From: Clostridia bacterium
GTDB lineage: Bacteria; Bacillota; Clostridia; Christensenellales; Aristaeellaceae
Assembly (NCBI GenBank): GCA_017522345.1
Contig: JAFWZN010000086.1
Location: 1 to 64,000 of the forward strand
DNA: 64,000 nt
Direction of reading: 5' to 3'
The notes below the pieces were generated by a model that did no database searches, had not been told where the DNA came from, and saw nothing but the letters and a program-made list of their open reading frames with translations. Of the stretch, positions 1 to 64,000 are shown one piece after another. The translations under genes were made by a program, and so were the position numbers. Numbering within the stretch: position 1 is the first letter of the stretch; the number at the start of each line of letters is the position of its first letter.

Positions 1-383
1 GCTGGGGCTGCGTGCTTTTATATGGAGAACACCGAAAGGAAATGTCGGGCGGCGAAAAGGAAACGACCAACAACCGAATGGAGCTGACGGCTGCCATCAA
101 GGCGCTTGAAGCGCTGAACGCGCCGTGCCGCGTGGATTTATATTCCGACAGCGCGTATCTCGTAAATGCCTTTGAGCAAGGCTGGCTCAATAACTGGGTG
201 AAACGAAATTGGGTCAAGGCGGACAAAAAGCCTGTGGAAAACGCAGATCTCTGGAAGCGGATTTTGGAACTGGTTAAGGTTCATGCAGTCGTCTTCCATA
301 AGGTCAAGGGACACGCTTCAAACAAAGAAAACAACCGCTGCGACGAACTGGCGACAGCGGCTGTAAAGCAATTCAGATTATGA
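1..383 (+). CDS. rnhA: Ribonuclease HI, C-terminal part (5' end outside window)
   Basis: RNase HI cuts the RNA strand of RNA-DNA hybrids in the cytoplasm, removing primers and R-loops. The reading frame is open from base 3 (Trp-Gly-Cys-Val), so the gene starts before the window and the first catalytic Asp is not visible. Three of the four catalytic acidic/His elements are present: the Glu in NNRMELTAA, the Asp in YSDSAYL, and the His and Asp in KGHASNKENNRCDEL. The handle region NWVKRNWVKADKKPVENADLW is of the E. coli type. The stop overlaps the stop of the convergent recombinase gene by six bases, with no visible terminator between them. Confidence 0.93.
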   Translation, partial: WGCVLLYGEHRKEMSGGEKETTNNRMELTAAIKALEALNAPCRVDLYSDSAYLVNAFEQGWLNNWVKRNWVKADKKPVENADLWKRILELVKVHAVVFHKVKGHASNKENNRCDELATAAVKQFRL

Positions 384-1538
384 TTCTTCCGAAGCTTCTT
401 TCGTAGGAGCTTCGTTTTTTTCTTGAGATTGCCCCTCCAAAGCGATCCTCAAAACTTCATCTGTGATTTCTTTGGGCGCTTCATCATCGCGAAGCGTCAC
501 TTTTTTTGCGGCCATTCTGCGCCTTGCATCGCTCATGGCGGCGTAATGGCGGCGCGTGGTGTTGACGTCGGAATGCCCGAGTACATCCGCAACCAAATAA
601 ATATCGCCGGTTTCGCGATAGAGGCTTGTGCCGAAGGTGGAACGCAATTTGTGCGGGCTTATGCGCTTTTTAAGGGGCGCGGCGATGGCTGCGTATTTTT
701 TTACCATGTTTTCGACTGCGCGCACGGTCATTCTGCGCTTCTGAAGGGATAAAAACAGCGCGTTTTCATGGCCTTCGAGCGCCTGAATCTTCCTGCGTTC
801 GGCCAGATAATCCTTTAAGGACGCTTCAACCTCGTTCGGGAAATACAAAATTGCCTGATTTCCGCCTTTCCGGGTGACAAGGAACCCGCCGACCTCAAAA
901 TCGAGGTGATCGATGTCGAGCCCCACGCATTCGCTTACGCGGATGCCGGTTCCGAGAAAGAGCGTCAGCATGGCAAGATCTCGTTTTTTGGTAATTTCGT
1001 GATACATCTGCTGGCGCGGACTCAGCTTCTCGCCGCTTTCGGCGGCGTCCAGCATGCGCGCTACTTCGTCGATTTCGAGACGCAAAATCGGCTTTTCACG
1101 GCGTTTGGGCGTATCAATCAGCGCGCTTACGTCGCTCGGAATAAGGCTTTGCCTGAACATCCACTTAAAAAACGATCTCAGCGAATAGAATTTCCGCATT
1201 TTGCCGAGCTCCTGATTCGAAACCTCCTGATCGTTTTCGTCCAGATAATAATTAAGATAGTCAATATACAAAACGATGTCGCGCGCGGTAACAGCGGAAA
1301 AGTCCGTTTTGTCCCATGTAATCGGGTCTTTGAGGCCGAATTTCGGGTTTTCCTTTGAAAGATAATTGATAAACAGCCGGATGTCGCGCGCATAGGCGTA
1401 GCGGGTGAGCGGTTGTGTGGTGGAGGCGATGGCCTGAATAAAGTCAACGACGATTGCCGGAAGCGTGGATAAGATGTTCCGGGTCAAGGTTGTTATGGCA
1501 ATGGCGTGTTCCTGTGCGTAGGAAAGATTTTTGGGCAT
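378..1538 (-). CDS. Tyrosine recombinase, XerS-like
   Basis: A 386-residue site-specific tyrosine recombinase. An N-terminal SAM-like core-binding domain (about residues 25-145) precedes the catalytic domain. Catalytic residues are visible: Arg in TGIRVSE (about 200), Lys in TRKGG (about 224), HKLR (His 296, Arg 299), His in LGHSD (about 322) and the nucleophile Tyr in RRHYAAM (about 332). Length and N-terminus resemble the XerS-type recombinases of Firmicutes that resolve chromosome dimers, but an integrase role is not excluded. A TTG at 1556 opens the frame further, but it belongs to a TTGGAGG ribosome binding site, so the ATG at 1538 is chosen. Its nearest strong promoter lies about 480 bases upstream and carries a long palindrome. 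Confidence 0.88.
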   Translation of the reverse strand: MPKNLSYAQEHAIAITTLTRNILSTLPAIVVDFIQAIASTTQPLTRYAYARDIRLFINYLSKENPKFGLKDPITWDKTDFSAVTARDIVLYIDYLNYYLDENDQEVSNQELGKMRKFYSLRSFFKWMFRQSLIPSDVSALIDTPKRREKPILRLEIDEVARMLDAAESGEKLSPRQQMYHEITKKRDLAMLTLFLGTGIRVSECVGLDIDHLDFEVGGFLVTRKGGNQAILYFPNEVEASLKDYLAERRKIQALEGHENALFLSLQKRRMTVRAVENMVKKYAAIAAPLKKRISPHKLRSTFGTSLYRETGDIYLVADVLGHSDVNTTRRHYAAMSDARRRMAAKKVTLRDDEAPKEITDEVLRIALEGQSQEKNEAPTKEASEES

Positions 1539-1822
1539 GGAAACGTTAACCTCCAATTAACAAATGTGGGGCGTGGGGGAGCGGAGGAAAAAACGCGGGG
1601 GAAAGGGAAGGGAAGATGAACGGATTTCAAAAATAAAATCGAAACGATAATCCGCCTTTGAAAATGAGACGCGCGCTGTAAAGCGTTTTTGCGCGCGGAC
1701 ATACCAACGATTTAGCCGGTTCAAATCGTCGCTTAAAGAAAACGATCAGATTTTAAATATCCGAGGAAATATCCATTGAACCCAAAAATGAATTGCTTAC
1801 GGAAGGCGCAAAAAAACGGACA

Positions 1823-1840
1823 TGGACAAATATTCGTCCA
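1823..1840 (-). repeat. Near-palindrome followed by a T-run
   Basis: An 18-base inverted repeat (arms TGGACRAAT) with one mismatched pair. On the minus strand a run of seven T follows after six bases. It could be an intrinsic terminator inside the recombinase leader, but the gap between stem and T-run is longer than usual. Confidence 0.35.
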
Positions 1841-1987
1841 GAGAAAAAATAAAGGCTCACAGAGGCGTTAAAAACAAGTTGGCAGCAATACGGAGCCATT
1901 GAAAGACCGAACCGACCGAATCCGCCAAAGGAAACCGGAATCAGGCGTAAACGCCGATTGGCCGGATAAGCTTTACAAAAAACTGCG

Positions 1988-2023
1988 CAACTATTCGTAA
2001 AAGCTGTCTTTTGCGAATAGTTG
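1988..2023. repeat. Long inverted repeat at the start point of the upstream promoter
   Basis: Arms CAACTATTCGTAAAAG and CTTTTGCGAATAGTTG are complementary at 15 of 16 positions (the odd pair is T/G) around a CTGT centre. It begins two bases after the -10 hexamer of the minus-strand promoter, where an operator would block initiation. Read another way, the inner 28 bases are two 11-base arms around a 6-base centre, the geometry of a Xer/dif core site. Confidence 0.75.
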
Positions 2024-2024
2024 G

Positions 2025-2053
2025 ATTATACGCCACATTTGCCCTATTGTCAA
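2025..2053 (-). promoter_or_regulatory. Consensus sigma-A promoter reading toward the recombinase
   Basis: On the minus strand TTGACA (2053-2048) and TATAAT (2030-2025) are separated by exactly 17 bases, a perfect match to the housekeeping consensus. Transcription should start near 2018, inside the palindrome, and run about 480 bases before the recombinase ATG. Confidence 0.8.
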
Positions 2054-2255
2054 GGGGTTTGTGAGAGAGAAATCTCTTGGCGGATAATTTGATTGTATGA
2101 TGAACGTTGAGCAGGCGCTTTATTTTAGGCGGCGAAACTTCTTCTGTACGTGATAAAAAGCACGTATGGAAATTAGATTTAATTAAATCCTTTTATTGTT
2201 TAGATGGGTAAAATTGCTCTGCCCTACTACGCCGCTTCCTTTTATTTTTCAAATA

Positions 2256-2264
2256 TGGTATAAT
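2256..2264 (+). promoter_or_regulatory. Extended -10 promoter for the GNAT gene
   Basis: TGGTATAAT is a perfect extended -10 element 31 bases before the ATG. No good -35 hexamer lies 17 bases upstream, as is common for extended -10 promoters. Confidence 0.6.
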
Positions 2265-2294
2265 CTATATATAAAGTGTCCAGGAGGAAAAAGT

Positions 2295-2876
2295 ATGGAG
2301 ATTTCTATTTGCAAGCTTACCCCTGAACTGATTAGCGACTGGCTTTCATATTTTGATCATGACGCCTTTAGCGATAACGCTGATTGGTGTGGCTGTTATT
2401 GTATGTGCTATCATTGGAACAGCGAGCTTCAGAATAAAAAGCCGTGGAACTGTGATGCGGACTGTGCTCAATTCAATCGTGAGCAAGCGATCAGGTTGAT
2501 TAACGAAGGACGCATGCAAGGATATCTTGCATACGATCAGGAGAAGGTTGTGGGTTGGTGCAATGCGAATGAAAAGTCTGCATATGACAACGTGAATTTT
2601 AATTTTCCGGAAGAAATTCCTGATCAGGGCGAAAAAATTAAATCTGTGGTTTGTTTTTCTGTTGCACCATCTTACAGAGGGCGTGGGATTGCAGGAAAAC
2701 TGCTTGAGGTTGTTTGTGATCAGGCAAAGGTCGAAGGATATGATTTTGTGGAGGCGTATCCCTTTGAGCACGACGAAAATCATGCTGATCATGGACCGCT
2801 GGGCATGTATGAAAAGGCGGGATTTAATTTTTGCATGAAATTGGACGGATGCGTTGTTTATCGGAAAAAGTTTTGA
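2295..2876 (+). CDS. GNAT family N-acetyltransferase
   Basis: A 193-residue cytoplasmic acetyltransferase that should transfer acetyl from acetyl-CoA to an amine; the substrate cannot be read from the sequence. The acetyl-CoA pyrophosphate-binding motif YRGRGIAGK is at about 127-135, preceded by the strand VVCFSVAPS, and MYEKAGF near the C-terminus is the usual GNAT motif B ending. The N-terminus has a cysteine cluster, WCGCYCMCYHW (31-41), unusual for the fold and possibly metal binding. The start at 2295 is set by AGGAGG seven bases upstream; the longer open frame begins upstream of the promoter. Base composition is AT-richer than the housekeeping neighbours, which suggests acquisition. The next gene starts 37 bases downstream. 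Confidence 0.85.
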   Translation: MEISICKLTPELISDWLSYFDHDAFSDNADWCGCYCMCYHWNSELQNKKPWNCDADCAQFNREQAIRLINEGRMQGYLAYDQEKVVGWCNANEKSAYDNVNFNFPEEIPDQGEKIKSVVCFSVAPSYRGRGIAGKLLEVVCDQAKVEGYDFVEAYPFEHDENHADHGPLGMYEKAGFNFCMKLDGCVVYRKKF

Positions 2877-2913
2877 TTACGATATACTTAAAAGTGACTT
2901 AAAGGAGAAAAAC

Positions 2914-3348
2914 ATGGTTATCGGCATTTTCGGCGAAAGCTGCACGGGAAAATCCACTTTGGCTGAAATACTCAGGGAAAAAATCAATTGCGAAGTTTAT
3001 ACGGGCAAGGATTACATAAGGCTTGCCAAAAACGAAGCGATCGCGAAAAAACTGTTTGAGAAAAAGCTTCTGGAAGCTGTGAACGGCGAAAACGTTATTT
3101 ATGTGATTTCCGAAAAAGAGCATCTTTCCCTTCTGCCGGAGGGCGCATTCCGCGTGCTTGTAACGGCGGATATTGAACTGATCAAGGAAAGATTCAAACA
3201 GCGCATGCGCGGCGTTATGCCGCCGCCCGTTCAGATGATGCTCGAAAAGAAGCACGGATGCTTTGATCAGGAAGAATGCGATGTTCATATGATTTCGGAA
3301 AAAGACAATATTGAGGATATTGCTAAAAAGATCATTGAGAGCATATAA
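2914..3348 (+). CDS. P-loop nucleotide kinase-like protein
   Basis: A 144-residue protein starting MVIGIFGES with a Walker A motif GESCTGKS (residues 7-14), in the size range of small NMP-kinase-like or AAA_33-type enzymes. A later segment, TADIELIKERFKQRMRG, resembles the LID region of nucleoside monophosphate kinases (Arg-rich, after a beta strand ending in Thr-Ala-Asp). The substrate cannot be assigned. The ATG at 2914 follows AAAGGAG and is preferred over the longer frame that overlaps the GNAT gene. Probably cotranscribed with the GNAT gene and ended by the hairpin directly downstream. Confidence 0.7.
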   Translation: MVIGIFGESCTGKSTLAEILREKINCEVYTGKDYIRLAKNEAIAKKLFEKKLLEAVNGENVIYVISEKEHLSLLPEGAFRVLVTADIELIKERFKQRMRGVMPPPVQMMLEKKHGCFDQEECDVHMISEKDNIEDIAKKIIESI

Positions 3349-3358
3349 AATACAGAAG

Positions 3359-3421
3359 CGACCAGTGTGCCGTTCCGTGGCCTTTTACAGGATAGCGCGG
3401 AACGGCTCACCGGTCGTTTTT
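3359..3421 (+). terminator. Intrinsic terminator after the P-loop gene
   Basis: A long stem (CGACCAGTG..CCGTTCC paired with GGAACGG..CACCGGTCG) is followed by TTTTT. It sits between convergent genes and closes the GNAT/P-loop unit. Confidence 0.85.
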
Positions 3422-3432
3422 GACTTATTTGA

Positions 3433-4158
3433 TCATGGTAAATTATGGATTCTACGATATGTATTCATCCATTCATCGAGATACGTTTGCATTGAAAAAT
3501 CGAGATAACCGCCCTGTGAAAGGAAAGGGATGACTCTTTGAGAAAGATCGCCCGTGCTGATATTCAGGCTTTCAACGGCACTGAAAAAATTTTGGAATAT
3601 TGTTGAAGATTTACTGCTTTTATCCTGCAAAAGAAAATATGTATGAGCAAATGCTTCTGATTTTTCCGGATGCTGCGAAAGCATCTCTGTTGCCTGCCTG
3701 ACAACAGATTGAACATCTCTCAGAAAAGCGATAAGATCATATAGCGAAATCAACTTTTCGGTTGGCTTCATTAGTTCTTTGGGCAGATCAAGATTGTCTG
3801 TTTTAAGCATATCGAGCGCAGCTCTTATATTATTTTCCTCAAGGATACTGTAAGTCTTCCTTGCATCGCGGCTTTTTTTTGATTCTCGTAAAAGTCCCTT
3901 ACCACCGGGGATTAAAAGAATCGGCGAAATATAACTGAATACAAGCATTAAAAGAGCGAAAATACAGCCTGAGCGCCTTTCACGTTCTTCGCTTTCAACG
4001 ATTTCTGTCAATTTGGCATAAATTGGTTCTTTCCATTTGCGATCACTTTCGGCAAATTCGCTTTGCTTTCTTTCAAGATCTTCTTCGAGATAATCATGCC
4101 ATATGTCGAGAAGAAGATCAGCTGTTGCGGACTTTTTAAGAAGATACAGGTTACTCAT
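3433..4158 (-). CDS. Unknown membrane protein, 241 aa
   Basis: I do not recognise a family. The first 60 residues are highly charged and helical (LEEDLERKQSEFAESDRKW), followed by a hydrophobic stretch at about 64-86 (CIFALLMLVFSYISPILLI) that should be one membrane segment or hairpin, then a soluble, mostly helical C-terminal domain of about 150 residues. The start has GGAGGA nine bases upstream and overlaps the end of the upstream Cys-rich gene by eight bases, so the two are translationally coupled. AT-richer than the neighbouring mutS region. Confidence 0.7.
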   Translation of the reverse strand: MSNLYLLKKSATADLLLDIWHDYLEEDLERKQSEFAESDRKWKEPIYAKLTEIVESEERERRSGCIFALLMLVFSYISPILLIPGGKGLLRESKKSRDARKTYSILEENNIRAALDMLKTDNLDLPKELMKPTEKLISLYDLIAFLRDVQSVVRQATEMLSQHPEKSEAFAHTYFLLQDKSSKSSTIFQNFFSAVESLNISTGDLSQRVIPFLSQGGYLDFSMQTYLDEWMNTYRRIHNLP

Positions 4159-4381
4159 CTTCTTGTTCCTCCTTTTTGAGGTAATTAAGCATTTCTTCGT
4201 TTTCGCGGTTGTCCTCAGGAAGAACGATATCGTCGATTTCGATTCCGCGAAACTCTGCGCCTTCGGAGTTTACGCATTTCATGCAGTTATCGCATTTTTT
4301 ATTTGGGTCGAGATCGCACATTTCGCATTCGCCGCAGCCGGTGCATTCTTTGAATTCATCAAGCACACACATTTTTGCCAT
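4151..4381 (-). CDS. Small cysteine-cluster protein, 76 aa
   Basis: The short protein has eight cysteines in its first 36 residues: C5, then C13-x2-C16-x2-C19-x2-C22, then C30-x2-C33-x2-C36. The remainder is strongly acidic (EDNRENEEMLNYLKKEEQEDE). The spacing suggests a metal site, either two small zinc knuckles or an Fe-S cluster; it is not a canonical 2[4Fe-4S] ferredoxin because the Cys-Pro pattern is absent. The frame is open to 4504, but GGAGG nine bases before the ATG at 4381 and the promoter at 4415-4443 set the start. It overlaps the next gene by eight bases. Function unknown. Confidence 0.75.
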   Translation of the reverse strand: MAKMCVLDEFKECTGCGECEMCDLDPNKKCDNCMKCVNSEGAEFRGIEIDDIVLPEDNRENEEMLNYLKKEEQEDE

Positions 4382-4414
4382 TGAAAGTTTCCTCCGGATC
4401 ATGAAAGTATCCTT

Positions 4415-4443
4415 ATTATACGACGGAAAAGCGAAAAGCACAA
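4415..4443 (-). promoter_or_regulatory. Sigma-A promoter for the Cys-rich/membrane protein pair
   Basis: TTGTGC (4443-4438), a 17-base spacer and TATAAT (4420-4415) on the minus strand, about 34 bases before the ATG at 4381. Confidence 0.7.
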
Positions 4444-4445
4444 GA

Positions 4446-4480
4446 TAAAAATCAGCTGCTCGAAACATATCGAACAGCTG
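4446..4480 (-). terminator. Terminator of the SOS-controlled small gene
   Basis: CAGCTGTTCGA and TCGAGCAGCTG form an 11-bp stem with a six-base loop, followed on the minus strand by ATTTTTAT. It begins 13 bases after the stop of the small membrane protein gene and insulates the promoter just downstream. Confidence 0.8.
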
Positions 4481-4493
4481 TTCTTTTTCGTTC

Positions 4494-4694
4494 TTATATG
4501 GCAAAGGTCAGCCCGATAGGCATCATGCCGGTTCCGGCGACCTCCGCCGAGGATCTGAGGCCCGCTTCCATGCTGATGGTAAAAACGAGCATTGTTAGGC
4601 ACACGATGATGATCGCAAGCAGGAAACGCTTCATGCTGACCGCGCGAACGCTCCTCATTACGAATCTTCTGGATGTTTGTTTTCTGTATACCAT
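4494..4694 (-). CDS. Small membrane protein under LexA control, 66 aa
   Basis: The 66-residue product has a basic N-terminus (eight Arg/Lys within residues 4-23), one clear transmembrane helix at about 25-42 (LLAIIIVCLTMLVFTIS) and a short tail of 24 residues. By the positive-inside rule the N-terminus is cytoplasmic. No family is recognised. Its promoter carries a LexA box between -35 and -10, so it is expected to be induced by DNA damage. Small single-pass SOS proteins in other bacteria (YneA in Bacillus, SidA in Caulobacter) block cell division, and this is the best analogy, but only by context. The longer open frame is rejected because its start lies inside the promoter. It has its own terminator, so it is monocistronic. 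Confidence 0.82.
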   Translation of the reverse strand: MVYRKQTSRRFVMRSVRAVSMKRFLLAIIIVCLTMLVFTISMEAGLRSSAEVAGTGMMPIGLTFAI

Positions 4695-4731
4695 CGTATC
4701 GCCGCCTTCCGTAGTGTTTTTAACTGTCTGC

Positions 4732-4760
4732 ATTATAACAGAACATATGTTCGATGTCAA
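4732..4760 (-). promoter_or_regulatory. Consensus sigma-A promoter of the small SOS gene
   Basis: On the minus strand TTGACA (4760-4755), a spacer of exactly 17 bases and TATAAT (4737-4732). The start site should be near 4725, giving a leader of about 30 bases. Confidence 0.85.
4740..4753 (-). promoter_or_regulatory. LexA (SOS) operator
   Basis: CGAACATATGTTCT matches the Bacillus/Clostridium LexA consensus CGAACRNRYGTTYC at 13 of 14 positions and contains the perfect palindrome GAACATATGTTC. It occupies the spacer between -35 and -10, where bound LexA would exclude RNA polymerase. Confidence 0.85.
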
Positions 4761-4790
4761 GCATTTTGGAGAAATTTTTTTAAAACTCCC

Positions 4791-5228
4791 CTACGCCGTT
4801 TTCCACTTGATCAGAATTACGCCGGCGATCATCAAAAGAACGCCGAAAATTTTCATGGGCGTAAAAGCGATCTTCTCGCTTCCGAGGATTCCGAATGCGT
4901 CGATAAGCGCCGCCACGAGAAGCTGTGAAATTAAGATGACCGAAATTGCAGTTGTAGGATTCAGATTATGAATTGACACCATGACTGTCAGCGTTATGAC
5001 AAGCCCGAGCGCGCCGCCGAACAGGTATACAGGTTCGGCGTTTTTGATGAGCGCGAAATTGCCCTTTCCGAAAAGAAGCACCGCGATCAGGGACAGCGTA
5101 AACGCCGTTCCCTGCACAAAGGCGTTGGATTCCAGAAGGCCGATTTTATCGGAAAGGCGCGTGTTGATTACGCCCTGTAAACTCATTGCAGCGCCGGAAA
5201 CAATGGCGGTAATAATTCCAAATATCAT
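4791..5228 (-). CDS. DMT family transporter, YdcZ/DUF606 type
   Basis: A 145-residue integral membrane protein of the drug/metabolite transporter superfamily, DUF606 (YdcZ) branch. Four or five hydrophobic segments are visible, starting MIFGIITAIVSGAAMSLQG, with the family pattern of a conserved NTRLS after the first helix and NLNPTTAISVILISQL before the fourth. The usual length is about 140-150, so it is complete; family members often act as dimers. GAGGTGAG upstream supports the ATG. Substrate unknown. Confidence 0.85.
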   Translation of the reverse strand: MIFGIITAIVSGAAMSLQGVINTRLSDKIGLLESNAFVQGTAFTLSLIAVLLFGKGNFALIKNAEPVYLFGGALGLVITLTVMVSIHNLNPTTAISVILISQLLVAALIDAFGILGSEKIAFTPMKIFGVLLMIAGVILIKWKTA

Positions 5229-5281
5229 ATGAACTCACCTCAAAATGATTTTCCCCCATCTTTATACTATTTATGCACATG

Positions 5282-5308
5282 AAAAAGCGTCCGCCGAAAC
5301 GCGGACGC
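5282..5308 (-). terminator. Terminator of the mutSL/miaA gene run
   Basis: GCGTCCGC and GCGGACGC form a perfect 8-bp stem with a six-base loop, followed on the minus strand by TTTTT. It lies 16 bases after the stop of the methionine gamma-lyase family gene. Confidence 0.85.
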
Positions 5309-5323
5309 TTTTCGATATTCGTA

Positions 5324-6541
5324 TTAATTCCAGTTTTTCAGCATTTCCATGAGCGCGATTTTGCCGTGCGCATAGGTCAGTCCTCCCTGAAGATACGCGA
5401 TGTACGGAGGACGGATGGGCGCGTCGGCGGATAATTCGATGGATGCGCCGGAGACGAACGTGCCTGCCGCCATAATGACTTCATCCTGATAGCCGGGCAT
5501 CGCCCACGGCTCAGGTACGGCCTCGGAATCGACCGGGGAATTTACCTGAATGTTCTGAACGAAGGAAATGAGCTTGTCGGCCTCACCAAACTTGATGGCC
5601 TGAATGATGTCGTTCCTCTGATCATTGTAAGACGGATGCACATCATAGCCTAAAAGCTCAAAAACACGGGAAAAGAGCGTTGAAACCCTGAGCGCCTGAC
5701 ATACAATGTGCGGCGCAAGGAAAAGGCCCTGATAAAACGGCTGATAGCTTGCGGCGTAGCTTCCGACCTCCGCGCCGATGCCGGGCGAAGTCAGACGGTA
5801 GCTGACAAGCTCCACACATTCCTTTTTGCCTGCGATATAGCCGCCGGTGGGCGCGATTCCCCCGCCGGGATTTTTGATCAGCGAGCCCGCCATAATGTCG
5901 GCCTTGGGCTCTTCCGTACCGGTGAACTCGCCGTAGCAATTGTCCACCATCACGAAGGCGCCGGGCTTCTTTAAATGGATTTTTTCGATCATCTCGTTGA
6001 TTTCTTTGACGCTTAACGACGGTCTCCAGTCGTAGCCGCGGGAGCGCTGGATAAGAACGAGCTTTACATCGTCCGTGAGGGCATTTAAAATCGCTTCCTC
6101 GTCGAGCTTTCCGTCCTTGAGGTCGGCCTGTTTGTAGGAAACGCCATAGTCCTTTAAAGAGCCGTTTCCCCTCTCGCCTGCGATTCCGATGATTTCCTCA
6201 AGGGTATCATACGGTTTTCCCGCGGCGGACAACAGCGTGTCGCCGGGACGAAGAATGCCGAAAAGACACAAAGCCAGCGCGTGCGTGCCGGAGGCAATCT
6301 GAGGGCGGACAAGCGCCGCTTCAGCGCCTAAGACTTCCGCAAAGATTTCGCCCAAGGTATCGCGGCCGATATCGTCGTAGCCGTAGCCGGTGGTGGGCGC
6401 AAAATGGCGCGCGGAAACGCGGTGGTTTTTAAAGGAATCAAGAATCTTCTTGGTGTTCAAGCGCTCGATTTCGTCAAGGCGGGCGAACGCCTCCGACGCG
6501 TCTTTTTCGGCGCGCGCAATGATTTCAAGGTAATTATCCAT
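5324..6541 (-). CDS. Methionine gamma-lyase family protein (YnbB type)
   Basis: A 405-residue PLP enzyme of the Met_gamma_lyase (aluminium resistance, YnbB) family, fold-type I. The PLP lysine is in SLIKNPGGG (Lys 223) and the ring-stacking Asp in VMVDNCYGE (Asp 200); the phosphate-binding loop is IASGTHALAL (about 82-91). It is assumed to eliminate sulfur from Cys or Met-related compounds, but the physiological substrate is not settled. GGAGG precedes the ATG, and the gene overlaps the end of miaA by eight bases. The same pairing with miaA near mutSL is familiar from other Firmicutes. Confidence 0.9.
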   Translation of the reverse strand: MDNYLEIIARAEKDASEAFARLDEIERLNTKKILDSFKNHRVSARHFAPTTGYGYDDIGRDTLGEIFAEVLGAEAALVRPQIASGTHALALCLFGILRPGDTLLSAAGKPYDTLEEIIGIAGERGNGSLKDYGVSYKQADLKDGKLDEEAILNALTDDVKLVLIQRSRGYDWRPSLSVKEINEMIEKIHLKKPGAFVMVDNCYGEFTGTEEPKADIMAGSLIKNPGGGIAPTGGYIAGKKECVELVSYRLTSPGIGAEVGSYAASYQPFYQGLFLAPHIVCQALRVSTLFSRVFELLGYDVHPSYNDQRNDIIQAIKFGEADKLISFVQNIQVNSPVDSEAVPEPWAMPGYQDEVIMAAGTFVSGASIELSADAPIRPPYIAYLQGGLTYAHGKIALMEMLKNWN

Positions 6542-7472
6542 TGTCTGCCTCCGTACTTAAAATGATGCCGGCGATTTTTTCTGCAAGGATTTTTGTATCT
6601 GTCACAGGAAGCCATGCGACGCGCGCATCTTTCTTAAACCAAGTAATCTGCCGCTTGGCGTAGTTGCGCGAGGCGGTTTTCAGGCGCGCAATTGCGTCGC
6701 TCATGGCGATCTCGCCCTTTAAGGCCTCAGCGATTTCCTTATAGCCGATCGCCTGAACGGACGTGCTTTCGCCTTTTTCGATTTCCTTCATAAGCGAAGA
6801 TACTTCGTTTATAAGGCCGTTTTTTACCATGATGTCTACGCGCCGGTTGATTCTGTCGTATAGTTGATCTCTTGGCCAGTCGATTGCAAAAAGACGCGCG
6901 TCGTAGGCGTCTTCAATCAGCGAATCGCGGTACTCCTGCTCTTTTCGGGTCATGCCGGTAAGCTTATTGATTTCGATGGAGCGGATGACGCGCCTGACGT
7001 CTCCGGGCGGGTATTTCTCGGCGGCTTCGGGATCCATTTCTTTAAGCATATTATGAAGAATCCATTCGCCGCCCGACTTTTCGGATATGGCTTTTAGTTC
7101 GTTTCTGAGGTTTTCGTCCGACTTTTCCGAAAAGCGCATGCCGCGCGTGACTGCGTCGATATAAAGCCCCGTACCGCCGCAAAGGATGGGTATTTTGCCA
7201 CGGCTTTTGATGTCCTCAATCGCGCTTTGCGCCGTTTCGCGAAAATGAGAAGCGCTGAAATAGGCGGTCGGAGAGACGATTCCGATCATGTGATGCGGGA
7301 CGGACTGCATTTCCTCCGCAGTTGGCTTGGCGGACAGGATATCCATCCCCTTATAAATCTGCATGGAATCTGCGGAAACGATTTCTCCGCCGACCATTTT
7401 GGCTACCTCAATTGCAAGGCCCGTTTTGCCGGACGCGGTCGGGCCGCAAATGCCGAAAAGAATGCTTTTCAT
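6534..7472 (-). CDS. miaA: tRNA dimethylallyltransferase
   Basis: MiaA transfers a dimethylallyl group to A37 of tRNAs reading UNN codons; MiaB, encoded upstream in the same run, then methylthiolates it. The 312-residue protein has the P-loop GPTASGKT (10-17), the substrate motif SADSMQIYKGMDI, GGTGLYIDAV, and the tRNA-binding C-terminal part ending ..RNYAKRQITWFKKD. The ATG at 7472, after AGGAAAG, starts MKSILFGICG; the open frame extends upstream into mutL but begins with no ribosome binding site. It starts 11 bases after the mutL stop. Confidence 0.96.
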   Translation of the reverse strand: MKSILFGICGPTASGKTGLAIEVAKMVGGEIVSADSMQIYKGMDILSAKPTAEEMQSVPHHMIGIVSPTAYFSASHFRETAQSAIEDIKSRGKIPILCGGTGLYIDAVTRGMRFSEKSDENLRNELKAISEKSGGEWILHNMLKEMDPEAAEKYPPGDVRRVIRSIEINKLTGMTRKEQEYRDSLIEDAYDARLFAIDWPRDQLYDRINRRVDIMVKNGLINEVSSLMKEIEKGESTSVQAIGYKEIAEALKGEIAMSDAIARLKTASRNYAKRQITWFKKDARVAWLPVTDTKILAEKIAGIILSTEADNG

Positions 7473-7483
7473 ATCATACTTTC

Positions 7484-9427
7484 CTACTGAATGCGTTTGA
7501 ACATTTTCTCGATTTCGTTTTTGGTAAGAACCCTGAGCACGGGACGGCCGTGGGGACATGTGGGCGGCGCGCCGGATACGCGCATGGCTTCAAGAAGGGA
7601 TTTGATCTCGCCCTCGGTCAGCGTATCCCCCGCCTTTACGGCGTGCTTGCAGGAAGACTGGATGATCGTGTGCATGCGCTTTTCTTTTTCGGCGGTTTTA
7701 AGCATATCTAAAGACTCGATGATCTCGGTAAACATGATGCGCATGTCGGCCTGCCCCAATATGAAGGGAACCGCGCGCACCTGAATATCGGTTTCGCCGA
7801 AGGGTTCTACCTGATAGCCGGTTTCCTCCAAAAGAGCTTTGGAATCAAGGACGATCTGCGCTTCTCTCCTGGACAGGTGAACCACATAAGGAATCAGAAG
7901 CTGCTGAGCGCCCGTGCCTTCGTCAAGACGCTTTTTGAGATTTTCGAAATTGATACGCTCATGCGCGGCGTGCTGGTCGATCATAATTAGGGCGCCGTTT
8001 GATTCGATCAGAATATATGTCCTGAACAAAACGCCGATTAAGCGGAAGGTATGCTCCTGCTTTTCAAGATGCTTATTTTCAAAATGCGTCTGCTCCGCCC
8101 CTTTTGCGTCAATGGGTGCAATTACGCGCTCAGGCTTGATTTCAGGCGTATTTGAAATAATGGAAGGGGGCGGAACGGGCCTTTGCATTGGGCGCGCAAA
8201 GGGCGTTTCACGAACTTCGTTTATCTTCGCCTCGGGCGTTTTGAAAAGGTTCCTTAACTCGTTTTCGGTATTTTTCGGCGCAAAAACCGGGCGCGGCGCC
8301 GGCGCTTCGACGTCCTTTACAGCCTGCTTTTCCGGCTTGGGCGCGGGCGCGTTTTCTTCCGCTTTTGCAGGAAGAAGGACGCTTTTTACAATATTCTCCT
8401 TCTTTTCAGGTTCTTTCGGTACGGTGAACGCGCCGATCATGGTTTCCTGTATGAAGGCTTTGGACAGAAGCGACTGCGCGGTCAAGCGGAAAGCGGCTTC
8501 GTCGCGGAAGCGGACTTCAAGCTTGCTGGGATGGACGTTGATATCGACGGCTTCGGGCGGCGCGGTAACGGAGAGCACGCACGTCGGGTGCATGCCGACG
8601 GTCACGCGGCCCTTGCACGCGTCTTCAAGCGCGAGAGATAATAAGGGGCAGCGGATCAGTCGTCCGTTGATAAAAAAGCTCTGCTGGGAGCGCGTGGGTT
8701 TCGCCTGATCGCCGATGCCGATCAAACCCTTTAATTTGAACGCGCCCTCAAACGCATCCACTTCACGAAGCGCCTGCGCGTATTCGCGTCCGTATACGGA
8801 CAGGGCCGCCGCGCGAACGTCTCCGTTTCCGAGCGAGGAAAACACAATTTTGCCGTTTGAAATGTATCGAACGGCGACAAGGGGATTTCCAAGCGCTATT
8901 TTGGAAACAACGTCGGTTACAAGCCCTTGTTCGTAGGCGGGCTTTTTCAAAAACTTCTGACGCACGGGGAGGTTAAAGAACAAATCCTTCATCACGATGG
9001 TTGTTCCCTCGGGGCAGCCGGTTTCCGATACGCCTTTGCACTCCCCGCCCTCCATTTCAACCTTTGCGCCGAAATCGGCGTCTTTTTCGCGCGTGGTCAT
9101 GGTGACGCGGGATACCGCAGCGATCGACGGAAGCGCCTCGCCGCGGAAACCAAGGGTTCTTATGTCCCAAAGGCCGTCGGCGTCTTTGAGCTTGCTGGTC
9201 GCGTGATTCTGGAATGCCAGACGCGCTTCTCTGAAGGGAATTCCGCAGCCGTTGTCGGTCACCCGAAGATAGGATATTCCTCCGTCTTTGATTTCGACCG
9301 TGATGGCGCGCGCCCCTGCGTCGATAGAGTTTTCCATAAGCTCCTTGACTACGGAACTTGGACGCTCGACCACTTCTCCGGCGGAGATTTTGCTGATTGT
9401 GTTTGCATCTAATAACCGAATCGCCAT
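7484..9427 (-). CDS. mutL: DNA mismatch repair protein MutL
   Basis: MutL couples mismatch recognition by MutS to excision. The GHKL ATPase motifs are clear in the first 110 residues (ENSIDAGA, DNGCGI, TLGFRGEAL). A Pro- and Ala-rich linker spans about 335-440. The C-terminal dimerisation domain has the endonuclease motif DQHAAHERINFE (from residue 484), SCKHAVKAG (about 592) and CPHGRP (about 624), the metal-site signature of nicking MutLs in bacteria without MutH. Its ATG shares one base with the mutS stop (TGATG), so the pair is translationally coupled. Confidence 0.97.
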   Translation of the reverse strand: MAIRLLDANTISKISAGEVVERPSSVVKELMENSIDAGARAITVEIKDGGISYLRVTDNGCGIPFREARLAFQNHATSKLKDADGLWDIRTLGFRGEALPSIAAVSRVTMTTREKDADFGAKVEMEGGECKGVSETGCPEGTTIVMKDLFFNLPVRQKFLKKPAYEQGLVTDVVSKIALGNPLVAVRYISNGKIVFSSLGNGDVRAAALSVYGREYAQALREVDAFEGAFKLKGLIGIGDQAKPTRSQQSFFINGRLIRCPLLSLALEDACKGRVTVGMHPTCVLSVTAPPEAVDINVHPSKLEVRFRDEAAFRLTAQSLLSKAFIQETMIGAFTVPKEPEKKENIVKSVLLPAKAEENAPAPKPEKQAVKDVEAPAPRPVFAPKNTENELRNLFKTPEAKINEVRETPFARPMQRPVPPPSIISNTPEIKPERVIAPIDAKGAEQTHFENKHLEKQEHTFRLIGVLFRTYILIESNGALIMIDQHAAHERINFENLKKRLDEGTGAQQLLIPYVVHLSRREAQIVLDSKALLEETGYQVEPFGETDIQVRAVPFILGQADMRIMFTEIIESLDMLKTAEKEKRMHTIIQSSCKHAVKAGDTLTEGEIKSLLEAMRVSGAPPTCPHGRPVLRVLTKNEIEKMFKRIQ

Positions 9428-12012
9428 CAGATCCTCCGTGCTTCCTCCGAAAGACGGTAAAGCGCATTGAGCGCGTCAATCGGCGACATGCTCATTACGT
9501 CCATGTTTCGGATTTCTTCCACAAGTTCCATAGGTTTATAGTCGGTCAGGGCAACCTGCCGATTACCGGCGTTTTTGCGCTTGTCAAGAATGGTTTTGCC
9601 CATGGAGCCCTTTTCGTTATCGTCCACTTCAAGGCGGGCCATAATCTGGCGGGCACGCGCAATTACGCCGTTTGGAAGCCCCGCAAGCTTTGCGACAGCT
9701 ACGCCGTAGCTTCGGTCCTCTCCGCCGGGAACGACTTTTCTTAAAAAGATTACGTCCTCGCCCTGCTCTTTGGCGGTAACTCTGTAATTGACAACGCCCG
9801 GCAGCTGTCCTTCGAGAACGGACAATTCGTGATAATGCGTGGCGAACAGCGTTCTTGCCATGCATTTTTCGCTTGCAATATGCTCAACTGCCGCCCACGC
9901 AATGGAAAGGCCGTCGAAGGTGCCGGTTCCGCGTCCGACTTCGTCGAGGATTACGAGGCTGTTTTTGGTTGCGTATTTGAGGATCACGGCCATCTCGTTC
10001 ATTTCGACCATGAACGTGGACTGACCGCCGTACAAATCGTCCGACGCGCCGATTCTTGTGAAAATTCGGTCGGTCAAGGACACGTTGGCTTCGTCCGCGG
10101 GAACGAAGGAGCCGATGTGCGCCATGAGAACGATTAAGGCAACCTGACGCATATAGGTGGATTTACCGGCCATATTGGGGCCGGTTATGATCATGACGCG
10201 GCCGGATTCGGAAAGACACGTATCGTTGGGTACAAATTTCTCATGCCCGATGGATTCCTCGACCACGGGATGTCTTCCCTCTTTGATGTCGTATACGCCG
10301 TCCAAATTGATCTGAGGGCGCACGTAGTTATTGTAGGCGGCAGTTTTCGCCAGTGAGCAAAGCGCGTCCAGCGTTTTAAGCGCGTTTGCCGTCTGGCTTA
10401 AGCGGTGAATGACGCCCTTTAAGGTTTCGCGGAGGGTGACAAACATGTCGTATTCCATTCGGATTGCATTTTCGTCCGCGCCAAGAATGGTGGTTTCAAG
10501 GGCTTTTAATTCGTCCGTTATGAATCTTTCGCAGTTTGCGAGCGTCTGCTTTCTGATATACCGATACGGCACCATGTCGTAGAAGGATTTGGTGACTTCG
10601 ATATAATAGCCGAATATGCGGTTGTATCCGATTTTCAGGTTCTTGATGCCGGTCGCCTCGCGCTCGGTGGCTTCAAGATCGTTCAGCCACTTCTTTCCGT
10701 CCTTGGAGGCAAGGCGGAGCTCGTCAAGCTCGTCCAAATAGCCGTCTTTGAAGATTCCGCCCTCTTTGATGGCGAGGGGAGCGTCTTCGTCGATGGCGCG
10801 GGTCATCTCGTCTGCAATTTCGCTAAGAGGATCAAGCGCGTCGTGAAGCTCGCCGAGAAGGCCGGATTCGGTATTCAAAAGCTGTTTTATGCCCGGAACG
10901 GCGTTTAAGGATTTGGAAAGCGCCAGACAATCGTGCGGATTTACGCTTTCGTAGGCGATTTTACTTAAAAGGCGTTCAACGTCGTATACATGGCTCAATC
11001 TTTCGCGCAGCTCGTCTAAAAGCATTGGGTTGTTTACGAGCGCTTCCACCGCGCCCAAGCGCAGCTCAATTTCACTTTTTATGATCAAGGGACGCTCAAT
11101 CCAGCTTCTGAGCATTCTTCCGCCCATTGCGGTTACGGTTTTGTCGAGTACAGACAAAAGAGAACCCCTTCTGGACTGTCCGCGCACGGTCTGCGTGAGC
11201 TCCAGGTTTGCGCTTGCGCAGCGATCCAGCGCCATATAGCGCGTGGAATCGTAGGGCGTTAAGTACAAAATGTGCTTCAGCGCGTTTTTCTGGGTATTTG
11301 AGAGATATTCGATGAGCGCGCCGGCGGCAGCCTGCGCGAGCTTCCCGGAATGGTCGTTTTTGATCGCTGTATCGCCGAAGTGGAACCTAAGCGTTTCTTT
11401 TGCGTGGTTATATTCGAACGAATCCTCCCCTACTTCAGACAGAGCAAACTGGGGATTTCTGTAATATGCCGAAAGCTCCTCTTTGCTGTAGGTGATAATT
11501 TCGCTCGGCGCAATTCTTGAGATCTCTTCAAACAGGCGCAAACGCGCATGCGGAAATTCGTATAAGCAGAATTCGCCGGTCGAAACATCCGAAAACGCAA
11601 CGCCCGCTTTGTCCTTATGAATCAAAACGGACAAAATATAGTTGGGCTTTTTATCCTCCAGCATGTTGTTTTCAATAACCGTGCCGGGGGTGACGATGCG
11701 CGTGACCGCGCGTTCTACCAGACCCTTTGAGAGCGCGGGATCGGTCATCTGTTCGCAGATGGCGACCTTATAGCCTTTTTCGATCAGGCGCGCAACATAC
11801 GTATCCGACGAATGATGCGGAACGCCGCACATCGGCGCGCGCTCGGATAGACCGCAGTCGCGGCCGGTTAAGGTCAGCTCCAGCTCTCTTGATACCAAAA
11901 TGGCGTCGTCAAAGAACATCTCGTAGAAATCTCCGAGACGGAAGAACAAAATACAATCCTTGTTCTCTTCCTTGATGGTGAGATATTGCTGCATCATCTG
12001 AGAAAGCGCCAT
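9427..12012 (-). CDS. mutS: DNA mismatch repair protein MutS
   Basis: MutS recognises base mismatches and small loops. The 861 residues are full length: mismatch-binding domain with the Phe-x-Glu signature in GDFYEMFFDDA near residue 28, connector, clamp and lever domains, then the ABC-type ATPase with Walker A GPNMAGKST (about 610), Walker B/signature in LVILDEVGRGT, and a C-terminal helix-turn-helix dimerisation region ending SPIDALNALYRLSEEA. GGAGAT precedes the ATG. Confidence 0.98.
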   Translation of the reverse strand: MALSQMMQQYLTIKEENKDCILFFRLGDFYEMFFDDAILVSRELELTLTGRDCGLSERAPMCGVPHHSSDTYVARLIEKGYKVAICEQMTDPALSKGLVERAVTRIVTPGTVIENNMLEDKKPNYILSVLIHKDKAGVAFSDVSTGEFCLYEFPHARLRLFEEISRIAPSEIITYSKEELSAYYRNPQFALSEVGEDSFEYNHAKETLRFHFGDTAIKNDHSGKLAQAAAGALIEYLSNTQKNALKHILYLTPYDSTRYMALDRCASANLELTQTVRGQSRRGSLLSVLDKTVTAMGGRMLRSWIERPLIIKSEIELRLGAVEALVNNPMLLDELRERLSHVYDVERLLSKIAYESVNPHDCLALSKSLNAVPGIKQLLNTESGLLGELHDALDPLSEIADEMTRAIDEDAPLAIKEGGIFKDGYLDELDELRLASKDGKKWLNDLEATEREATGIKNLKIGYNRIFGYYIEVTKSFYDMVPYRYIRKQTLANCERFITDELKALETTILGADENAIRMEYDMFVTLRETLKGVIHRLSQTANALKTLDALCSLAKTAAYNNYVRPQINLDGVYDIKEGRHPVVEESIGHEKFVPNDTCLSESGRVMIITGPNMAGKSTYMRQVALIVLMAHIGSFVPADEANVSLTDRIFTRIGASDDLYGGQSTFMVEMNEMAVILKYATKNSLVILDEVGRGTGTFDGLSIAWAAVEHIASEKCMARTLFATHYHELSVLEGQLPGVVNYRVTAKEQGEDVIFLRKVVPGGEDRSYGVAVAKLAGLPNGVIARARQIMARLEVDDNEKGSMGKTILDKRKNAGNRQVALTDYKPMELVEEIRNMDVMSMSPIDALNALYRLSEEARRI

Positions 12013-12036
12013 TTGTATATCTCCTTAAAAGTGTTC

Positions 12037-12444
12037 TTAGTTTACGTTTCCGCAGCCGCCGCAGGTTTCGCAGGAGCCGGAGCAGCCGCCCTCGGGCGCG
12101 TCCATCTCGCCGGTCACGATGAAGCGCAGAACGGAATTGACCTGATTGATGAGATTGGCAAAGCCCTCGCGCGCATCGTTTAAGGCCTTAATGTCGTCGA
12201 TTAGGTTCATGCGCTCCTGAAGGGAACTCATCTGATCGGAAAGCTCCTTGACCTTGGCCCAGTCCTTTTCGCCCATGGCCATCATTTTATCCATTTCGCC
12301 CTTGGCTTCCAGATACTTGCCCATGGTTTCGGCGGCTTCCGTGTTTTTCATGGCTTTTTCTTCGGCTTCCTTAACGAGGGCGAACTCTTCGCTTTTTAAA
12401 ATGGCCTCGCCAAGCTCTCTGGTTTTTAAAAATACTTCGTTCAT
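12037..12444 (-). CDS. YlbF/YmcA family protein with C-terminal Cys cluster
   Basis: A 135-residue, largely helical protein of the Com_YlbF (DUF964) family. It lies between miaB and mutS, where Bacillus subtilis carries ymcA (ricA), part of the RicA-RicF-RicT complex that promotes RNase Y-dependent mRNA processing. The C-terminus has four cysteines, C121-x3-C125-x2-C128-x2-C131, in a Gly-rich tail; the Ric complex binds Fe-S clusters through cysteines, so the tail may be a cluster site. TAAGGAG precedes the ATG. It is a RicA-like protein by position and family, not proven orthologous. Confidence 0.85.
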   Translation of the reverse strand: MNEVFLKTRELGEAILKSEEFALVKEAEEKAMKNTEAAETMGKYLEAKGEMDKMMAMGEKDWAKVKELSDQMSSLQERMNLIDDIKALNDAREGFANLINQVNSVLRFIVTGEMDAPEGGCSGSCETCGGCGNVN

Positions 12445-12455
12445 GAATGATCTCC

Positions 12456-13844
12456 TTATTTTACGATTTCTCCGCGCAGAGTGTTTTTGCCTGCGGAGGT
12501 GATTAAGACGTTCACGGTTCGGCCGATCAAATCCTTGGGACCGTCGAAATTGACCATGTGCGCGCGCGGCGTTTTTCCGCCGATTTTGCTCTCGTCGCGG
12601 GCGGATACGCTGTCAACCAAGACGGGCAGGGTTTTTCCCACCTGCTCTAAAAGAATTTCGGACGTGATCGACTGCTGAAGGTCAATCAGGCGCTGAATGC
12701 GCTCGGTCTTTTCCTCGATTGTCACAGGATCGGGAAGCTTTGCAGCCTTTGTACCGGCTCTGGGCGAATAGATAAAGGTGTAGGCGGCGTCATAGCGAAC
12801 CAGCTTTGCCAGCGAAAGCGTGTCTTCAAACTGGGCATTTGTTTCGCCAGGGAAGCCCACGATGATATCGGTTGTGAGGCCGATATCGGGACGCGCTTTT
12901 CTTAAGCGGCTGACCAGATCGAGATATTTTTCCCTTGAATAGATGCGGTTCATGCGCGAAAGAATTTCGTCGTTTCCGGCCTGTACGGGCAGATGCAGAT
13001 GCGGCATCAGATGCTTAAGCGACGCATAGGCGTGAATCAGCTCGTCCGACAAATCCTTCGGGTGCGAGGTCATAAAGCGGATGCGTTCAATGCCCATCTG
13101 ATCGATTTTGCATAAGAGATTGGCAAAATTCGCGCCGCCGCCCATGTAGGAATTGACGTTCTGCCCAAGAAGCGTAATCTCCTTAACGCCCGCATCCTGA
13201 AGGCGCTTGATTTCATCAAGAATATCCTCTTCCGTTCGGGAACGCTCGCGGCCGCGGACATAAGGCACAATGCAGTAGGAGCAGAAATTGTTGCAGCCGT
13301 ACATGATGTTGACAAACGCGGAAAAATTGGAATTGCGAACGGCGGGCAGACCTTCAACGACCATGCCGTCGATATTAAGAACTTCAAACGTCTGTCTTTC
13401 CTCGGTGAGCACGGTATGCACAAATTCGGGAACCTTGTAGGAATTGTGCGTGCCCATGATAAAGTCAATGAACGGATACTGCTTAATCAGCGTTTCCGCC
13501 ATCCCCTCTTCCTGCATCATGCAGCCGCCGACGGCAATGATGAGGTGAGGCTTGATCTTTTTAAGCTCTTTAAGCCAAATGACGTTTCCAAGCGCCTTGT
13601 TTTCGGCGTTTTCGCGCACGCAGCAGGTGTTATACAGAATCAGATCTGCGTCCTCGCGTGTTTCAGCTTTCAAAAAGCCCATTCTTTCAAAAAGTCCGGC
13701 CAAGGATTCGCTGTCGCGCACGTTCATCTGGCAGCCGAGGGTTACGATGTGATATTTTCGTCCCGCGGGGAGGATTTGACGAACCTGATCCGCAATCTCA
13801 AGCTGGCGGCTGATTTCGCTTGCGGGTACTTTTTCATTCTTCAT
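12456..13844 (-). CDS. miaB: tRNA-2-methylthio-N6-dimethylallyladenosine synthase
   Basis: MiaB is a radical SAM methylthiotransferase that adds a methylthio group at C2 of the modified A37 made by MiaA. The 462 residues carry the N-terminal UPF0004 domain with three auxiliary-cluster cysteines (LGCQM C38, NTCCV C74, GGCMM C108), the radical SAM motif CNNFCSYC (C184, C188, C191) and a C-terminal TRAM domain for tRNA binding. The start is preceded by CCGGAGA and lies within a few bases of the rng stop. Confidence 0.96.
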   Translation of the reverse strand: MKNEKVPASEISRQLEIADQVRQILPAGRKYHIVTLGCQMNVRDSESLAGLFERMGFLKAETREDADLILYNTCCVRENAENKALGNVIWLKELKKIKPHLIIAVGGCMMQEEGMAETLIKQYPFIDFIMGTHNSYKVPEFVHTVLTEERQTFEVLNIDGMVVEGLPAVRNSNFSAFVNIMYGCNNFCSYCIVPYVRGRERSRTEEDILDEIKRLQDAGVKEITLLGQNVNSYMGGGANFANLLCKIDQMGIERIRFMTSHPKDLSDELIHAYASLKHLMPHLHLPVQAGNDEILSRMNRIYSREKYLDLVSRLRKARPDIGLTTDIIVGFPGETNAQFEDTLSLAKLVRYDAAYTFIYSPRAGTKAAKLPDPVTIEEKTERIQRLIDLQQSITSEILLEQVGKTLPVLVDSVSARDESKIGGKTPRAHMVNFDGPKDLIGRTVNVLITSAGKNTLRGEIVK

Positions 13845-13848
13845 AGCT

Positions 13849-15300
13849 CTATTCTCCGGTGATTTCTCGGGATTTCGGGGGAAGCTGATTTAAATGCGCA
13901 TCCTCGATCAAAAATTCATGGCCTGCAATCTTATCGTCAACTGTGATGTATGCGCGGCCTGAAAGAGGCGGATGCATGGATAAAACGGCTTCATTCACGC
14001 GATGGCTTGCGCGGACAAGAAGCGGTCTTTCGGGCGCGAAAGAAAACTTTCTTTCAAGCGCGGAGAAAATGTCAAACGCCACGGATGCGGGACTTGTAAT
14101 CCTGCCCTCGCCCTGACACAAGGGGCACGGCGCTTTTAAATTTGTTTCAATCGGCTCGCGTTTTTTCTTTCTCGTCATTTCGACAAGACCCAGCGCGGTC
14201 AGTCCGTGAACGGTTGTGTGCGTTTTGTCTTTTTTTAAATATTCTCGAAGCGCTTTTACAAGCTCGTCCTTCTGTTCGCGCTTTTCCATGTCGATAAAAT
14301 CAATCACGATGATGCCGCCGATATCTCTTAGGCGAAGCTGCCTTGCGATTTCCTTGGCGGCTTCAAGGTTCAGCTTGAAAACGGTCTCGGACAGCGACGT
14401 TTTGCCGGTGAATTTCCCGGTGTTTACGTCGATAACCGTGAGCGCTTCGGTTTTATCAAAGATCAGAAAACCGCCGCTTTTGAGCCAGACGCGCCTTGAA
14501 AGCGCCTCCTCCAGCTGCTTTTTTACGGAATACACGCTGAAAAGCGGAATTTCGCCCGTGTACGCGTAAATCCTTGAAACGGCGTCGGGCGCAAACATAT
14601 GGGCGCTTTCACAGGCGGAATCGTAAGCGTCTTTTCCCTCTATCAGAATTTCTTCCGTTTCGCTTGTGACAAGATCGCGGATGGTTCTAAAGACTGCGTC
14701 GTGGTCTTTATAGACGCAGGCGGGCGCTTTTACGTGAAGCATGCGCTTTTCAAGAGCTTTATAGAGGGAAAGAAGCGACCCAATGTCCCCTTCGATTTCT
14801 TCCTCAGAAGCGTTTTCAGCGTTGGTTCGAACGATCAGCCCCATGTTTTCGGGAACGAGCGATTTTGCGATTCTCATAAGGCGAGTTCGCTCTTTTTCAT
14901 CCTCGATGCGCTTTGAAACGCCGACGCCTGAGGAATTTGGCATAAGCACCGTCATGCGGCCGGGAAGCGACAGCATACACGATATGCGAACGCCCTTTTC
15001 TCCGCCCGGAAGCTTTGTGATCTGTACGGGAATCTCCTCGCCGATTTTAAGGGGCTTGGGAAGCTTTTTCTTATCCTCCGGCAGATCATCAAAGTGCAAA
15101 AAGGCGTTTTTGTCAAGACCGATATTCACAAACGCAGCCTGCATGCCTTGGGCGATGTTTTCAACGCGCCCTACATAAATGTTTCCCGTAAGCGCGTCGC
15201 CATCATACGGCTCAAAATAGATTTCGGAAAGTATTCCATCCTCAATCACTGCGACGCGCGTGTCCATCGGCCTTTGTTCCACAAGGATTTTGTTTGCCAT
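13849..15300 (-). CDS. rng: Ribonuclease E/G family, RNase G-like
   Basis: A 483-residue endoribonuclease that cuts single-stranded A/U-rich RNA. An S1 domain is interleaved at about 35-110; the DNase I-like catalytic part has the two metal-binding aspartates in VIDVNTGKFTG (Asp 291) and VIDFIDME (Asp 334). The zinc-link motif CPLCQGEG follows at about 392. It lacks the long C-terminal scaffold of RNase E, so it is RNase G size. The ATG at 15300 is preceded by GGAG one base after the DUF2344 stop; a longer open frame lacks support. Many Clostridia carry rng next to the radical SAM/DUF2344 pair, as here. Confidence 0.94.
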   Translation of the reverse strand: MANKILVEQRPMDTRVAVIEDGILSEIYFEPYDGDALTGNIYVGRVENIAQGMQAAFVNIGLDKNAFLHFDDLPEDKKKLPKPLKIGEEIPVQITKLPGGEKGVRISCMLSLPGRMTVLMPNSSGVGVSKRIEDEKERTRLMRIAKSLVPENMGLIVRTNAENASEEEIEGDIGSLLSLYKALEKRMLHVKAPACVYKDHDAVFRTIRDLVTSETEEILIEGKDAYDSACESAHMFAPDAVSRIYAYTGEIPLFSVYSVKKQLEEALSRRVWLKSGGFLIFDKTEALTVIDVNTGKFTGKTSLSETVFKLNLEAAKEIARQLRLRDIGGIIVIDFIDMEKREQKDELVKALREYLKKDKTHTTVHGLTALGLVEMTRKKKREPIETNLKAPCPLCQGEGRITSPASVAFDIFSALERKFSFAPERPLLVRASHRVNEAVLSMHPPLSGRAYITVDDKIAGHEFLIEDAHLNQLPPKSREITGE

Positions 15301-15301
15301 T

Positions 15302-15973
15302 TTATAACTCCATAAGCGGCGTCTCGCGCCCGGACTTGGCAAGACCGATTAGTTTTACGCGTTTAATCTCGGCGCGCGGCGTTTCGATGCCCGCCATTTC
15401 CGAAAGCGTTTTTAAAAGAAGATCGGGCTTTAAGGTATCGGCTTCCGTCAGCATGAGTCGGGTTTTTAAAAGATTCTCCTGAGAAGACATATATACGCAT
15501 AAGGGGCGGATATTGATTTCTCGCTCGCTTGACTTGGTCTTTCGGATGGCCATTACGGTATCGGAAAGCAAAAATTCCCTCGCCGCATCCATGATTTTGT
15601 CGGCGTTTTCGAAGATTTTGATTTCGTAGTCCGACATTTTGACCAGCGCCATCATGGAAGCGTGGCGGTCGTCCACGAATTTTACGTCGTATACGTAAAG
15701 CTCTTCGGGAAGCGCCGAACGCATTTCCTTCAAAGCGAATTCCTTGGTGACAGGTTTGTCCAGCTTTACATCAAGAATTTCATACTCGCTGATCCAGCCC
15801 ATGGCAAGCGCGGAGGCAAAGCTCATGACGGGATGCGGGTTGAAGCCCTGAGAAAATGCAATGGGCAGCTCGGTTCGGCTGAAGGCCCTTTGCATATACC
15901 TTTGAAGGTCCAGATGGGATACGAATCTCAGCCTGCCGATTTTTCCAAATCTGAAAATCGCTCTCACTGACAT
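15302..15973 (-). CDS. DUF2344 (TIGR03936) radical SAM-associated protein
   Basis: A 223-residue protein of the DUF2344 family, which accompanies, and in some species is fused to, the TIGR03960 radical SAM protein encoded just upstream. Recognised by its N-terminal pattern (RFGKIGRLRFVSHLDLQRY and FSQGFNPHP). The biochemical role is not known; association with radical SAM proteins suggests RNA or cofactor modification. The ATG at 15973 overlaps the upstream gene by 10 bases and sits only three bases after GGAGG; the GTG two codons later has better spacing and could be the real start. Confidence 0.88.
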   Translation of the reverse strand: MSVRAIFRFGKIGRLRFVSHLDLQRYMQRAFSRTELPIAFSQGFNPHPVMSFASALAMGWISEYEILDVKLDKPVTKEFALKEMRSALPEELYVYDVKFVDDRHASMMALVKMSDYEIKIFENADKIMDAAREFLLSDTVMAIRKTKSSEREINIRPLCVYMSSQENLLKTRLMLTEADTLKPDLLLKTLSEMAGIETPRAEIKRVKLIGLAKSGRETPLMEL

Positions 15974-17808
15974 GCACCTCCGTATCTTTTAACGCCGCAG
16001 CCGACGCAGCCCTTGCGGCAATCCTCGGTCGTTTCGGCTTTCTGCGCTTTCTCCCATTCTCTTTTCAAGAATGCCTGACTTACGCCGCTGTCGATATGTC
16101 CCCATGCGAGGCGTTCGTTTACATCGATATTTCTCGCCGCGTAGAAATCGGGATCGATGCCCGCGTTTTTAAACGCCTGCATCCATTTTTCGTTGTCGAA
16201 AAATTCCGTCCAGCCGTCAAAATGGCAGCCTAACTTTACGGCTTCGCATAGCGCCTTGGAAAGGCGTCTGTCGCCTCTGGCGAACACGGCTTCGATGTAG
16301 GAAACGTCCGGCTCGTGGTATTTAAAATCCACGCCCTTGACCTTATTAAGCTCCATTTTGAGCATCTTTTGTCTTCTGATGACCGTTTCCTTGTCTAATT
16401 GTCCCGACCACTGGAAGGGCGTGTGGGCTTTCGGGACAAAGACGGAGGCGCTGACGGTAATTCGAAGGCCGGGCGCGCGCTTGTTCTTGGGAACGGAAAA
16501 ATACGCCTTTCTGACCTTTTCCGCAAGGTCGGCGATGCCGAGTACGTCTTCGTCCGTTTCGGTCGGAAGGCCGATCATGAAGTACAGCTTTACTGCGCTC
16601 CAGCCCTCTTCAAACGCGTCTGTAACGGCGCGAATGAGGTCTTCCTCGGTAACGCCTTTATTGATTACGTCTCTTAGCCTCTGCGTGCCCGCTTCGGGCG
16701 CTAAGGTCAGAGCGGTCTTTCTGACCTTCTGGGTTTCTTTTAAGGTGTCTTTTAAAAACGTATCTATGCGCTGAGACGGGAGCGAGATTTTCACGCGTTT
16801 TTTCATATAGCGTGTAATCATTTCGTGCGCAAGTTCGGGAAGACACGAGTAATCGCCGCTGGATAAGCTCATTAAGGAAATTTCGTCAAAGCCGGTCGCC
16901 TTTACAAGCTTGTCGGCGATTTCCAAAAGCCTTTCCATGCTTCTTTCGCGAACGGGTCTGTATACCATGCCCGCCTGACAGAAGCGGCATCCGCGCGTGC
17001 AGCCGCGGAAAATTTCAAGCATAATTCTGTCATGAACGACTTCGCCGTAGGGCACGATGAGCTTTTCGGGGTAGTCGGCGGCGGTCAAGTCGTTCACAAG
17101 CGCTTTAAAGACCAATTCCTTCGCGCCCGACCCTTCTTTCGGGGTTACGGACTTTATGGTGCCGTCTTCGTTGTATATAACGTCGTAAAGGGAAGGAACA
17201 TATGCGCCGTCCACCTCGCGGGCGCACATCTTGAGATATTCTTCTCGGGGCGCGCCGGATTCCTTCCAGCGCTTATATACGTCCACCGTCTGATGAATGG
17301 ATTCTTCGCCGTCGCCCAAGGTAAACACGTCCACAAAATCGCAAAGCGGCTCGGGATTGTAGGCGCACGGACCTCCGCAAATGACGAACGGGCCGTCTTT
17401 CCGGTCCTTCTGATAAAGCTCGATGCCGGAAAGAGTAAGCGCCTTTAGGATATTGGTGAAGCTCATTTCGTACTGGAGCGTGATTCCGAGAATGTCAAAT
17501 TCCTTTACCGGCGTTCTGGATTCGAGCGAGAAAAGCGGAACGCCTGATTCTTCCATAAGCTTTTCCATATCCGGCCACGCAGAGCATACGCGCTCGCACC
17601 AGACGTCGTCTCTTTTGTTGAGCGTATGGTATAGAATTTTCATGCCCAAATGGGACATGGCTACTTCGTAAACGTCCGGGAACAAAAAGGCATATCGAAC
17701 GGAGATATCCTCCGCATTTTTCATAACGCTTCCGAATTCGCTTCCAAGATAGCGGGAAGGCTTTAAAACTTTTGTCATCAGATCGTCGATTCTATCGGAA
17801 AGGTTCAA
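15964..17808 (-). CDS. TIGR03960 family B12-binding radical SAM protein
   Basis: A 614-residue radical SAM protein with an N-terminal cobalamin-binding-like domain (about 35-170; RYAFLFPDVYEVAMSHLG) and the 4Fe-4S motif CTRGCRFC (C270, C274, C277). The C-terminus is Cys-rich (CRKGCVGCGVKRYG). The reaction is not established for the family. I choose the TTG at 17808 because GGGAGGA lies seven bases upstream of it; an ATG at 17841 in the same frame has no such site. First gene of the run that continues through rng, miaB and mutSL. Confidence 0.9.
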   Translation of the reverse strand: MNLSDRIDDLMTKVLKPSRYLGSEFGSVMKNAEDISVRYAFLFPDVYEVAMSHLGMKILYHTLNKRDDVWCERVCSAWPDMEKLMEESGVPLFSLESRTPVKEFDILGITLQYEMSFTNILKALTLSGIELYQKDRKDGPFVICGGPCAYNPEPLCDFVDVFTLGDGEESIHQTVDVYKRWKESGAPREEYLKMCAREVDGAYVPSLYDVIYNEDGTIKSVTPKEGSGAKELVFKALVNDLTAADYPEKLIVPYGEVVHDRIMLEIFRGCTRGCRFCQAGMVYRPVRERSMERLLEIADKLVKATGFDEISLMSLSSGDYSCLPELAHEMITRYMKKRVKISLPSQRIDTFLKDTLKETQKVRKTALTLAPEAGTQRLRDVINKGVTEEDLIRAVTDAFEEGWSAVKLYFMIGLPTETDEDVLGIADLAEKVRKAYFSVPKNKRAPGLRITVSASVFVPKAHTPFQWSGQLDKETVIRRQKMLKMELNKVKGVDFKYHEPDVSYIEAVFARGDRRLSKALCEAVKLGCHFDGWTEFFDNEKWMQAFKNAGIDPDFYAARNIDVNERLAWGHIDSGVSQAFLKREWEKAQKAETTEDCRKGCVGCGVKRYGGACQ

Positions 17809-17923
17809 CGCAGATTCCTCCCATAATAAACAATTACCCATTCCATATTATCACTTTTTATTCATTTTTTCCAGATATGTATGTTAAACAATTTTCTTTT
17901 TACGAAAAAAACGCCCGCATTCG

Positions 17924-17952
17924 TTGACGCGGACGACAGAAAAAAGTATAAT
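17924..17952 (+). promoter_or_regulatory. Promoter of lysA
   Basis: TTGACG (17924-17929), a 17-base spacer and TATAAT (17947-17952), 31 bases before the ATG. Confidence 0.8.
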
Positions 17953-17983
17953 CAATAAAAAATATGGAAACGGAAGGATATGT

Positions 17984-19258
17984 ATGTCAGTTAAGTCGGC
18001 GCCGAGCAAGGAAACGCTTGAGAAAATCATCGAGAAAATTCCCACGCCCTTTCACCTGTATTCGGAAGAAAGGCTCCTTAAACAGGTTCGCGGATTCTTG
18101 AACGCGTTTTCGTGGAACAAAAAATTCAAGGAATATTATGCGGTCAAGGCCTGCCCCACGCCCGCGATTCTGAAAATTCTGAAGGACGAGGGCTGCGGCG
18201 TTGACTGCGCCAGCGAGTGCGAGCTGATGCTTGCCGAGGCCATGGGCTTTAAGGGAGATGAAATCATGTTCTCCTCCAACGAAACGCCCAAGGGCGAATT
18301 TGCCTATGCCGCGCGTCTTGGCGCAATCATCAATCTGGACGATTACACGCTGATTGATTCTCTTGTTTTGGAGGGCGGCGTTCCCGAACGCGTCTGCATG
18401 CGCTATAATCCTGGCGGAGAGTTTAAGCTTGGCACGTCCGTCATGGGAAATCCGGGCGACGCAAAATACGGCATGACCCGCGAGCAGCTGACGCTGGCGG
18501 TCAAGAAGCTCATGAAGATGGGCGTTAAGGAATTTGCGCTTCACGCGTTTCTTGCCAGCAATACGACGGACAACACCTACTACCCCACCATGGCACGAAT
18601 TCTTATGACCGTCGCCAAGGAAATCAAGGAAGAGCTCGGAGCAAAGATTTTCATGATCAACTTGTCCGGCGGCGTAGGCATTCCCTATCGTCCTGAGGAG
18701 AACGAGGCGGACATTTATGCCATCGGCGAGGGCGTAAAAAAGGCGTATGAAGAAATCTGCGTGCCGAGCGGCATGCAGGATATCAAAATCGCTTCCGAGC
18801 TTGGCCGCTATATCACCGGCCCCACCGGCTGGCTTGTGACGTGCGCCATTCACGAAAAGCACACCCACAAGGAATACATCGGCGTAGACGCATGCGCGGC
18901 GGATCTTATGCGCCCTGCGATGTACGGAGCGTACCACCATATCACCGTCGCCGGGAAGGAAAACGCCGAAAACACGAAGGTTTACGACGTTGTGGGGTCG
19001 CTTTGCGAAAACAACGATAAATTCGCCGTCGATCGCCCCCTTCCCGAAATCGAAATGGGCGATATTCTTGTTATCCACGATACCGGCGCGCATGGCCGCG
19101 CGATGGGCTACAATTACAACGGAAGGCTCAGAAGCGCGGAGGTTCTTTTAAAGCAAAACGGCGAATTTGAACTCATCCGCCGCGCCGAAACCCCGAGGGA
19201 TTACTTTGCAACGCTCGATTTCACCCACGTATTAGACGACGTTCTTCCGAAGGCGTAA
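17984..19258 (+). CDS. lysA: Diaminopimelate decarboxylase
   Basis: The last step of lysine synthesis: PLP-dependent decarboxylation of meso-diaminopimelate. The 424-residue protein is an alanine-racemase-fold type III PLP enzyme: PLP Lys in EYYAVKACP (Lys 55), the Gly-rich phosphate loop in NLSGGVGIP, ASELGRY, and the active-site Cys/Glu of the partner subunit in GSLCENNDKF. It is the shorter clostridial branch of the family. The ATG at 17984 follows GGAAGGA. Its last 27 bases overlap the 3' end of convergent sigF, without an evident terminator between them. Confidence 0.92.
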   Translation: MSVKSAPSKETLEKIIEKIPTPFHLYSEERLLKQVRGFLNAFSWNKKFKEYYAVKACPTPAILKILKDEGCGVDCASECELMLAEAMGFKGDEIMFSSNETPKGEFAYAARLGAIINLDDYTLIDSLVLEGGVPERVCMRYNPGGEFKLGTSVMGNPGDAKYGMTREQLTLAVKKLMKMGVKEFALHAFLASNTTDNTYYPTMARILMTVAKEIKEELGAKIFMINLSGGVGIPYRPEENEADIYAIGEGVKKAYEEICVPSGMQDIKIASELGRYITGPTGWLVTCAIHEKHTHKEYIGVDACAADLMRPAMYGAYHHITVAGKENAENTKVYDVVGSLCENNDKFAVDRPLPEIEMGDILVIHDTGAHGRAMGYNYNGRLRSAEVLLKQNGEFELIRRAETPRDYFATLDFTHVLDDVLPKA

Positions 19259-19948
19259 AAGCAGCTTCTTTTCAAGCCGCGAAACCTGAACCTGCGTAAG
19301 GCCCAGTATCTCGGCGACGCGCGTTTGCGTAAGCCTCTTAAAATATCTAAGCTCCAAAAGCGTTCTTTCCTTCTCGTCAAGGCTTTTTAAAAGGCTTTCG
19401 ACGAGAAGGTTTTTTTCTACCTCCTCATAAGGATTCATGCCTACGGTATCCTGTATCATGCGCTTACTATCCCCACTGACGGGCTCTGTTAGACTTTTTA
19501 CGGGCTTGGATGAATCAAGCGCCAAAATGACGTCTTCTCTTTTGAGATTTGTTTCCTTGCAGATTTCGTCAACGGACGGCGATTTTGAATGCTTGAGATG
19601 GTATTCATTCAAAAAATCAACCGCCTTTTTTGCGTTTTCACGGATGGTGCGCGAGATGTGGATCGGGTGATCGTCCCGAAGAAAACGTCTGATCTCGCCC
19701 ATGATGACGGGGACGGCATAGGTGGAAAATTTCACTTCAAAATGCGCGTCGAAATTTTCTACCGCCTTCACAAGACCGATTCTGCCCAATTGATAAAGAT
19801 CCTCGTATTCCTTTCCGCGTCCGATAAACTTTTTGACGACGAAACGAACAAGCGCGTCGTTTTCGGTCACGAGAATTTCCATCGCTTCCCGATCCCCCGC
19901 CTGAGCAAAAAGGATCAGGCTTTCCGTGCTTTCGTACTGTGTGCGCAT
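19232..19948 (-). CDS. sigF: RNA polymerase sporulation sigma factor sigma-F
   Basis: Sigma-F starts forespore-specific transcription after asymmetric division and is held inactive by SpoIIAB. The 238 residues show sigma-70 region 2 (EDLYQLGRIGLVKAVENFD), region 3 (SPSVDEICKETNLKREDV) and the region 4 helix-turn-helix (TQTRVAEILGLTQVQVSRLEKK). The position behind spoIIAA and spoIIAB identifies it as sigF rather than sigG. The ATG at 19948 shares a base with the spoIIAB stop (TGATG); a TTG one codon earlier is less likely. The 3' end overlaps lysA. Confidence 0.95.
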   Translation of the reverse strand: MRTQYESTESLILFAQAGDREAMEILVTENDALVRFVVKKFIGRGKEYEDLYQLGRIGLVKAVENFDAHFEVKFSTYAVPVIMGEIRRFLRDDHPIHISRTIRENAKKAVDFLNEYHLKHSKSPSVDEICKETNLKREDVILALDSSKPVKSLTEPVSGDSKRMIQDTVGMNPYEEVEKNLLVESLLKSLDEKERTLLELRYFKRLTQTRVAEILGLTQVQVSRLEKKLLLRLRKNVV

Positions 19949-20400
19949 CAAGCTTCTTTCGCGCGCTCGGCGCCGAATGCGATCTGCTTATACATGCGAA
20001 CGGTCGTTCCTGCGCCGGGCTTGGATAAAACGTCGATGGAATCCATGAAGCTTTCCATGACGGTAAACCCCATGCCGCTTCTTTCAAACCCGTCCACACT
20101 TGTCCAAAACGGCTGCATAGCCTGCTTAAGATCGGATATTCCGCGCCCGTTGTCGGTGACGTCTACGGTCAGAAGGCGCGTGTCGGTGATGGTTGCGTGC
20201 ATGCGCACGGTGCCGAGCTTTTTGCCGTATCCATGAATAATGGCGTTGGTCACGGCTTCGGATACGGCGGTTTTCACATCGCCGACCTCCGAAAGCGTGG
20301 GGTTTAAGGGAAGAAGAAACGCGCTGATGGTCAAGCGCGCAAAGCTTTCGTTTTCGGGTACGGATAAAAAATCCACGCGGATTTCATTTACAATACTCAT
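19948..20400 (-). CDS. spoIIAB: Anti-sigma F factor, serine kinase SpoIIAB
   Basis: SpoIIAB binds and inhibits sigma-F and phosphorylates SpoIIAA. The 150-residue GHKL kinase has the N-box EAVTNAIIHGY, the ATP-lid Asp motif TDNGRGI and the G2 motif ERSGMGFTVME. It starts one base after the spoIIAA stop. Confidence 0.96.
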   Translation of the reverse strand: MSIVNEIRVDFLSVPENESFARLTISAFLLPLNPTLSEVGDVKTAVSEAVTNAIIHGYGKKLGTVRMHATITDTRLLTVDVTDNGRGISDLKQAMQPFWTSVDGFERSGMGFTVMESFMDSIDVLSKPGAGTTVRMYKQIAFGAERAKEA

Positions 20401-20401
20401 G

Positions 20402-20716
20402 TTATTTCGCCCTTTCGATCACCTTTATGATTTGATTTAGCCCTGACATGCGAAAAATTCGCGTTACGCTGTCCTTCATCCCGGTAACTTCGACCTGCCC
20501 CATCAGGCGCTTCATCAGCTTGTATCGTCCAATCAGCATTCCGATACCGCTTGAATCCATGAAAGGGATTTCGTTCATATCGAAAATCAGTTTCTTTGCG
20601 CCGCTTTTCAGAATTTCGGAATCGATGGTATTTCGGATTTTTTCCGCCATGTGCTGGTCGAGCTCGCCCGAAGGACAAACGGTGAGCGTCTTTGTGTCTT
20701 CGTCATACCGAATCAT
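20402..20716 (-). CDS. spoIIAA: Anti-anti-sigma factor SpoIIAA
   Basis: SpoIIAA is a STAS-domain protein of 104 residues that, when unphosphorylated, releases sigma-F from SpoIIAB. The phosphorylatable serine is in MDSSGIGML (residues 55-56) and the N-terminus has the usual GELDQHMAE. The ATG at 20716 gives the family's normal N-terminus. Its only ribosome binding site, GGAAGGA, lies inside the downstream arm of a perfect 15-bp hairpin (20721-20760); a second in-frame ATG inside that arm is too close to the site to be used easily. Confidence 0.94.
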   Translation of the reverse strand: MIRYDEDTKTLTVCPSGELDQHMAEKIRNTIDSEILKSGAKKLIFDMNEIPFMDSSGIGMLIGRYKLMKRLMGQVEVTGMKDSVTRIFRMSGLNQIIKVIERAK

Positions 20717-20720
20717 AAAA

Positions 20721-20760
20721 AGAATCATCCTTCCCTGTTTTGTATGGGAAGGATGATTCT
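20721..20760 (-). terminator. Perfect 15-bp hairpin with T-run enclosing the spoIIAA ribosome binding site
   Basis: Arms AGAATCATCCTTCCC and GGGAAGGATGATTCT are fully complementary with a 10-base loop. On the minus strand TTTT follows and then the spoIIAA ATG. For transcripts from the FtsH-like gene it is a strong intrinsic terminator and would also hide the GGAAGGA of spoIIAA. A sigma-H-like -10 (GCAGAAT, 20762-20756) overlaps its upstream edge; a transcript starting about seven bases later would lack most of the first arm. The -35 match is poor, so this promoter is tentative. Confidence 0.8.
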
Positions 20761-20784
20761 GCCTTATGGGCTTTGCCGCCTTTT

Positions 20785-22356
20785 TCAAATCGCGTCTTTA
20801 TTTGTCATTTCCTTGCTTTCGCTCGACATTTGAATGGGATTTAATTGGAAAAAACGGTCGATTTCCGCTTTTCCCATGCTTTCCTTTGCAAGGAGCGCGT
20901 TTGAAAGCTTGATAAGCGTTTTGATGTTATTTCTGAGGAAGGCAAGGTTTTCATCATAAAGGTCTGAAAGCATTTTTCTTGCCTTTTCCGATGGGTCAAA
21001 CCGTGCGCCGAATGCCTTGATCAGGGTGTTTTCGTGTATCGCAGGATGCTCCTGAAAGCCGAGTTCGCCTGCAAGGTTAACGGCGATTTCTCCGGCTCTT
21101 CGAATGTCGCCCGACGCGCCGGTCGTGATGCCGTCGATGGAGAAAACCAGCTGCTCGGCGCATCGCCCTGCAAGCAGGACGAGGATTTTCTTTTCCAGAT
21201 CGGCTTTTGTATAAAGACTCTTGTCCTCGGGAATCAGAAGATTGTAGCCCGCCGCGCCGCCTGTGGACGGAAGAATGCTGATTCTCTGAATGGAATCTCC
21301 GAAAAGCGCGCGCGTGACAAGCGCGTGTCCGGCTTCGTGAACCGCGATGACGGTCTTCTCGTCTTCATTTTCGTGCGCGCGTCCGTCCTCGCCGGCGGTT
21401 ACGGAAATGAACGCTTCGTCGATATCTTTCTGTTGGATTTCGCTTGCATTTCGCCGTGCTGCACGGATGGCGGCTTCATTTAAGAGATTTTCAAGCGACG
21501 CGCCTGAGAAAAATGCTGTTGCGGATGCAAGGCTTGAGAGGTTTACATCCTTAGAAACCGGCTTATTCTTCGCATGCAGCTTTAAAATTTCCATTCGCTC
21601 CTTGAGCGCGGGCATACCGACTTCGATTTGGCGGTCGAATCTTCCGGGTCTTAAAAGCGCGGGGTCAAGCATCTCCCACCTGTTGGTCGCGGCGATTACG
21701 ATAATGCCGTCTGAAGGAGAAAACCCGCTCATTTCGCTTAAAAGCGCGTTCAGCGTCTGATCGCGTTCTTCAGAGGAATTCGCATTTCTCGCGCGGCCAA
21801 GCGTGTCGATTTCGTCAATGAAGATGACGCATTTGCCCATCCTTCTCGCCTTTTTGAACGTGTCGCGCACGCGGCTTGCGCCTACGCCGACATACATTTC
21901 CACAAAGTCCGAGCCGTTCATGGCGATAAAGGGCACGTTTGCCTCGCCCGCAAGGGCTCGGGCAAGCAGCGTTTTCCCAGTGCCGGGCGGGCCGTACAAT
22001 AAAACGCCGCGAGGGATTCTTGCGCCAAGACAGGCGTATTTCTCAGGATTTTTGAGAAAATCCGCCATTTCCATAAGACTTTTTCTGGCATTGTCGTTTG
22101 CGGCCACGTCCGAGAAGCGGACGGAAGATTTTGCCTTTTCGCTGCCCTTCGCGTTTTTTACGGGCTTTGCGTGATTAAAAGACGGGGATTTCCGCCTTGT
22201 CATTGCAGAAAACACAAACAGTAGCATTGCAAGCGTTGAAAGCGCGACGGACAGTTCGTAGGCGTATGAAAATGTACGGCTTCCCCAAAGGGTCACGGTC
22301 AGGGCGCATGCGATCAAAACAACAGACGCGCCGCTTAGATAATAGCATTTTGGCAT
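20785..22356 (-). CDS. Compact FtsH-like AAA+ zinc protease
   Basis: A membrane-anchored ATP-dependent protease of 523 residues. Two hydrophobic segments (about 8-24 and 34-52) are separated by only about ten residues, so the roughly 70-100-residue extracytoplasmic domain of standard FtsH is absent. The AAA+ domain has Walker A GPPGTGKT (122-129), the pore motif MYVGVGAS, Walker B FIDEID (179-184) and [12 protein letters not shown]; the M41 protease has HEAGH (340-344) and [15 protein letters not shown] supports the ATG at 22356 rather than the longer frame. It lies just upstream of the spoIIA operon, so a role in sporulation is possible. A full-size FtsH is probably encoded elsewhere. Confidence 0.88.
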
Positions 22357-22489
22357 ATACACATCGCCTCCGTTTTCGTGTCTTAATTGTATAATACGGA
22401 CGCGGCTATGTCCACGAACAAGTTCTGGAAAACGCATAAAAGGATAAGAGAAATGCCAAAATAGAAAGGATTTCCGGGAGGTGAAAAAG

Positions 22490-24793
22490 ATGAAAAAAGG
22501 AAAGATAATCGCGTTTTGCGTTTTTTTCGCGCTTGTTTTTGCCGTAATCTACGCGCTCGATTTTCCGTCGTGGCAGAAATTGGATTTGAATAAAATCGTA
22601 AACGCCAATGCGGCGAGTATTCTTTATGATAAAGACGGAAACGAAATAGGCGCAGTCGCGCAAAGCAAAAACGCCAGCTTTGTCAAAACGAAAGACATTC
22701 CCGAGCATGTCAAAAATGCATTCATCGCATGCGAGGACAAGCGTTTTTATACGCATTCAGGCGTCGACATTAAGCGCATCATAGGCGCTGTGTTCAGCAA
22801 TTTGAAGGCTGCCGCCTACGAAGAGGGCGGCTCCACCATCACCCAGCAGCTTGTGAAGCTTACGCACCTTACGCAGGAGAAGAAGCTGTCAAGAAAAGCC
22901 AATGAAGCTTATTTAGCGATTCAATTAGAAAAAAAGCTGTCGAAGGATGAAATCCTGACGGCGTATTTGAATATTGTCTATTTCGGCGCGGGCGCATACG
23001 GGATCGAGAACGCTAGCAGAGTTTACTTTGGCAAAAGCGTAAAAGAGCTTTCTATTTCGCAGGCCGCGACATTGGCGGGCGTCATCAAAGCCCCCTCCGC
23101 CTATTCTCCGAAAACCAATCCCGAAAAAGCGGAACAGCGGCGCAATTACGTGCTTTCAAGAATGCTGGAAGACGGGTATATCTCGGAAGATGAGATGAAG
23201 AAGGCAGAAAATACCAAGCTTGAAATCCAAAGCCAAGCCGGTGAAGCGGAGTTTTTGTGGTTTAGGGATCTGGCGCTTAAAGAAGCAAGCGAAAAGCTTA
23301 ATATGACGGCGGATGAAATTTTAACGGGTGGTTTTAAGATTTATACGACATTCGATAAAGAAAGGCAAAGAAGGGTTGACGAGATTTTTGAAAATGAAAG
23401 TCTCTTTCCGAAAAATGCATCAAACGGAACAAAGGCGGAAAGCGCTTTTATCGCTATAGATTCAAAAACCGGCGGCATACTGTGCATCGTCGGCGGTCGG
23501 GAATACGAGGTAAAGCGCGGATTCAACCGCGCGACTGACGCAAAAAGACAGCCCGGTTCAGCGCTTAAGCCCTTGTCGGTGTATGCCGCGGCGGTGGACG
23601 GTCTTGGAATGAGCCCGTCGACAATCATAGACGATACCAAGCGTTCCTTTGATGGCGGCTATGCGCCTAAAAACGCGGGCGGCAGCTATAACGGACTTGT
23701 GACAATGCGTGAAGCATTGTCAAGATCGCTCAATGTTGCGAGCGTTTCCCTGATCGAATTTACCGGCATTGACCGAACCAGAGAATATATCAAACGTTTT
23801 GGTCTTCCCATCGAAGAAAGCGACAGCGGCCTGTCTCTTGCGCTCGGAAGCATGACCAAGGGCGTTACGCCCATGGATCTTTCAGAGGGATATGCAGCCC
23901 TCTCAAATGGCGGTATAATAGTGGACGCGCACGCGATTACAAAAATTATCGACCGAAACGGTAAAACGGTGTATTGCTTTACGCCTTCCAATAAGCGCGT
24001 CATAACAACGGAAAGCGCTTATATTCTGACCGATATGCTCAAAACCGCCGCGTCCGACGGAAGCGCTCGCGCGTTAAAGGATGTTCCCTGCCCCATCGCC
24101 GCAAAAACCGGCACGGTGTCTATTGATGAAAATTCCAATCGCGACGCATGGACGGCGGCGTACACAACGGAGATTTCCGCGTGCATATGGATGGGCTTTG
24201 ACGAAACGACGGAGATAACGCATTTGCAATCGTCCGAAAGCGGTTCGTTTGCGGCAAAGCTCATGGCGGAATTTATGAAAGGAGAGACGGGAAAGGCATT
24301 TACAAAGCCTGATTCAATCGTTGAGCTTTTGGTCGATAAACAGGCGCTTTACAACCAAAAACGCGTGTGGATCGCGCCGGAAAACGCGCCCAAATCTCTT
24401 ACGCAAACGGAAATCTTCATAAAAGGCCGCGAGCCCGGCGTAATTTCTCCCGCATTTCAGACCCCGAAACGACCCTCGGCGCCCGAGGTTTTCGAAGAAG
24501 GGGAAGAAATCATACTGCGCTTCACCATACAGGACGAATCCTATGAATACATCGCTTTTGTTGAAAGCGAAGGAAAAAAAGAATTGATCGGTACGGTCAC
24601 AGGAATGTTCGGCGAAGAAAAGGAAATCCGCGCGCCGAGAAAGAGTGAAACGGCTGTGTATACGCTTGCTTGCCGAAATAAGATTATGTATGAAGCGGGC
24701 GTGACCCTCGTGAGCCTTGAATCGGGCGGCGTTGAGGTGGAAGGAAGAAAATCGATTACTGGAATCCTTGAAAATTTGCTGTCCGGATTTTAA
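22490..24793 (+). CDS. Class A penicillin-binding protein (bifunctional)
   Basis: A cell-wall synthase with both glycosyltransferase and transpeptidase activity. After a cytoplasmic Lys-rich start and one transmembrane helix (about 5-23), the GT51 domain has the catalytic Glu in CEDKRFYTHSG (Glu 82), GGSTITQQ (113-120) and the second motif around KLSKDEILTAYLN. The transpeptidase domain has the Ser-x-x-Lys motif in QPGSALKPL (about 350), SRSLN (about 410) and KTGT (about 540). A Fn3-like C-terminal tail follows. The ATG at 22490 lies eight bases after GGAGG; the GTG at 22481 is part of that site. It is divergent from the FtsH-like gene. Confidence 0.93.
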   Translation: MKKGKIIAFCVFFALVFAVIYALDFPSWQKLDLNKIVNANAASILYDKDGNEIGAVAQSKNASFVKTKDIPEHVKNAFIACEDKRFYTHSGVDIKRIIGAVFSNLKAAAYEEGGSTITQQLVKLTHLTQEKKLSRKANEAYLAIQLEKKLSKDEILTAYLNIVYFGAGAYGIENASRVYFGKSVKELSISQAATLAGVIKAPSAYSPKTNPEKAEQRRNYVLSRMLEDGYISEDEMKKAENTKLEIQSQAGEAEFLWFRDLALKEASEKLNMTADEILTGGFKIYTTFDKERQRRVDEIFENESLFPKNASNGTKAESAFIAIDSKTGGILCIVGGREYEVKRGFNRATDAKRQPGSALKPLSVYAAAVDGLGMSPSTIIDDTKRSFDGGYAPKNAGGSYNGLVTMREALSRSLNVASVSLIEFTGIDRTREYIKRFGLPIEESDSGLSLALGSMTKGVTPMDLSEGYAALSNGGIIVDAHAITKIIDRNGKTVYCFTPSNKRVITTESAYILTDMLKTAASDGSARALKDVPCPIAAKTGTVSIDENSNRDAWTAAYTTEISACIWMGFDETTEITHLQSSESGSFAAKLMAEFMKGETGKAFTKPDSIVELLVDKQALYNQKRVWIAPENAPKSLTQTEIFIKGREPGVISPAFQTPKRPSAPEVFEEGEEIILRFTIQDESYEYIAFVESEGKKELIGTVTGMFGEEKEIRAPRKSETAVYTLACRNKIMYEAGVTLVSLESGGVEVEGRKSITGILENLLSGF

Positions 24794-24796
24794 ATA

Positions 24797-24829
24797 CAAA
24801 AACCGCCGTCCGTTTTTCGCGGACAGCGG
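24797..24829. terminator. Bidirectional terminator between the PBP gene and clpC
   Basis: CCGCCGTCCG and CGGACAGCGG pair at 9 of 10 positions around a seven-base loop; on the minus strand TTTTTG follows. It closes both convergent genes. Confidence 0.8.
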
Positions 24830-24836
24830 TCTTGCA

Positions 24837-27275
24837 TTATTCGCTATCAATATTTTCGTACTTTAATCTCTCATTGTCGGCAATCGCCCGGATGCGCTGC
24901 CCGATTTTGACGTTTCCTGCGAGAATGTCTTCGCTCAGGGCGTCTTCCACCAGCCTTTGAATTGCGCGGCGCAAGGGGCGCGCGCCGTACTGCAGGTCGT
25001 ATCCGGCCTGTGCGACGACGCGGGCTGCTTCGGGTGTGATTTCAAGCTCGATTCCGCGCTCGGAAAGGCGCTTGGCGACCGCCTTCATCATGAGCTCGGC
25101 AATCTGATCGATATGGTTCTGCTCAAGAGAGTGGAACACGATGATCTCGTCCACGCGGTTGATGAATTCGGGTCTGAAAAGCTTTTTTACCTCCACCATA
25201 ATGGAGTCCTTCATCTTTTCATAGCTCTTTTCATCGTCAAATGCGCTTCCGAAGCCTACGGCGCGCTGTTTTCCAATGGTGTGCGCGCCGGCGTTTGACG
25301 TCATGACGACGACGCAGTTTTTAAAATCGACGATACGGCCCTGACCGTCGGTGAGCCTTCCGTCCTCCAGAATCTGCAGAAGCACGTTAAATACGTCCGG
25401 ATGCGCTTTTTCAACCTCATCCAGAAGCAAAATGCTGTAGGGCTTTCTGCGAACCTTTTCTGTGAGCTGGCCGCCTTCTTCATAGCCGACATAGCCGGGG
25501 GGCGAACCGATCATACGGGAAACGGAGAATTTTTCCATATATTCGGACATGTCAATGCGAATGAGACTGTCCTCGTCTCCAAAAAGCGCTTCGCCCAGCG
25601 CCTTGCAAAGCTCGGTTTTACCCACGCCCGTAGGCCCTAAGAAGATGAAAGAACCGATGGGGCGATTGGGGTCTTTAAGTCCCGCGCGGGCGCGGCGGAC
25701 GGCTCGGGCGACCGCCTTGATGGCTTCGTCCTGTCCTACGACGCGCTTGTGGAGGATTTCCTCCATTTTAAGAAGCCTTGCCGCTTCGTCCTCGGTCATG
25801 CGGGTAACGGGAATCCCTGTCCAGAGGGAGACGATCTGGGCGACCTCCTCCTCCGAAACAATTTCTACCTTTTCTTCTCTGCGCTTTTCCCATTCCTTGC
25901 GCGTATCCTCGATTTCCTTTTGAAGGTTCTTCTTCTGATCGCGCATTTCGGCGGCTTTTTCAAAGTTTTCTTCAAGGACGGCCTTTTTCGTTTCGTTTTC
26001 AAGCTCTTCAAGCTGCTTCTGTTGCGCCTGCATATCCGGCGGGGCGGCAAAGGTGCGGATTCGGACGCGGGAAGCCGCTTCGTCTATCAAATCGATAGCC
26101 TTGTCCGGCAGGAAGCGGTCGGAAATATAGCGGTCGGAAAGCTGCACGGCGGCTTTGATGGCTTCGTCGGTTATGCGGACTTTGTGGTGATTTTCATATC
26201 GTTCTCGAAGGCCCATGAGGATTTCTACGCTTTCTTCTTTTGTGGGCTGTCCGACGTTCACGGGCTGAAATCTTCTTTCAAGCGCCGCGTCCTTTTCGAT
26301 GTATTTGTGATATTCGCGAAGGGTTGTCGCGCCGATACACTGCATTTCGCCTCTTGCGAGCATCGGCTTCATGATATTGGCTGCGTCGATGGCGCCCTCG
26401 CTTGCGCCCGCGCCGACAATGGTATGAAGCTCGTCAATGAACAAAATGACGTTTCCGGCTCTTCGAATTTCGGCCATAGTGTTTTTCAGTCGCTCTTCAA
26501 ACTCGCCTCTGTATTTTGCGCCCGCCAGCATGCCGGGAAGATCCAAAGACACAAGCCGCTTCCCGCGCAGAATTTCTGGAATGTTCCCGTCGATGATCTT
26601 CTGGGCAAGCCCTTCGGCGATGGAGGATTTGCCTACGCCCGGTTCGCCGATTAAAACAGGGTTGTTCTTCGTACGCCTTGAGAGAATCTGAACGATTCGC
26701 TCAATTTCCTTGGTGCGGCCGATGACCGGGTCGAGGTCGCCTTTCTCCGCCGCTTTGGTCAAATCGCGGGCATAGGTATCCAGCATGGGCGTGTCGTTGC
26801 CCTCCGCCTTTGCTACGCCGTCGCCGATATTATTATCCGCCTTTTTCGCGCCGCCCATGGCTTTAATCAGCGCGTTTCTGGCTTCGTTTAGGTTTACGCC
26901 CATCTTTACAAGCGCGTGCGCGGCAACGCCTGCCCGTTCGCGCATGAGCGCGAGCAGGATGTGCTCGGGCTCGACCTCGTCGCTTCCCAAATCCCGCGCT
27001 TCACGGTGGCTGATTTCAAGTACGGTTTTGGAGCGAATGGTAAAGCTCAGCTGCTTGATCGGCCCGCTTGATTCGCCCTTTCCGACAAGCGACAGAATTT
27101 CTTCGCGCAAAGCGTTCAGCGAAATGGCGCTGAATACGCCCGCAGCTTTTCCGGGATCGGACATCATGCCCAAAAGCAGATGCTCCGTTCCGATATAGTC
27201 GCGCCCAAGCTGCATGGCTTCCCTCTGGGCGTTTTCAAGCGCGCGTTTGGCGCGCTCCGAGTATTTTCCAAACAT
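24837..27275 (-). CDS. clpC: ATP-dependent Clp protease ATP-binding subunit ClpC
   Basis: ClpC unfolds proteins, including those arginine-phosphorylated by McsB, and feeds them to ClpP. The 812 residues hold the N-domain repeats ([13 protein letters not shown]), AAA-1 with Walker A GEPGVGKS (about 205), the UVR-containing middle domain ([19 protein letters not shown]) and AAA-2 with GPTGVGKT (about 545). Last gene of the ctsR operon; its ATG shares a base with the mcsB stop (TAATG), and GGAGG lies ahead. Confidence 0.97.
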
Positions 27276-28330
27276 TATTTGATTTCCTCCGAAAATAGCG
27301 TATCGCTGTCTTTGATAAGGGATGAAAGGGACGAGCGAACCTCGCTTGCGCGAAGCAGCATAAGATCGCGCCCGGTAAGAGACGCTTCTGCAAGGGAAGA
27401 AAGAGACGCAGGCTGCATGCGCTGAATCAGTTCGTCAATTGCAGCGATTGGAGCGTTTATTACGCCCACGCCGGCTGCCAGACGCACGTCGGACATAAGG
27501 CGCATGAATTCCTTTTCGTCCAAAAGCCTTGCATTTAAAAGTATGCCCACAGAGCGCATCATTTTATCGATAAATGCGTCCTGATCGCGCTCGATCAAGG
27601 ATTTTCTGGCGGCTCTTTCCTGCTCGGCTACCTGCTGGCATGCGTCAATCAGGCTTCGGATGACGTCTTCCTCGCTTCTGCCCATAGCGGTCTGATTGGA
27701 AAGCTGATAAAGGCTTCCTTCAGCCTCCGTTCCTTCGCCGTACAGGCCGCGCACGGTAAAGCCAATTTTGCCGAACGCCTGTATAACCGCCCCCATTTGT
27801 TTTGTAACGGTAATGGCCGGAAGATGCACAAGCGCGCTGGCTCTGAGCCCTGTTCCCGCGTTGGTGGGACATGCTGTCAGATATCCCCACTTGCTGTCAA
27901 AGGCGATGGGCGCATTCTTTGAAAGGATATCGTCTGCGTGAAACGCAAGCTGCGCCGCTTTTTCCAATTGAAGGCCGGGCAGAAGGCCTTGAATTCTTAT
28001 ATGGTCTTCCTCGTTTATCATGATGGAAACGGTTTCGCCCGTCGAAATGAGCGCAGCCGCCTTTTCTTTGTTTGAAATCAGGTCAAGGCTGATTAAATGC
28101 TTTTCAACCAGCATCCTTCGCTCGGTATCGGATAATTCCGACATCGGGAAAAGCCGATACATGCCGTTGATATTTGCGCTTTGAAGGCTTTTAAGCGCGC
28201 GTGAGATTGTTTCCTTTGCGTTTTCCTCGCTCATTTTGGTGTAAAAAGGGATATCCGCGTAATTTCTCGCAAGGCGAACACGGCAGGAAACGACGACGTC
28301 GGATTCGGGCGCCATGGGATATTTATTCAT
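27275..28330 (-). CDS. mcsB: Protein arginine kinase McsB
   Basis: McsB phosphorylates arginine residues, marking proteins for ClpCP. The 351-residue phosphagen-kinase-like protein has CRVRLARN near the N-terminus, INEEDHIRIQ and TACPTNAGTGLRAS, the ATP-binding and active-site signatures of the family. The start at 28330 follows GGGGAGGG and overlaps mcsA by eight bases. The C-terminal part has the usual McsB pArg-binding domain length. Confidence 0.96.
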   Translation of the reverse strand: MNKYPMAPESDVVVSCRVRLARNYADIPFYTKMSEENAKETISRALKSLQSANINGMYRLFPMSELSDTERRMLVEKHLISLDLISNKEKAAALISTGETVSIMINEEDHIRIQGLLPGLQLEKAAQLAFHADDILSKNAPIAFDSKWGYLTACPTNAGTGLRASALVHLPAITVTKQMGAVIQAFGKIGFTVRGLYGEGTEAEGSLYQLSNQTAMGRSEEDVIRSLIDACQQVAEQERAARKSLIERDQDAFIDKMMRSVGILLNARLLDEKEFMRLMSDVRLAAGVGVINAPIAAIDELIQRMQPASLSSLAEASLTGRDLMLLRASEVRSSLSSLIKDSDTLFSEEIK

Positions 28331-28868
28331 GCGCGCTGCCCTCCCCAACCTCGGTTTTTACCTTGAGCTCCGCCTGAAGATTTCTGATTTGATCTCTAAG
28401 AACGGCGGCCTTTTCGTATTCCTCTTCAGAAATGGCGCGCGCAAGCTGCTGCTTTAATTTGTCAATCTGAAGCCTTAACGATACCTGACTGTTCATTCCG
28501 CCCGGGATGCGTCCGACATGCTGCGCGTTTCCGTGCATGCGGCTGAGCATTTCTTCAAGAGGCTCGCGAAACGCCTTGTAGCAGTCGGCGCAGCCGAGCA
28601 TGCCGTTTCGCTTGAACTGCTTGTAATCCAACCCGCAGCTTTCACATACGGCGGAATACGCGGTATCGTCCTCTTCCTTTTTGCCGGAAAGCGCTTTTTC
28701 GATAAAACCGCCTAAAATTCCGGCAAGGTTTGTCAAATCCATGGCGGGCAGATTCATTTTATATTTTGTAAGACACGTGGCGCAAAGGTTTTTTTCTTTC
28801 TTTTCTCCGTCTGCAAATGTGGTTAAGTGAATGGTTGCGGGGCGAACGCCGCACTCGTCACACATCAT
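28323..28868 (-). CDS. mcsA: Protein-arginine kinase activator McsA
   Basis: McsA activates McsB and modulates CtsR. The 181 residues carry four zinc-type Cys pairs (CDEC, CATC, CESC, CADC) and a C-terminal UVR motif (ISEEEYEKAAVLRDQIRNLQ). The first of two adjacent ATGs (28868) is nine bases after GGAGG; it overlaps the end of ctsR by 11 bases. Confidence 0.94.
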   Translation of the reverse strand: MMCDECGVRPATIHLTTFADGEKKEKNLCATCLTKYKMNLPAMDLTNLAGILGGFIEKALSGKKEEDDTAYSAVCESCGLDYKQFKRNGMLGCADCYKAFREPLEEMLSRMHGNAQHVGRIPGGMNSQVSLRLQIDKLKQQLARAISEEEYEKAAVLRDQIRNLQAELKVKTEVGEGSAHE

Positions 28869-29340
28869 GCCGCAAATCCTCCTCAAGATTTCTGAATAGC
28901 TGCTTAAGCATATTGCGCATAACGGCGGCGCGCAATACATTTTTTGCGCTCACTGGAAGCGCAAGCGCGTTTTTGGCAACGGCGGCTTTCATGAGCATCG
29001 CTTCGTTTTTGGTGACGAGCTTTCTTTCAAACAACAAAACAATCAGGGCGTTTGCGGATTCCTCGTCAATTTCCGTGCCTACGCGGTTTAAAAGCGAGTC
29101 CAAAAGCGTGCTTCCGCCCGGATGCGTCATGCGCACGATTTTTACAAATCCGCCGCCCCCGCGGCGCGACTCGATGATATAGCCGTGATCCACAGAAAAA
29201 CGCGTGGCAAGCACATAGTTGATCTGAGAAGGCGCGCAGCCGAAATGCTGCGCGAGCTCATTTCTCTTAAGCTCGATCTGGGCGTCTTCTTCCATGAGCT
29301 CCTTTATGAATTTTTCAATGGTGTCGCTGATGTGTGCCAT
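28858..29340 (-). CDS. ctsR: Transcriptional repressor CtsR
   Basis: CtsR represses class III heat-shock genes, including its own operon. The 160-residue protein has the winged helix-turn-helix with the family signature AQHFGCAPSQINYVLATRF and the Gly-rich wing ESRRGGGGFVKIVR; the heat-sensing tetraglycine is present. The ATG at 29340 follows GGAGG; a GTG upstream in frame lies within that site. Operon order ctsR-mcsA-mcsB-clpC is the standard one. Confidence 0.96.
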   Translation of the reverse strand: MAHISDTIEKFIKELMEEDAQIELKRNELAQHFGCAPSQINYVLATRFSVDHGYIIESRRGGGGFVKIVRMTHPGGSTLLDSLLNRVGTEIDEESANALIVLLFERKLVTKNEAMLMKAAVAKNALALPVSAKNVLRAAVMRNMLKQLFRNLEEDLRHDV

Positions 29341-29364
29341 GCAAGACACCTCCTCTAAAGAAAA

Positions 29365-29381
29365 TTTGACTATCTTTGATT
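29365..29381 (-). promoter_or_regulatory. CtsR operator
   Basis: On the minus strand AATCAAA-GAT-AGTCAAA: tandem heptads with a three-base spacer, matching RGTCAAA-NAN-RGTCAAA at all but one position. It lies directly after the -10 of the ctsR promoter, the normal autorepression layout. Confidence 0.88.
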
Positions 29382-29410
29382 ATTATAGCCAATCGGACGC
29401 CAAAAAGCAA
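29382..29410 (-). promoter_or_regulatory. Promoter of the ctsR-clpC operon
   Basis: TTGCTT (29410-29405), a 17-base spacer and TATAAT (29387-29382) on the minus strand, followed immediately by the CtsR operator. Confidence 0.8.
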
Positions 29411-29412
29411 TA

Positions 29413-29461
29413 CAGCGCCGCATATTCCCTCAAAAAATTTTGTAAGGTATATGCGGCGCTG
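29413..29461 (-). terminator. Terminator after mtnN
   Basis: CAGCGCCGCATAT and ATATGCGGCGCTG are perfectly complementary (13 bp) around a 23-base loop, followed on the minus strand by TATTGCTTTTTGG. It separates the luxS unit from the ctsR promoter, whose -35 lies in the T-rich tail. Confidence 0.75.
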
Positions 29462-29472
29462 AAGTTTACGCT

Positions 29473-30165
29473 TTATGCAAGGGACGTTTTGATAAAATGA
29501 AGGAGCGCGCGAACGGACTGGTTTGCGGCGATTTCGGCAAATTCCTGATAGGAAAGCGTGGCGCCGTCGTCCGCGCCGTCGGATATGGCGCGCAAAATTG
29601 CGCAGGGCGTATTGTTCATAAAGCACACATGCGCAATTGCGCCGCCCTCCATCTCGCAAGCTTTGGCGTCAAAACGGGAAACGATTTCCTCCTTTACCCG
29701 AGGGTCGCAAACAAATTGATCGCCTGTTGCGATCACGCCGGATTTTGCATGAATGCCAAGGAAAGTGAGAGAAGCGATAAGTTTATTTGAAAGCGCCTCG
29801 TCGAGCGGAAAATGCGTTATGTTGACCGTTGAAACAAAGCCTTTTTCATCGCCCAGAGGAGATGTGTCGAAATCGTGCTGTACCGCTGAGTTACCTACCA
29901 CAACGTCGCAGACCTTAAGATCCTTTGAAAGCGCGCCGCCAACGCCGGTGTTGATGATCGCTTCGGGCGCGTATTTTAAAATCATTGTCTGCGCGCACAC
30001 GGCTGCGTTTACCTTGCCCACGCCGCATACCGCGCATACCACGGGATATGAGTAGATGGAGCCGGTTATGTATGTGATGCCGGAAACGGTTTCTTCCCTT
30101 GCGTTTTCAATTTTCCGCTTGATGGATTCAAGCTCCAGCTGCATCGCAGCGATAATGCCGATCAA
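29473..30165 (-). CDS. mtnN: 5'-methylthioadenosine/S-adenosylhomocysteine nucleosidase
   Basis: Splits adenine from S-adenosylhomocysteine and methylthioadenosine; its product S-ribosylhomocysteine is the substrate of LuxS, encoded directly upstream. The 230 residues show IGIIAAMQLELE, NTGVGGAL, CEMEGGAIAHVC (ribose-binding Glu) and RAISDGAD (catalytic Asp). Translation starts at a TTG overlapping the luxS stop (TTGA), preceded by GGGGGAAG; this gives the family's normal N-terminus. Confidence 0.95.
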   Translation of the reverse strand: MIGIIAAMQLELESIKRKIENAREETVSGITYITGSIYSYPVVCAVCGVGKVNAAVCAQTMILKYAPEAIINTGVGGALSKDLKVCDVVVGNSAVQHDFDTSPLGDEKGFVSTVNITHFPLDEALSNKLIASLTFLGIHAKSGVIATGDQFVCDPRVKEEIVSRFDAKACEMEGGAIAHVCFMNNTPCAILRAISDGADDGATLSYQEFAEIAANQSVRALLHFIKTSLA

Positions 30166-30632
30166 ATTTCTTCCCCCTTCGGATAGGAAAGTGTCTTATC
30201 TGTGCAGTCCTTGACCGCTTCAAAATATCGCGCGGCTTCCTCCTTGGCGAGCGACAGCTCAAGATTGATGTAATTTCCGCATTCTTTTCTCGATTTTCCA
30301 AACACTTCGCCCTCGTAGGCGAGGATTTTCTGAAGCGTGTCCTTGATAAGCGCGATGGTTTCATTGTGGGAAATCCCACGAACCAGCAGATAAAAGCCCG
30401 TCTGACAGCCCATGGGACCAAAGTAAATAACATGATCCGACAATTCTGAGTTTCTCACAAACGTCGCAAACATATGCTCGAACGTGTGCATGGTCGCGTT
30501 CGACATAAGGTCGGGCTGGTTGGGAACGCGAGTCCTGAGGTCGTAGGTTACGACGTCGCCGTCGATGCGGGAAAGGTAAATGCCGGGCACGATGTAATCG
30601 TGGTCAACGGAAAAGCTTGCGATTCTGTTCAT
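30162..30632 (-). CDS. luxS: S-ribosylhomocysteine lyase LuxS
   Basis: Converts S-ribosylhomocysteine to homocysteine and the AI-2 precursor DPD. The 156-residue metalloenzyme has the metal-binding HTFEH (His 49, His 53), a third Cys ligand in KECGNY and the catalytic Cys in GPMGCQTGFY (Cys 76). TTGAGGA precedes the ATG. Coupled with mtnN it forms the complete activated-methyl recycling route. Confidence 0.97.
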   Translation of the reverse strand: MNRIASFSVDHDYIVPGIYLSRIDGDVVTYDLRTRVPNQPDLMSNATMHTFEHMFATFVRNSELSDHVIYFGPMGCQTGFYLLVRGISHNETIALIKDTLQKILAYEGEVFGKSRKECGNYINLELSLAKEEAARYFEAVKDCTDKTLSYPKGEEI

Positions 30633-30642
30633 GTTTTTATCC

Positions 30643-31815
30643 TCAAATCTTTTGAATTACGGTAGCGGCAGCCTGCGCGGAAATGCCTAAGCCTTCTCCC
30701 TCAAAGCCGAGTTTTTCGGTTGTCGTTGCCTTTACGGAAACGCGGTCCACAGAAAGTGACAAAACGGACGCGATTTTTTCGCTCATTCTCCGGATAAAGG
30801 GACTCAGTTTCGGTTTCTGGCAGACGATTGTGATATCACAGCTTGTTACAGTAAAGCCGTTTTCTATGATCTTCTCATTGGCTCTTTTAAGAAGGAGCAT
30901 GGAAGAAATGTCTTTAAACGACATATCGTTATCCGGAAACAGTTTTCCGATATCGCCCATGGCGCATGCGCCCAGCATTGCGTCCATAAGCGCATGAAGC
31001 GCAACGTCCGCATCCGAGTGCCCGAGAAGCCCCTTTTCATACGGGATTTCCTCGCCGCATAAAATGAGCTTTCTTCCTTCGACGAGCCTGTGAACGTCGT
31101 AGCCTGTGCCGTTTCTGAAGAGGAATTTGGGCATGTCATCTTCAAAATCGCTTTTCAGGGTGAGCTTTTTATTCTCCATGGCGCTTTCCGCCTCCGTAAG
31201 TTTGACGCGTCCGAACAAAAACTCGTAAAGCGCCGCGTCATCGGTTGCGTTGTAATGATTCTTAAGAGCATGTTCATGCGCACGCATGATTTCGCCGTAC
31301 GAAAATGCCTGAGGGGTCTGTACGGCGCGAAGGGTATCGCGAACGGGCGTTTCGACGGCGAAGTCTTCCCCATCTACGCGTTTGATCGTGTCGATGACCC
31401 GGGTGGAGATTACGCCGCTTCCGAAATGCATCGCGTCCGAAATTACATTTTCAATGATTTCATTCGTCACAAACGGACGCGCCCCGTCGTGAATGAGCGC
31501 GATGTCGGTATTCTTAGAAAGCGCACGAAGGCCGGAATACACGCTTTCCTGCCTCGTGCTTCCGCCGAGCGCAACGGCATTGACGAGCGGACATACGCCG
31601 TCCGTGCGTTTGATTTTTTCATACGCATCAAGGTCGCTTTCGGATAAAACAAGCGCGATTTCGTCAATCACACCGCTGCTCGTAAGCGCGTTCAGCGTAT
31701 GCGTGAGCACGCTTTTCCCATTCATTTTATGAAACAGCTTGTTGTATTCAAAGCCCGCGCGCGCGCCGCGGCCTGCCGCGACGACCACGCAGCCGATCCT
31801 CTTTCCGTTTTTCAT
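30643..31815 (-). CDS. ispDF: Bifunctional IspD/IspF (MEP pathway)
   Basis: A fusion of two MEP-pathway enzymes, 390 residues. The N-terminal half (about 1-228) is IspD, 2-C-methyl-D-erythritol 4-phosphate cytidylyltransferase: VVVAAGRGARAG nucleotide loop and HDGARPFV. The C-terminal half (about 232-390) is IspF, 2-C-methyl-D-erythritol 2,4-cyclodiphosphate synthase: GTGYDVHRL and LGHSDADVALHA metal-binding motifs and KATTTEKLGFEGEG. The fusion occurs in several lineages, including some Clostridia. Overlaps rqcP by four bases (ATGA). Confidence 0.96.
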   Translation of the reverse strand: MKNGKRIGCVVVAAGRGARAGFEYNKLFHKMNGKSVLTHTLNALTSSGVIDEIALVLSESDLDAYEKIKRTDGVCPLVNAVALGGSTRQESVYSGLRALSKNTDIALIHDGARPFVTNEIIENVISDAMHFGSGVISTRVIDTIKRVDGEDFAVETPVRDTLRAVQTPQAFSYGEIMRAHEHALKNHYNATDDAALYEFLFGRVKLTEAESAMENKKLTLKSDFEDDMPKFLFRNGTGYDVHRLVEGRKLILCGEEIPYEKGLLGHSDADVALHALMDAMLGACAMGDIGKLFPDNDMSFKDISSMLLLKRANEKIIENGFTVTSCDITIVCQKPKLSPFIRRMSEKIASVLSLSVDRVSVKATTTEKLGFEGEGLGISAQAAATVIQKI

Positions 31816-32096
31816 GGCACAATCCTGTACATTTCCGCCGCCTGTTCCTTTCGGACGGACTCGGAAATGGAAGTAACTTCGTAGGTCGTTTCGTTCGCGC
31901 CGTAGCGGACGGTAAGCTTGTCCCCTACCTTGATTTTAAGACCCGGCTTTCCGGGCTTGCCGTTTACGGAAACATGCTCGGAATCGCACGCGTCGTTGGC
32001 AACGGAGCGGCGCTTGATGATGCGGGAAACCTTCAAAAATTTGTCAAGGCGCATTTCGGTAGTTGCAGTTTTTACTTCTTCTGTCTTTTTGGCCAT
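31812..32096 (-). CDS. S4-domain RNA-binding protein, RqcP/YabO family
   Basis: A 94-residue protein with an S4 RNA-binding fold (MRLDKFLKVSRIIKRRSVANDACDSEHVSVNGK). RqcP works with RqcH in rescue of stalled 50S subunits by adding alanine tails. Located, as in Bacillus, near a MazG/YabN-type gene and an HU gene. GGAGAG precedes the ATG. Confidence 0.88.
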   Translation of the reverse strand: MAKKTEEVKTATTEMRLDKFLKVSRIIKRRSVANDACDSEHVSVNGKPGKPGLKIKVGDKLTVRYGANETTYEVTSISESVRKEQAAEMYRIVP

Positions 32097-32116
32097 AGAT
32101 TTTCTCTCCTGTTCGC

Positions 32117-32139
32117 AAAAAGGGCGGCAAAGCGCCGCC
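32117..32139 (-). terminator. Terminator after the HU gene
   Basis: GGCGGC and GCCGCC form a six-base-pair GC stem with a five-base loop, followed on the minus strand by CTTTTTG. No promoter was seen before rqcP, so some read-through is likely. Confidence 0.7.
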
Positions 32140-32145
32140 GCTTGT

Positions 32146-32415
32146 TTAAAATTCTTCCTTGTAGGATTTTCCGGGTTTAAAACACGGCGTTTTTGACGCT
32201 TTTACGGTGATGGGTTCAAGCGTCGCGGGATTTAAGCCCTGATGCTCGGGACGATGACGCACTTCGAATGTTCCAAACCCCACGATCTGAACCTTCTCAT
32301 CGTTTTTGAGCGATTCGGTAACGGAGGCGATGAATGCATTCAGCGCGTCTTCCGCCTGCTTTCGCGTAAGATCGGATTTTTCGGAAATCTTCTGGATGAG
32401 GGCTGCTTTGTTCAT
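32146..32415 (-). CDS. HU family DNA-binding protein
   Basis: An 89-residue nucleoid protein with the full HU fold: MNKAALIQKISEKSDLTRKQAEDAL, the GFGTFEVRHRPEHQGLNPAT beta arm with its Pro tip, and KPGKSYKEEF. GGAGGAT precedes the ATG. A weak -10 (TATAAC) lies about 25 bases upstream, with no clear -35. Confidence 0.95.
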   Translation of the reverse strand: MNKAALIQKISEKSDLTRKQAEDALNAFIASVTESLKNDEKVQIVGFGTFEVRHRPEHQGLNPATLEPITVKASKTPCFKPGKSYKEEF

Positions 32416-32459
32416 TGAAAATCCTCCGTGTTATAAGGATGAATACCAAATAATTCTTC

Positions 32460-32483
32460 AAAAAGAGCAGTTTTCCTGCTTTT
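32460..32483 (-). terminator. Terminator after the MazG-domain gene
   Basis: AAAAGCAG and CTGCTCTTT pair around a five-base GAAAA loop, followed on the minus strand by TTTTT. A TTGACA just upstream on the same strand has no -10 partner because the hairpin occupies that place. Confidence 0.65.
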
Positions 32484-32502
32484 ATGTCAACATATTCGTT
32501 TT

Positions 32503-33771
32503 TTACATGCTGTGCGCCGCCTTATAGCATGCGATATAGCGATTTACCGCGTCTTCAAGCGCTTTTTCCGCGTCGATTCCATTCTGCCTTGCCCATGCGA
32601 CCTGCCTTAAAAGGCTGTCGCCCAGCGTTTTGGCGTCGGCTGCGCCGTAGCTTTCCGCCGTCGGGACAAAGGAGTTGTCCGCTTTTTCTGCGCGCTTTAT
32701 AACCTTGCCTGCGCGAAGAAGCGCGGGCAGCGCGAGGGCGACCGCTTCCATTTCCTCACCGGTATTTTTAAACCCCTTTTCTTCCTTTTTGTTGTCATCC
32801 CAGAGGCTAAAAAGACCGTCCAGATTTGATACGGAATCTTTGCCGAATACATGCGAGTGCCGCGAAATCATCTTTTGAACAACGCCGGTGATCACGTCTG
32901 TTCCCGTGAATTCGCCGTGCTCGATTCCGATTTGAATCTGAAGCGCGACGGCGAAAAGCACGTCGCCCAATTCTTCGACGAGACCGTATTCGTCGCCTTT
33001 TTCAATTGCATCCTGAAGTTCGTATGCTTCCTCAAGCGCGTCCCTCTTAAGCGACTCGTGCGTCTGCTCCTTATCCCACGGGCATCCGTCCACAGGGTCG
33101 CGGAGGCGCCTTGCAAGCATTAAAAGATGCTCAAAATCATACCGTTCAAGCTTTAAAAGATCGCGCACAGCGGGCACGAAGCAGGCGGCGGTGTGATCAT
33201 ATGCCTTCATCCTGTCAAGATCCATGAGCGGAATTTTTGTAACCACGTTGTCTTTCAGGAAATACACATCCGTTTCGTCCGGATATTTATCCATCAGGAG
33301 AAGCTTTACGTCGCTGGCCAATTCATATGAATCGATCTCGGTAATCAGCGTATCGTTAAGAGACGAAAAATATGCGTTTTCCGCGTCCGTCGCCGACACG
33401 GTAAGATATGCGCCCTTTGAAAACGCGGTCAGTCCGCCGCGCGTCTTCTGGCCGATAAAGCGAAGGGAAACGCCGCGATCCGCCAATGCGCGCACGGTTT
33501 CATCGTCCATGTCGATGACGACATAATGGATGCTTTCCGCGTTCTCGGAAAGGATTCTATCAAGCGCCATATCGATGTGCTCGTCAAAATCCTCCGCTTC
33601 TTCATATACGGAGTCGAGCGAGGAAAAAGAAACGTGATTTTTTTTGAGCCACTCAGATGCGCCGCAGCGCTCGGTGTGCAGAATGATGCGTTTGGCGCTT
33701 TTCAGCGCTTCGATCGCGCCCAACGTAAGTTCGTCTTCCGTTAGTCCCGCCTGAATGATGGTAATTTCCAT
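32503..33771 (-). CDS. YabN-like protein: degenerate methylase domain plus MazG pyrophosphohydrolase
   Basis: A 422-residue, two-part protein. The C-terminal MazG domain (from about 225; LRDPVDGCPWDKEQTHESLK, EEAYELQDAIEK, EELGDVLFAV) should hydrolyse nucleoside triphosphates to monophosphates. The N-terminal 220 residues correspond to the tetrapyrrole-methylase-like half of YabN, but the usual Gly-Pro-Gly-Asp start (VGLGPGD) is replaced by IIQAGLTEDEL, so SAM binding is doubtful. The ATG at 33771 follows AAAGGACAGGGA. Sits next to spoVT as in Bacillus. Confidence 0.9.
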   Translation of the reverse strand: MEITIIQAGLTEDELTLGAIEALKSAKRIILHTERCGASEWLKKNHVSFSSLDSVYEEAEDFDEHIDMALDRILSENAESIHYVVIDMDDETVRALADRGVSLRFIGQKTRGGLTAFSKGAYLTVSATDAENAYFSSLNDTLITEIDSYELASDVKLLLMDKYPDETDVYFLKDNVVTKIPLMDLDRMKAYDHTAACFVPAVRDLLKLERYDFEHLLMLARRLRDPVDGCPWDKEQTHESLKRDALEEAYELQDAIEKGDEYGLVEELGDVLFAVALQIQIGIEHGEFTGTDVITGVVQKMISRHSHVFGKDSVSNLDGLFSLWDDNKKEEKGFKNTGEEMEAVALALPALLRAGKVIKRAEKADNSFVPTAESYGAADAKTLGDSLLRQVAWARQNGIDAEKALEDAVNRYIACYKAAHSM

Positions 33772-33803
33772 TTGTATCCCTGTCCTTTTAACGTACTGGA
33801 TGG

Positions 33804-33832
33804 ATTGTACCACATTTTTCCAATTTCGTAAA
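33804..33832 (-). promoter_or_regulatory. Promoter of the MazG-domain gene
   Basis: TTTACG (33832-33827), a 17-base spacer and TACAAT (33809-33804) preceded by TGG, an extended -10, in the gap after the spoVT stop. Confidence 0.6.
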
Positions 33833-33837
33833 GGCTG

Positions 33838-34392
33838 TTACTGCTCCATTTGCCGACCGATAATGACGCACGCGGTTTCCGCAACCTTCAAATCCACGCT
33901 CGTCATTTTAACGCCGCTTTCCTTTGAAAGAAGCATAAGTCCCCCCACAACCTCTGCGTCGGACACGATGGGACAAATGATCTGGGCGGTATACTGACTT
34001 ACGTCGTCCTCGGGCACAAGCGGAATAATCCTATCGCCGTCCGAAATATTTTTAAGAACGACCGTGCGGTCCTTTAAGATCTGATCGGCCTCCGTGCTTA
34101 AAGCTTTTTCAAAAGAATCCTTTTTCGACGCGCCGGATACGGCGACGACGGCGTCTCTGTCGCTGATTAAAACGATATGGCCCAGAGTTCTGTAAAGGGA
34201 ATCGGTGTAATCCTTGGCAATGGCCGCAATTTCGCCGATCGGGGAATATTTTTTGAGCACCACTTCCCCGTCGTGATCGGTGTAGATTTCCAGCGGGTCG
34301 CCTTCGCGAATGCGCAGCGTCCGGCGGATTTCCTTGGGAACGACGATTCTTCCAAGGTCGTCGATTCTGCGGACGATTCCTGTTGCTCTCAT
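33838..34392 (-). CDS. spoVT: Stage V sporulation protein T
   Basis: SpoVT is a DNA-binding regulator of forespore genes late in sporulation. The 184 residues have the AbrB swapped-hairpin domain (MRATGIVRRIDDLGRIVVPKE..) in the first 50 residues and a GAF-like domain after it (LGHIVLISDRDAVVAVSG, IICPIVSDAEVVGGLMLLS). AAGGAGAG precedes the ATG. In Bacillus the gene is read by sigma-G; I could not find a convincing sigma-G promoter here. Confidence 0.95.
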   Translation of the reverse strand: MRATGIVRRIDDLGRIVVPKEIRRTLRIREGDPLEIYTDHDGEVVLKKYSPIGEIAAIAKDYTDSLYRTLGHIVLISDRDAVVAVSGASKKDSFEKALSTEADQILKDRTVVLKNISDGDRIIPLVPEDDVSQYTAQIICPIVSDAEVVGGLMLLSKESGVKMTSVDLKVAETACVIIGRQMEQ

Positions 34393-34524
34393 GATTTTCT
34401 CTCCTTAAAATAAAATATTCAAAAAACTCCCGAGTTTCGAACCTATTGTTCTCAGACATGGAGAAAATATGCACGCGAAGCGCGATTTCGAAACGGCACA
34501 TGATATGCTTTGCCCGATTTGTCG

Positions 34525-34566
34525 AAAAAGCGCCGGCGTCCTCTTTTTACGAGTATGCCGACGCTT
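34525..34566 (-). terminator. Terminator at the end of the glycan locus
   Basis: AAGCGTCGGC and GCCGGCGCTT form a ten-base stem with one mismatch around a 19-base loop, followed on the minus strand by TTTTT, eight bases after the stop of the glycosidase remnant. Confidence 0.75.
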
Positions 34567-34573
34567 AAGATAT

Positions 34574-34936
34574 TTACAGTTCAATGTCGATTTTTCTTTT
34601 ATGTTCCAATTTTCTTGCTTTTCCGTTTTCCGTATAAAGCAGAATAGAACATTCCTCGGGAATTTTCGGAAGGCGGAGATACAAAAGACGTTTGTCTTTT
34701 TTGATCAGAAGCCGTATATCGATTCTTCCGTATCTTGAGTACAGACCTTCCACCTTAAAATCGGCTTTCTGCCATGATTCCGGCACGCCTTTCATTAGAG
34801 AAATTTCTTTACCGTCAATCGATTCATACATGAACATCCATCCCAGCATGAGCGGAACCGTCATAAGACTCGGTATGCAGTCTGCCGCCACCCATTGTCC
34901 CGCGACGGCGCGCTGTTCAACGCCGGCATCGAACAC
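34574..34936 (-). pseudogene. C-terminal remnant of a glycoside hydrolase
   Basis: A 120-codon open frame with no proper start: it opens with a GTG directly after the stop of the upstream glycosidase and no ribosome binding site. The text (CIPSLMTVPLMLGWMFMYES, then a beta-rich KGVPESW..GLYSRYGRIDI) resembles the C-terminal end of an alpha/alpha-barrel glycosidase, where the last helix leads into a short beta-sandwich. The exact family is not recognised. Read as what remains after a deletion fused its end to the neighbouring gene. Confidence 0.5.
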
Positions 34937-35944
34937 TTACCAGGCTTTAGAACGGGCTACCGTTATGGTACGGAAGTCGTTACCGAATTTCTGTCTTTCC
35001 TCTTCGTCTTTTACAGGTCTTACTGCGCAATAGAAATGATGCAGCATGCCGTTATGCATAAACACGGAAGGCTTATGGGCATGAATGCTGTCCAAGCTTC
35101 CCTCTTGGCCGATATCCAATATCGGGTTTGGATACTTTTCCCATTTCAGAAGGTCTTTGCTGATTGCAATGCCCTCTCTTGCATGCGCATGGTCAAGCCC
35201 GAAATAGAACATAACCCATTGATCGAGTCGACTGTCATAAACGACCTGAGGATCGGAGACAAAATGCCAGTCCCAGTTTCCGGGAGTAACCTTTGCGACG
35301 GGTTCGCTTGATCCGCGTTCCCATGTAAGAAGGTCGTCTGAAACGGCAACGCCCGTCTGCTCTGTCCAAGTGCCTTCCGTTACATTTTTTGCGTTGTAGA
35401 ACATATAATACTTTCCGTCTTTTTCGACGCAGCAGCATTTATACAAGCCGCCCTTCTCCCAATCGGAGCCTTCGCGCCAGCTGTATACGGGTTCATTGCA
35501 GAAATTCCACGTAAGAAGCGATTCATCTTCCGTCCATGCAAGGCCGATTTCCGCCGGGCCGGTCTCATATCCCTCGCCCGGGTAGGAATGATAAAACAGC
35601 CAGTATTTTCCGTTTATTTTCCTAATTTCGCGGTTTCCGTAAAGATCGTCATCCAGCATGATCCATGTTCCCGCGCGGCCTACCGCATCCCAGCGTCCCT
35701 TTTCTCCTCTCGGAAGAATGAGATTAAGGAAACGCCACTTTGTCAATTCGTCATTCTCTGCGGTAAGAAGCGCGGTCTGATAGCCGATTCCGTCAAAACC
35801 CACGTGCAGCATATACACCCGTCCGTTATGCCTGAACACAAACGGACAGTCAACGGAGAGGCGGTTAAATGCGCCTGCCTTTCCGGAGGGCTGAACGACG
35901 GGCTTTTTGAGCTTATAAGGCGTGAGATATGAGTTGATATTCAT
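34937..35944 (-). CDS. Five-bladed beta-propeller glycosidase (GH43/GH130-like)
   Basis: A 335-residue protein without a signal peptide, so probably cytoplasmic, acting on imported oligosaccharides. Repeating blade motifs are visible (FRHNGRVYMLHVG, RKINGKYWLFYHSYPGEG, VEKDGKYYMFYNAKN, DQWVMFYFGLDHA, FMHNGMLHHFYCA), each of the type seen in GH43, GH32 and GH130 propellers. The family and substrate cannot be fixed by eye. GGGAGAA precedes the ATG. Flanked on both sides by truncated genes, so it survives in an eroded segment. Confidence 0.72.
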   Translation of the reverse strand: MNINSYLTPYKLKKPVVQPSGKAGAFNRLSVDCPFVFRHNGRVYMLHVGFDGIGYQTALLTAENDELTKWRFLNLILPRGEKGRWDAVGRAGTWIMLDDDLYGNREIRKINGKYWLFYHSYPGEGYETGPAEIGLAWTEDESLLTWNFCNEPVYSWREGSDWEKGGLYKCCCVEKDGKYYMFYNAKNVTEGTWTEQTGVAVSDDLLTWERGSSEPVAKVTPGNWDWHFVSDPQVVYDSRLDQWVMFYFGLDHAHAREGIAISKDLLKWEKYPNPILDIGQEGSLDSIHAHKPSVFMHNGMLHHFYCAVRPVKDEEERQKFGNDFRTITVARSKAW

Positions 35945-35956
35945 TCGTATTTCTCC

Positions 35957-36151
35957 CTATCCTTTTACGGCGCCTGCGTATACGCCTTTTGTGAAATATT
36001 TCTGCAAGAACGGATAAGTACACAGAATCGGAACCGTTCCGATGATGGTGAGCGCCATGCGAAGCGAACAAGTGGGCACGCGGGCGGTGAAATCATTCAT
36101 TTCGTTTACGTTATAGCCCATATTGGCGTCTTTATGCATATTGTAAAGCAC
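35957..36151 (-). pseudogene. C-terminal fragment of a sugar ABC transporter permease
   Basis: The 64 residues match the last part of LplC/MalG-type permeases: the region before and including the final membrane helix (RMALTIIGTVPILCTYPFLQKYF) and the family ending TKGVYAGAVKG. At least 200 residues and the EAA loop are missing, and a TAG two codons upstream closes the frame. It is a relic of a second transporter, distinct from the intact permeases at 39-41 kb. Confidence 0.8.
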
Positions 36152-36358
36152 AAGCTACAGAAATCTGTATTCCGCAATCTTTCGAATGGTTTTATTTTTG
36201 ATTCGCTTTACTTCCTGCATGAAACTTCCACCTGCCTGCGTCTGAACGGTTATATCGGCATTTTGACAAAACATTCCGTCAGCGGCAAGGGATGAGTTTT
36301 CCCTGTATACGGTGTTTTTTAAGCTTTTTGTTAACAAAATTCTGTGTTCCAAACGAAA
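36152..36358 (-). other. Degenerate segment upstream of the permease fragment
   Basis: A 76-codon frame (36155-36385) ends at the TAG that closes the permease fragment. Its last 21 codons (from 36220, MQEVKRIKNKTIRK..) follow an AGGTGG, but the product has no recognisable domain and the rest overlaps the rbsK terminator. I regard it as filler left by the deletion rather than a gene. Confidence 0.4.
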
Positions 36359-36380
36359 CGCCGCTCCTCTAAGAGCGGCG
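36359..36380 (-). terminator. Terminator after rbsK
   Basis: CGCCGCTC and GAGCGGCG form an eight-base-pair stem with a six-base loop, followed on the minus strand by TTTCGTTT. It probably ends the main glycan operon. Confidence 0.65.
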
Positions 36381-36394
36381 CTCAATGCATTGTC

Positions 36395-37315
36395 TTAGAG
36401 CGTTTTTATAAACGCGTCGGTTTCTTCTCTTGTCGGCATGGAATCCGCCGCGCCTTTTTTCGTGACGGAAAGGGAGGCGAACGCGCAGGCGAATTTCATT
36501 GCATCCTTCAGTTTCTCGCCGCTTGCCAGGCGGGAGGCAAGCGCGCCGTTGAATGCGTCGCCTGCGCCGGTGGTATCGACGGCTTTGACTTTGGGTGCGT
36601 GGATGATGCCGCTTTCGGTTTGCGTTTTATAGAAAACGCCCTTTTTTCCGAGGGTTATAATGGCTGTTTGCACGCCTTTTTGAAGAAGAATGCTTGCAGC
36701 GCAGTCTGCATCTTCTTCCGTATGAATTTCTACGCCTGTATAGAACTCCGCCTCCGTTTCGTTGGGCGTGAATATGGAAACAAGCTTAAAAAGGTCGTCC
36801 GGGAGCGGTTTTGCGGGCGCGGGATTTAAAATCAAGGGCTTTTTAAGCGCGCGGCATGCAATCGCAAGCGCCTCTACGCTTTCGAGGCTCGTTTCAAGCT
36901 GCGTAAGCGCGTAATCACACGAAGCGATTTCATCCATCGCGTTTTTAATGTCGTCTTTTCCAACGAGCGCATTTGCGCCGGAAACGATTACAATTCGGTT
37001 TTCGGCGGTTTCCTCCTCCACTTCGATAAATGCGCAGCCGGTGTTAACGCCTTTTACAACGGTTAAAAGACGGGTGCTGACGCCTTCTTTTTGATAGCAT
37101 CCAAGGGCGATTCCGGAAAGCGCGTCGTCCCCGATTTTGGAAAGCATGACAACCTCGCTTCCTGCATGCGCGGCGGCGGTCGCCTGATTAAAGCCTTTTC
37201 CGCCGGAGGAAATATTGGAGCTTGTACCCGGCACCGTTTCACCGTGGCGCGGAATACGCGGCGCATAACAGGTGATGTCTATATTGAATGAGCCGGAAAC
37301 AAAGATTTTAGACAT
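36395..37315 (-). CDS. rbsK: Ribokinase (PfkB family sugar kinase)
   Basis: A 306-residue PfkB kinase that phosphorylates ribose or a related sugar at the end of the glycan operon. N-terminal motif SGSFNIDI, substrate-binding GGKGFNQATAAA, and the C-terminal catalytic DTTGAGDAFNGAL with the base Asp. AAAAGGAG precedes the ATG. The ribose assignment rests on overall similarity; in this setting the true substrate could be a different product sugar. Confidence 0.88.
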   Translation of the reverse strand: MSKIFVSGSFNIDITCYAPRIPRHGETVPGTSSNISSGGKGFNQATAAAHAGSEVVMLSKIGDDALSGIALGCYQKEGVSTRLLTVVKGVNTGCAFIEVEEETAENRIVIVSGANALVGKDDIKNAMDEIASCDYALTQLETSLESVEALAIACRALKKPLILNPAPAKPLPDDLFKLVSIFTPNETEAEFYTGVEIHTEEDADCAASILLQKGVQTAIITLGKKGVFYKTQTESGIIHAPKVKAVDTTGAGDAFNGALASRLASGEKLKDAMKFACAFASLSVTKKGAADSMPTREETDAFIKTL

Positions 37316-37337
37316 ATTCGCAATCTCCTTTTGTTTT

Positions 37338-38180
37338 TTACAGTCCGAGCCTTCTGGCGGCCTCCTCCCACAAGCGCTCGTCTTCCATTGGAAGGTTTGC
37401 TTGCTTGGAGAGAATATTCACAAGATCAATGACTTCAAGAAGATATTCTCGCCCGGTTTTGAGCATGCCCTTTATGCCGCGCGCCCAGACGTTTGATTTT
37501 TGGGTAAGCCCGCTTTCGTCCATTTCCCGGATTACGCGATCGACGTCATATTGCACGCGGTGAAGCGTCGGGCGCCAAACGCCGCTGACAGCTTCCATCA
37601 TCAGAAAGCATGCGCCGGGCAGATTTCTGGACGGAACGCCGATCGGGCCTGCATTGGCAATTGTTTTTTTGCCTCTTTGCATGATGAACATGTAATGCGT
37701 GTGGCCGACGAGCGCGAGGTTTGTCTGCATGGATGAAAACATTTCCTCCGCATCCCCGTGTCCCGGGATTACCATGGCGCGGGATTTGGAAAACGAGCCG
37801 TGCGCGATTTCAAAGGGCGGATAACCTGAAAAAGATACGCGCTTGCCAATGGGCATGTTTTCAAACGACAGAATGGTTTCGTTCGGAAGTCTTTCAAAGG
37901 TATATAAAAGAGAGCCTGTTCGGGAGTTGTATTTCCAACCATCATTTGGGTTTTTAAGGTGGTTCAAAAGATATTCTTCCCGGTTTCCGCGGATGATTTC
38001 CGTCGGGTACATTGATTTGATTTCCTCTATCAATTCCATCGTTCGCTCGGGATAGGCGCAGTCGCTCACGAAATCGCCCAAAAGCGCGCACGCGTCAAAG
38101 CCGATTTTACGAGCTTCCTTTAAGCATGCGCGAAAGGCTATGGAATTGGAGTGAATGTCCGAAAAAGCCGCGATTCTCAT
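37338..38180 (-). CDS. Metallophosphoesterase
   Basis: A 280-residue calcineurin-like phosphoesterase (YfcE/MJ0936-like). The metal ligands are visible in order: SDIHSN, LLGDFVSD, RGNREE (normally Gly-Asn-His/Asp), AHGS and GHTHY. A C-terminal helical extension follows residue 220. The start overlaps the stop of the upstream transporter gene (ATGA). Possibly removes phosphate from a sugar intermediate; not determined. Confidence 0.85.
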   Translation of the reverse strand: MRIAAFSDIHSNSIAFRACLKEARKIGFDACALLGDFVSDCAYPERTMELIEEIKSMYPTEIIRGNREEYLLNHLKNPNDGWKYNSRTGSLLYTFERLPNETILSFENMPIGKRVSFSGYPPFEIAHGSFSKSRAMVIPGHGDAEEMFSSMQTNLALVGHTHYMFIMQRGKKTIANAGPIGVPSRNLPGACFLMMEAVSGVWRPTLHRVQYDVDRVIREMDESGLTQKSNVWARGIKGMLKTGREYLLEVIDLVNILSKQANLPMEDERLWEEAARRLGL

Positions 38181-39047
38181 AGGTTCAGAAGCACGATGCC
38201 GGCAAGTCCCGATACAAGCATGACGGCGGTGCGAAGGTCGAATTTGTCCTTGTAGCGGATGATTCCGTAAACGGTCATCATGAGAATGAGGCCGCCCTGA
38301 CGGATCGGGAATACGATTACCCCGTCAAGGAGCGTCAGCGACTGCATGTTGAACATGGTCGCAATGCCGGTCGAGGCTCCGACAACAATCGCGATGACGG
38401 CAAAGGGAATAAGACTTTTTCCGTTCGGGATTACAAGACGACGATCTTTCAGGAAAAAGATCAAAGAGACAATCACGGTGATACCGAGACCGAAAAGCGC
38501 GCTGACCAGCACAAACGATACGGAATAATCGTTTCCGTAGGCTCTTAAAAACAATTTCTGGATGACGGAAAGACAGCCGTCCAAAAGGAATGTAATGAGT
38601 ACGAAAATCGTCCATTTTGCATTGGCTTTTTCCCCTTCGTTTTTACGGGGGACCGACAAAAAGAGCGTAAGAAGCACGCAGGGAACGCCGAAAATGTTAT
38701 AAAGGTTCAGCTTCTCTTCCCAAAAAAAGAACGCCTAAAAGCATGGGAAGGAGCATCGAAAGGTTTACAATCAACGTGGTTTTTCCGACCGGTCCCAGCG
38801 TCAGCGTTTTCATGAGCATCATGATCGCCGTCAAAAACGCGCATGCGTAGAAAAATGCGTATAAAAGCCCGCCAAGCGGCATTTTTACGGAAACACCGAG
38901 AACGACAAGAGATACAATCATCGCGACATGACTGATTGCGTGAAAGGGAATCAGCGTCTTTATGCCAGGTTCAAAGCGTGCGCCGTATTCTTTGTTCGCG
39001 ATGTTCTGAAAAAAGAAAAACAGAATCGCTAAAAACACAAAGTGCAT
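38177..39047 (-). pseudogene. EamA/DMT transporter with a frameshift
   Basis: Two adjacent frames encode the halves of one ten-helix DMT transporter. The N-terminal half (38697-39047, 116 codons) ends prematurely after GVLFLGREAEPL; the C-terminal half (38177-38677) begins mid-domain and has the last helices. Seven A at 38722-38728 precede the break; with six, the frame would continue as VLFWEEKLNLYNIFG into the second half. Either a true mutation, a slippage-prone switch or a sequencing error. GGAGG precedes the first ATG, and the gene follows the permease genes. Confidence 0.75.
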
Positions 39048-39063
39048 TTTTGTACTTCCTCCC

Positions 39064-39933
39064 CTATGCCTTCACGCTTCCGGCTAAAAGCCCCGCCACA
39101 AAGTGCTTCTGCGCAAAGAAGAACACGATGTAGATGGGAATTCCGGATACAAGCGTTGCGGCCATCAAAAGGTTCCAGTAGATTTCGCCTTCGTCGCGAA
39201 AGCCGGTCAGAGCAACCTGAACGGTCTTCATGCGATCGCCGCTGGTGGCGACAAGCGGCCAGGTGTATTCGTTCCATGTGCCAGTGAATTTGAGAACGCC
39301 CAAGCTTGCAAGCACAGGGCCGGACAAGGGCAGATAGATCTTGAGAAACGTCTGAAACCGCCCGCATCCGTCAATCATAGCCGCGTCGTCCAGTTCCTTC
39401 GGGAACGACACATAGAATTGTCTGCAAAGGAAAACGCCGAACGAGCCTGCGATAAAAGGGAGAATGAGGCCGGTATAGGTGTTGAAAAGACCGTTTTCGC
39501 GCCCGACAATGATACCTAATTTTCTTAAAAGCGAAAATACCGGTATCAAAGTTACTTGTGTCGGAATCATCATGCCCAAAAGAATGAGCGCGAAAAGGGC
39601 GTTTCGGAATTTAAAGGGAATACGCGCAAACACATAGCCTGACATGGAATTGATGAAAAGCGAAATGATGACGGTGATTACGGTGACGATTGCGCTGTTA
39701 TAAAAATACCTTGCCCAAGCCCCGTGACTCATAGCCGTTTTATAGTTTTCAAACATAAATTCTGAAGGGATGACGACAGGGTCGGACTTATAGATTTCAT
39801 TCATCGTCTGAAGGGATACGGATACCGTCATAAGAAGCGGGAATGCGACGGATAAAGCAAGAAGCAGTATGAATATGCGGGATAGGACGGTAAAGGCAAT
39901 ATCGCCTTTTGAACGCTTCTTTATGCGCATCAT
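39064..39933 (-). CDS. Sugar ABC transporter permease, MalG type
   Basis: The 289-residue inner permease subunit has six membrane segments and the ATPase-docking EAA loop DDAAMIDGCGRFQTFLKIYLP. It ends AQKHFVAGLLAGSVKA, the family's usual C-terminus. Its ATG follows directly on the TAG of the upstream permease gene. No ATPase gene lies in the window, so a shared MsmX-like ATPase encoded elsewhere is likely. Confidence 0.93.
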   Translation of the reverse strand: MMRIKKRSKGDIAFTVLSRIFILLLALSVAFPLLMTVSVSLQTMNEIYKSDPVVIPSEFMFENYKTAMSHGAWARYFYNSAIVTVITVIISLFINSMSGYVFARIPFKFRNALFALILLGMMIPTQVTLIPVFSLLRKLGIIVGRENGLFNTYTGLILPFIAGSFGVFLCRQFYVSFPKELDDAAMIDGCGRFQTFLKIYLPLSGPVLASLGVLKFTGTWNEYTWPLVATSGDRMKTVQVALTGFRDEGEIYWNLLMAATLVSGIPIYIVFFFAQKHFVAGLLAGSVKA

Positions 39934-40812
39934 CTATCCCACCTCGCTTTCGCCCGCGCGGTTTAAACGGAAATTGACATATGTAAGCAGCATAACGATC
40001 AAAAGCAATACGACCGACATGCTCGAGGCATAGCCCATTTTAAAATCGTTGAAGCCGGAGACATAAATCTGGTGAACGATCGTGGTTGTTGCGTTCATGG
40101 GATCGCCGCGCGTCATAATCTGCACCTGTTCAAAGGTTTTAAACGCGTCCACCATTGTTGTAACCAGAACGAAAAACGCGACGGGCTTTACCATGGGAAG
40201 CGTGATTTTAAACAGGCGCGTCGCCTCGCCCGCTCCGTCCACCGTCGCGGCCTCGTAAAGTTCCTCAGGAATTGAATTGATCCCGGCAAGATAAATCAGC
40301 ATACAGTAGCCGATGTTTTTCCAGATGTTGACAAAGATCAGACATCCTAAGGCCAAGGACGGGTCAAACAGCCAGTCGCGTCCTCTCAGGGAAATAAAGT
40401 TGAGCGCTTTATTGATAAATCCATTGTTCGGATCATACATCATGAGCCAAATCATGGAGACGGCGGCCATGGACGTCGCGTAAGGAAAGATCAGAAGAAG
40501 TCTTAACCATTTCACGCCGCGAATGCCCTTGTTTAAAAGCGCCGCGGCAAGAAAACCCAAAAAGGTGAGCGCAAAAACGGAAACACAGGCATAAACGCAT
40601 GTGTTTTTAAACGCCTTGTGAAAGGTCGTGTCCTCAAACAGACGGGCAAAGTTCTTAACCCCAATCCATGAAGCGGTATCAAGGTTATAGTTTGTGAAGC
40701 TGAAAAACAGATTCTGAAACGCAGGGTAAATCACAAACAGAAGAAAAAAGACAAAAAACGGCGTAAGCATGAGATATGCGGTCCAATTGTCCTTCTTGTT
40801 TGTCTTTTGCAA
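39934..40812 (-). CDS. Sugar ABC transporter permease, MalF type
   Basis: The 292-residue partner permease has six membrane segments, first at about 13-35 (AYLMLTPFFVFFLLFVIYP), and the EAA loop EELYEAATVDGAGEATRLFKI. Translation begins with TTG (40812), with GAGGTGA about ten bases upstream. A GC-rich stem-loop lies between it and the substrate-binding protein gene. Confidence 0.92.
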   Translation of the reverse strand: MQKTNKKDNWTAYLMLTPFFVFFLLFVIYPAFQNLFFSFTNYNLDTASWIGVKNFARLFEDTTFHKAFKNTCVYACVSVFALTFLGFLAAALLNKGIRGVKWLRLLLIFPYATSMAAVSMIWLMMYDPNNGFINKALNFISLRGRDWLFDPSLALGCLIFVNIWKNIGYCMLIYLAGINSIPEELYEAATVDGAGEATRLFKITLPMVKPVAFFVLVTTMVDAFKTFEQVQIMTRGDPMNATTTIVHQIYVSGFNDFKMGYASSMSVVLLLIVMLLTYVNFRLNRAGESEVG

Positions 40813-40838
40813 CGCTAAGTCACCTCAAGTATGGCTCT

Positions 40839-40864
40839 GCCGGGCGGAGAATTTACCGCCCGGC
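40839..40864 (-). repeat. Stem-loop between binding-protein and permease genes
   Basis: GCCGGGCGG and CCGCCCGGC form a perfect nine-base-pair stem with an eight-base loop and no T-run. As in malE-malF of other bacteria, such a stem can stabilise the upstream mRNA end so the binding protein is made in excess. Confidence 0.7.
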
Positions 40865-40881
40865 GCGAATATGAAAGGAAA

Positions 40882-42105
40882 TCAGCCTTCGATTCTAAAT
40901 TCGATGTCGGCTTGCGCTTTGTTAAGGGCATCTTCAATCTCCATGCCGCCGAAAAGCGCATTTTGGTGAAGCTCGTTTCTGACTGTCTGGAAGCCGGTGG
41001 ACCAGATGACACGCGGCATGCCGGTACCGTTGGCAACGCACAGGGAGCGCGCAGCGTTCCAGGGATCCATCTGGGCATATGCTTCGACAAGGGAATTGAG
41101 CGTTACGGGAATTTTGGTCATCTCAGCGCGCTTTAAGGTGGATTCCTTGGAGAGCGCGAAAGAAATGAAATTGAACGCCTCGTCGGGATTTTTGCAGGTT
41201 TTTCCGATAAACAGCATGTTGCAGCCGCAGAAGGATGCGTCTACGCCGTTGTTCGGAGGAAGCGCAATTCCGACCTTGCCCTCGTAATCGGGGTTGCCTA
41301 ACATGGTGGTGAGCGCCGCGTTGTTAATCAGCGTCATTGCCGCGCTTCCGGATACGAAGGGATTAACTTCGTTTGCGGAATAGGTCAGATTGACTTCGGG
41401 AAGAAGTTCTTTTAAGAATTCAAGCGCTTCGGTGACTTTTTCGTTGCCTTCAAAAACGGGTTCGCCGTCCACGATATACTGTCCGCCGTTTCCGTAGACG
41501 AACACGTCAAGCTCTACAAGATTACCGCCCGTCGTCGGGAAGCAGAAGCCGGAAAATTCGACTTCATCCATGTCGTTATACACGGTAAGCTCTCTTGCGG
41601 CGTCCGCCAGTTCCTCCCAAGTCGCAGGAACTTCGATTCCAGCCTCCTCAAGAAGGTCGATTCTGTAGGCGAACACAAACGGCGTTACGGAATAACCGAG
41701 GCCGTAGATGTGATCTTTGTACGTTCCGTTGGCGAGAACGGCGGGCATGATGTCGTCCTTGCCTTCCCACGCGTCAAAATACTCGTCAATCGCCATGTAC
41801 TGATTGGCTTCAACGCGCTGCGCGACGGAAAGAATGCCGTGACCGATCAGATCAACGCCCTCGCCGGAGGAAAATCGCGTGTTTAAAACCGTCTCCATGG
41901 GATCGCCGATGGCGGCTTCCTCATAGGCGATTTTGACGCCGGGGTTTGCCTTTTCAAATTCTCCGATGACCCAATTCCAGTAGTTGCGCTCGGGCTCGTC
42001 GTTTCCGATGCGAAGGAAGCTGAGCGTGATATTTTCCTCCTCGGTGAATGCCGGGAAAGTGAAAAGCATGGAAAAAGCGATAACAAAAGTAAGTATTCGT
42101 TTCAT
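40882..42105 (-). CDS. Sugar ABC transporter substrate-binding protein
   Basis: A 407-residue extracellular solute-binding protein, family 1. The N-terminus MKRILTFVIAFSMLFTFPAF is a signal peptide with an Ala-Phe-Thr type end, but there is no lipobox cysteine, so lipid anchoring, normal for Gram-positives, is not predicted. The mature part has the usual two-lobe pattern (FEKANPGVKIAYEE, GSAAMTLINNAALTTM). GGAGGGACG precedes the ATG. It should capture the oligosaccharide imported by the two permeases downstream. Confidence 0.92.
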   Translation of the reverse strand: MKRILTFVIAFSMLFTFPAFTEEENITLSFLRIGNDEPERNYWNWVIGEFEKANPGVKIAYEEAAIGDPMETVLNTRFSSGEGVDLIGHGILSVAQRVEANQYMAIDEYFDAWEGKDDIMPAVLANGTYKDHIYGLGYSVTPFVFAYRIDLLEEAGIEVPATWEELADAARELTVYNDMDEVEFSGFCFPTTGGNLVELDVFVYGNGGQYIVDGEPVFEGNEKVTEALEFLKELLPEVNLTYSANEVNPFVSGSAAMTLINNAALTTMLGNPDYEGKVGIALPPNNGVDASFCGCNMLFIGKTCKNPDEAFNFISFALSKESTLKRAEMTKIPVTLNSLVEAYAQMDPWNAARSLCVANGTGMPRVIWSTGFQTVRNELHQNALFGGMEIEDALNKAQADIEFRIEG

Positions 42106-42120
42106 GAAACGCGTCCCTCC

Positions 42121-43503
42121 TTAATAGGAAATAGATTCGGGAAGATAAATTCTATCTTCAAGAAGTTGTCTTTGAATCCATTCGCTTCTAACGAACCTGT
42201 CCCCCGTTTCCTTTAAGCGTTCAAACAAGCGACGGCGGTAAGAAGAAATCATTTCCTTTAATTCTTCTTTTCCAATCAGATTGTTTTTCTCGCCCGGATC
42301 GTTTTCAAGGTCGTAGAATTCGTCAACGTCGGTCAGGTTCCAGACGTATTTGTGTGTTCTTGTGCGAAGCGCGCGGGTGGTATAAAGGCCGAATTGCTGA
42401 CCGTTTGACGTAACGAGCACGTCTTTGTCGCACAATTCGTCTTCTTCCGTCGTTTCTGGAAGCGCTTTTCCCTGATAGGCGCTGTCCTCGGGAAGATTCG
42501 CATACTTTCGGATGCTCTTAGGAATATCGATGCAGTTCATGACGAAGGCGTCCGTCGTTCTCGGAGAAACGCCCGGAACGCGCATAAGGAGCGGCACGCG
42601 GATGATGTCGTCATACAGCACATAGTGCTTGTCCAGCATCGAATGGCTTGCGCACATATCCCCATGGTCGGAGGTGAAGAAAATGACAGTGTCTTCGTAC
42701 TGACCGCTGTTTTTGAGGGCCTTGATAATTCTGCCCAGCGCGTCGTCCAGCTGCGTGATCCAGCCGAAATACCTTGCGACCATCGGCGCAAAATCGTCCC
42801 ATGTAAGCGCGTCCGTATCCCAGCTCATGGTCTGCTGTTTATGAATGTAGGGCTTGTTTTTGAACGTATCGCCCCATCCGTCCCAAGGCTTAATATCCTT
42901 GGGGTCGTACATGCGGGAGTAGGGATAGGAAGGTCTGCACGGAAGGTGCGGGATCTCAAAATCTACCCAAAGATGCCACGGCTTTCCGCTTTGGGAATAC
43001 CTTTTGATCATTTCAGATGCTCTGTCCGCCATCCAATGGCTCTCGGATTCCTCTACGGGAATCGGGCTTTCACAGCCGAGCCAGCCGCCGGTGTACTTTG
43101 CATCCGGGTATTTTTGGGCGATCATGCTTCGGTATTCGCTTAAATAAATGTGATCGGTGTAGCCGAAATCGGTTGGGGTTTTCGTGGGTGACACATGGAA
43201 TCGACCGATGTAGCCGGTATTGTAGCCCTTTTCGTTAAGCTCCTTGGGCCAGCAGATGGCAGGATTCAATTCCGGGGTCGGCATGAAATCATAGTTCCAC
43301 TGCGCGCCGATCAGGTCAGGACGTCTTCCGCACAAAAGCGCCTGACGTGCGGGCGAGCATACGGGAAGGGGCGTGAACGCGCTTTCGAATACGACGGATT
43401 CTGATGCAAGCGCGTCGAGATTCGGCGTTTTTACAGGCCGAAGCTTTCTGTAGCCTACCGAGTCGTGCCGAAGTTGGTCGGCGTTTATCAGCAAAATATT
43501 CAT
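42121..43503 (-). CDS. Sulfatase, Cys-type (formylglycine)
   Basis: A 460-residue type I sulfatase without signal peptide, expected to remove sulfate from imported sulfated sugars. The metal-binding NADQLRHDS is at the N-terminus and the modification site CSPARQALLCG places the formylglycine precursor at Cys 49. FTSDHGDM supplies further metal ligands. The Cys type needs an anaerobic maturase, and one is encoded at 50.9-52.0 kb. Little ribosome binding site is visible; the ATG lies six bases after the upstream stop, so coupling is likely. Substrate not determinable. Confidence 0.9.
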   Translation of the reverse strand: MNILLINADQLRHDSVGYRKLRPVKTPNLDALASESVVFESAFTPLPVCSPARQALLCGRRPDLIGAQWNYDFMPTPELNPAICWPKELNEKGYNTGYIGRFHVSPTKTPTDFGYTDHIYLSEYRSMIAQKYPDAKYTGGWLGCESPIPVEESESHWMADRASEMIKRYSQSGKPWHLWVDFEIPHLPCRPSYPYSRMYDPKDIKPWDGWGDTFKNKPYIHKQQTMSWDTDALTWDDFAPMVARYFGWITQLDDALGRIIKALKNSGQYEDTVIFFTSDHGDMCASHSMLDKHYVLYDDIIRVPLLMRVPGVSPRTTDAFVMNCIDIPKSIRKYANLPEDSAYQGKALPETTEEDELCDKDVLVTSNGQQFGLYTTRALRTRTHKYVWNLTDVDEFYDLENDPGEKNNLIGKEELKEMISSYRRRLFERLKETGDRFVRSEWIQRQLLEDRIYLPESISY

Positions 43504-43508
43504 AACGG

Positions 43509-44609
43509 TTAAATGCGGGTGATGTCGCCATGGAACGCGGGCAGAAGCTCGGGAACCACCAGTGCGCCGCCGTTTTCGTAGCTCTTCATTGCGGCGAAGG
43601 TGTATTCGAGGGTTGCGAGCGCGTCGCGGCCGGAGGCGCGCAGATACTCGCGCGGAACATTGTTTACGATGTCCTCAAGGAAAGCGTTAATGCGGATCGG
43701 GAAGGTCGCTCCGAAATCCTTTACGCCGAAATCGGTGGTGATGGGCGCAGGAGACGCCATGGAGGGATTTTCAACCTTGTCGATGTCCCAGTAGTGAAGC
43801 TTCTCAACGCAGTTTTCGATGCAGAACGTGCCTTTGGTTCCGGCATGCTCGTAGCTCCACCAGCCGCCAAGGCCGAACATCGCGTCGCCTCTTTGGCTTA
43901 AAAGATAGCCGGTTCCGCCGTTTGCGAAGCGGACGTGAATGGAATTGATGGAAAGCATGGGATCGCATGCGGAGGCACGGACGCCGGGCTTCGAAAGGAA
44001 CGCCTGAACGCCCACGATGTCGCCGCAGAAGTGGCGCATAACGCTGAAGGGATGGGCGCAGAACGCCTTTAAGTGGCTGTAGGGCGTCTGCCAGCGGGGC
44101 GCGCCGGGGCCTGCGTATTTGGATTCGGAGCCGTTGAAGCCAACCTTATGGATGCAGTAAACCATTTCGCCGATCGCGCCGTCTTTAATGAGCTTATCAG
44201 CAGCGAAGGCGGGCTCGGTAAAATAGTGGTTAAGGTCGCAGCCCAGATATACCTTCTGCTTTGCAGCGTAGCGCACAAGCTCTCTTGCGTCGTGGATGTC
44301 GGCGCAGATGGGCTTTTCAACCAGAACATTTTTCTTGTAATCGAGCGCCAGCATCGCGGGCTCGAAGTGCATGGAACCGTTGTCATAGCCAGAGGAAGTG
44401 ACGGAAACAACGTCGATTTCCGGCATGGCCTTGAGCATTTCCTCTTCATCGTAGAATGCGGGAACGCCAAATTTCTCCGCAGCCGCGTCGGCCTTTTCCT
44501 TGACGAGGTCGCAGACTGCTACGAGTTCGGACAAAGGATTGTCGAAATAGCACTGAGCATGCGTGTTTCCGATGCCGCCCATACCGACGACTGCACACTT
44601 GAGTTTCAT
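43509..44609 (-). CDS. Gfo/Idh/MocA family oxidoreductase 1
   Basis: A 366-residue NAD(P)-dependent sugar dehydrogenase. Rossmann motif VVGMGGIGNTHAQ, the EKPI signature (VLVEKPICADIHDA) and a DLNHYF segment in the substrate domain. GGAGG precedes the ATG. It lies between the AraC regulator and the Cys-type sulfatase. Confidence 0.92.
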   Translation of the reverse strand: MKLKCAVVGMGGIGNTHAQCYFDNPLSELVAVCDLVKEKADAAAEKFGVPAFYDEEEMLKAMPEIDVVSVTSSGYDNGSMHFEPAMLALDYKKNVLVEKPICADIHDARELVRYAAKQKVYLGCDLNHYFTEPAFAADKLIKDGAIGEMVYCIHKVGFNGSESKYAGPGAPRWQTPYSHLKAFCAHPFSVMRHFCGDIVGVQAFLSKPGVRASACDPMLSINSIHVRFANGGTGYLLSQRGDAMFGLGGWWSYEHAGTKGTFCIENCVEKLHYWDIDKVENPSMASPAPITTDFGVKDFGATFPIRINAFLEDIVNNVPREYLRASGRDALATLEYTFAAMKSYENGGALVVPELLPAFHGDITRI

Positions 44610-44627
44610 GTAAGGTTCCTCCTTTAT

Positions 44628-45482
44628 TTAGCTGTTTATCCGGGCGTACGCGCTCGGCGTAACGCCCAGTTCCTTTTTGAATTCACGGGAAAAATGACAA
44701 AGGCTTGCAAAACCCACATCCGACGCAACTTCGCTGACGGTTTTTCCGTTTAAAAGCAATTCCGTCGCTTTGGCAAATCGATATCTTCTCAGATATTCCT
44801 GAACGCCTACGCCCGTTAAGTGTTTAAACTGTCTTGAAAGATAGTCGGGCGTGACGCCTGTCTCCTGCGCGATGACGGAAACAGACAAATTGGCATCGGA
44901 ATATCGGGCGTTTACAATTCCAAGCGCGTTTGATACGTAATTGGGATAGGAATTCTGCTCGTTGGGGGTGCTCACGTGCTTTTGAAAGGCGCGCGACGCG
45001 TCAATCAAAAGGCAGACAAGCTGGCATTTGACCTTCAGCTGCCAGCCGGACTCTTTCTCCCCCGCGTCCTTAATCATCTGCTTTAATAAGCGGGAAACGC
45101 GCTTCTGTTCGTCCAAATCCAGATGGATCTTGGGTAAAGCCGCGGGCGCATCGGTTTCGAAAAGAGCTGAAAGCGCCGGAAGGCGCATAAGATCGCCTTC
45201 GAAAGCGGAGACTGTGCTTTTTAGGAAAAGGCAGTTGAAAATGGAAATCTGCCCTGTGCCGAGGTATCTGTGTACGACGCCCGGCGGAACAAGAAACAGA
45301 TCGCCTTCGACAAGAAGCGTGTTTGCGTTGCTCGATTCATGCAGGCAGAAGCCGCTTTGAATGTACACAAGCTCGAAAAAATCGTGCGAATGCGCGCTTG
45401 TGCCCTTGTGTACGGTGCCGAAAACGACGACGCCCGGCTCCTTTGATGATACAAAATCGTCAAAATGCAAAACCTTTGCCAT
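44628..45482 (-). CDS. AraC family transcriptional regulator
   Basis: A 284-residue regulator with an N-terminal cupin-like effector domain (HKGTSAHSHDFFELVYIQSG, PGVVHRYLGTG) and the C-terminal pair of helix-turn-helix motifs (LSVSVIAQETGVTPDYLSRQFKHLTG and FASLCHFSREFKKELGVTP). Likely activates the glycan operon in response to a sugar. It is encoded inside the operon, so it is probably autoregulated. Confidence 0.93.
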   Translation of the reverse strand: MAKVLHFDDFVSSKEPGVVVFGTVHKGTSAHSHDFFELVYIQSGFCLHESSNANTLLVEGDLFLVPPGVVHRYLGTGQISIFNCLFLKSTVSAFEGDLMRLPALSALFETDAPAALPKIHLDLDEQKRVSRLLKQMIKDAGEKESGWQLKVKCQLVCLLIDASRAFQKHVSTPNEQNSYPNYVSNALGIVNARYSDANLSVSVIAQETGVTPDYLSRQFKHLTGVGVQEYLRRYRFAKATELLLNGKTVSEVASDVGFASLCHFSREFKKELGVTPSAYARINS

Positions 45483-45502
45483 TGCCGGGCGTCTCCTTTC
45501 GG

Positions 45503-46519
45503 TCAGAATGCATCGGGGAACATTTCTTCAAGATAAACGATTCTTCCGGTGTTCAGGGACTCAATTGCGGCGTGGATAATCATCTGCGCCTTTAAGCCCT
45601 GAAGGCCGCTTCCGTCGATATCCTCAGGCTTCACGCCCGCGTCCACCTCGCGCACGAAGCAGCGGATGCGGTCGCGGAAGGTGTCGTCAAAGTTGGAATA
45701 GCCGCCGAACACGGGATTGGTGTACACGCGCTTTTCGGGATTGCCCGCGGGATAAAGCGTCGCCTCGCGCCACATGTCTTCAAAGATCAGCCTGCCTTTC
45801 GTGCCTGCGACTTCGCATCTTTCCATGGGATGTCCGCGGGCGATGTCGTAGGAGGAGGTGAGATGACCGACGGCGCCGTTTTTAAACTTCATGTTGGTGG
45901 ACTGGGTAGACCAGATGGAGCGTCCTGGCGCCTTCATGGCGAAGGTCTGAACGGCCTCAACGTCGCCCATGAAATAGCGGATGATTTCGCAGGAATGGGG
46001 ATTTAAAGCCTTCAGATGATAATACGGGCTGTCAAAATCCTGCGGCTTTCCGATCCAAAGCGCCATGTTGCAGAAAAGAAGATCGCCCAAGAGGCCTTCG
46101 TCCTGCCATTTTTTGGCGGCGCGGGCTGCGGGGGTAAAACGGTGATTGAAATCAAGCGCAAAGCAGCGATTCAGCTTCTTTGCGGTTTTCACCATGTCGA
46201 TACCGTGCTCGATGATGTTTGAAATGGGCTTTTCGGTAAGGACGTGACAGCCTGCCTCAAGCGCCTGGATGGTGGGAACATAATGGTCGGAGGAATACTC
46301 GTAGCCGCCGGTTGCGACGGACACGAGGTCGGGCTTGAGCTCTTTGAGCATGGTGGGCGCATCGTAATACGCTTTAACGCCGAATTTTTTCGCCGCTGCG
46401 TCCGCGCGCTCGCGGTTTACGTCGCAAACGCCGACCAGCTCGACCAGTTCATCCTCCATATAGATTCTGGAGTGAAGATTTCCGATGTGGCCAAGGCCGA
46501 TAACACATACTCTAAGCAT
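45503..46519 (-). CDS. Gfo/Idh/MocA family oxidoreductase 2
   Basis: A 338-residue NAD(P)-dependent oxidoreductase: VIGLGHIGNLHSR Rossmann loop, TEKPISN signature and DFNHRFTP. Closely related in layout to oxidoreductase 1 (both contain a VGVCDVNRERADAAAKKFGV-like segment), so the two may be old duplicates. Its start lies seven bases after the stop of sulfatase 2. Confidence 0.92.
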   Translation of the reverse strand: MLRVCVIGLGHIGNLHSRIYMEDELVELVGVCDVNRERADAAAKKFGVKAYYDAPTMLKELKPDLVSVATGGYEYSSDHYVPTIQALEAGCHVLTEKPISNIIEHGIDMVKTAKKLNRCFALDFNHRFTPAARAAKKWQDEGLLGDLLFCNMALWIGKPQDFDSPYYHLKALNPHSCEIIRYFMGDVEAVQTFAMKAPGRSIWSTQSTNMKFKNGAVGHLTSSYDIARGHPMERCEVAGTKGRLIFEDMWREATLYPAGNPEKRVYTNPVFGGYSNFDDTFRDRIRCFVREVDAGVKPEDIDGSGLQGLKAQMIIHAAIESLNTGRIVYLEEMFPDAF

Positions 46520-46525
46520 AATCGA

Positions 46526-47899
46526 TTAGTCCTTCTTCTGAAGCTTTACCGCGTCTGCGATGCCGCCGATATATTTGCTGTCGTAGGCTTCCTGAGAAGA
46601 TGCGAAGGGTCTGTCGTTCATAAGGAAATTGACGTCCATGGGATTCGGACGGCCGGTTTCCTTCACACGCTTTTCAATCCACGCATCCATGCGCTTTTTG
46701 AGCGCTTCGACGATTTCGGGATTCTCGTCGGCAACGTTATGGTTTTCCTCGGGATCCTTGATTAAGTTGTAAAGCTCAAGCATGGGCTTAAAGTGGAAGT
46801 CGGGCTCAAGGGCTACAATCAGCTTCCACTCGGGAGTGCGCCAGCCGTGCTTGCGCATCCACGTGCATTCGGTGATGTAGAACTCGGGCTCCGCCTCGCG
46901 CTTTTCGCCGTATACGAGGGGCATCATGCTGCGTCCGTCGAAGGGCAGGCCGGTTTCAATGCCCATGATGTCAAGGAGCGTGGGGGTAACGTCTTTAAGC
47001 TGCATGTAGTCTTTTACGCGAACGCCGGCGGGCAGGTGATTTTTCCAAACGACCGCAAAGGGAACGACGAGGGTCGGATCGTACATGCCGTGGTGATCGA
47101 AATAGCAATCGTGATCGTAAAGCGTCTCGCCGTGATCGGATACAAATACCACGAGCGTATCCTCTTCAAGACCCAGCGCATGAAGCTTTTCAAGCATCTG
47201 GTTTATGCAGGTATCCATGTATGCGACTGCGGAGTCGTACTGCGCGATGACGTAGTCGGGATTCGTGCATCCTTTGGGAACCCAGGAGCCGATGTAATCG
47301 CCGAAGGGCTTAAAGTCGTAAACCTTTTGCATGCGCTTGTCCTCGGGGTCAAACGCGTCGCCCTGGAAGAACATATCCTGGAAGGGCTGGGGCGCAAGAT
47401 ACGGAGAATGGGGATCCATATGGCGCATGAAAAGGAAGAAGGGCGCATCTTCGCCTGCGAGTCTTTCAAGCTCGGGAATAGCCACTTCATTTAAGTTCAT
47501 GGCCTTGTGGGCGCGTCCGTCGTCATGATCGGGGCCCCAGCCGGGGAAGCCGATGTATTTGTCGTAGCCGCGTCCGGCAGCGTTTCCTTGAAAGCCGATG
47601 CAGGTGGTGTTGTAGCCGAGATCTTTAAGCATTTCGGCAAGCACCGGAACGCCGTCGGCGATCGCTCTCTGTGAAAGGCCTACCACGCCGGTTCCAAAGC
47701 AGTCGCGGCCGGTCAGCATGTTGGCGTAGCCGGGCGTGGTTGGAATGTGCGCGGAGAAGCAATTCTCGAAGGTAACGCCGCCTTCGCAGTATTTGCCGAT
47801 GTGCGGGGTGGTCAGACGGTGGTAGCCGTACATGCTCATGTGGTCGCGGCGAAGGCTGTCAATGCCGAAAAACAGGATGTTCGGAAGCTTCTTTGCCAT
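46526..47899 (-). CDS. Sulfatase-fold hydrolase with Thr at the nucleophile position
   Basis: A 457-residue alkaline-phosphatase-superfamily protein. NILFFGIDSLRRDH gives the first metal ligands and FVSDHGETLYDHD the later ones. At the formylglycine site the sequence is IPTTPGYANMLTGRD: Thr 54 stands where sulfatases have Cys or Ser, and Tyr replaces the Arg of the (C/S)-x-P-x-R signature. It therefore cannot be matured to formylglycine and may be a phosphodiesterase-like or unusual sulfatase. GAGGGGGA precedes the ATG. No signal peptide. Confidence 0.88.
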   Translation of the reverse strand: MAKKLPNILFFGIDSLRRDHMSMYGYHRLTTPHIGKYCEGGVTFENCFSAHIPTTPGYANMLTGRDCFGTGVVGLSQRAIADGVPVLAEMLKDLGYNTTCIGFQGNAAGRGYDKYIGFPGWGPDHDDGRAHKAMNLNEVAIPELERLAGEDAPFFLFMRHMDPHSPYLAPQPFQDMFFQGDAFDPEDKRMQKVYDFKPFGDYIGSWVPKGCTNPDYVIAQYDSAVAYMDTCINQMLEKLHALGLEEDTLVVFVSDHGETLYDHDCYFDHHGMYDPTLVVPFAVVWKNHLPAGVRVKDYMQLKDVTPTLLDIMGIETGLPFDGRSMMPLVYGEKREAEPEFYITECTWMRKHGWRTPEWKLIVALEPDFHFKPMLELYNLIKDPEENHNVADENPEIVEALKKRMDAWIEKRVKETGRPNPMDVNFLMNDRPFASSQEAYDSKYIGGIADAVKLQKKD

Positions 47900-47917
47900 G
47901 ATGGTATCCCCCTCAAA

Positions 47918-48979
47918 TTATAAATCATATACTCGATCGTCGTTTACATTTACGCGCTTTCCGTCCTTAGCGGACAGATAGCAGGAAAGAACGAGGCGAA
48001 GCGTGTCTCTTCCCTCTTCGGCTGTGCAGATGGGCGCTGCGCCGTTTAAGAACGCAGCCATCGGGCCCGCCTGATCCTTTAGGCGTTCGCCGTGCTGGGC
48101 AGGCGAAGGAATGCCGGAATCCGTCCAGCAGCTGTCGCCCTCCTTATACCAAACAAGGCCGGACATGCTTTCGTTTCTGGGAAGTTTCGTTGCGGGTGCG
48201 TCGCCGAAATACTGCTGTACCGAGCCGTTTTCCAGATAGATTTCGGTAGTAATCTCGGCAGCGTTTGTGGTAAAGGACAGGGAAATCTCTGCAATCATGC
48301 CGTTTGCATACTTGAAAAGGCATACGGCGTTGTCGTTGGGAATTTTGGGATTGACCATTGTAGACATTTCGCACATGACGGTTTCGGGCATGCCGAACAT
48401 CCAGAGCATCAGATTGATCGGATGCGCGGAGTCGTCCGCAAAGATGTCTCGGTTCATTTTGGGATTTACGTGCCATGTGTTTTCAAAACCCGCCCATGTG
48501 TGAGTGGCAAGGCCGTGACGGCGGCGGAAAAGGCAGGTTTTTCCGAGTTCACCGCTTTTTACGATTTCGCGCATGCGTGCGTTCTGCGGGTCGGTTCGCA
48601 TCTGCCAGCCCATCGTGAGGCGCACGCCGTTTTCGTTTACGGCGGAAACGATTCTGTCCGCCTCCTGCATGGTAAGCGATATGGGCTTATAGAGAATGAC
48701 GTCCTTTTTGGCCTGAGCTGCCTTTTCGACGAGAGAAGCATGGAACGCGGTTTCGGAAGAAACGACGACGGCGTCGATGCCGGAAGCCAAAAGCGCTTCG
48801 GCGCTGTCAAACGCCTGAATGCCTGCGGGAAGCTTCTTAAGGGATGAATGAAGACGCTCTTTGTCGTGATCCCAAGCGCCGGTAACGGTTACGCCGTAGG
48901 TTTCGCTTTCGCGCATCCATTCGCCCGCGAAGGAGAAAACGTGCCCGTGCGCAAAGCCTAAAATGCCGACTTTTTTCAT
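47918..48979 (-). CDS. Gfo/Idh/MocA family oxidoreductase 3
   Basis: A 353-residue NAD(P)-dependent dehydrogenase of the same superfamily but a different branch: KKVGILGFAHGHVFSFAGEW at the N-terminus, YKPISLTMQEAD, then MTMGWQMRTDPQN-like substrate region. AAAAGAGGTG precedes the ATG. Third oxidoreductase of the locus. Confidence 0.9.
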   Translation of the reverse strand: MKKVGILGFAHGHVFSFAGEWMRESETYGVTVTGAWDHDKERLHSSLKKLPAGIQAFDSAEALLASGIDAVVVSSETAFHASLVEKAAQAKKDVILYKPISLTMQEADRIVSAVNENGVRLTMGWQMRTDPQNARMREIVKSGELGKTCLFRRRHGLATHTWAGFENTWHVNPKMNRDIFADDSAHPINLMLWMFGMPETVMCEMSTMVNPKIPNDNAVCLFKYANGMIAEISLSFTTNAAEITTEIYLENGSVQQYFGDAPATKLPRNESMSGLVWYKEGDSCWTDSGIPSPAQHGERLKDQAGPMAAFLNGAAPICTAEEGRDTLRLVLSCYLSAKDGKRVNVNDDRVYDL

Positions 48980-48991
48980 GGTGCACCTCTT

Positions 48992-49789
48992 TTATCTCGC
49001 GCCGAGAATTTTGAGTATCGCATTCATGTAGCCGTAGCTTTCGCTGGCAATGGCCTGCGCCTGCTGAAGCGTCTGCTCGGGGCCGATGACTTCAAGGCAT
49101 ACGGGGCCTTCGTAGCCTGCGTCGGTTAAGGCTTTAAAATAGCCGTAAAGATTGATTTCGCCTCTGCCGCAGGCCTGATCGGCGGGTGCGCCGGGATTCG
49201 GGCCGGGGCCTTTGCAGTCGCGGATGTGAACGTGTCCCATGCGGCTGACAACGCTGGCAAGCGCATCCTCGGGTTTCTCGCCGGCTCTGTGAATGTGGCT
49301 GGGATCCATGTCGACGCCGAAGGAATCGAGATCGATCATTTCCATCGCGCGAATGGTGGTGGGTGTTGAATAGATTGAGGAATTCACGTGCGCCTTACAG
49401 CAGAGCTTTACGCCGTATTCCTTGGCGAGCTTTGCGCGGGCGGTCAGAGTTTCAACAGCCTTGAGGAAATCCTCCTCCACGTCGCTCTTTCCGCCGGGGC
49501 CTACGTTTACAACGGGAATGCCCAAATACTGCGCGGCCTTGAATGCCTTGGTTAAGCGATCTTCGTCAAGGGATGCGACCTCCATGCTCAGAAGCTGTAC
49601 GCCCGCTTCCATAGCGGCAGCTTTTACGAGGGGCGCTTCGGTCTCCCATGCGTCGAGCACGATGTGTTCGCACATGCCCTGAATGGCGGAAAGTTCGCAC
49701 CCGTCGTATCCGGCAAGCTTGATGGCCTTGAATGCGGTTTTTACATCAACCGCTTTGAAAAGAACCGTGTTGATACCAAGTTTCAGCAT
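48992..49789 (-). CDS. Sugar phosphate isomerase/epimerase (xylose isomerase-like TIM barrel)
   Basis: A 265-residue AP_endonuc_2-type TIM barrel. Metal ligands of the family are visible: Glu in SMEVASLD, VDMDPSHIHRAGE (Asp, His) and VCLEVIGPE. First gene of the glycan operon. The ATG at 49789 follows GGGAGGAT; the longer open frame begins upstream of the promoter start site and is rejected. Together with the Gfo/Idh dehydrogenases it suggests a route of sugar oxidation and isomerisation. Confidence 0.88.
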   Translation of the reverse strand: MLKLGINTVLFKAVDVKTAFKAIKLAGYDGCELSAIQGMCEHIVLDAWETEAPLVKAAAMEAGVQLLSMEVASLDEDRLTKAFKAAQYLGIPVVNVGPGGKSDVEEDFLKAVETLTARAKLAKEYGVKLCCKAHVNSSIYSTPTTIRAMEMIDLDSFGVDMDPSHIHRAGEKPEDALASVVSRMGHVHIRDCKGPGPNPGAPADQACGRGEINLYGYFKALTDAGYEGPVCLEVIGPEQTLQQAQAIASESYGYMNAILKILGAR

Positions 49790-49844
49790 GTTTTGTATCC
49801 TCCCTGATATATGAATGTATTTTAATTTCAAACGATGCGTCATT

Positions 49845-49873
49845 ATTATACAATATGCATTTTCCGCTTTCAA
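49845..49873 (-). promoter_or_regulatory. Promoter of the glycan operon
   Basis: TTGAAA (49873-49868), a 17-base spacer and TATAAT (49850-49845) on the minus strand, 56 bases before the first ATG. The -35 overlaps TGAAAGCG, half of a CcpA cre site; the other half does not match. Confidence 0.75.
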
Positions 49874-49949
49874 GCAAAACGCAAAATTTGTGTTCGGATT
49901 TTATCAAATTGCCGCCTTTTATGCGCTTGACAAGTGCGGATTTTGCAAA

Positions 49950-49987
49950 ATGAAGCGCACGGCATTTTTACGCGCCGTGCGCTTCAT
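49950..49987 (-). terminator. Terminator after the UroD-family gene
   Basis: ATGAAGCGCACGGC and GCCGTGCGCTTCAT are perfectly complementary (14 bp) around a ten-base loop, followed on the minus strand by TTTTGC. Confidence 0.85.
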
Positions 49988-49990
49988 CAA

Positions 49991-50923
49991 TTATTCATAA
50001 TTTCGGTATTTCTTCCAAATATCAAGAACCAGCTGATATCTTTCAAGCGGCAGACCCTTGAAGGGGATGTTTGAAGTAGCGAAGATGTAGCCTCCGCCGG
50101 GCTTTGCGTGCGTGAGGCAATATTCGCAGGAATCGATCACATCCTGCTCGGAGCCGGTCTGCATATGGGCGCAATGCACGTTTCCGCAAAGGGCAACCTT
50201 CCCCTTCGTGATTTCCTTTACTTCCCTTATATCCACGCCCGCCATCGGGTCGATGGAGTGAAGCGCGTGGGGATTCGTCCAAATAAGCTGATCGAGAATG
50301 GGCATGATGTTTCCGTCAGTATGCTTGATTGCGTACCCGCCCTGAGCGCGGATATCGTCGATTATGCGCTTCAAGTAAGGCGTTACGAAGCGCGCAAACA
50401 TCTTGGGCGACAAAAACGGTCCCATGTTGAAGCAGTAATCGCTGCAGAGAATAAAACCGTCAAAGCCGCCTTTCAGGAGCTTGCGGTTTCTATTTATGGC
50501 GTTTAAGCACATTTCCTCCGCTTGTCTGTCAACTGCTTCCGGGTCGTCGGCGATATTGTACGCAAGCGCCTCCATGCCGTTTCCGTCGGGAATGGCAAAC
50601 GTGCCGTCGCCGTGCGTTAAAAGCATAAAGCGGTCGGATGTGATTTCTTTGATGATCTGAGCCGTTTTCATCAGGTGTTCATCGCTTAAATAATGAAGGC
50701 AGATTGCATCGTGCTCAAGACATGTATAAACCTTGACAAGATATTCCGCGTTTTCATAAAGCTTTTTGTCAATTTCTCCTTCCGAAAGGCCGTAAAGCTC
50801 GTCCTCCCTCAGAAAATCTTTGCCCATAAGCTCATTGGCGAGCTGAAACTCCAATTCAAACGTCGGTACGCGGTCGGGCGTTCCAAGATTAAGCGCGCAG
50901 ATAAACCTCTCTTTCGGCGTCAT
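49991..50923 (-). CDS. Uroporphyrinogen decarboxylase family protein (MtaA-like)
   Basis: A 310-residue UroD-fold protein. It lacks the arginine-rich N-terminus of true HemE and looks like the branch that includes methyltransferases of corrinoid systems: MTPKERFICALNLGTPDRVP, HTDGNIMPILDQLIW, ALHSIDPMAGVDI and LCGNVHCAHMQTGS, the last containing potential zinc ligands (His, Cys). Start at 50923 follows GGAAGG. Second gene of the unit headed by the sulfatase maturase; a link to the glycan pathway, such as demethylation of a methylated sugar, is a guess. Confidence 0.82.
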   Translation of the reverse strand: MTPKERFICALNLGTPDRVPTFELEFQLANELMGKDFLREDELYGLSEGEIDKKLYENAEYLVKVYTCLEHDAICLHYLSDEHLMKTAQIIKEITSDRFMLLTHGDGTFAIPDGNGMEALAYNIADDPEAVDRQAEEMCLNAINRNRKLLKGGFDGFILCSDYCFNMGPFLSPKMFARFVTPYLKRIIDDIRAQGGYAIKHTDGNIMPILDQLIWTNPHALHSIDPMAGVDIREVKEITKGKVALCGNVHCAHMQTGSEQDVIDSCEYCLTHAKPGGGYIFATSNIPFKGLPLERYQLVLDIWKKYRNYE

Positions 50924-50940
50924 GGCAGTCCTTCCTCTCT

Positions 50941-52041
50941 TTATCGGATGAGTCTTGCAAGGTTTCTCAAATCTTCGCCGCATGCTTCAAAGAACATTCT
51001 GTAGCTTTCGCAGTAACGGCTCTTTCCGGGTCTGTTCATTTCGTCAAAGGGCTCGCGATCGCGCCTGCATCCGCCGCGGCACAGAGAATAATGGCGGCAG
51101 ACGCGGCAGTCCGGATGCATATACACGGACGTCGAGACAAATTCCTGCGCCTTCTTGGATTTCAGCATCGTTCTGAAATCATCAAATGCGATGTTTCCAA
51201 GCTTCCATTTGTCCAATACGTAAAAATCACAGGGATAAACGTCGCCGTTTCCCTCGATGACGAAATAGCAGGTGCAGCGGCCCGTCATGGAGCAGCTTTC
51301 GGGACGCCGGCCCTTGAGCATCTGAACATAATTGTCAAACGCGCGAACGCTAACGTATTCGCCGTTTTGAATATCTCTTAAATAAAGCCGGAATGTTTCA
51401 ATCAGGAAGCGCCCGTAGTTTTCGGGACTTGGCGAAAACAGGCGCTCCTTAAGGTCGAAGTCATCAATACAGGGAATAAACTGAAGATACTTAAAACGGC
51501 GGATCGCTTCGTATGTCTCCGTTGGATGAGATGCGACATCGTCGTTTACAACGCACAGGATATTGAATTCAGCGCCGTGCCGCTGGAATCGTTCAGCGGT
51601 TTCAAGCGTTCTATCATAGGTTCCATTGCCTTGGGCGTCTTTTCTGTATTGATCGTGCAGATTTTTACATCCGTCAAGAGACAGGCCGACCAGAAACCGG
51701 TTTTCAGCAAGAAATTCCGCCCACTCGTCGTCGATCAGACCGCCGTTTGTCTGGATGCTGTTAAAGACCTGAAGACCGCGATTGTGCTTTTTTTCAAGAC
51801 GGATTAATTCTCTGTAGAAGTCGAGCCCGGCAAGCGTAGGCTCGCCGCCCTGAAAAGCAAAGGCTACGCTGCCTTCTGCGTAAAGCATTGCGCGTTTTAC
51901 GAGGGATTCAAGGGTTTCAAACGTCATACTGCCGTAATTGGGAACAGAACGGTTGTTCATAACGTCTGCATAGAAGCAGTATTTGCACCTGTACTGGCAT
52001 GCGCCGGACGCAGGCTTGATAAGCAGTGAAATGGGCGGCAA
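50941..52041 (-). CDS. Anaerobic sulfatase-maturating enzyme (radical SAM, SPASM)
   Basis: Converts the Cys (or Ser) in the sulfatase signature to formylglycine without oxygen. The 366-residue protein starts PPISLLIKPASGACQYRCKYCFY with the radical SAM cysteines C15, C19, C22, followed by FQGGEPTLAG and a C-terminal SPASM domain rich in Cys (TGRCTCYFV, CDFYV, CRVCRHYSLCRGGCRR). The TTG at 52041 is the start: GGGAGGA lies eight bases upstream, it gives the normal family N-terminus, and the ATG at 52074 falls inside the -10 hexamer. The obvious client is the Cys-type sulfatase at 42-43.5 kb. Confidence 0.93.
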   Translation of the reverse strand: MPPISLLIKPASGACQYRCKYCFYADVMNNRSVPNYGSMTFETLESLVKRAMLYAEGSVAFAFQGGEPTLAGLDFYRELIRLEKKHNRGLQVFNSIQTNGGLIDDEWAEFLAENRFLVGLSLDGCKNLHDQYRKDAQGNGTYDRTLETAERFQRHGAEFNILCVVNDDVASHPTETYEAIRRFKYLQFIPCIDDFDLKERLFSPSPENYGRFLIETFRLYLRDIQNGEYVSVRAFDNYVQMLKGRRPESCSMTGRCTCYFVIEGNGDVYPCDFYVLDKWKLGNIAFDDFRTMLKSKKAQEFVSTSVYMHPDCRVCRHYSLCRGGCRRDREPFDEMNRPGKSRYCESYRMFFEACGEDLRNLARLIR

Positions 52042-52072
52042 AGCATATTCCTCCCGAATGTATGATAGATTC

Positions 52073-52101
52073 ATTATACAATTACACTTTATTTATGTCA
52101 A
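52073..52101 (-). promoter_or_regulatory. Consensus promoter of the maturase/UroD unit
   Basis: TTGACA (52101-52096), exactly 17 bases, TATAAT (52078-52073) on the minus strand: a perfect consensus. It is independent of the main glycan operon. Confidence 0.85.
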
Positions 52102-52103
52102 AC

Positions 52104-52130
52104 AAAAAGCGCGTCCGCTAAAAGACGCGC
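52104..52130 (-). terminator. Terminator after spoIVA
   Basis: GCGCGTC and GACGCGC form a seven-base-pair stem with an eight-base loop, followed on the minus strand by TTTTTG. Confidence 0.85.
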
Positions 52131-52137
52131 AAACAGC

Positions 52138-53616
52138 CTATAGAAGTATGCAGATGAATCCGCCGTTCCCTTCGTTTATGATTTTGGATAATGTCTTTTG
52201 AACCTTTATGCGGATATCATCTGGCATGCGCATGAGCTTTCCGGAGAGTCCTTCCCTGACAAGCTCGCTCAATGAACGCCCGAAAATTTCCGTCTCCCAC
52301 AGGCTCTTGGGATCGTTTTCAAAGCCGCTTAAAAGATCCCTGACCAATTCTTCCGACTGCTTTTCCGTGCCGACGATCGGGCTGACTTCCGTTTGAATGT
52401 CCACGCGGATCATGTGAAGGCTCGGAGCGCCCGCCTTGAGCTTTACGCCGAAGCGGCTGCCCTGCTTTACAATCTGAGGTTCCTCCAGCGTCAGCTCGTT
52501 CATTTCCGGCGCAACCAATCCGTAGCCCGTCGCCTCTACGCTCTCAAGCGCGTCTTTCACGCGGTCGTACTTTTTCTTTGCGTCCACAAGCTCCTTCATA
52601 AGCTTTAAAAGATGCTCTTCACCGTCTACATTCTGACCGCTGGCTTCTCCGAGAATTCTGAAAAACAAGCCGTCTGCAAGCGCGGTTTTCATTTCGATGC
52701 TTCCATTGCTTAAGTGAATGCCGGTTGGGCGGATTTCGTCAATATATTCGCTTTCGGAAAGGCGACTGATCAGATCCTCGTAATCGCGAACGTGCGAAAG
52801 GCCGCGGGAGGAGGTTTGGATGGAGTCCATGATGCTTTCGTGTAAATAGTGGTTTCCGTCGAGCGCGCCGAGCCATGCGGGCAAATCCAGATGAATCTCG
52901 GTCAGCGGGAATTCAAACAATATGCTTTCGAGGATTTTGTTTATGTCGCTTTCAGACATGGTTTCGGCGTTTAACGATATCACGGGCACGGCGTATTTCT
53001 TTGAGAGCTTTTCTCTTAAATCCCTCGATTCCTGAGAAGCTGGGCGCGCGGTGTTTAAGAGAATCACATACGGCTTATTCAGGGCTTGAAGCTCCTTTAT
53101 CGCTCGTTCCTCCGCTTCCTCATAGGCGCGCCTTTCAAGATCAGTGAAGCTTCCGTCGGTGGTTACGACAAGTCCCACGGTCGAATGCTCCTCAATAACC
53201 TTTTTCGTGCCGATTTCTGCTGCGGTTTCAAGGGGAATATCATGATCGAACCACGGCGTTCTGACCATACGCGTATCTCCGTTGTCGTTTGCGCCGAGAA
53301 CGCCGTCGATTAGGTAGCCAACGCAGTCGATCAGCCTTACGCGAAACGACGCATTATCTTTTAAATGGATTTCCGCCGCCTGTGCAGGCACAAAGCGCGG
53401 CTCTACCGTCGTAATGGTCTTTCCTGCGCCGGAAACGGGCAGTTCGTCTATTGCGCGGTCGCGCCGGGCGCTTTCCTCCATGTTCGGAAGCACCGAAAGC
53501 TCCATAAAGCGTTTAATAAAGGTTGATTTTCCGGTGCGCACCGGGCCGACGACGCCGATATATATGTCGCCGCCTGAACGATTGGCAATGTCCGAATACA
53601 GATTCGTTTGATTCAT
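52138..53616 (-). CDS. spoIVA: Stage IV sporulation protein A
   Basis: SpoIVA is the ATPase that polymerises on the forespore surface as the base layer of the spore coat. The 492-residue protein has the Walker A GPVRTGKST (24-32), the Walker B-like RLIDCVGYLIDG and the long family-specific middle and C-terminal regions. The final residues are hydrophobic (GGFICILL), as in the family, where the C-terminus contacts SpoVM at the membrane. GGAGG lies upstream of the ATG. Confidence 0.97.
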   Translation of the reverse strand: MNQTNLYSDIANRSGGDIYIGVVGPVRTGKSTFIKRFMELSVLPNMEESARRDRAIDELPVSGAGKTITTVEPRFVPAQAAEIHLKDNASFRVRLIDCVGYLIDGVLGANDNGDTRMVRTPWFDHDIPLETAAEIGTKKVIEEHSTVGLVVTTDGSFTDLERRAYEEAEERAIKELQALNKPYVILLNTARPASQESRDLREKLSKKYAVPVISLNAETMSESDINKILESILFEFPLTEIHLDLPAWLGALDGNHYLHESIMDSIQTSSRGLSHVRDYEDLISRLSESEYIDEIRPTGIHLSNGSIEMKTALADGLFFRILGEASGQNVDGEEHLLKLMKELVDAKKKYDRVKDALESVEATGYGLVAPEMNELTLEEPQIVKQGSRFGVKLKAGAPSLHMIRVDIQTEVSPIVGTEKQSEELVRDLLSGFENDPKSLWETEIFGRSLSELVREGLSGKLMRMPDDIRIKVQKTLSKIINEGNGGFICILL

Positions 53617-53650
53617 TAAAATGCCTCCGCTTTCTGATTCGTTCTGCCTA

Positions 53651-53679
53651 AGCCTATGAAAGGGAAAGCCTGCGTATTC
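53651..53679 (-). promoter_or_regulatory. Possible sigma-E promoter of spoIVA
   Basis: On the minus strand GAATACG (53679-53673), a 14-base spacer and CATAGGCT (53658-53651). It matches the sigma-E pattern (KMATATT, 14-15, CATACAHT) at 5 of 7 and 6 of 8 positions, 35 bases before the ATG. spoIVA belongs to the sigma-E regulon in Bacillus. Confidence 0.45.
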
Positions 53680-53705
53680 TTAAAGGACGGGCTTGTTTTC
53701 TTCTA

Positions 53706-53734
53706 TTGCGCCGGAGGGGAAAATCATGTATAAT
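53706..53734 (+). promoter_or_regulatory. Promoter of the sortase operon
   Basis: TTGCGC (53706-53711), a 17-base spacer and TATAAT (53729-53734), 28 bases before the sortase ATG. Confidence 0.65.
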
Positions 53735-53762
53735 AGAAGCAAGTTTATGCCCGGAGGCAAGT

Positions 53763-54677
53763 ATGAAGGAAGCTAAGAACATAAAGAAAAAAAGAAAAAA
53801 GGCGGCGAGCGTGAATACGCTGCTTGTTTTGCTGTGCGTTCTTCTTTTGATCGTTGCAGGACTTTATATTATACGGTTCTATACGCTTCGTAACGACACG
53901 AAGAGGGATAATGAACGGTTATCGGATATGTACAGAGAGGCTAACGATAAACCTGTAATCGAGTCTATGGTATCGGATGCACCGGTAGATGGAAACGCGA
54001 ATGCGGGAAATGTGACGGAAAACGAGCCGATTATCATAACCTATCCACGTCCGCCCGAGGAAATTGCCCCGGCGTTTATGAAAGCATATGAGATCAATCC
54101 TGATGTCGTCGGTTTCCTTCATGTACCTCAAAGGACGGTTGACGATATTGAGCTCTTCGTAGTTAAAAGGGATAATGCGTATTATCTAAACCACGATTTC
54201 TATGGTGAAGAAAAAAAGAGCGGAACGCTGTTTTTGGATGAAGTAAACGCTATATGGCCGCAGGATCAGCACTTGATCATCTACGGACACAATATGAAGG
54301 ACGGAACTATGTTCGCTCGCCTGCCCAGATACAAGTCGATCGAATATGCTTATAACAATCCGTTTGTGTATTTCGATACGCTCTATGAAAAGGGAAGCTA
54401 TGTCGTATTGGCTGCGATTCGCCTGCCCGCCGGCGAAATGCTGACGGAAGGGTTTAACTTAAGAACGTTTACCTTCGGAGAGACGAGCTTTAAGTCCTTC
54501 ATGTACGATGTGCGCGAACGCGCCTTGTATGTAACCAATGTGGGCGTTAACGAAGACGATCAGCTTTTATCGCTTGTCACCTGCGCCTACAATGAGGACG
54601 ACGAACGCTTTTTGCTGATTACCCGGCGAATCCGCGAAAATGAAACGGAAGAGGAACTCAAGCAAAAGATCAGATAA
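53763..54677 (+). CDS. Class B sortase
   Basis: A 304-residue membrane-anchored transpeptidase. A Lys/Arg-rich N-terminus precedes one transmembrane helix (about 18-36), then a linker of about 70 residues and the sortase domain. Catalytic triad visible: His 176 in IIYGHNMKDGTMF, Cys 274 in LVTCAYNEDDERF and Arg 282. YGHNM and the long insertion before the Cys strand are class B features. GGAGG precedes the ATG. No LPxTG or NPQTN-type substrate is encoded in the window, so its client is elsewhere or is unusual. First gene of a three-gene operon. Confidence 0.9.
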   Translation: MKEAKNIKKKRKKAASVNTLLVLLCVLLLIVAGLYIIRFYTLRNDTKRDNERLSDMYREANDKPVIESMVSDAPVDGNANAGNVTENEPIIITYPRPPEEIAPAFMKAYEINPDVVGFLHVPQRTVDDIELFVVKRDNAYYLNHDFYGEEKKSGTLFLDEVNAIWPQDQHLIIYGHNMKDGTMFARLPRYKSIEYAYNNPFVYFDTLYEKGSYVVLAAIRLPAGEMLTEGFNLRTFTFGETSFKSFMYDVRERALYVTNVGVNEDDQLLSLVTCAYNEDDERFLLITRRIRENETEEELKQKIR

Positions 54678-54698
54678 TATACGTTAGGATGTGAAAAT

Positions 54699-55499
54699 AT
54701 GTCTTTAGCTGCGGAGCATTTTAAGGCGCTTTGCGAGAATGTGAACTATCAGGAGCTTAAATCAACCGAAAAAATACAAGCGGAGTTAAGGCGCGTCATT
54801 ACAGATACCCAGCAATTGACGCTCTCTCAGATGGATGATTCCTTGTCGAGACAATTGGGAAGCATTCTTTTTTCCCATGAGGCCGGCCTTATTTCGGCGC
54901 TAAGCGCCATCAATCCCCCGGAAATCAAATGGCGCAGAAAAAGTATACTCACGCTATCTTCCCTATTTGCACTTTTGGGAACCGCTGCAGGCGTGGGCGC
55001 CCTTATTCTGATTTTCAACAGCGGCAAACTCTGGATCTTTCTCCTTGCGTTTATTTCGGTTGCGCTGTTTTTGTTAAATGCATTGTGGCCCAGAGAAAAG
55101 CCTACCGCTGACATTTACCAGTCTGTGAATGCTAAAGCGCTTTTCATGCTTGCCGAAAGGCGCATGGAGGCGATTGACCGCGATCTTGAAGCCTACTTGA
55201 ACATCCCCGGCACGAATCAGGATGAGGACGAAGGCGTTCTTCAGCTGATTACAAAGGCCGTCGGCATGAAGCGGGAGGATCCTGACAGCGTTCCGGACGA
55301 GCTTATGACGGCGATTACCGCGCTTTCGATCGCGCGGGGCTATTCGCTTTATGACTATAACGGAGAAAACGACGAATATTTTGACGTTATGCCCACGATT
55401 CGCCAGACGCGAACGATCGTGCCCGCGCTGGTCAAAAATGGACGCGTGCTTTCAAAGGGACTTGCCATTGAACATACCCAGGAGCTTTCGGAGGAATAA
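54699..55499 (+). CDS. Unknown two-TM protein in the sortase operon, 266 aa
   Basis: No family is recognised. The N-terminal 80 residues are helical and charged; two adjacent hydrophobic segments (about 83-105 and 108-127) form a membrane hairpin that ends NALWPREKPTAD; the C-terminal 135 residues are acidic and soluble, with a repeated regular helix pattern. Both ends should be on the same side of the membrane, probably cytoplasmic. AGGATG precedes the ATG. Next gene starts seven bases after its stop, so they work together presumably. Confidence 0.7.
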   Translation: MSLAAEHFKALCENVNYQELKSTEKIQAELRRVITDTQQLTLSQMDDSLSRQLGSILFSHEAGLISALSAINPPEIKWRRKSILTLSSLFALLGTAAGVGALILIFNSGKLWIFLLAFISVALFLLNALWPREKPTADIYQSVNAKALFMLAERRMEAIDRDLEAYLNIPGTNQDEDEGVLQLITKAVGMKREDPDSVPDELMTAITALSIARGYSLYDYNGENDEYFDVMPTIRQTRTIVPALVKNGRVLSKGLAIEHTQELSEE

Positions 55500-55505
55500 C
55501 AGGCT

Positions 55506-57398
55506 ATGAAATATATCGGCATTGATATCGGCGACGGCGAAAGCGCGGTTGCGGTATTGGAAGAAGACAGCATTATTGAACCTGTGATAGAATATTTGGA
55601 TGGGTGCGGCAGTATTATTTCTGTAGTCGGCATGTCGGGCACGGATGTGCTTGTCGGCGAAAAGGCGCTGATTGACAGAAAGGTTGTTCACCTGCGTTCG
55701 CGGTTCAAAAGCCGCTTTTTGTCTTCCATCGATTCCGAGAGGGACATTGAACGCTTTGCCCACGGCCTGAAAAGCGCCCTTCTTCGAGAAAAGGAGGACT
55801 TTTTCGATGGGGATATCACCGTTGCGGTCGGTTGTCCCGCAGGCTGGAAGGATATAGACCGGAAAAGATATGCGGAAATTCTCAAAAAAGCGGGCTTTGA
55901 AAACGTACACATCGTATCCGAATCGCGCGCGGCGTTTTTCTATGCAAGATATGCGCACGAACTGAAGGTTGCGCCCGAGATGCTCAATCAGACGACGCTG
56001 GTTATCGACATCGGATCCTCCACCACGGACTTTGCTTATATTGTAAACGGAAAAGAATCGGCCGTCGGGACATTCGGAGACGTAAATCTTGGCGGCGGCT
56101 TAATCGAGGCGGGCATGCTCGCCCGTTCAATTCGAGACAACAGAAAAAAAGAAATCCTTGAAGAGGTATTCAAGAAATCACCTTCATGGAAGCATCGCGT
56201 CGAAATCGCGGCCAGAAGGCTCAAAGAGCAGTACTTTTTAAATGAAGACGAGTGGAAGACAATTCCCTGCGTCGGCGGCGAAACGGTGTATTACGACGAA
56301 CCTGTGCGCGTGAAATTTGAACTCAACGAAGACATCATGGACGAGATTCTGTCTACGCCGATGAGCGAACTGCACGGCGCGACATTTTATGAGAGCCTGA
56401 GCGACTTATTGAGGCATACGCATCAAGCGACAAGCGAAAACCCGCCCAAGCTCGTCATTCTTACCGGCGGCGCTTCCAGAATGCGCTTTTTCAGAGAAGC
56501 CGTAGAGCGCCGATTCCCGTCAAGTCAGGTAATCCTCTGCCCCAATCCGGAATTTTCCATCGCAAAGGGACTGGCGTACGCTGCAAGGGTGGACAAAAAG
56601 CTTGAAATGTTCAATCACGACATTCAGGCATATTTTGACAGCGGAGACATAAAGGATGCGATTCACGAATCCGTCCGCTGGCTGACGGTTCCGCTTTCAA
56701 GTATACTGTCCGGGCGAATTGTAAACGACGTTGTCATGAAGGTGCTTGCGGACTGGAAAAAGGGCGAAATCCGTTCGATTAACGATATGGAAAAGCCGAT
56801 TATTGAAAGAGCGGGGCTTCTGCTTAAGACGCTTAAGGAAATTCCCGAGATTTGCCCTGCGATTGACGATTGGTGTCAGAAGCTGTTTGCGCGCGTCCAG
56901 CCGCAGCTGGATGAAATTTGCAGAAAGCATGATGTGGACAGGGCGCTTATGTCTTTAAGCTACTTAACGTCGATTGCAGGTCCCGATCAGGTCAACATTC
57001 TGTTTGAAAATCCTGCGCTAAGCGGCATCGCATATGTGATTACCGGCGCGGTCAGCGCGACGATCTGCGGCGGCGGCGGAGTTGCGCTTCTGACTGCGGG
57101 GCTTCCCGGCGTTCTGATCGGCGCAGTATTGGGCGTTGCAGTGGCTTATCTGGGCAAAAGGGTCATTGCCGCACAAATCAATAAAGCCGATCTTCCGCTT
57201 ATCTCAAGAGCGATTATTTACAGAACCTTTAAAGGCAGTCTTTCCTCTGCAAGGCAAAAGCGAATGATCGAAGAAGCGCTCATGGAGACGATGTCGAAGC
57301 CGGAATTTGAAAGAACGCTTGAAACGGAAGTCACCATCAGCATTGAAGATCAGATTATGAAGCTTGCAAGAAATGTTGAAATGCCGATTGTGCAGTGA
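55506..57398 (+). CDS. Hsp70-like ATPase with C-terminal membrane hairpin
   Basis: A 630-residue actin/Hsp70-fold protein. The N-terminal 370 residues carry the ATPase motifs: phosphate 1 YIGIDIGDGESAV, phosphate 2 LVIDIGSSTTDFAYI and adenosine LTGGASRMRFF. There is no DnaK substrate-binding domain; instead a helical region (about 380-500) leads to a Gly-rich hydrophobic stretch at about 505-560 (YVITGAVSATICGGGGVALL, GVLIGAVLGVAVAYLG) and a final helical tail. It looks like a membrane-associated Hsp70-type ATPase of unknown function. GGAGGA precedes the ATG. Confidence 0.82.
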   Translation: MKYIGIDIGDGESAVAVLEEDSIIEPVIEYLDGCGSIISVVGMSGTDVLVGEKALIDRKVVHLRSRFKSRFLSSIDSERDIERFAHGLKSALLREKEDFFDGDITVAVGCPAGWKDIDRKRYAEILKKAGFENVHIVSESRAAFFYARYAHELKVAPEMLNQTTLVIDIGSSTTDFAYIVNGKESAVGTFGDVNLGGGLIEAGMLARSIRDNRKKEILEEVFKKSPSWKHRVEIAARRLKEQYFLNEDEWKTIPCVGGETVYYDEPVRVKFELNEDIMDEILSTPMSELHGATFYESLSDLLRHTHQATSENPPKLVILTGGASRMRFFREAVERRFPSSQVILCPNPEFSIAKGLAYAARVDKKLEMFNHDIQAYFDSGDIKDAIHESVRWLTVPLSSILSGRIVNDVVMKVLADWKKGEIRSINDMEKPIIERAGLLLKTLKEIPEICPAIDDWCQKLFARVQPQLDEICRKHDVDRALMSLSYLTSIAGPDQVNILFENPALSGIAYVITGAVSATICGGGGVALLTAGLPGVLIGAVLGVAVAYLGKRVIAAQINKADLPLISRAIIYRTFKGSLSSARQKRMIEEALMETMSKPEFERTLETEVTISIEDQIMKLARNVEMPIVQ

Positions 57399-57401
57399 CA
57401 A

Positions 57402-57437
57402 ATGAAAAAGAAGCTCGCCAAGGAGCTTCTTTTTCAT
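57402..57437. terminator. Bidirectional terminator after the Hsp70-like gene
   Basis: ATGAAAAAGAAGCTC and GAGCTTCTTTTTCAT are perfectly complementary (15 bp) with a seven-base loop; the T-run is inside the arm. It lies between convergent genes. Confidence 0.8.
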
Positions 57438-57902
57438 TTAATCGCAAGCTTTTGATTTAGAGAAGGTCAGAAAACCTAAAATGATTTTAAAGAGCATCGT
57501 TGCCGCGAACATACCAAGCGCCATTGCGCCTGCGGCGGATAAAGTATAAGAGCCTTTTGTGAGGAAAACTTCCTGATTTCCCTGAAGTAAACCCAGCATG
57601 GTGTAGTAAAGCGCGCCGCCGGGAACAAGCGGAATGATGGAGGTGATGATAAAAACTGTGACGGGCGTTTTCACAATGCGTGCGAGTATCTCGGCGAAAA
57701 ACGTGCCGGACGCTGCGGCAAGCGCGTAGCAGATGGGCTCCGATACGTTAAAATGCATGGCGACCAAATAAACGCCCCATGTAAGCGCGCCGCCCAGAGC
57801 GGAAAAGACGAGCTTTTTTGAGATGACGCCGAAGAACATTCCGAAGGATATGCTTCCGATAGCGGCCATCAGAATCGGGATGATCCATTCGTCCATGATC
57901 AT
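57438..57902 (-). CDS. Threonine/serine exporter, ThrE C-terminal half (ThrE_2)
   Basis: A 154-residue integral membrane protein with five hydrophobic segments, of the ThrE_2 (DUF3815) family: GMFFGVISKKLVFSALGGALTW and IIPLVPGGALYYTMLG. In many Firmicutes the exporter is split in two genes, as here; the ATG overlaps the stop of the first half by four bases (ATGA). GGGAGG supports it. Confidence 0.88.
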   Translation of the reverse strand: MIMDEWIIPILMAAIGSISFGMFFGVISKKLVFSALGGALTWGVYLVAMHFNVSEPICYALAAASGTFFAEILARIVKTPVTVFIITSIIPLVPGGALYYTMLGLLQGNQEVFLTKGSYTLSAAGAMALGMFAATMLFKIILGFLTFSKSKACD

Positions 57903-58666
57903 ACGTGAGCGCCTCCCATCAGCGTAAGAACGCCCGCCGCGCCGACGGCGATTGCGATGGCTAGAAACAGCGCTTCGGCGACATGCATGGTGCCTGCCTG
58001 AATATCGCCGGTTATAAAGTCGCGCATGCCGTTTACAAGCTCGACGCCCGGAATCAGAAGCATTACGTTTCCGATAATGATTTTATCCGCGTCGTGCCCG
58101 AAGCCCAAGCGCGTGAAAATAACGGCGAAAAACGCGGAGATTGCGGCGCAGAAAATGTCCTGAAAGACGATGTTTCCGCCAATTGCGCGGGCAAGCATGC
58201 CGGCAAAATACAATACGACGCCTGCGACTGCCGAAGCGGCGGCGTCCAGCCAGGAGCCGCCGAAAAACACGGCGAAGGAAGAGCTAATGACGGCGTAAAT
58301 CAGAATTTTCTCAATGTGATTATAGCGGCGGACATTTGATTTTTCCTTGATCAAACGTGCAAATTCCTCAGCGTCAGGCGTTTCCCGGCAGATTTTGCGG
58401 GCAAGATCGTTCATGCGATCAAGAAGCTCAAGGTTTGTCTGCACATTCACAACGCGCCTTGAATGCGTGATTTCTACCCCGTCAATTGTGATGGTTACGA
58501 TGATGTTTGACGGAATGCAGAATACGTGAGATTCGCTTGCGCCATAGGCTTTTACAAGGCGGGCGATCGTGTCCTCTACGCGGTAGACTTCTCCCCCGCT
58601 TCTTAACATGATTTCGCCGAGGTCGAGAATCTGGGTGAAGATTTTATTGAGATTTTGAGTGTGCAT
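57899..58666 (-). CDS. Threonine/serine exporter, ThrE N-terminal half (DUF1212)
   Basis: A 255-residue protein: cytoplasmic N-terminal DUF1212 part with GEIMLRSGGEVYRVEDTI and VFCIPSNIIVTI, followed by five hydrophobic segments from about residue 120. Family members export threonine and serine. The GGGAG upstream is rather far (13 bases) from the ATG. It lies in one operon with the SGNH hydrolase gene upstream, and biosynthesis genes for threonine lie 2-5 kb away. Confidence 0.88.
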   Translation of the reverse strand: MHTQNLNKIFTQILDLGEIMLRSGGEVYRVEDTIARLVKAYGASESHVFCIPSNIIVTITIDGVEITHSRRVVNVQTNLELLDRMNDLARKICRETPDAEEFARLIKEKSNVRRYNHIEKILIYAVISSSFAVFFGGSWLDAAASAVAGVVLYFAGMLARAIGGNIVFQDIFCAAISAFFAVIFTRLGFGHDADKIIIGNVMLLIPGVELVNGMRDFITGDIQAGTMHVAEALFLAIAIAVGAAGVLTLMGGAHV

Positions 58667-58695
58667 GCTTAATGTGCGTCTCCCAAAGTATTGAT

Positions 58696-59748
58696 CTATT
58701 TGTTTTCAAGCGCTTCTTTTAAAACCGGGTAGATTGCTTCGGCCATTCTGTAAAAGCCCAGATCGTTGGGGTGCGCGCCGTCTACGGTGCAGGCGTCTCT
58801 GTCCTTATCTCCAAACAGCGTCTTTCCGTCGATAAAGCGCACGCGTTTGTCGCCTGCGTCGATTGCGTTTTTATAGGTTTTATAGATGGCGTCTCTTCTC
58901 GCTTTGACGACTTCCGGATCCTTAAAAACGTCGGGCTTTGTGACGATGATAACCGGGATGTCGGGATGCGCTTTTCTAACGATTTTAAACATGCGCTCGT
59001 GGGTGTTTAAAAGATGCTCAACGGAAGGCGCATTGTGGTCGTAATCCATGACAAAAGCGCACATATCGATGCCAGCGATGAAATTCGCCATGATTTCCTC
59101 GCCTCTGCCGCTTCCTGAGAATCCAAGGTTTACATGATCCGAGTCCAGCCAGCGGGAAATGAAGCCCTGATAGCTGTTTCCGGGACGGGACGCGCAGCCG
59201 CCCTGCGTGATGGAAGAGCCATAGTAAACGACGGGCTTGTCGTAGGTGTATTTGCGGGGAGATAAGCAGGATGCGTCCTTTTCAAGGCCGACCAGAATCG
59301 CGGTTACGCCGTTGTAGAGCGGAAGATTGATCTCGATTTCCGCTTCTCCTTCGGGCTTTACGACAAAGCCCTCGTACCAGCTGCCGTCGGGCTTTTCGGG
59401 GCGAACGGAGCCGGAGAAAACGCCGTCTGAGATGATATCTACGCCGCTGATGCCGGTTAAGGGCATGTGGGACATGGTGAACGCATGGCGGGAATGAATA
59501 CGAACGGCAATTTTTCTGGAATTTGTCTTGAAACGAACGCGTCCGCCTGCTGTATGAGTGGCAAGCAGTTCAACGCCTTCGTTTGTACCCTTCGCGATAT
59601 CGGCAGGCACACGGAAAAAATCTTCGCCTTCGCAAACGGCAAGACCGCGAATCTCAAAGGGTTTGTCCTGCGCGTTTCGCCAGATATATTCTTCTTGAGA
59701 AAGCTTGCTGCCGATGAAAAAATTCGGGTCGATTTTTCCAAAATCCAT
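58696..59748 (-). CDS. SGNH/GDSL-family hydrolase
   Basis: A 350-residue esterase-type protein without signal peptide. A beta-sandwich N-terminal domain (about 1-165) precedes the SGNH domain: block I VVYYGSSITQGG with the nucleophile Ser, block II NLGFSGSGRG with the oxyanion Gly, and block V DGAHPNDLGF with catalytic Asp and His. This two-domain layout is found in bacterial carbohydrate esterases and related proteins; the ester substrate is unknown. Promoter at 59787-59816. Confidence 0.88.
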   Translation of the reverse strand: MDFGKIDPNFFIGSKLSQEEYIWRNAQDKPFEIRGLAVCEGEDFFRVPADIAKGTNEGVELLATHTAGGRVRFKTNSRKIAVRIHSRHAFTMSHMPLTGISGVDIISDGVFSGSVRPEKPDGSWYEGFVVKPEGEAEIEINLPLYNGVTAILVGLEKDASCLSPRKYTYDKPVVYYGSSITQGGCASRPGNSYQGFISRWLDSDHVNLGFSGSGRGEEIMANFIAGIDMCAFVMDYDHNAPSVEHLLNTHERMFKIVRKAHPDIPVIIVTKPDVFKDPEVVKARRDAIYKTYKNAIDAGDKRVRFIDGKTLFGDKDRDACTVDGAHPNDLGFYRMAEAIYPVLKEALENK

Positions 59749-59786
59749 AAAATTTCCTCCCGCTTCTGTCGTTTATTTCTCTTGTT

Positions 59787-59816
59787 ATTATACCGACATG
59801 AGGGCGTTGATGTCAA
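59787..59816 (-). promoter_or_regulatory. Promoter of the SGNH/ThrE operon
   Basis: TTGACA (59816-59811), an 18-base spacer and TATAAT (59792-59787) on the minus strand, 39 bases before the ATG. Its -35 overlaps that of the divergent ogt promoter by two bases. Confidence 0.75.
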
Positions 59817-59835
59817 CAAAGTTTTGGGATATAAT
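59807..59835 (+). promoter_or_regulatory. Promoter of ogt
   Basis: TTGATG (59807-59812), a 17-base spacer and TATAAT (59830-59835), 21 bases before the GTG start. Confidence 0.7.
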
Positions 59836-59855
59836 GTTGTAAAGAGGTGAAGAGC

Positions 59856-60362
59856 GTGAAGCATAAAAAGTATGTGGAGACGCGCTTTGGCGTTATTCTC
59901 CTTGAAAGCGAAAACGACTGCCTGACGGGTGCAAAACGCGTTTTACAATCTGATGCGGATTGTTCCTGTCCCGTGCTTGAAATGGCGGCGAAAGCGCTTT
60001 TAAACTACAATAACGGCCTGCCTTTTGATGAAGCCGTTCCGCTTGCCCCTCGATGCACGCCTTTTCAGATGGCGGTATACAGGGAAATTTCGAAAATCCC
60101 GTTCGGTGAAACCGCGTCATACGGCGAGATTGCAGAGAGAATCGGAAAAAAAGGCGCGTGTCGCGCTGTGGGAAGCGCGCTTAACAAAAATCCCATTTGG
60201 ATTTTCATTCCCTGCCATCGCGTGATTGGCAAAAACAAGGCCCTCACGGGCTTTGCCGGAGGGCTTGAAATGAAAGAAAAGCTTCTTTTACACGAGAAAG
60301 ATTATTTGGCGAACAATTCCGCAATCTGCACGGCATTTGTTGCGGCGCCCTTCCTGACCTGA
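59856..60362 (+). CDS. ogt: Methylated-DNA-protein-cysteine methyltransferase
   Basis: A suicide enzyme that takes the alkyl group from O6-alkylguanine. The 168-residue protein has the helix-turn-helix segment TPFQMAVYREISKIPFGETASYGEIA and the acceptor Cys in IPCHRVIG (Cys 120). The GTG at 59856 lies about six bases after GAGGTGA; an earlier in-frame GTG is part of that site. The normal family end (about LLLHEKDY) is followed by about 16 extra residues that run 61 bases into the convergent asd gene. Confidence 0.93.
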   Translation: MKHKKYVETRFGVILLESENDCLTGAKRVLQSDADCSCPVLEMAAKALLNYNNGLPFDEAVPLAPRCTPFQMAVYREISKIPFGETASYGEIAERIGKKGACRAVGSALNKNPIWIFIPCHRVIGKNKALTGFAGGLEMKEKLLLHEKDYLANNSAICTAFVAAPFLT

Positions 60363-61306
60363 TCGCCGCAGCACCAGAGGGTCAGACCGCAGTCACCGGC
60401 GATGAGGTCGCGGCGGATGCGGCCTACATATACGAGATCCTGATCGGACGTATCCAGCGGAGTCGGATAGTTTCTGCCGTTCAGATCTTCGGTGAGAACG
60501 CAGCCGGGCGCGGAAGCGACGGCTTTTTTTACTTCGTCGAGGCATACGGGGTTTTTGGTCTTAATCTGAACGCTGATGGAGTGCGAGCGCATAACGGGTA
60601 CGCGAACGCAGGTACAGCAAACCTTGAGCTCGGGAAGATGCATGATTTTCCGTCCTTCGTTTTGCATTTTCATCTCTTCCGTTGTATAGCCGTTTTCGGT
60701 TTCAGAACCGATCTGCGGAATTACGTTGGACAGAATCTGGCACGGGAAGATGCTGTTTACTTTTTCTTCGCCCTTGGCCTCTGCCAGAATCTGATTTTCA
60801 AGCTCCTCAATGCCCTCTCGTCCCGCGCCGGAAACCGCCTGATAGGTGGAGGCGACCATGGATTCGATTTCGGCAATTTTTGCGATTCCGCCGATGGCGA
60901 CCATGGTGATGATGGTGGAGCAGTTGGGGTTGGCGATGACGCCGTTGTGCTTCATAGCGTCTTCGGGGTTGATTTCCGGAACGACCAGCGGCACATCGTC
61001 GTCCAGCCGGAACGCGGAGGAATTGTCGATGTATATTGCGCCGGCCTTTTTGACGGCGGGTGCGAATTTTTTGCTCATGGCATTGCTGACGGCGCCAAGA
61101 ACGATGTCCATGCCCTCAAAAGCCTGCTCGTTGGCTTCCTGAACCGTGATTTCGGTATCGCCGAAGGGCAGCTTTGTTCCTGCGGAACGAGCGCTTGCAA
61201 GGGCGCGAAGCTCGCCGATGGGGAAATTGCGCTCATTAAGAACTTTCAGCATTTCGCGGCCGACTGCGCCGGTTGCGCCAAGGATCGCAAGATTAATTTT
61301 TTTCAT
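60302..61306 (-). CDS. asd: Aspartate-semialdehyde dehydrogenase
   Basis: Reduces aspartyl phosphate to aspartate semialdehyde, the branch point to lysine (and diaminopimelate for the wall), threonine and methionine. The 334 residues have the Rossmann motif ILGATGAVGREML, the catalytic Cys in NPNCSTI (Cys 129), SGAGREGIEEL and the catalytic His in RSHSIS. It lies 14 bases after hom and probably shares its promoter. Confidence 0.97.
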   Translation of the reverse strand: MKKINLAILGATGAVGREMLKVLNERNFPIGELRALASARSAGTKLPFGDTEITVQEANEQAFEGMDIVLGAVSNAMSKKFAPAVKKAGAIYIDNSSAFRLDDDVPLVVPEINPEDAMKHNGVIANPNCSTIITMVAIGGIAKIAEIESMVASTYQAVSGAGREGIEELENQILAEAKGEEKVNSIFPCQILSNVIPQIGSETENGYTTEEMKMQNEGRKIMHLPELKVCCTCVRVPVMRSHSISVQIKTKNPVCLDEVKKAVASAPGCVLTEDLNGRNYPTPLDTSDQDLVYVGRIRRDLIAGDCGLTLWCCGDQVRKGAATNAVQIAELFAK

Positions 61307-61320
61307 TTGGAAAGCCTCCT

Positions 61321-62454
61321 TTATTTGTGCATGCGGGCGAAGAAGCTTTCGCCGGTCGCATTCAAAGTATTTAAAAGGGTTTTATGATTGATAGGTTTGG
61401 TTTCGATGATCGCCCAGTCATCTTTATGGAGGGCGGTTTCGGCAAAGGATTCGATGAGAAACGCCTTTTCCTCAGAAATGCGCACATAATATCTGTACTC
61501 CCCGGATGCAATTTCGCTTACATCCTTAAGTCCGTTTGGAAGCATATGCTTCGCACCCGAAATGATGCGCATAAGATCGCTGATTACGTTGGCAGCCGTC
61601 GGATATTTTCCTGCGCCTTGTCCCGAGAAAGAGAAATGGCCCGACTGCTTTCCGACATAATAGGCGTAGTTGACGTTTTTCTTAATGGCGCTTTCAGATG
61701 CGTTCGATTTAAAAAGATGCACGCATACGTCTGCCGAAATCGCTTCTCCATCCTTTTTACAGGAAGCGATCAGTCGGGGAGAAACGCCTTTTTCTTTAAA
61801 ATAGGCAATATCGATGGGACGAATGTTTCTTATGCCGTTTACGGGAATGTCTTCTCCCTTCACATATGCGCCGAACCCTACCGCAAGACCCAGAATCAAT
61901 TTTCTCTGCGCGTCCAGCCCGTCTACGTCGCTTGTGGGATCGGCCTCCGCATAGCCCAGCGACTGCGCTTCCTTGAGCGCGTCTTCATACGTCATTGAAT
62001 CTGTTTCGATTCTGTCCAGCATATAATTGGTGGTGCCGTTTAAAATGCCGCCGAATTCCACAATATCGTCTGAAAGCGCCTGATCATGAAGACATTTCAG
62101 CACCGGAATGCCGCCGCCGCAGGAGGCGCTGAACAAAAATGCCGCGCCGGATTTGTCCGCTGCGTCCTTAAGCTCCTTCATGGCTTCGCTGACAAGCAGC
62201 TTGTTTGCGGTTATGTAGTGCTTTTTTGCGTTTAAGCATTTAAGCGCATAGGTTCTCGCAGGCTCAAGCCCCCCCATCGTTTCAACGACCGCTTCGATCT
62301 CCGGATCGTTTACAATATCGTCTATATCGGTGGTCATGTTGTCCATCCACACCTTTAAATCAAGCGTGCGTTTGACTTCGAGGTTCGGATTATTGGATAC
62401 AAACTCATATACGCCGCTTCCGATTTTGCCCATGCCAAGAATTGCAATTTTCAT
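61321..62454 (-). CDS. hom: Homoserine dehydrogenase
   Basis: Reduces aspartate semialdehyde to homoserine. The 377-residue protein has the Rossmann motif ILGMGKIGSGVYEF, the family signature SLGYAEADPTSDVDGLDAQRK, and GGILNGTTNYML. There is no C-terminal ACT domain, so feedback inhibition by threonine through that domain is not expected. A possible -10 (TAAAAT, 62478-62473) lies upstream, without a clear -35. Confidence 0.95.
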   Translation of the reverse strand: MKIAILGMGKIGSGVYEFVSNNPNLEVKRTLDLKVWMDNMTTDIDDIVNDPEIEAVVETMGGLEPARTYALKCLNAKKHYITANKLLVSEAMKELKDAADKSGAAFLFSASCGGGIPVLKCLHDQALSDDIVEFGGILNGTTNYMLDRIETDSMTYEDALKEAQSLGYAEADPTSDVDGLDAQRKLILGLAVGFGAYVKGEDIPVNGIRNIRPIDIAYFKEKGVSPRLIASCKKDGEAISADVCVHLFKSNASESAIKKNVNYAYYVGKQSGHFSFSGQGAGKYPTAANVISDLMRIISGAKHMLPNGLKDVSEIASGEYRYYVRISEEKAFLIESFAETALHKDDWAIIETKPINHKTLLNTLNATGESFFARMHK

Positions 62455-62501
62455 AGTAGCCTCCGAAACATTATTTTAACATGTCCGTGATGCAAAAACA
62501 C

Positions 62502-62530
62502 TTGTATTTGAATAGAGCACATTGTATCAT
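62502..62530 (+). promoter_or_regulatory. Promoter of thrC
   Basis: TTGTAT (62502-62507), a 17-base spacer and TATCAT (62525-62530), 40 bases before the ATG. Confidence 0.6.
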
Positions 62531-62570
62531 AAAAGGGAAAGAAAATCAAGTGAAATCTTCGGAGGACAAT

Positions 62571-64000
62571 ATGGCAGAGTTTACCAGTACAAGAAACAAA
62601 AATTTGACGGCCAGCGCATATGAGGCGGTTTTCAGCGGCCTTGCGCCGGACGGCGGCCTGTATGTGCCTGAGAATATTCCTGAATTAAAGATCGAAGATG
62701 TATTAAATGACACATACAGCGAAATGGCGAAAAAAGTATTGAAGGGCATGCTTCCCTCTTTTACGGAAGAAGAAATCTCTGAAAGCGCAGACGAGGCGTA
62801 TCTATATCATTTTGATACGAAGGATGTTGCGCCGCTTGTAAAGACCGGGGACGCCTATACGCTGGAGCTTTTCCATGGCGAAACCTGCGCGTTTAAGGAT
62901 GTTGCGCTCTCGATTCTTCCGCGCCTTATGGTAAGAGCGAGAAAAGCGCTTGGGAAAAATGAAAAAATCCTGATTCTCACGGCGACCTCCGGCGACACGG
63001 GTTCAGCAGCTATGAACGGCTTTCGCGATGTGGAAGGAACGGGCATTATCACGTTTTTTCCCGACGGCGGCGTAAGCGATATTCAGAAAGCGCAGATGAC
63101 CAAGATGCAGGGAAAGAATCTTTCGGCATGCGCGGTCAAGGGAAATTTCGACGATTGTCAAACAATGGTCAAGAACATGTTTTCCAATCTCACGCCTCCG
63201 CAAGGCATTCAGCTGTCCAGTGCGAATTCCATAAACATTGCGCGTCTCGTGCCGCAGATTACCTATTATTTCTGGGCGTATGCGCGTCTTGTAAAGGAAT
63301 ATGGCCTTGAAATCGGAAAAAAAGTGGACTTTGTTGTTCCCACCGGCAACTTTGGCGACATCCTGGCGGGCTTCTATGCAAAAATGATGGGACTTTCGGT
63401 CGGAAAGCTCATTTGCGCCTCAAACGCCAATAATGTGCTGACTGATTTTATCAAAAGCGGCGTATACAATAAGAAAAGGGAATTTAAAAAGACCATTTCT
63501 CCGTCCATGGACATACTGATTTCATCCAACCTTGAGCGAATCTTATTTCTTTCCGAAGGAAAAGACGATAAAAGGGTTTCTAAATACATGAAATCGCTTA
63601 AGGAAACGGGCGAATATCGGATTTCGGATAAAGCGCTTTCGTTTATTCAGGAGCATTTTGTTGGATATTCATTTTCGGATGAAGATTCGAAAAAAGAAAT
63701 CAAAAAAGTGTTTAACGAAAATAATTATCTTATCGATCCGCATACCGCCGTCGCATTCTGTGCGATGGAAGTATACAAAAAGGAAAACCCGGAAGCAACG
63801 CTTGTCGTGCTTTCGACGGCCAGTCCATACAAGTTCTCGGACAGCGTGATGGACGCGCTTGGAATCGAAAAGCCGAAGGACGCGTTTGAGCGCATCTGCG
63901 TCCTGGAAAAAGAGACAAAAACCGTTTCTCCCGCGCCGATTGGAAAGCTCAGAGACGGCGAAGCGATTCATAAAGACGTGATCGAAGTGAAAGACGGATT
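62571..64000 (+). CDS. thrC: Threonine synthase (3' end outside window)
   Basis: Converts O-phosphohomoserine to threonine with PLP. The visible 476 codons start MAEFTSTRNKNLTASAYEAV; the PLP lysine is in ETCAFKDVALS (Lys 109), ATSGDTGSAAMNGF binds phosphate, and PTGNFGDILAG follows at about 262. GGAGGAC lies just ahead of the ATG. The frame is still open at base 64000, and the family is usually about 490-500 residues, so only the tail is missing. Divergent from hom-asd; together they make the threonine branch. Confidence 0.96.
   Translation, partial: MAEFTSTRNKNLTASAYEAVFSGLAPDGGLYVPENIPELKIEDVLNDTYSEMAKKVLKGMLPSFTEEEISESADEAYLYHFDTKDVAPLVKTGDAYTLELFHGETCAFKDVALSILPRLMVRARKALGKNEKILILTATSGDTGSAAMNGFRDVEGTGIITFFPDGGVSDIQKAQMTKMQGKNLSACAVKGNFDDCQTMVKNMFSNLTPPQGIQLSSANSINIARLVPQITYYFWAYARLVKEYGLEIGKKVDFVVPTGNFGDILAGFYAKMMGLSVGKLICASNANNVLTDFIKSGVYNKKREFKKTISPSMDILISSNLERILFLSEGKDDKRVSKYMKSLKETGEYRISDKALSFIQEHFVGYSFSDEDSKKEIKKVFNENNYLIDPHTAVAFCAMEVYKKENPEATLVVLSTASPYKFSDSVMDALGIEKPKDAFERICVLEKETKTVSPAPIGKLRDGEAIHKDVIEVKDG

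Follow-up and report, generated by a model that had tools for sequence, protein, structure and literature searches.

Organization of the locus

The window analyzed here, a stretch of 64,000 nucleotides from a Clostridia bacterium, contains three consecutive plus-strand open reading frames, which we refer to as srtB, gene 2, and gene 3 (Table 1). They are separated by gaps of 21 bp (srtB to gene 2) and 6 bp (gene 2 to gene 3), in agreement with the close spacing reported in a preliminary description of this DNA. That description also assigned the three genes one promoter and one terminator. The terminator is borne out by a strong 17-bp stem (z = -6.8) flanked by A/T, which is probably bidirectional, and the single promoter is not established: a consensus promoter scan detected no plus-strand promoter ahead of srtB, where inspection by eye revealed a TATAAT with a weak -35 region. 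The divergent gene spoIVA (window positions 52138 to 53616, minus strand) lies upstream of the sortase gene, and a two-gene ThrE-type exporter (57438 to 58666, minus strand) is convergent with the end of the operon, on the other side of the terminator.

Table 1. Features of the locus, in window coordinates
Feature	Position	Strand	Basis or remark
srtB-like class B sortase, 304 aa, N-terminal signal anchor	53763..54677	+	Local neighbor, outside the conserved module
Gene 2, 266 aa: N-terminal helices, TM hairpin, putative GrpE-like C-terminal domain	54699..55499	+	
Gene 2 TM hairpin, residues 86-129	54954..55085	+	AF2 model, TM segments
Gene 2 putative GrpE-like domain, residues 172-264	55212..55490	+	Model, structure matches, conserved motif
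Gene 3, 630-aa Hsp70-like ATPase with membrane tail	55506..57398	+	HSP70 match, model, homologs
Hsp70-type nucleotide-binding domain, residues 1-365	55506..56600	+	Pfam and structure match
Helical region in place of linker and substrate-binding domain, residues 366-502	56601..57011	+	AF2 model
Gene 3 Gly-rich membrane hairpin, residues 503-549	57012..57152	+	Model (confidence low here), TM segments
Intrinsic terminator	57400..57439 (approximate)	.	Stem-loop, -23.7 kcal/mol

The product of srtB exceeds the cut-off for PF04203 (32.5 bits versus 26.6), matches the structure of B. anthracis SrtB (3e-26), and contains the catalytic triad H176/C274/R282, which together uphold its earlier identification as a class B sortase; its score against TIGR03064 (127.4 bits) is under that model's cut-off of 153.75.

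Gene 3 encodes an Hsp70-type nucleotide-binding fold with a membrane tail

Hsp70 proteins are peptide-binding chaperones, and the catalytic residues of DnaK are D8, T11, K70, E171, D194, and T199. Residues 99 to 362 of the gene 3 product match the HSP70 family (PF00012; 6e-13, 48.3 bits, cut-off 20.6), and residues 1 to 367 of its AF2 model (pLDDT 83) superpose on DnaK with a Z score of about 30 over 333 residues; DnaK dominates the list of structure matches. In 28 gene 3 homologs, D7, K68, E139, D168, T173, and GG321-322 of the adenosine motif are invariant, K68 being assigned by eye as the equivalent of K70 in DnaK. The threonine of the Hsp70 phosphate-1 motif (GTT) is replaced in gene 3 by Asp10 (GDG). 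The Hsp70 interdomain linker and beta substrate-binding domain are absent, as the Pfam match stops at residue 362 and the model is all-helical past about residues 348 to 365. Farther downstream are two hydrophobic helices (511 to 529 and 531 to 549), in a part of the protein where model confidence is low at residues 489 to 511 and 519 to 550. Two hydrophobic segments are found in 23 of the 28 homologs, three in one, and fewer than two in four; the Oscillospiraceae variants at loci L089, L093, and L100 are shorter and do not have the conserved Gly-rich hairpin, and are still paired with gene 2. By computation, gene 3 has an Hsp70-type nucleotide-binding fold that keeps most catalytic residues and has no classical peptide-binding domain. 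The earlier view of this protein as an Hsp70-type ATPase in which helices and a Gly-rich membrane hairpin replace the substrate-binding domain is confirmed by the Pfam match, the AF2 model, and the TM segments.

We also considered whether the gene 3 product could form an actin-like membrane cytoskeletal filament of the MreB, FtsA, or ParM type, in which case gene 2 would be its regulator or membrane anchor and not an exchange factor. MreB and FtsA share the actin/Hsp70 superfamily fold and membrane attachment with the pair, and gene 3 matches MreB_Mbl at 3.5e-9, gives weak matches to the FtsA and ParM Pfam models, has a membrane tail as FtsA does, and contains the phosphate-2 motif DIGSSTTD. 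However, the HSP70 match is better (6e-13), DnaK dominates the structure list, the lysine at the Hsp70 catalytic position is invariant, and the gene 2 domain described below matches GrpE. The pair further differs from MreB and FtsA in its Hsp70-type motifs and GrpE-like partner, and shows no sign of polymerizing paralogs. A filament thus appears unlikely.

Genes 2 and 3 are inherited together

A search of named genomes yielded 80 loci. At 78 of these, gene 3 is immediately preceded by gene 2, which usually overlaps it or ends within about 30 bp of it, with a 4-bp overlap most frequent; the exceptions, L082 and L087, have no adjacent gene 2. Co-occurrence is perfect in 60 related genomes, both genes being present in 13 and neither in 47. 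The gene 3 orthologs are confined to these 13 genomes, and the remaining gene 3 matches are short and weak, at about 26 to 30% identity, as ordinary Hsp70 genes would be expected to give. With a gene 2 profile, strong matches come from precisely these 13 genomes; the other 47 give only weak partial ones with E values above 7e-5. Distances within the two families are correlated (Mantel r = 0.905, 0 of 999 permutations), a correlation that common descent alone also yields. The conserved unit at this locus is therefore gene 2 plus gene 3, which many gut bacteria have inherited as a pair.

Two of the 13 genomes, G004 and G010, have genes 2 and 3 on one contig and strand but not side by side. In G010, where gene 2 is about 8 kb away, a 1,073-aa protein (L041, 7564-10785) is encoded close to the Hsp70-like gene and by eye appears to begin with a zinc ribbon followed by a kinase-like segment. 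One gene 2 copy elsewhere (L039, G024:C133:7904-8725) has a single in-frame TAG in the TM region, which reflects either a pseudogene or an assembly error.

The pair is also carried by a distant member of the class (G450) and by a conjugative plasmid of the cyanobacterium Calothrix brevissima NIES-22 (AP018209.1, L168 9838-12743), where it sits between phage-integrase genes and matches gene 3 at 4e-134 and gene 2 at 4e-16. The Calothrix gene 2 frame stops before the C-terminal motif of the family (see below), which is readable in another frame. Genomes drawn evenly from the phylum and the class seldom carry the pair, and its distribution is therefore patchy rather than universal. A viral origin was rejected, as IMG/VR and GenBank phages contained no relative.

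The sortase gene is a chance local neighbor

The preliminary description had raised the possibility that cytoplasmic ATP hydrolysis is coupled to a sortase-dependent surface process, and had proposed a neighborhood search for recurrence of the other two genes with srtB. The linkage recovered by that search is between genes 2 and 3 alone: a sortase gene adjoins the pair at only one of the 80 named loci, that of congener G002. Among the 13 pair-carrying related genomes, srtB is beside the pair in two, and only within this genus. The operon-like spacing here and in one congener (3 to 21 bp) is what favors the three genes acting jointly. However, the remaining 79 loci have no flanking srtB, those of close relatives L044 to L048 and L056 included (the L047 flanks are short), and SrtB homologs are on other contigs in the pair-carrying family members G004, G008, G010, G014, G017, and G033, are absent from G019 and G026, and are also present in genomes that do not carry the pair. 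Occurrence of the three genes apart in related genomes had been named in advance as evidence against a sortase system, and this is the arrangement we observe for srtB, since elsewhere it is on other contigs, absent, or present without the pair. We consider a joint three-gene surface system highly improbable and rejected it; the sortase is a functionally unrelated neighbor that shares a transcription unit with the pair in this genus.

Gene 2 combines a membrane hairpin with a putative GrpE-like domain

The middle protein had been called unrecognized, with two TM segments. It indeed has no accepted Pfam or NCBIfam match, and TM segments are found at residues 88 to 106 and 111 to 129; what had been overlooked is the GrpE-like feature of its C-terminal domain, which is the most informative one at the locus. 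Because basic residues flank the hairpin on both sides, the sequence suggests that both ends lie on the cytoplasmic side of the membrane, the side on which the ATPase domain would also be located. The AF2 model (pLDDT 88) consists of N-terminal helices, the hairpin, further helices, and a C-terminal helix-plus-beta domain, and the family shares a conserved C-terminal motif, Y..E...FD.LPS....RT.RPALv.dG.LL.RG.A.

In structure comparisons, residues 172 to 264 match GrpE proteins from M. tuberculosis, E. coli, human mitochondria, and Geobacillus (8gb3, Z = 7.4; 1dkg, Z = 7.0, 3.0 A over 88 aa; 9blt, Z = 7.0; 4ani, Z = 6.5), and Thermus GrpE (3a6m) aligns more loosely (residues 139 to 263, Z = 5.4). 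All matches confined to the C-terminal half are GrpE, and the others lie on, or start in, the N-terminal part. Z scores of about 7, below 8, are in the range where the tool warns of chance matches, and the GrpE reading thus depends on being combined with the gene linkage to an Hsp70. Foldseek returned no significant match for the model, with M. tuberculosis GrpE second (E = 1.7). The long paired dimer helices of GrpE are replaced in the model by a helical bundle with the TM hairpin. Taken with the linkage, a GrpE-like fold of the modeled C-terminal domain is supported, not proven.

Profile comparison of gene 2 with GrpE by hhalign gave P values of 0.17, then 0.023, then 0.008 as the alignments grew. 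In the last run, 0 of 200 column shuffles scored as high and the reversed profile scored 10.8 against 19.2, with an alignment limited to the 21-residue helix just before the beta domain. Because the alignments were altered between tests, we regard a GrpE relationship at the sequence level as suggestive, not confirmatory. Other sequence comparisons did not recover it: Pfam GrpE (PF01025) has no match to gene 2 (P0002) at E ≤ 1, the Pfam families listed for 41 gene 2 homologs do not include GrpE, hmmsearch of individual GrpE sequences with the gene 2 profile, like its converse, stays at noise level, and the full-length gene 2 profile searched against PDB sequences gives helical noise only.

Neighbors of the pair at other loci

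Dynamin-family GTPases (PF00350) adjoin the pair at two divergent loci: two are encoded upstream in L100 (620-2758 and 2769-5069), and one in L092 (5798-7711) overlaps the end of gene 3. These neighbors hint at membrane remodeling. With only these two loci among 80, we rejected a dynamin-family GTPase as a general partner. Long dynamin-family GTPases are found among the 60 relatives in G002 and G019, both of which carry the pair, on other contigs; the dynamin genes on Nostoc and Aphanizomenonaceae plasmids have no annotated Hsp70 nearby. In about ten loci of one subclade (L053, L055, L064, L068, L070, L072, L076, L077, L084, and L090), a low-complexity Gly/Lys-rich small protein of 160 to 260 aa, Gly/Ser-rich with a Lys/Ala-rich tail, is encoded upstream of gene 2, often less than 20 bp from it or overlapping it, and is possibly a third component in that subclade. 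A related small protein is found upstream of the pair in L089 and L093. As clues to a client, this protein, the dynamin-family GTPases, and ftsH are weak.

Proposed function of the pair and comparison with known systems

Based on these observations, we propose that genes 2 and 3 probably constitute a two-gene module composed of a membrane-tethered Hsp70-like ATPase and a membrane-hairpin GrpE-like exchange factor. The linkage, the co-inheritance, the Hsp70 fold, and the TM hairpins in both proteins were computed directly. Gene 3 would be tethered to the membrane via its C-terminal hairpin, and the cytoplasmic GrpE-like domain of gene 2 would act as its nucleotide-exchange factor, opening the nucleotide cleft to release ADP. 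ATP/ADP cycling would then move the helical tail of gene 3 at the membrane as the output of an ATP-driven switch that has no classical peptide clamp, and the targets would be membrane proteins or membrane shape, not clamped unfolded peptides. A point against the module is that we noticed no J-domain protein next to the pair when its neighbors were viewed without a J-domain model. More tentatively, the pair could be a dedicated clamp-less Hsp70 machine of the membrane with an embedded GrpE-like factor. The tail of the ATPase would then reshape membranes or membrane complexes, acting in some lineages with dynamin-like GTPases.

As a sub-case of the module, the pair could be a membrane-stress chaperone, as the preliminary description also suggested, in which the helical tail binds hydrophobic segments and gene 2 is the exchange factor. 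The Hsp70/GrpE architecture at the membrane and the presence of ftsH, a membrane protease gene, close upstream in five related loci are consistent with this role. The missing substrate-binding beta domain and linker and the lack of a noticed J-protein (again in neighbors viewed without a J-domain model) argue against it, and the patchy distribution speaks against a general role; we consider it rather doubtful.

The proposed module resembles DnaK-GrpE in its Hsp70 nucleotide-binding fold, in the GrpE-like C-terminal domain of the partner, and in gene order, as gene 2 is directly upstream of gene 3 just as grpE is upstream of dnaK. Unlike DnaK-GrpE, the pair has no peptide-binding domain or linker and no J-protein was seen, both proteins have membrane hairpins, and the long dimer helices of GrpE are replaced; moreover, a separate canonical hrcA-grpE-dnaK locus is present elsewhere in the same genome. 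The MxDnaK2 bicistron of Myxococcus xanthus, a second GrpE-DnaK pair specialized for membrane-associated clients (PMC11019930), is likewise an additional gene pair leaning to membrane clients, but MxDnaK2 is a complete DnaK and includes the substrate-binding domain that gene 3 does not have.

Kaur et al. 2020 described conflict systems in firmicutes and actinobacteria that center on GTPases and combine HSP70 and GrpE with a second protein consisting of the HSP70 domain only, without the peptide-binding domain (PMC7159879). Their GAP1-N2 GTPase systems share several features with the present pair, namely an HSP70 without a clamp encoded near GrpE, components oriented to the membrane, and GTPases that are occasionally linked, and the pair may be distantly related to them. 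It differs in standing alone in nearly all loci and in having a GrpE-like protein that is membrane-embedded and missed by GrpE models. None of its recurrent neighbors was recognized as a DO-GTPase or GAP1 protein, in a survey without GAP1, DO-GTPase, or tubulin models. That the pair itself is a conflict or defense module of this kind is consistent with the dynamin-family GTPases in L100 and L092 and with the plasmid copy between integrase genes. However, PADLOC defense-system models do not recognize the pair, housekeeping genes occupy many of the flanks (rluB, nagA, ftsH, spoIVA, and thrE), and GTPases of the dynamin kind are at only 2 of 80 loci, so a defense role appears quite improbable. 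Apart from these two published systems, our search of the available literature found nothing matching a membrane GrpE/Hsp70 pair.

If the two-gene module is correct, the ATP engine of Hsp70 and an apparent exchange factor would have been kept, the peptide clamp dropped, and both parts moved into the membrane. In uncultured gut Clostridia and their relatives, the Hsp70 cycle would thereby be put to an unusual use, and the reading offers a testable function for a protein family that has no accepted Pfam or NCBIfam model.
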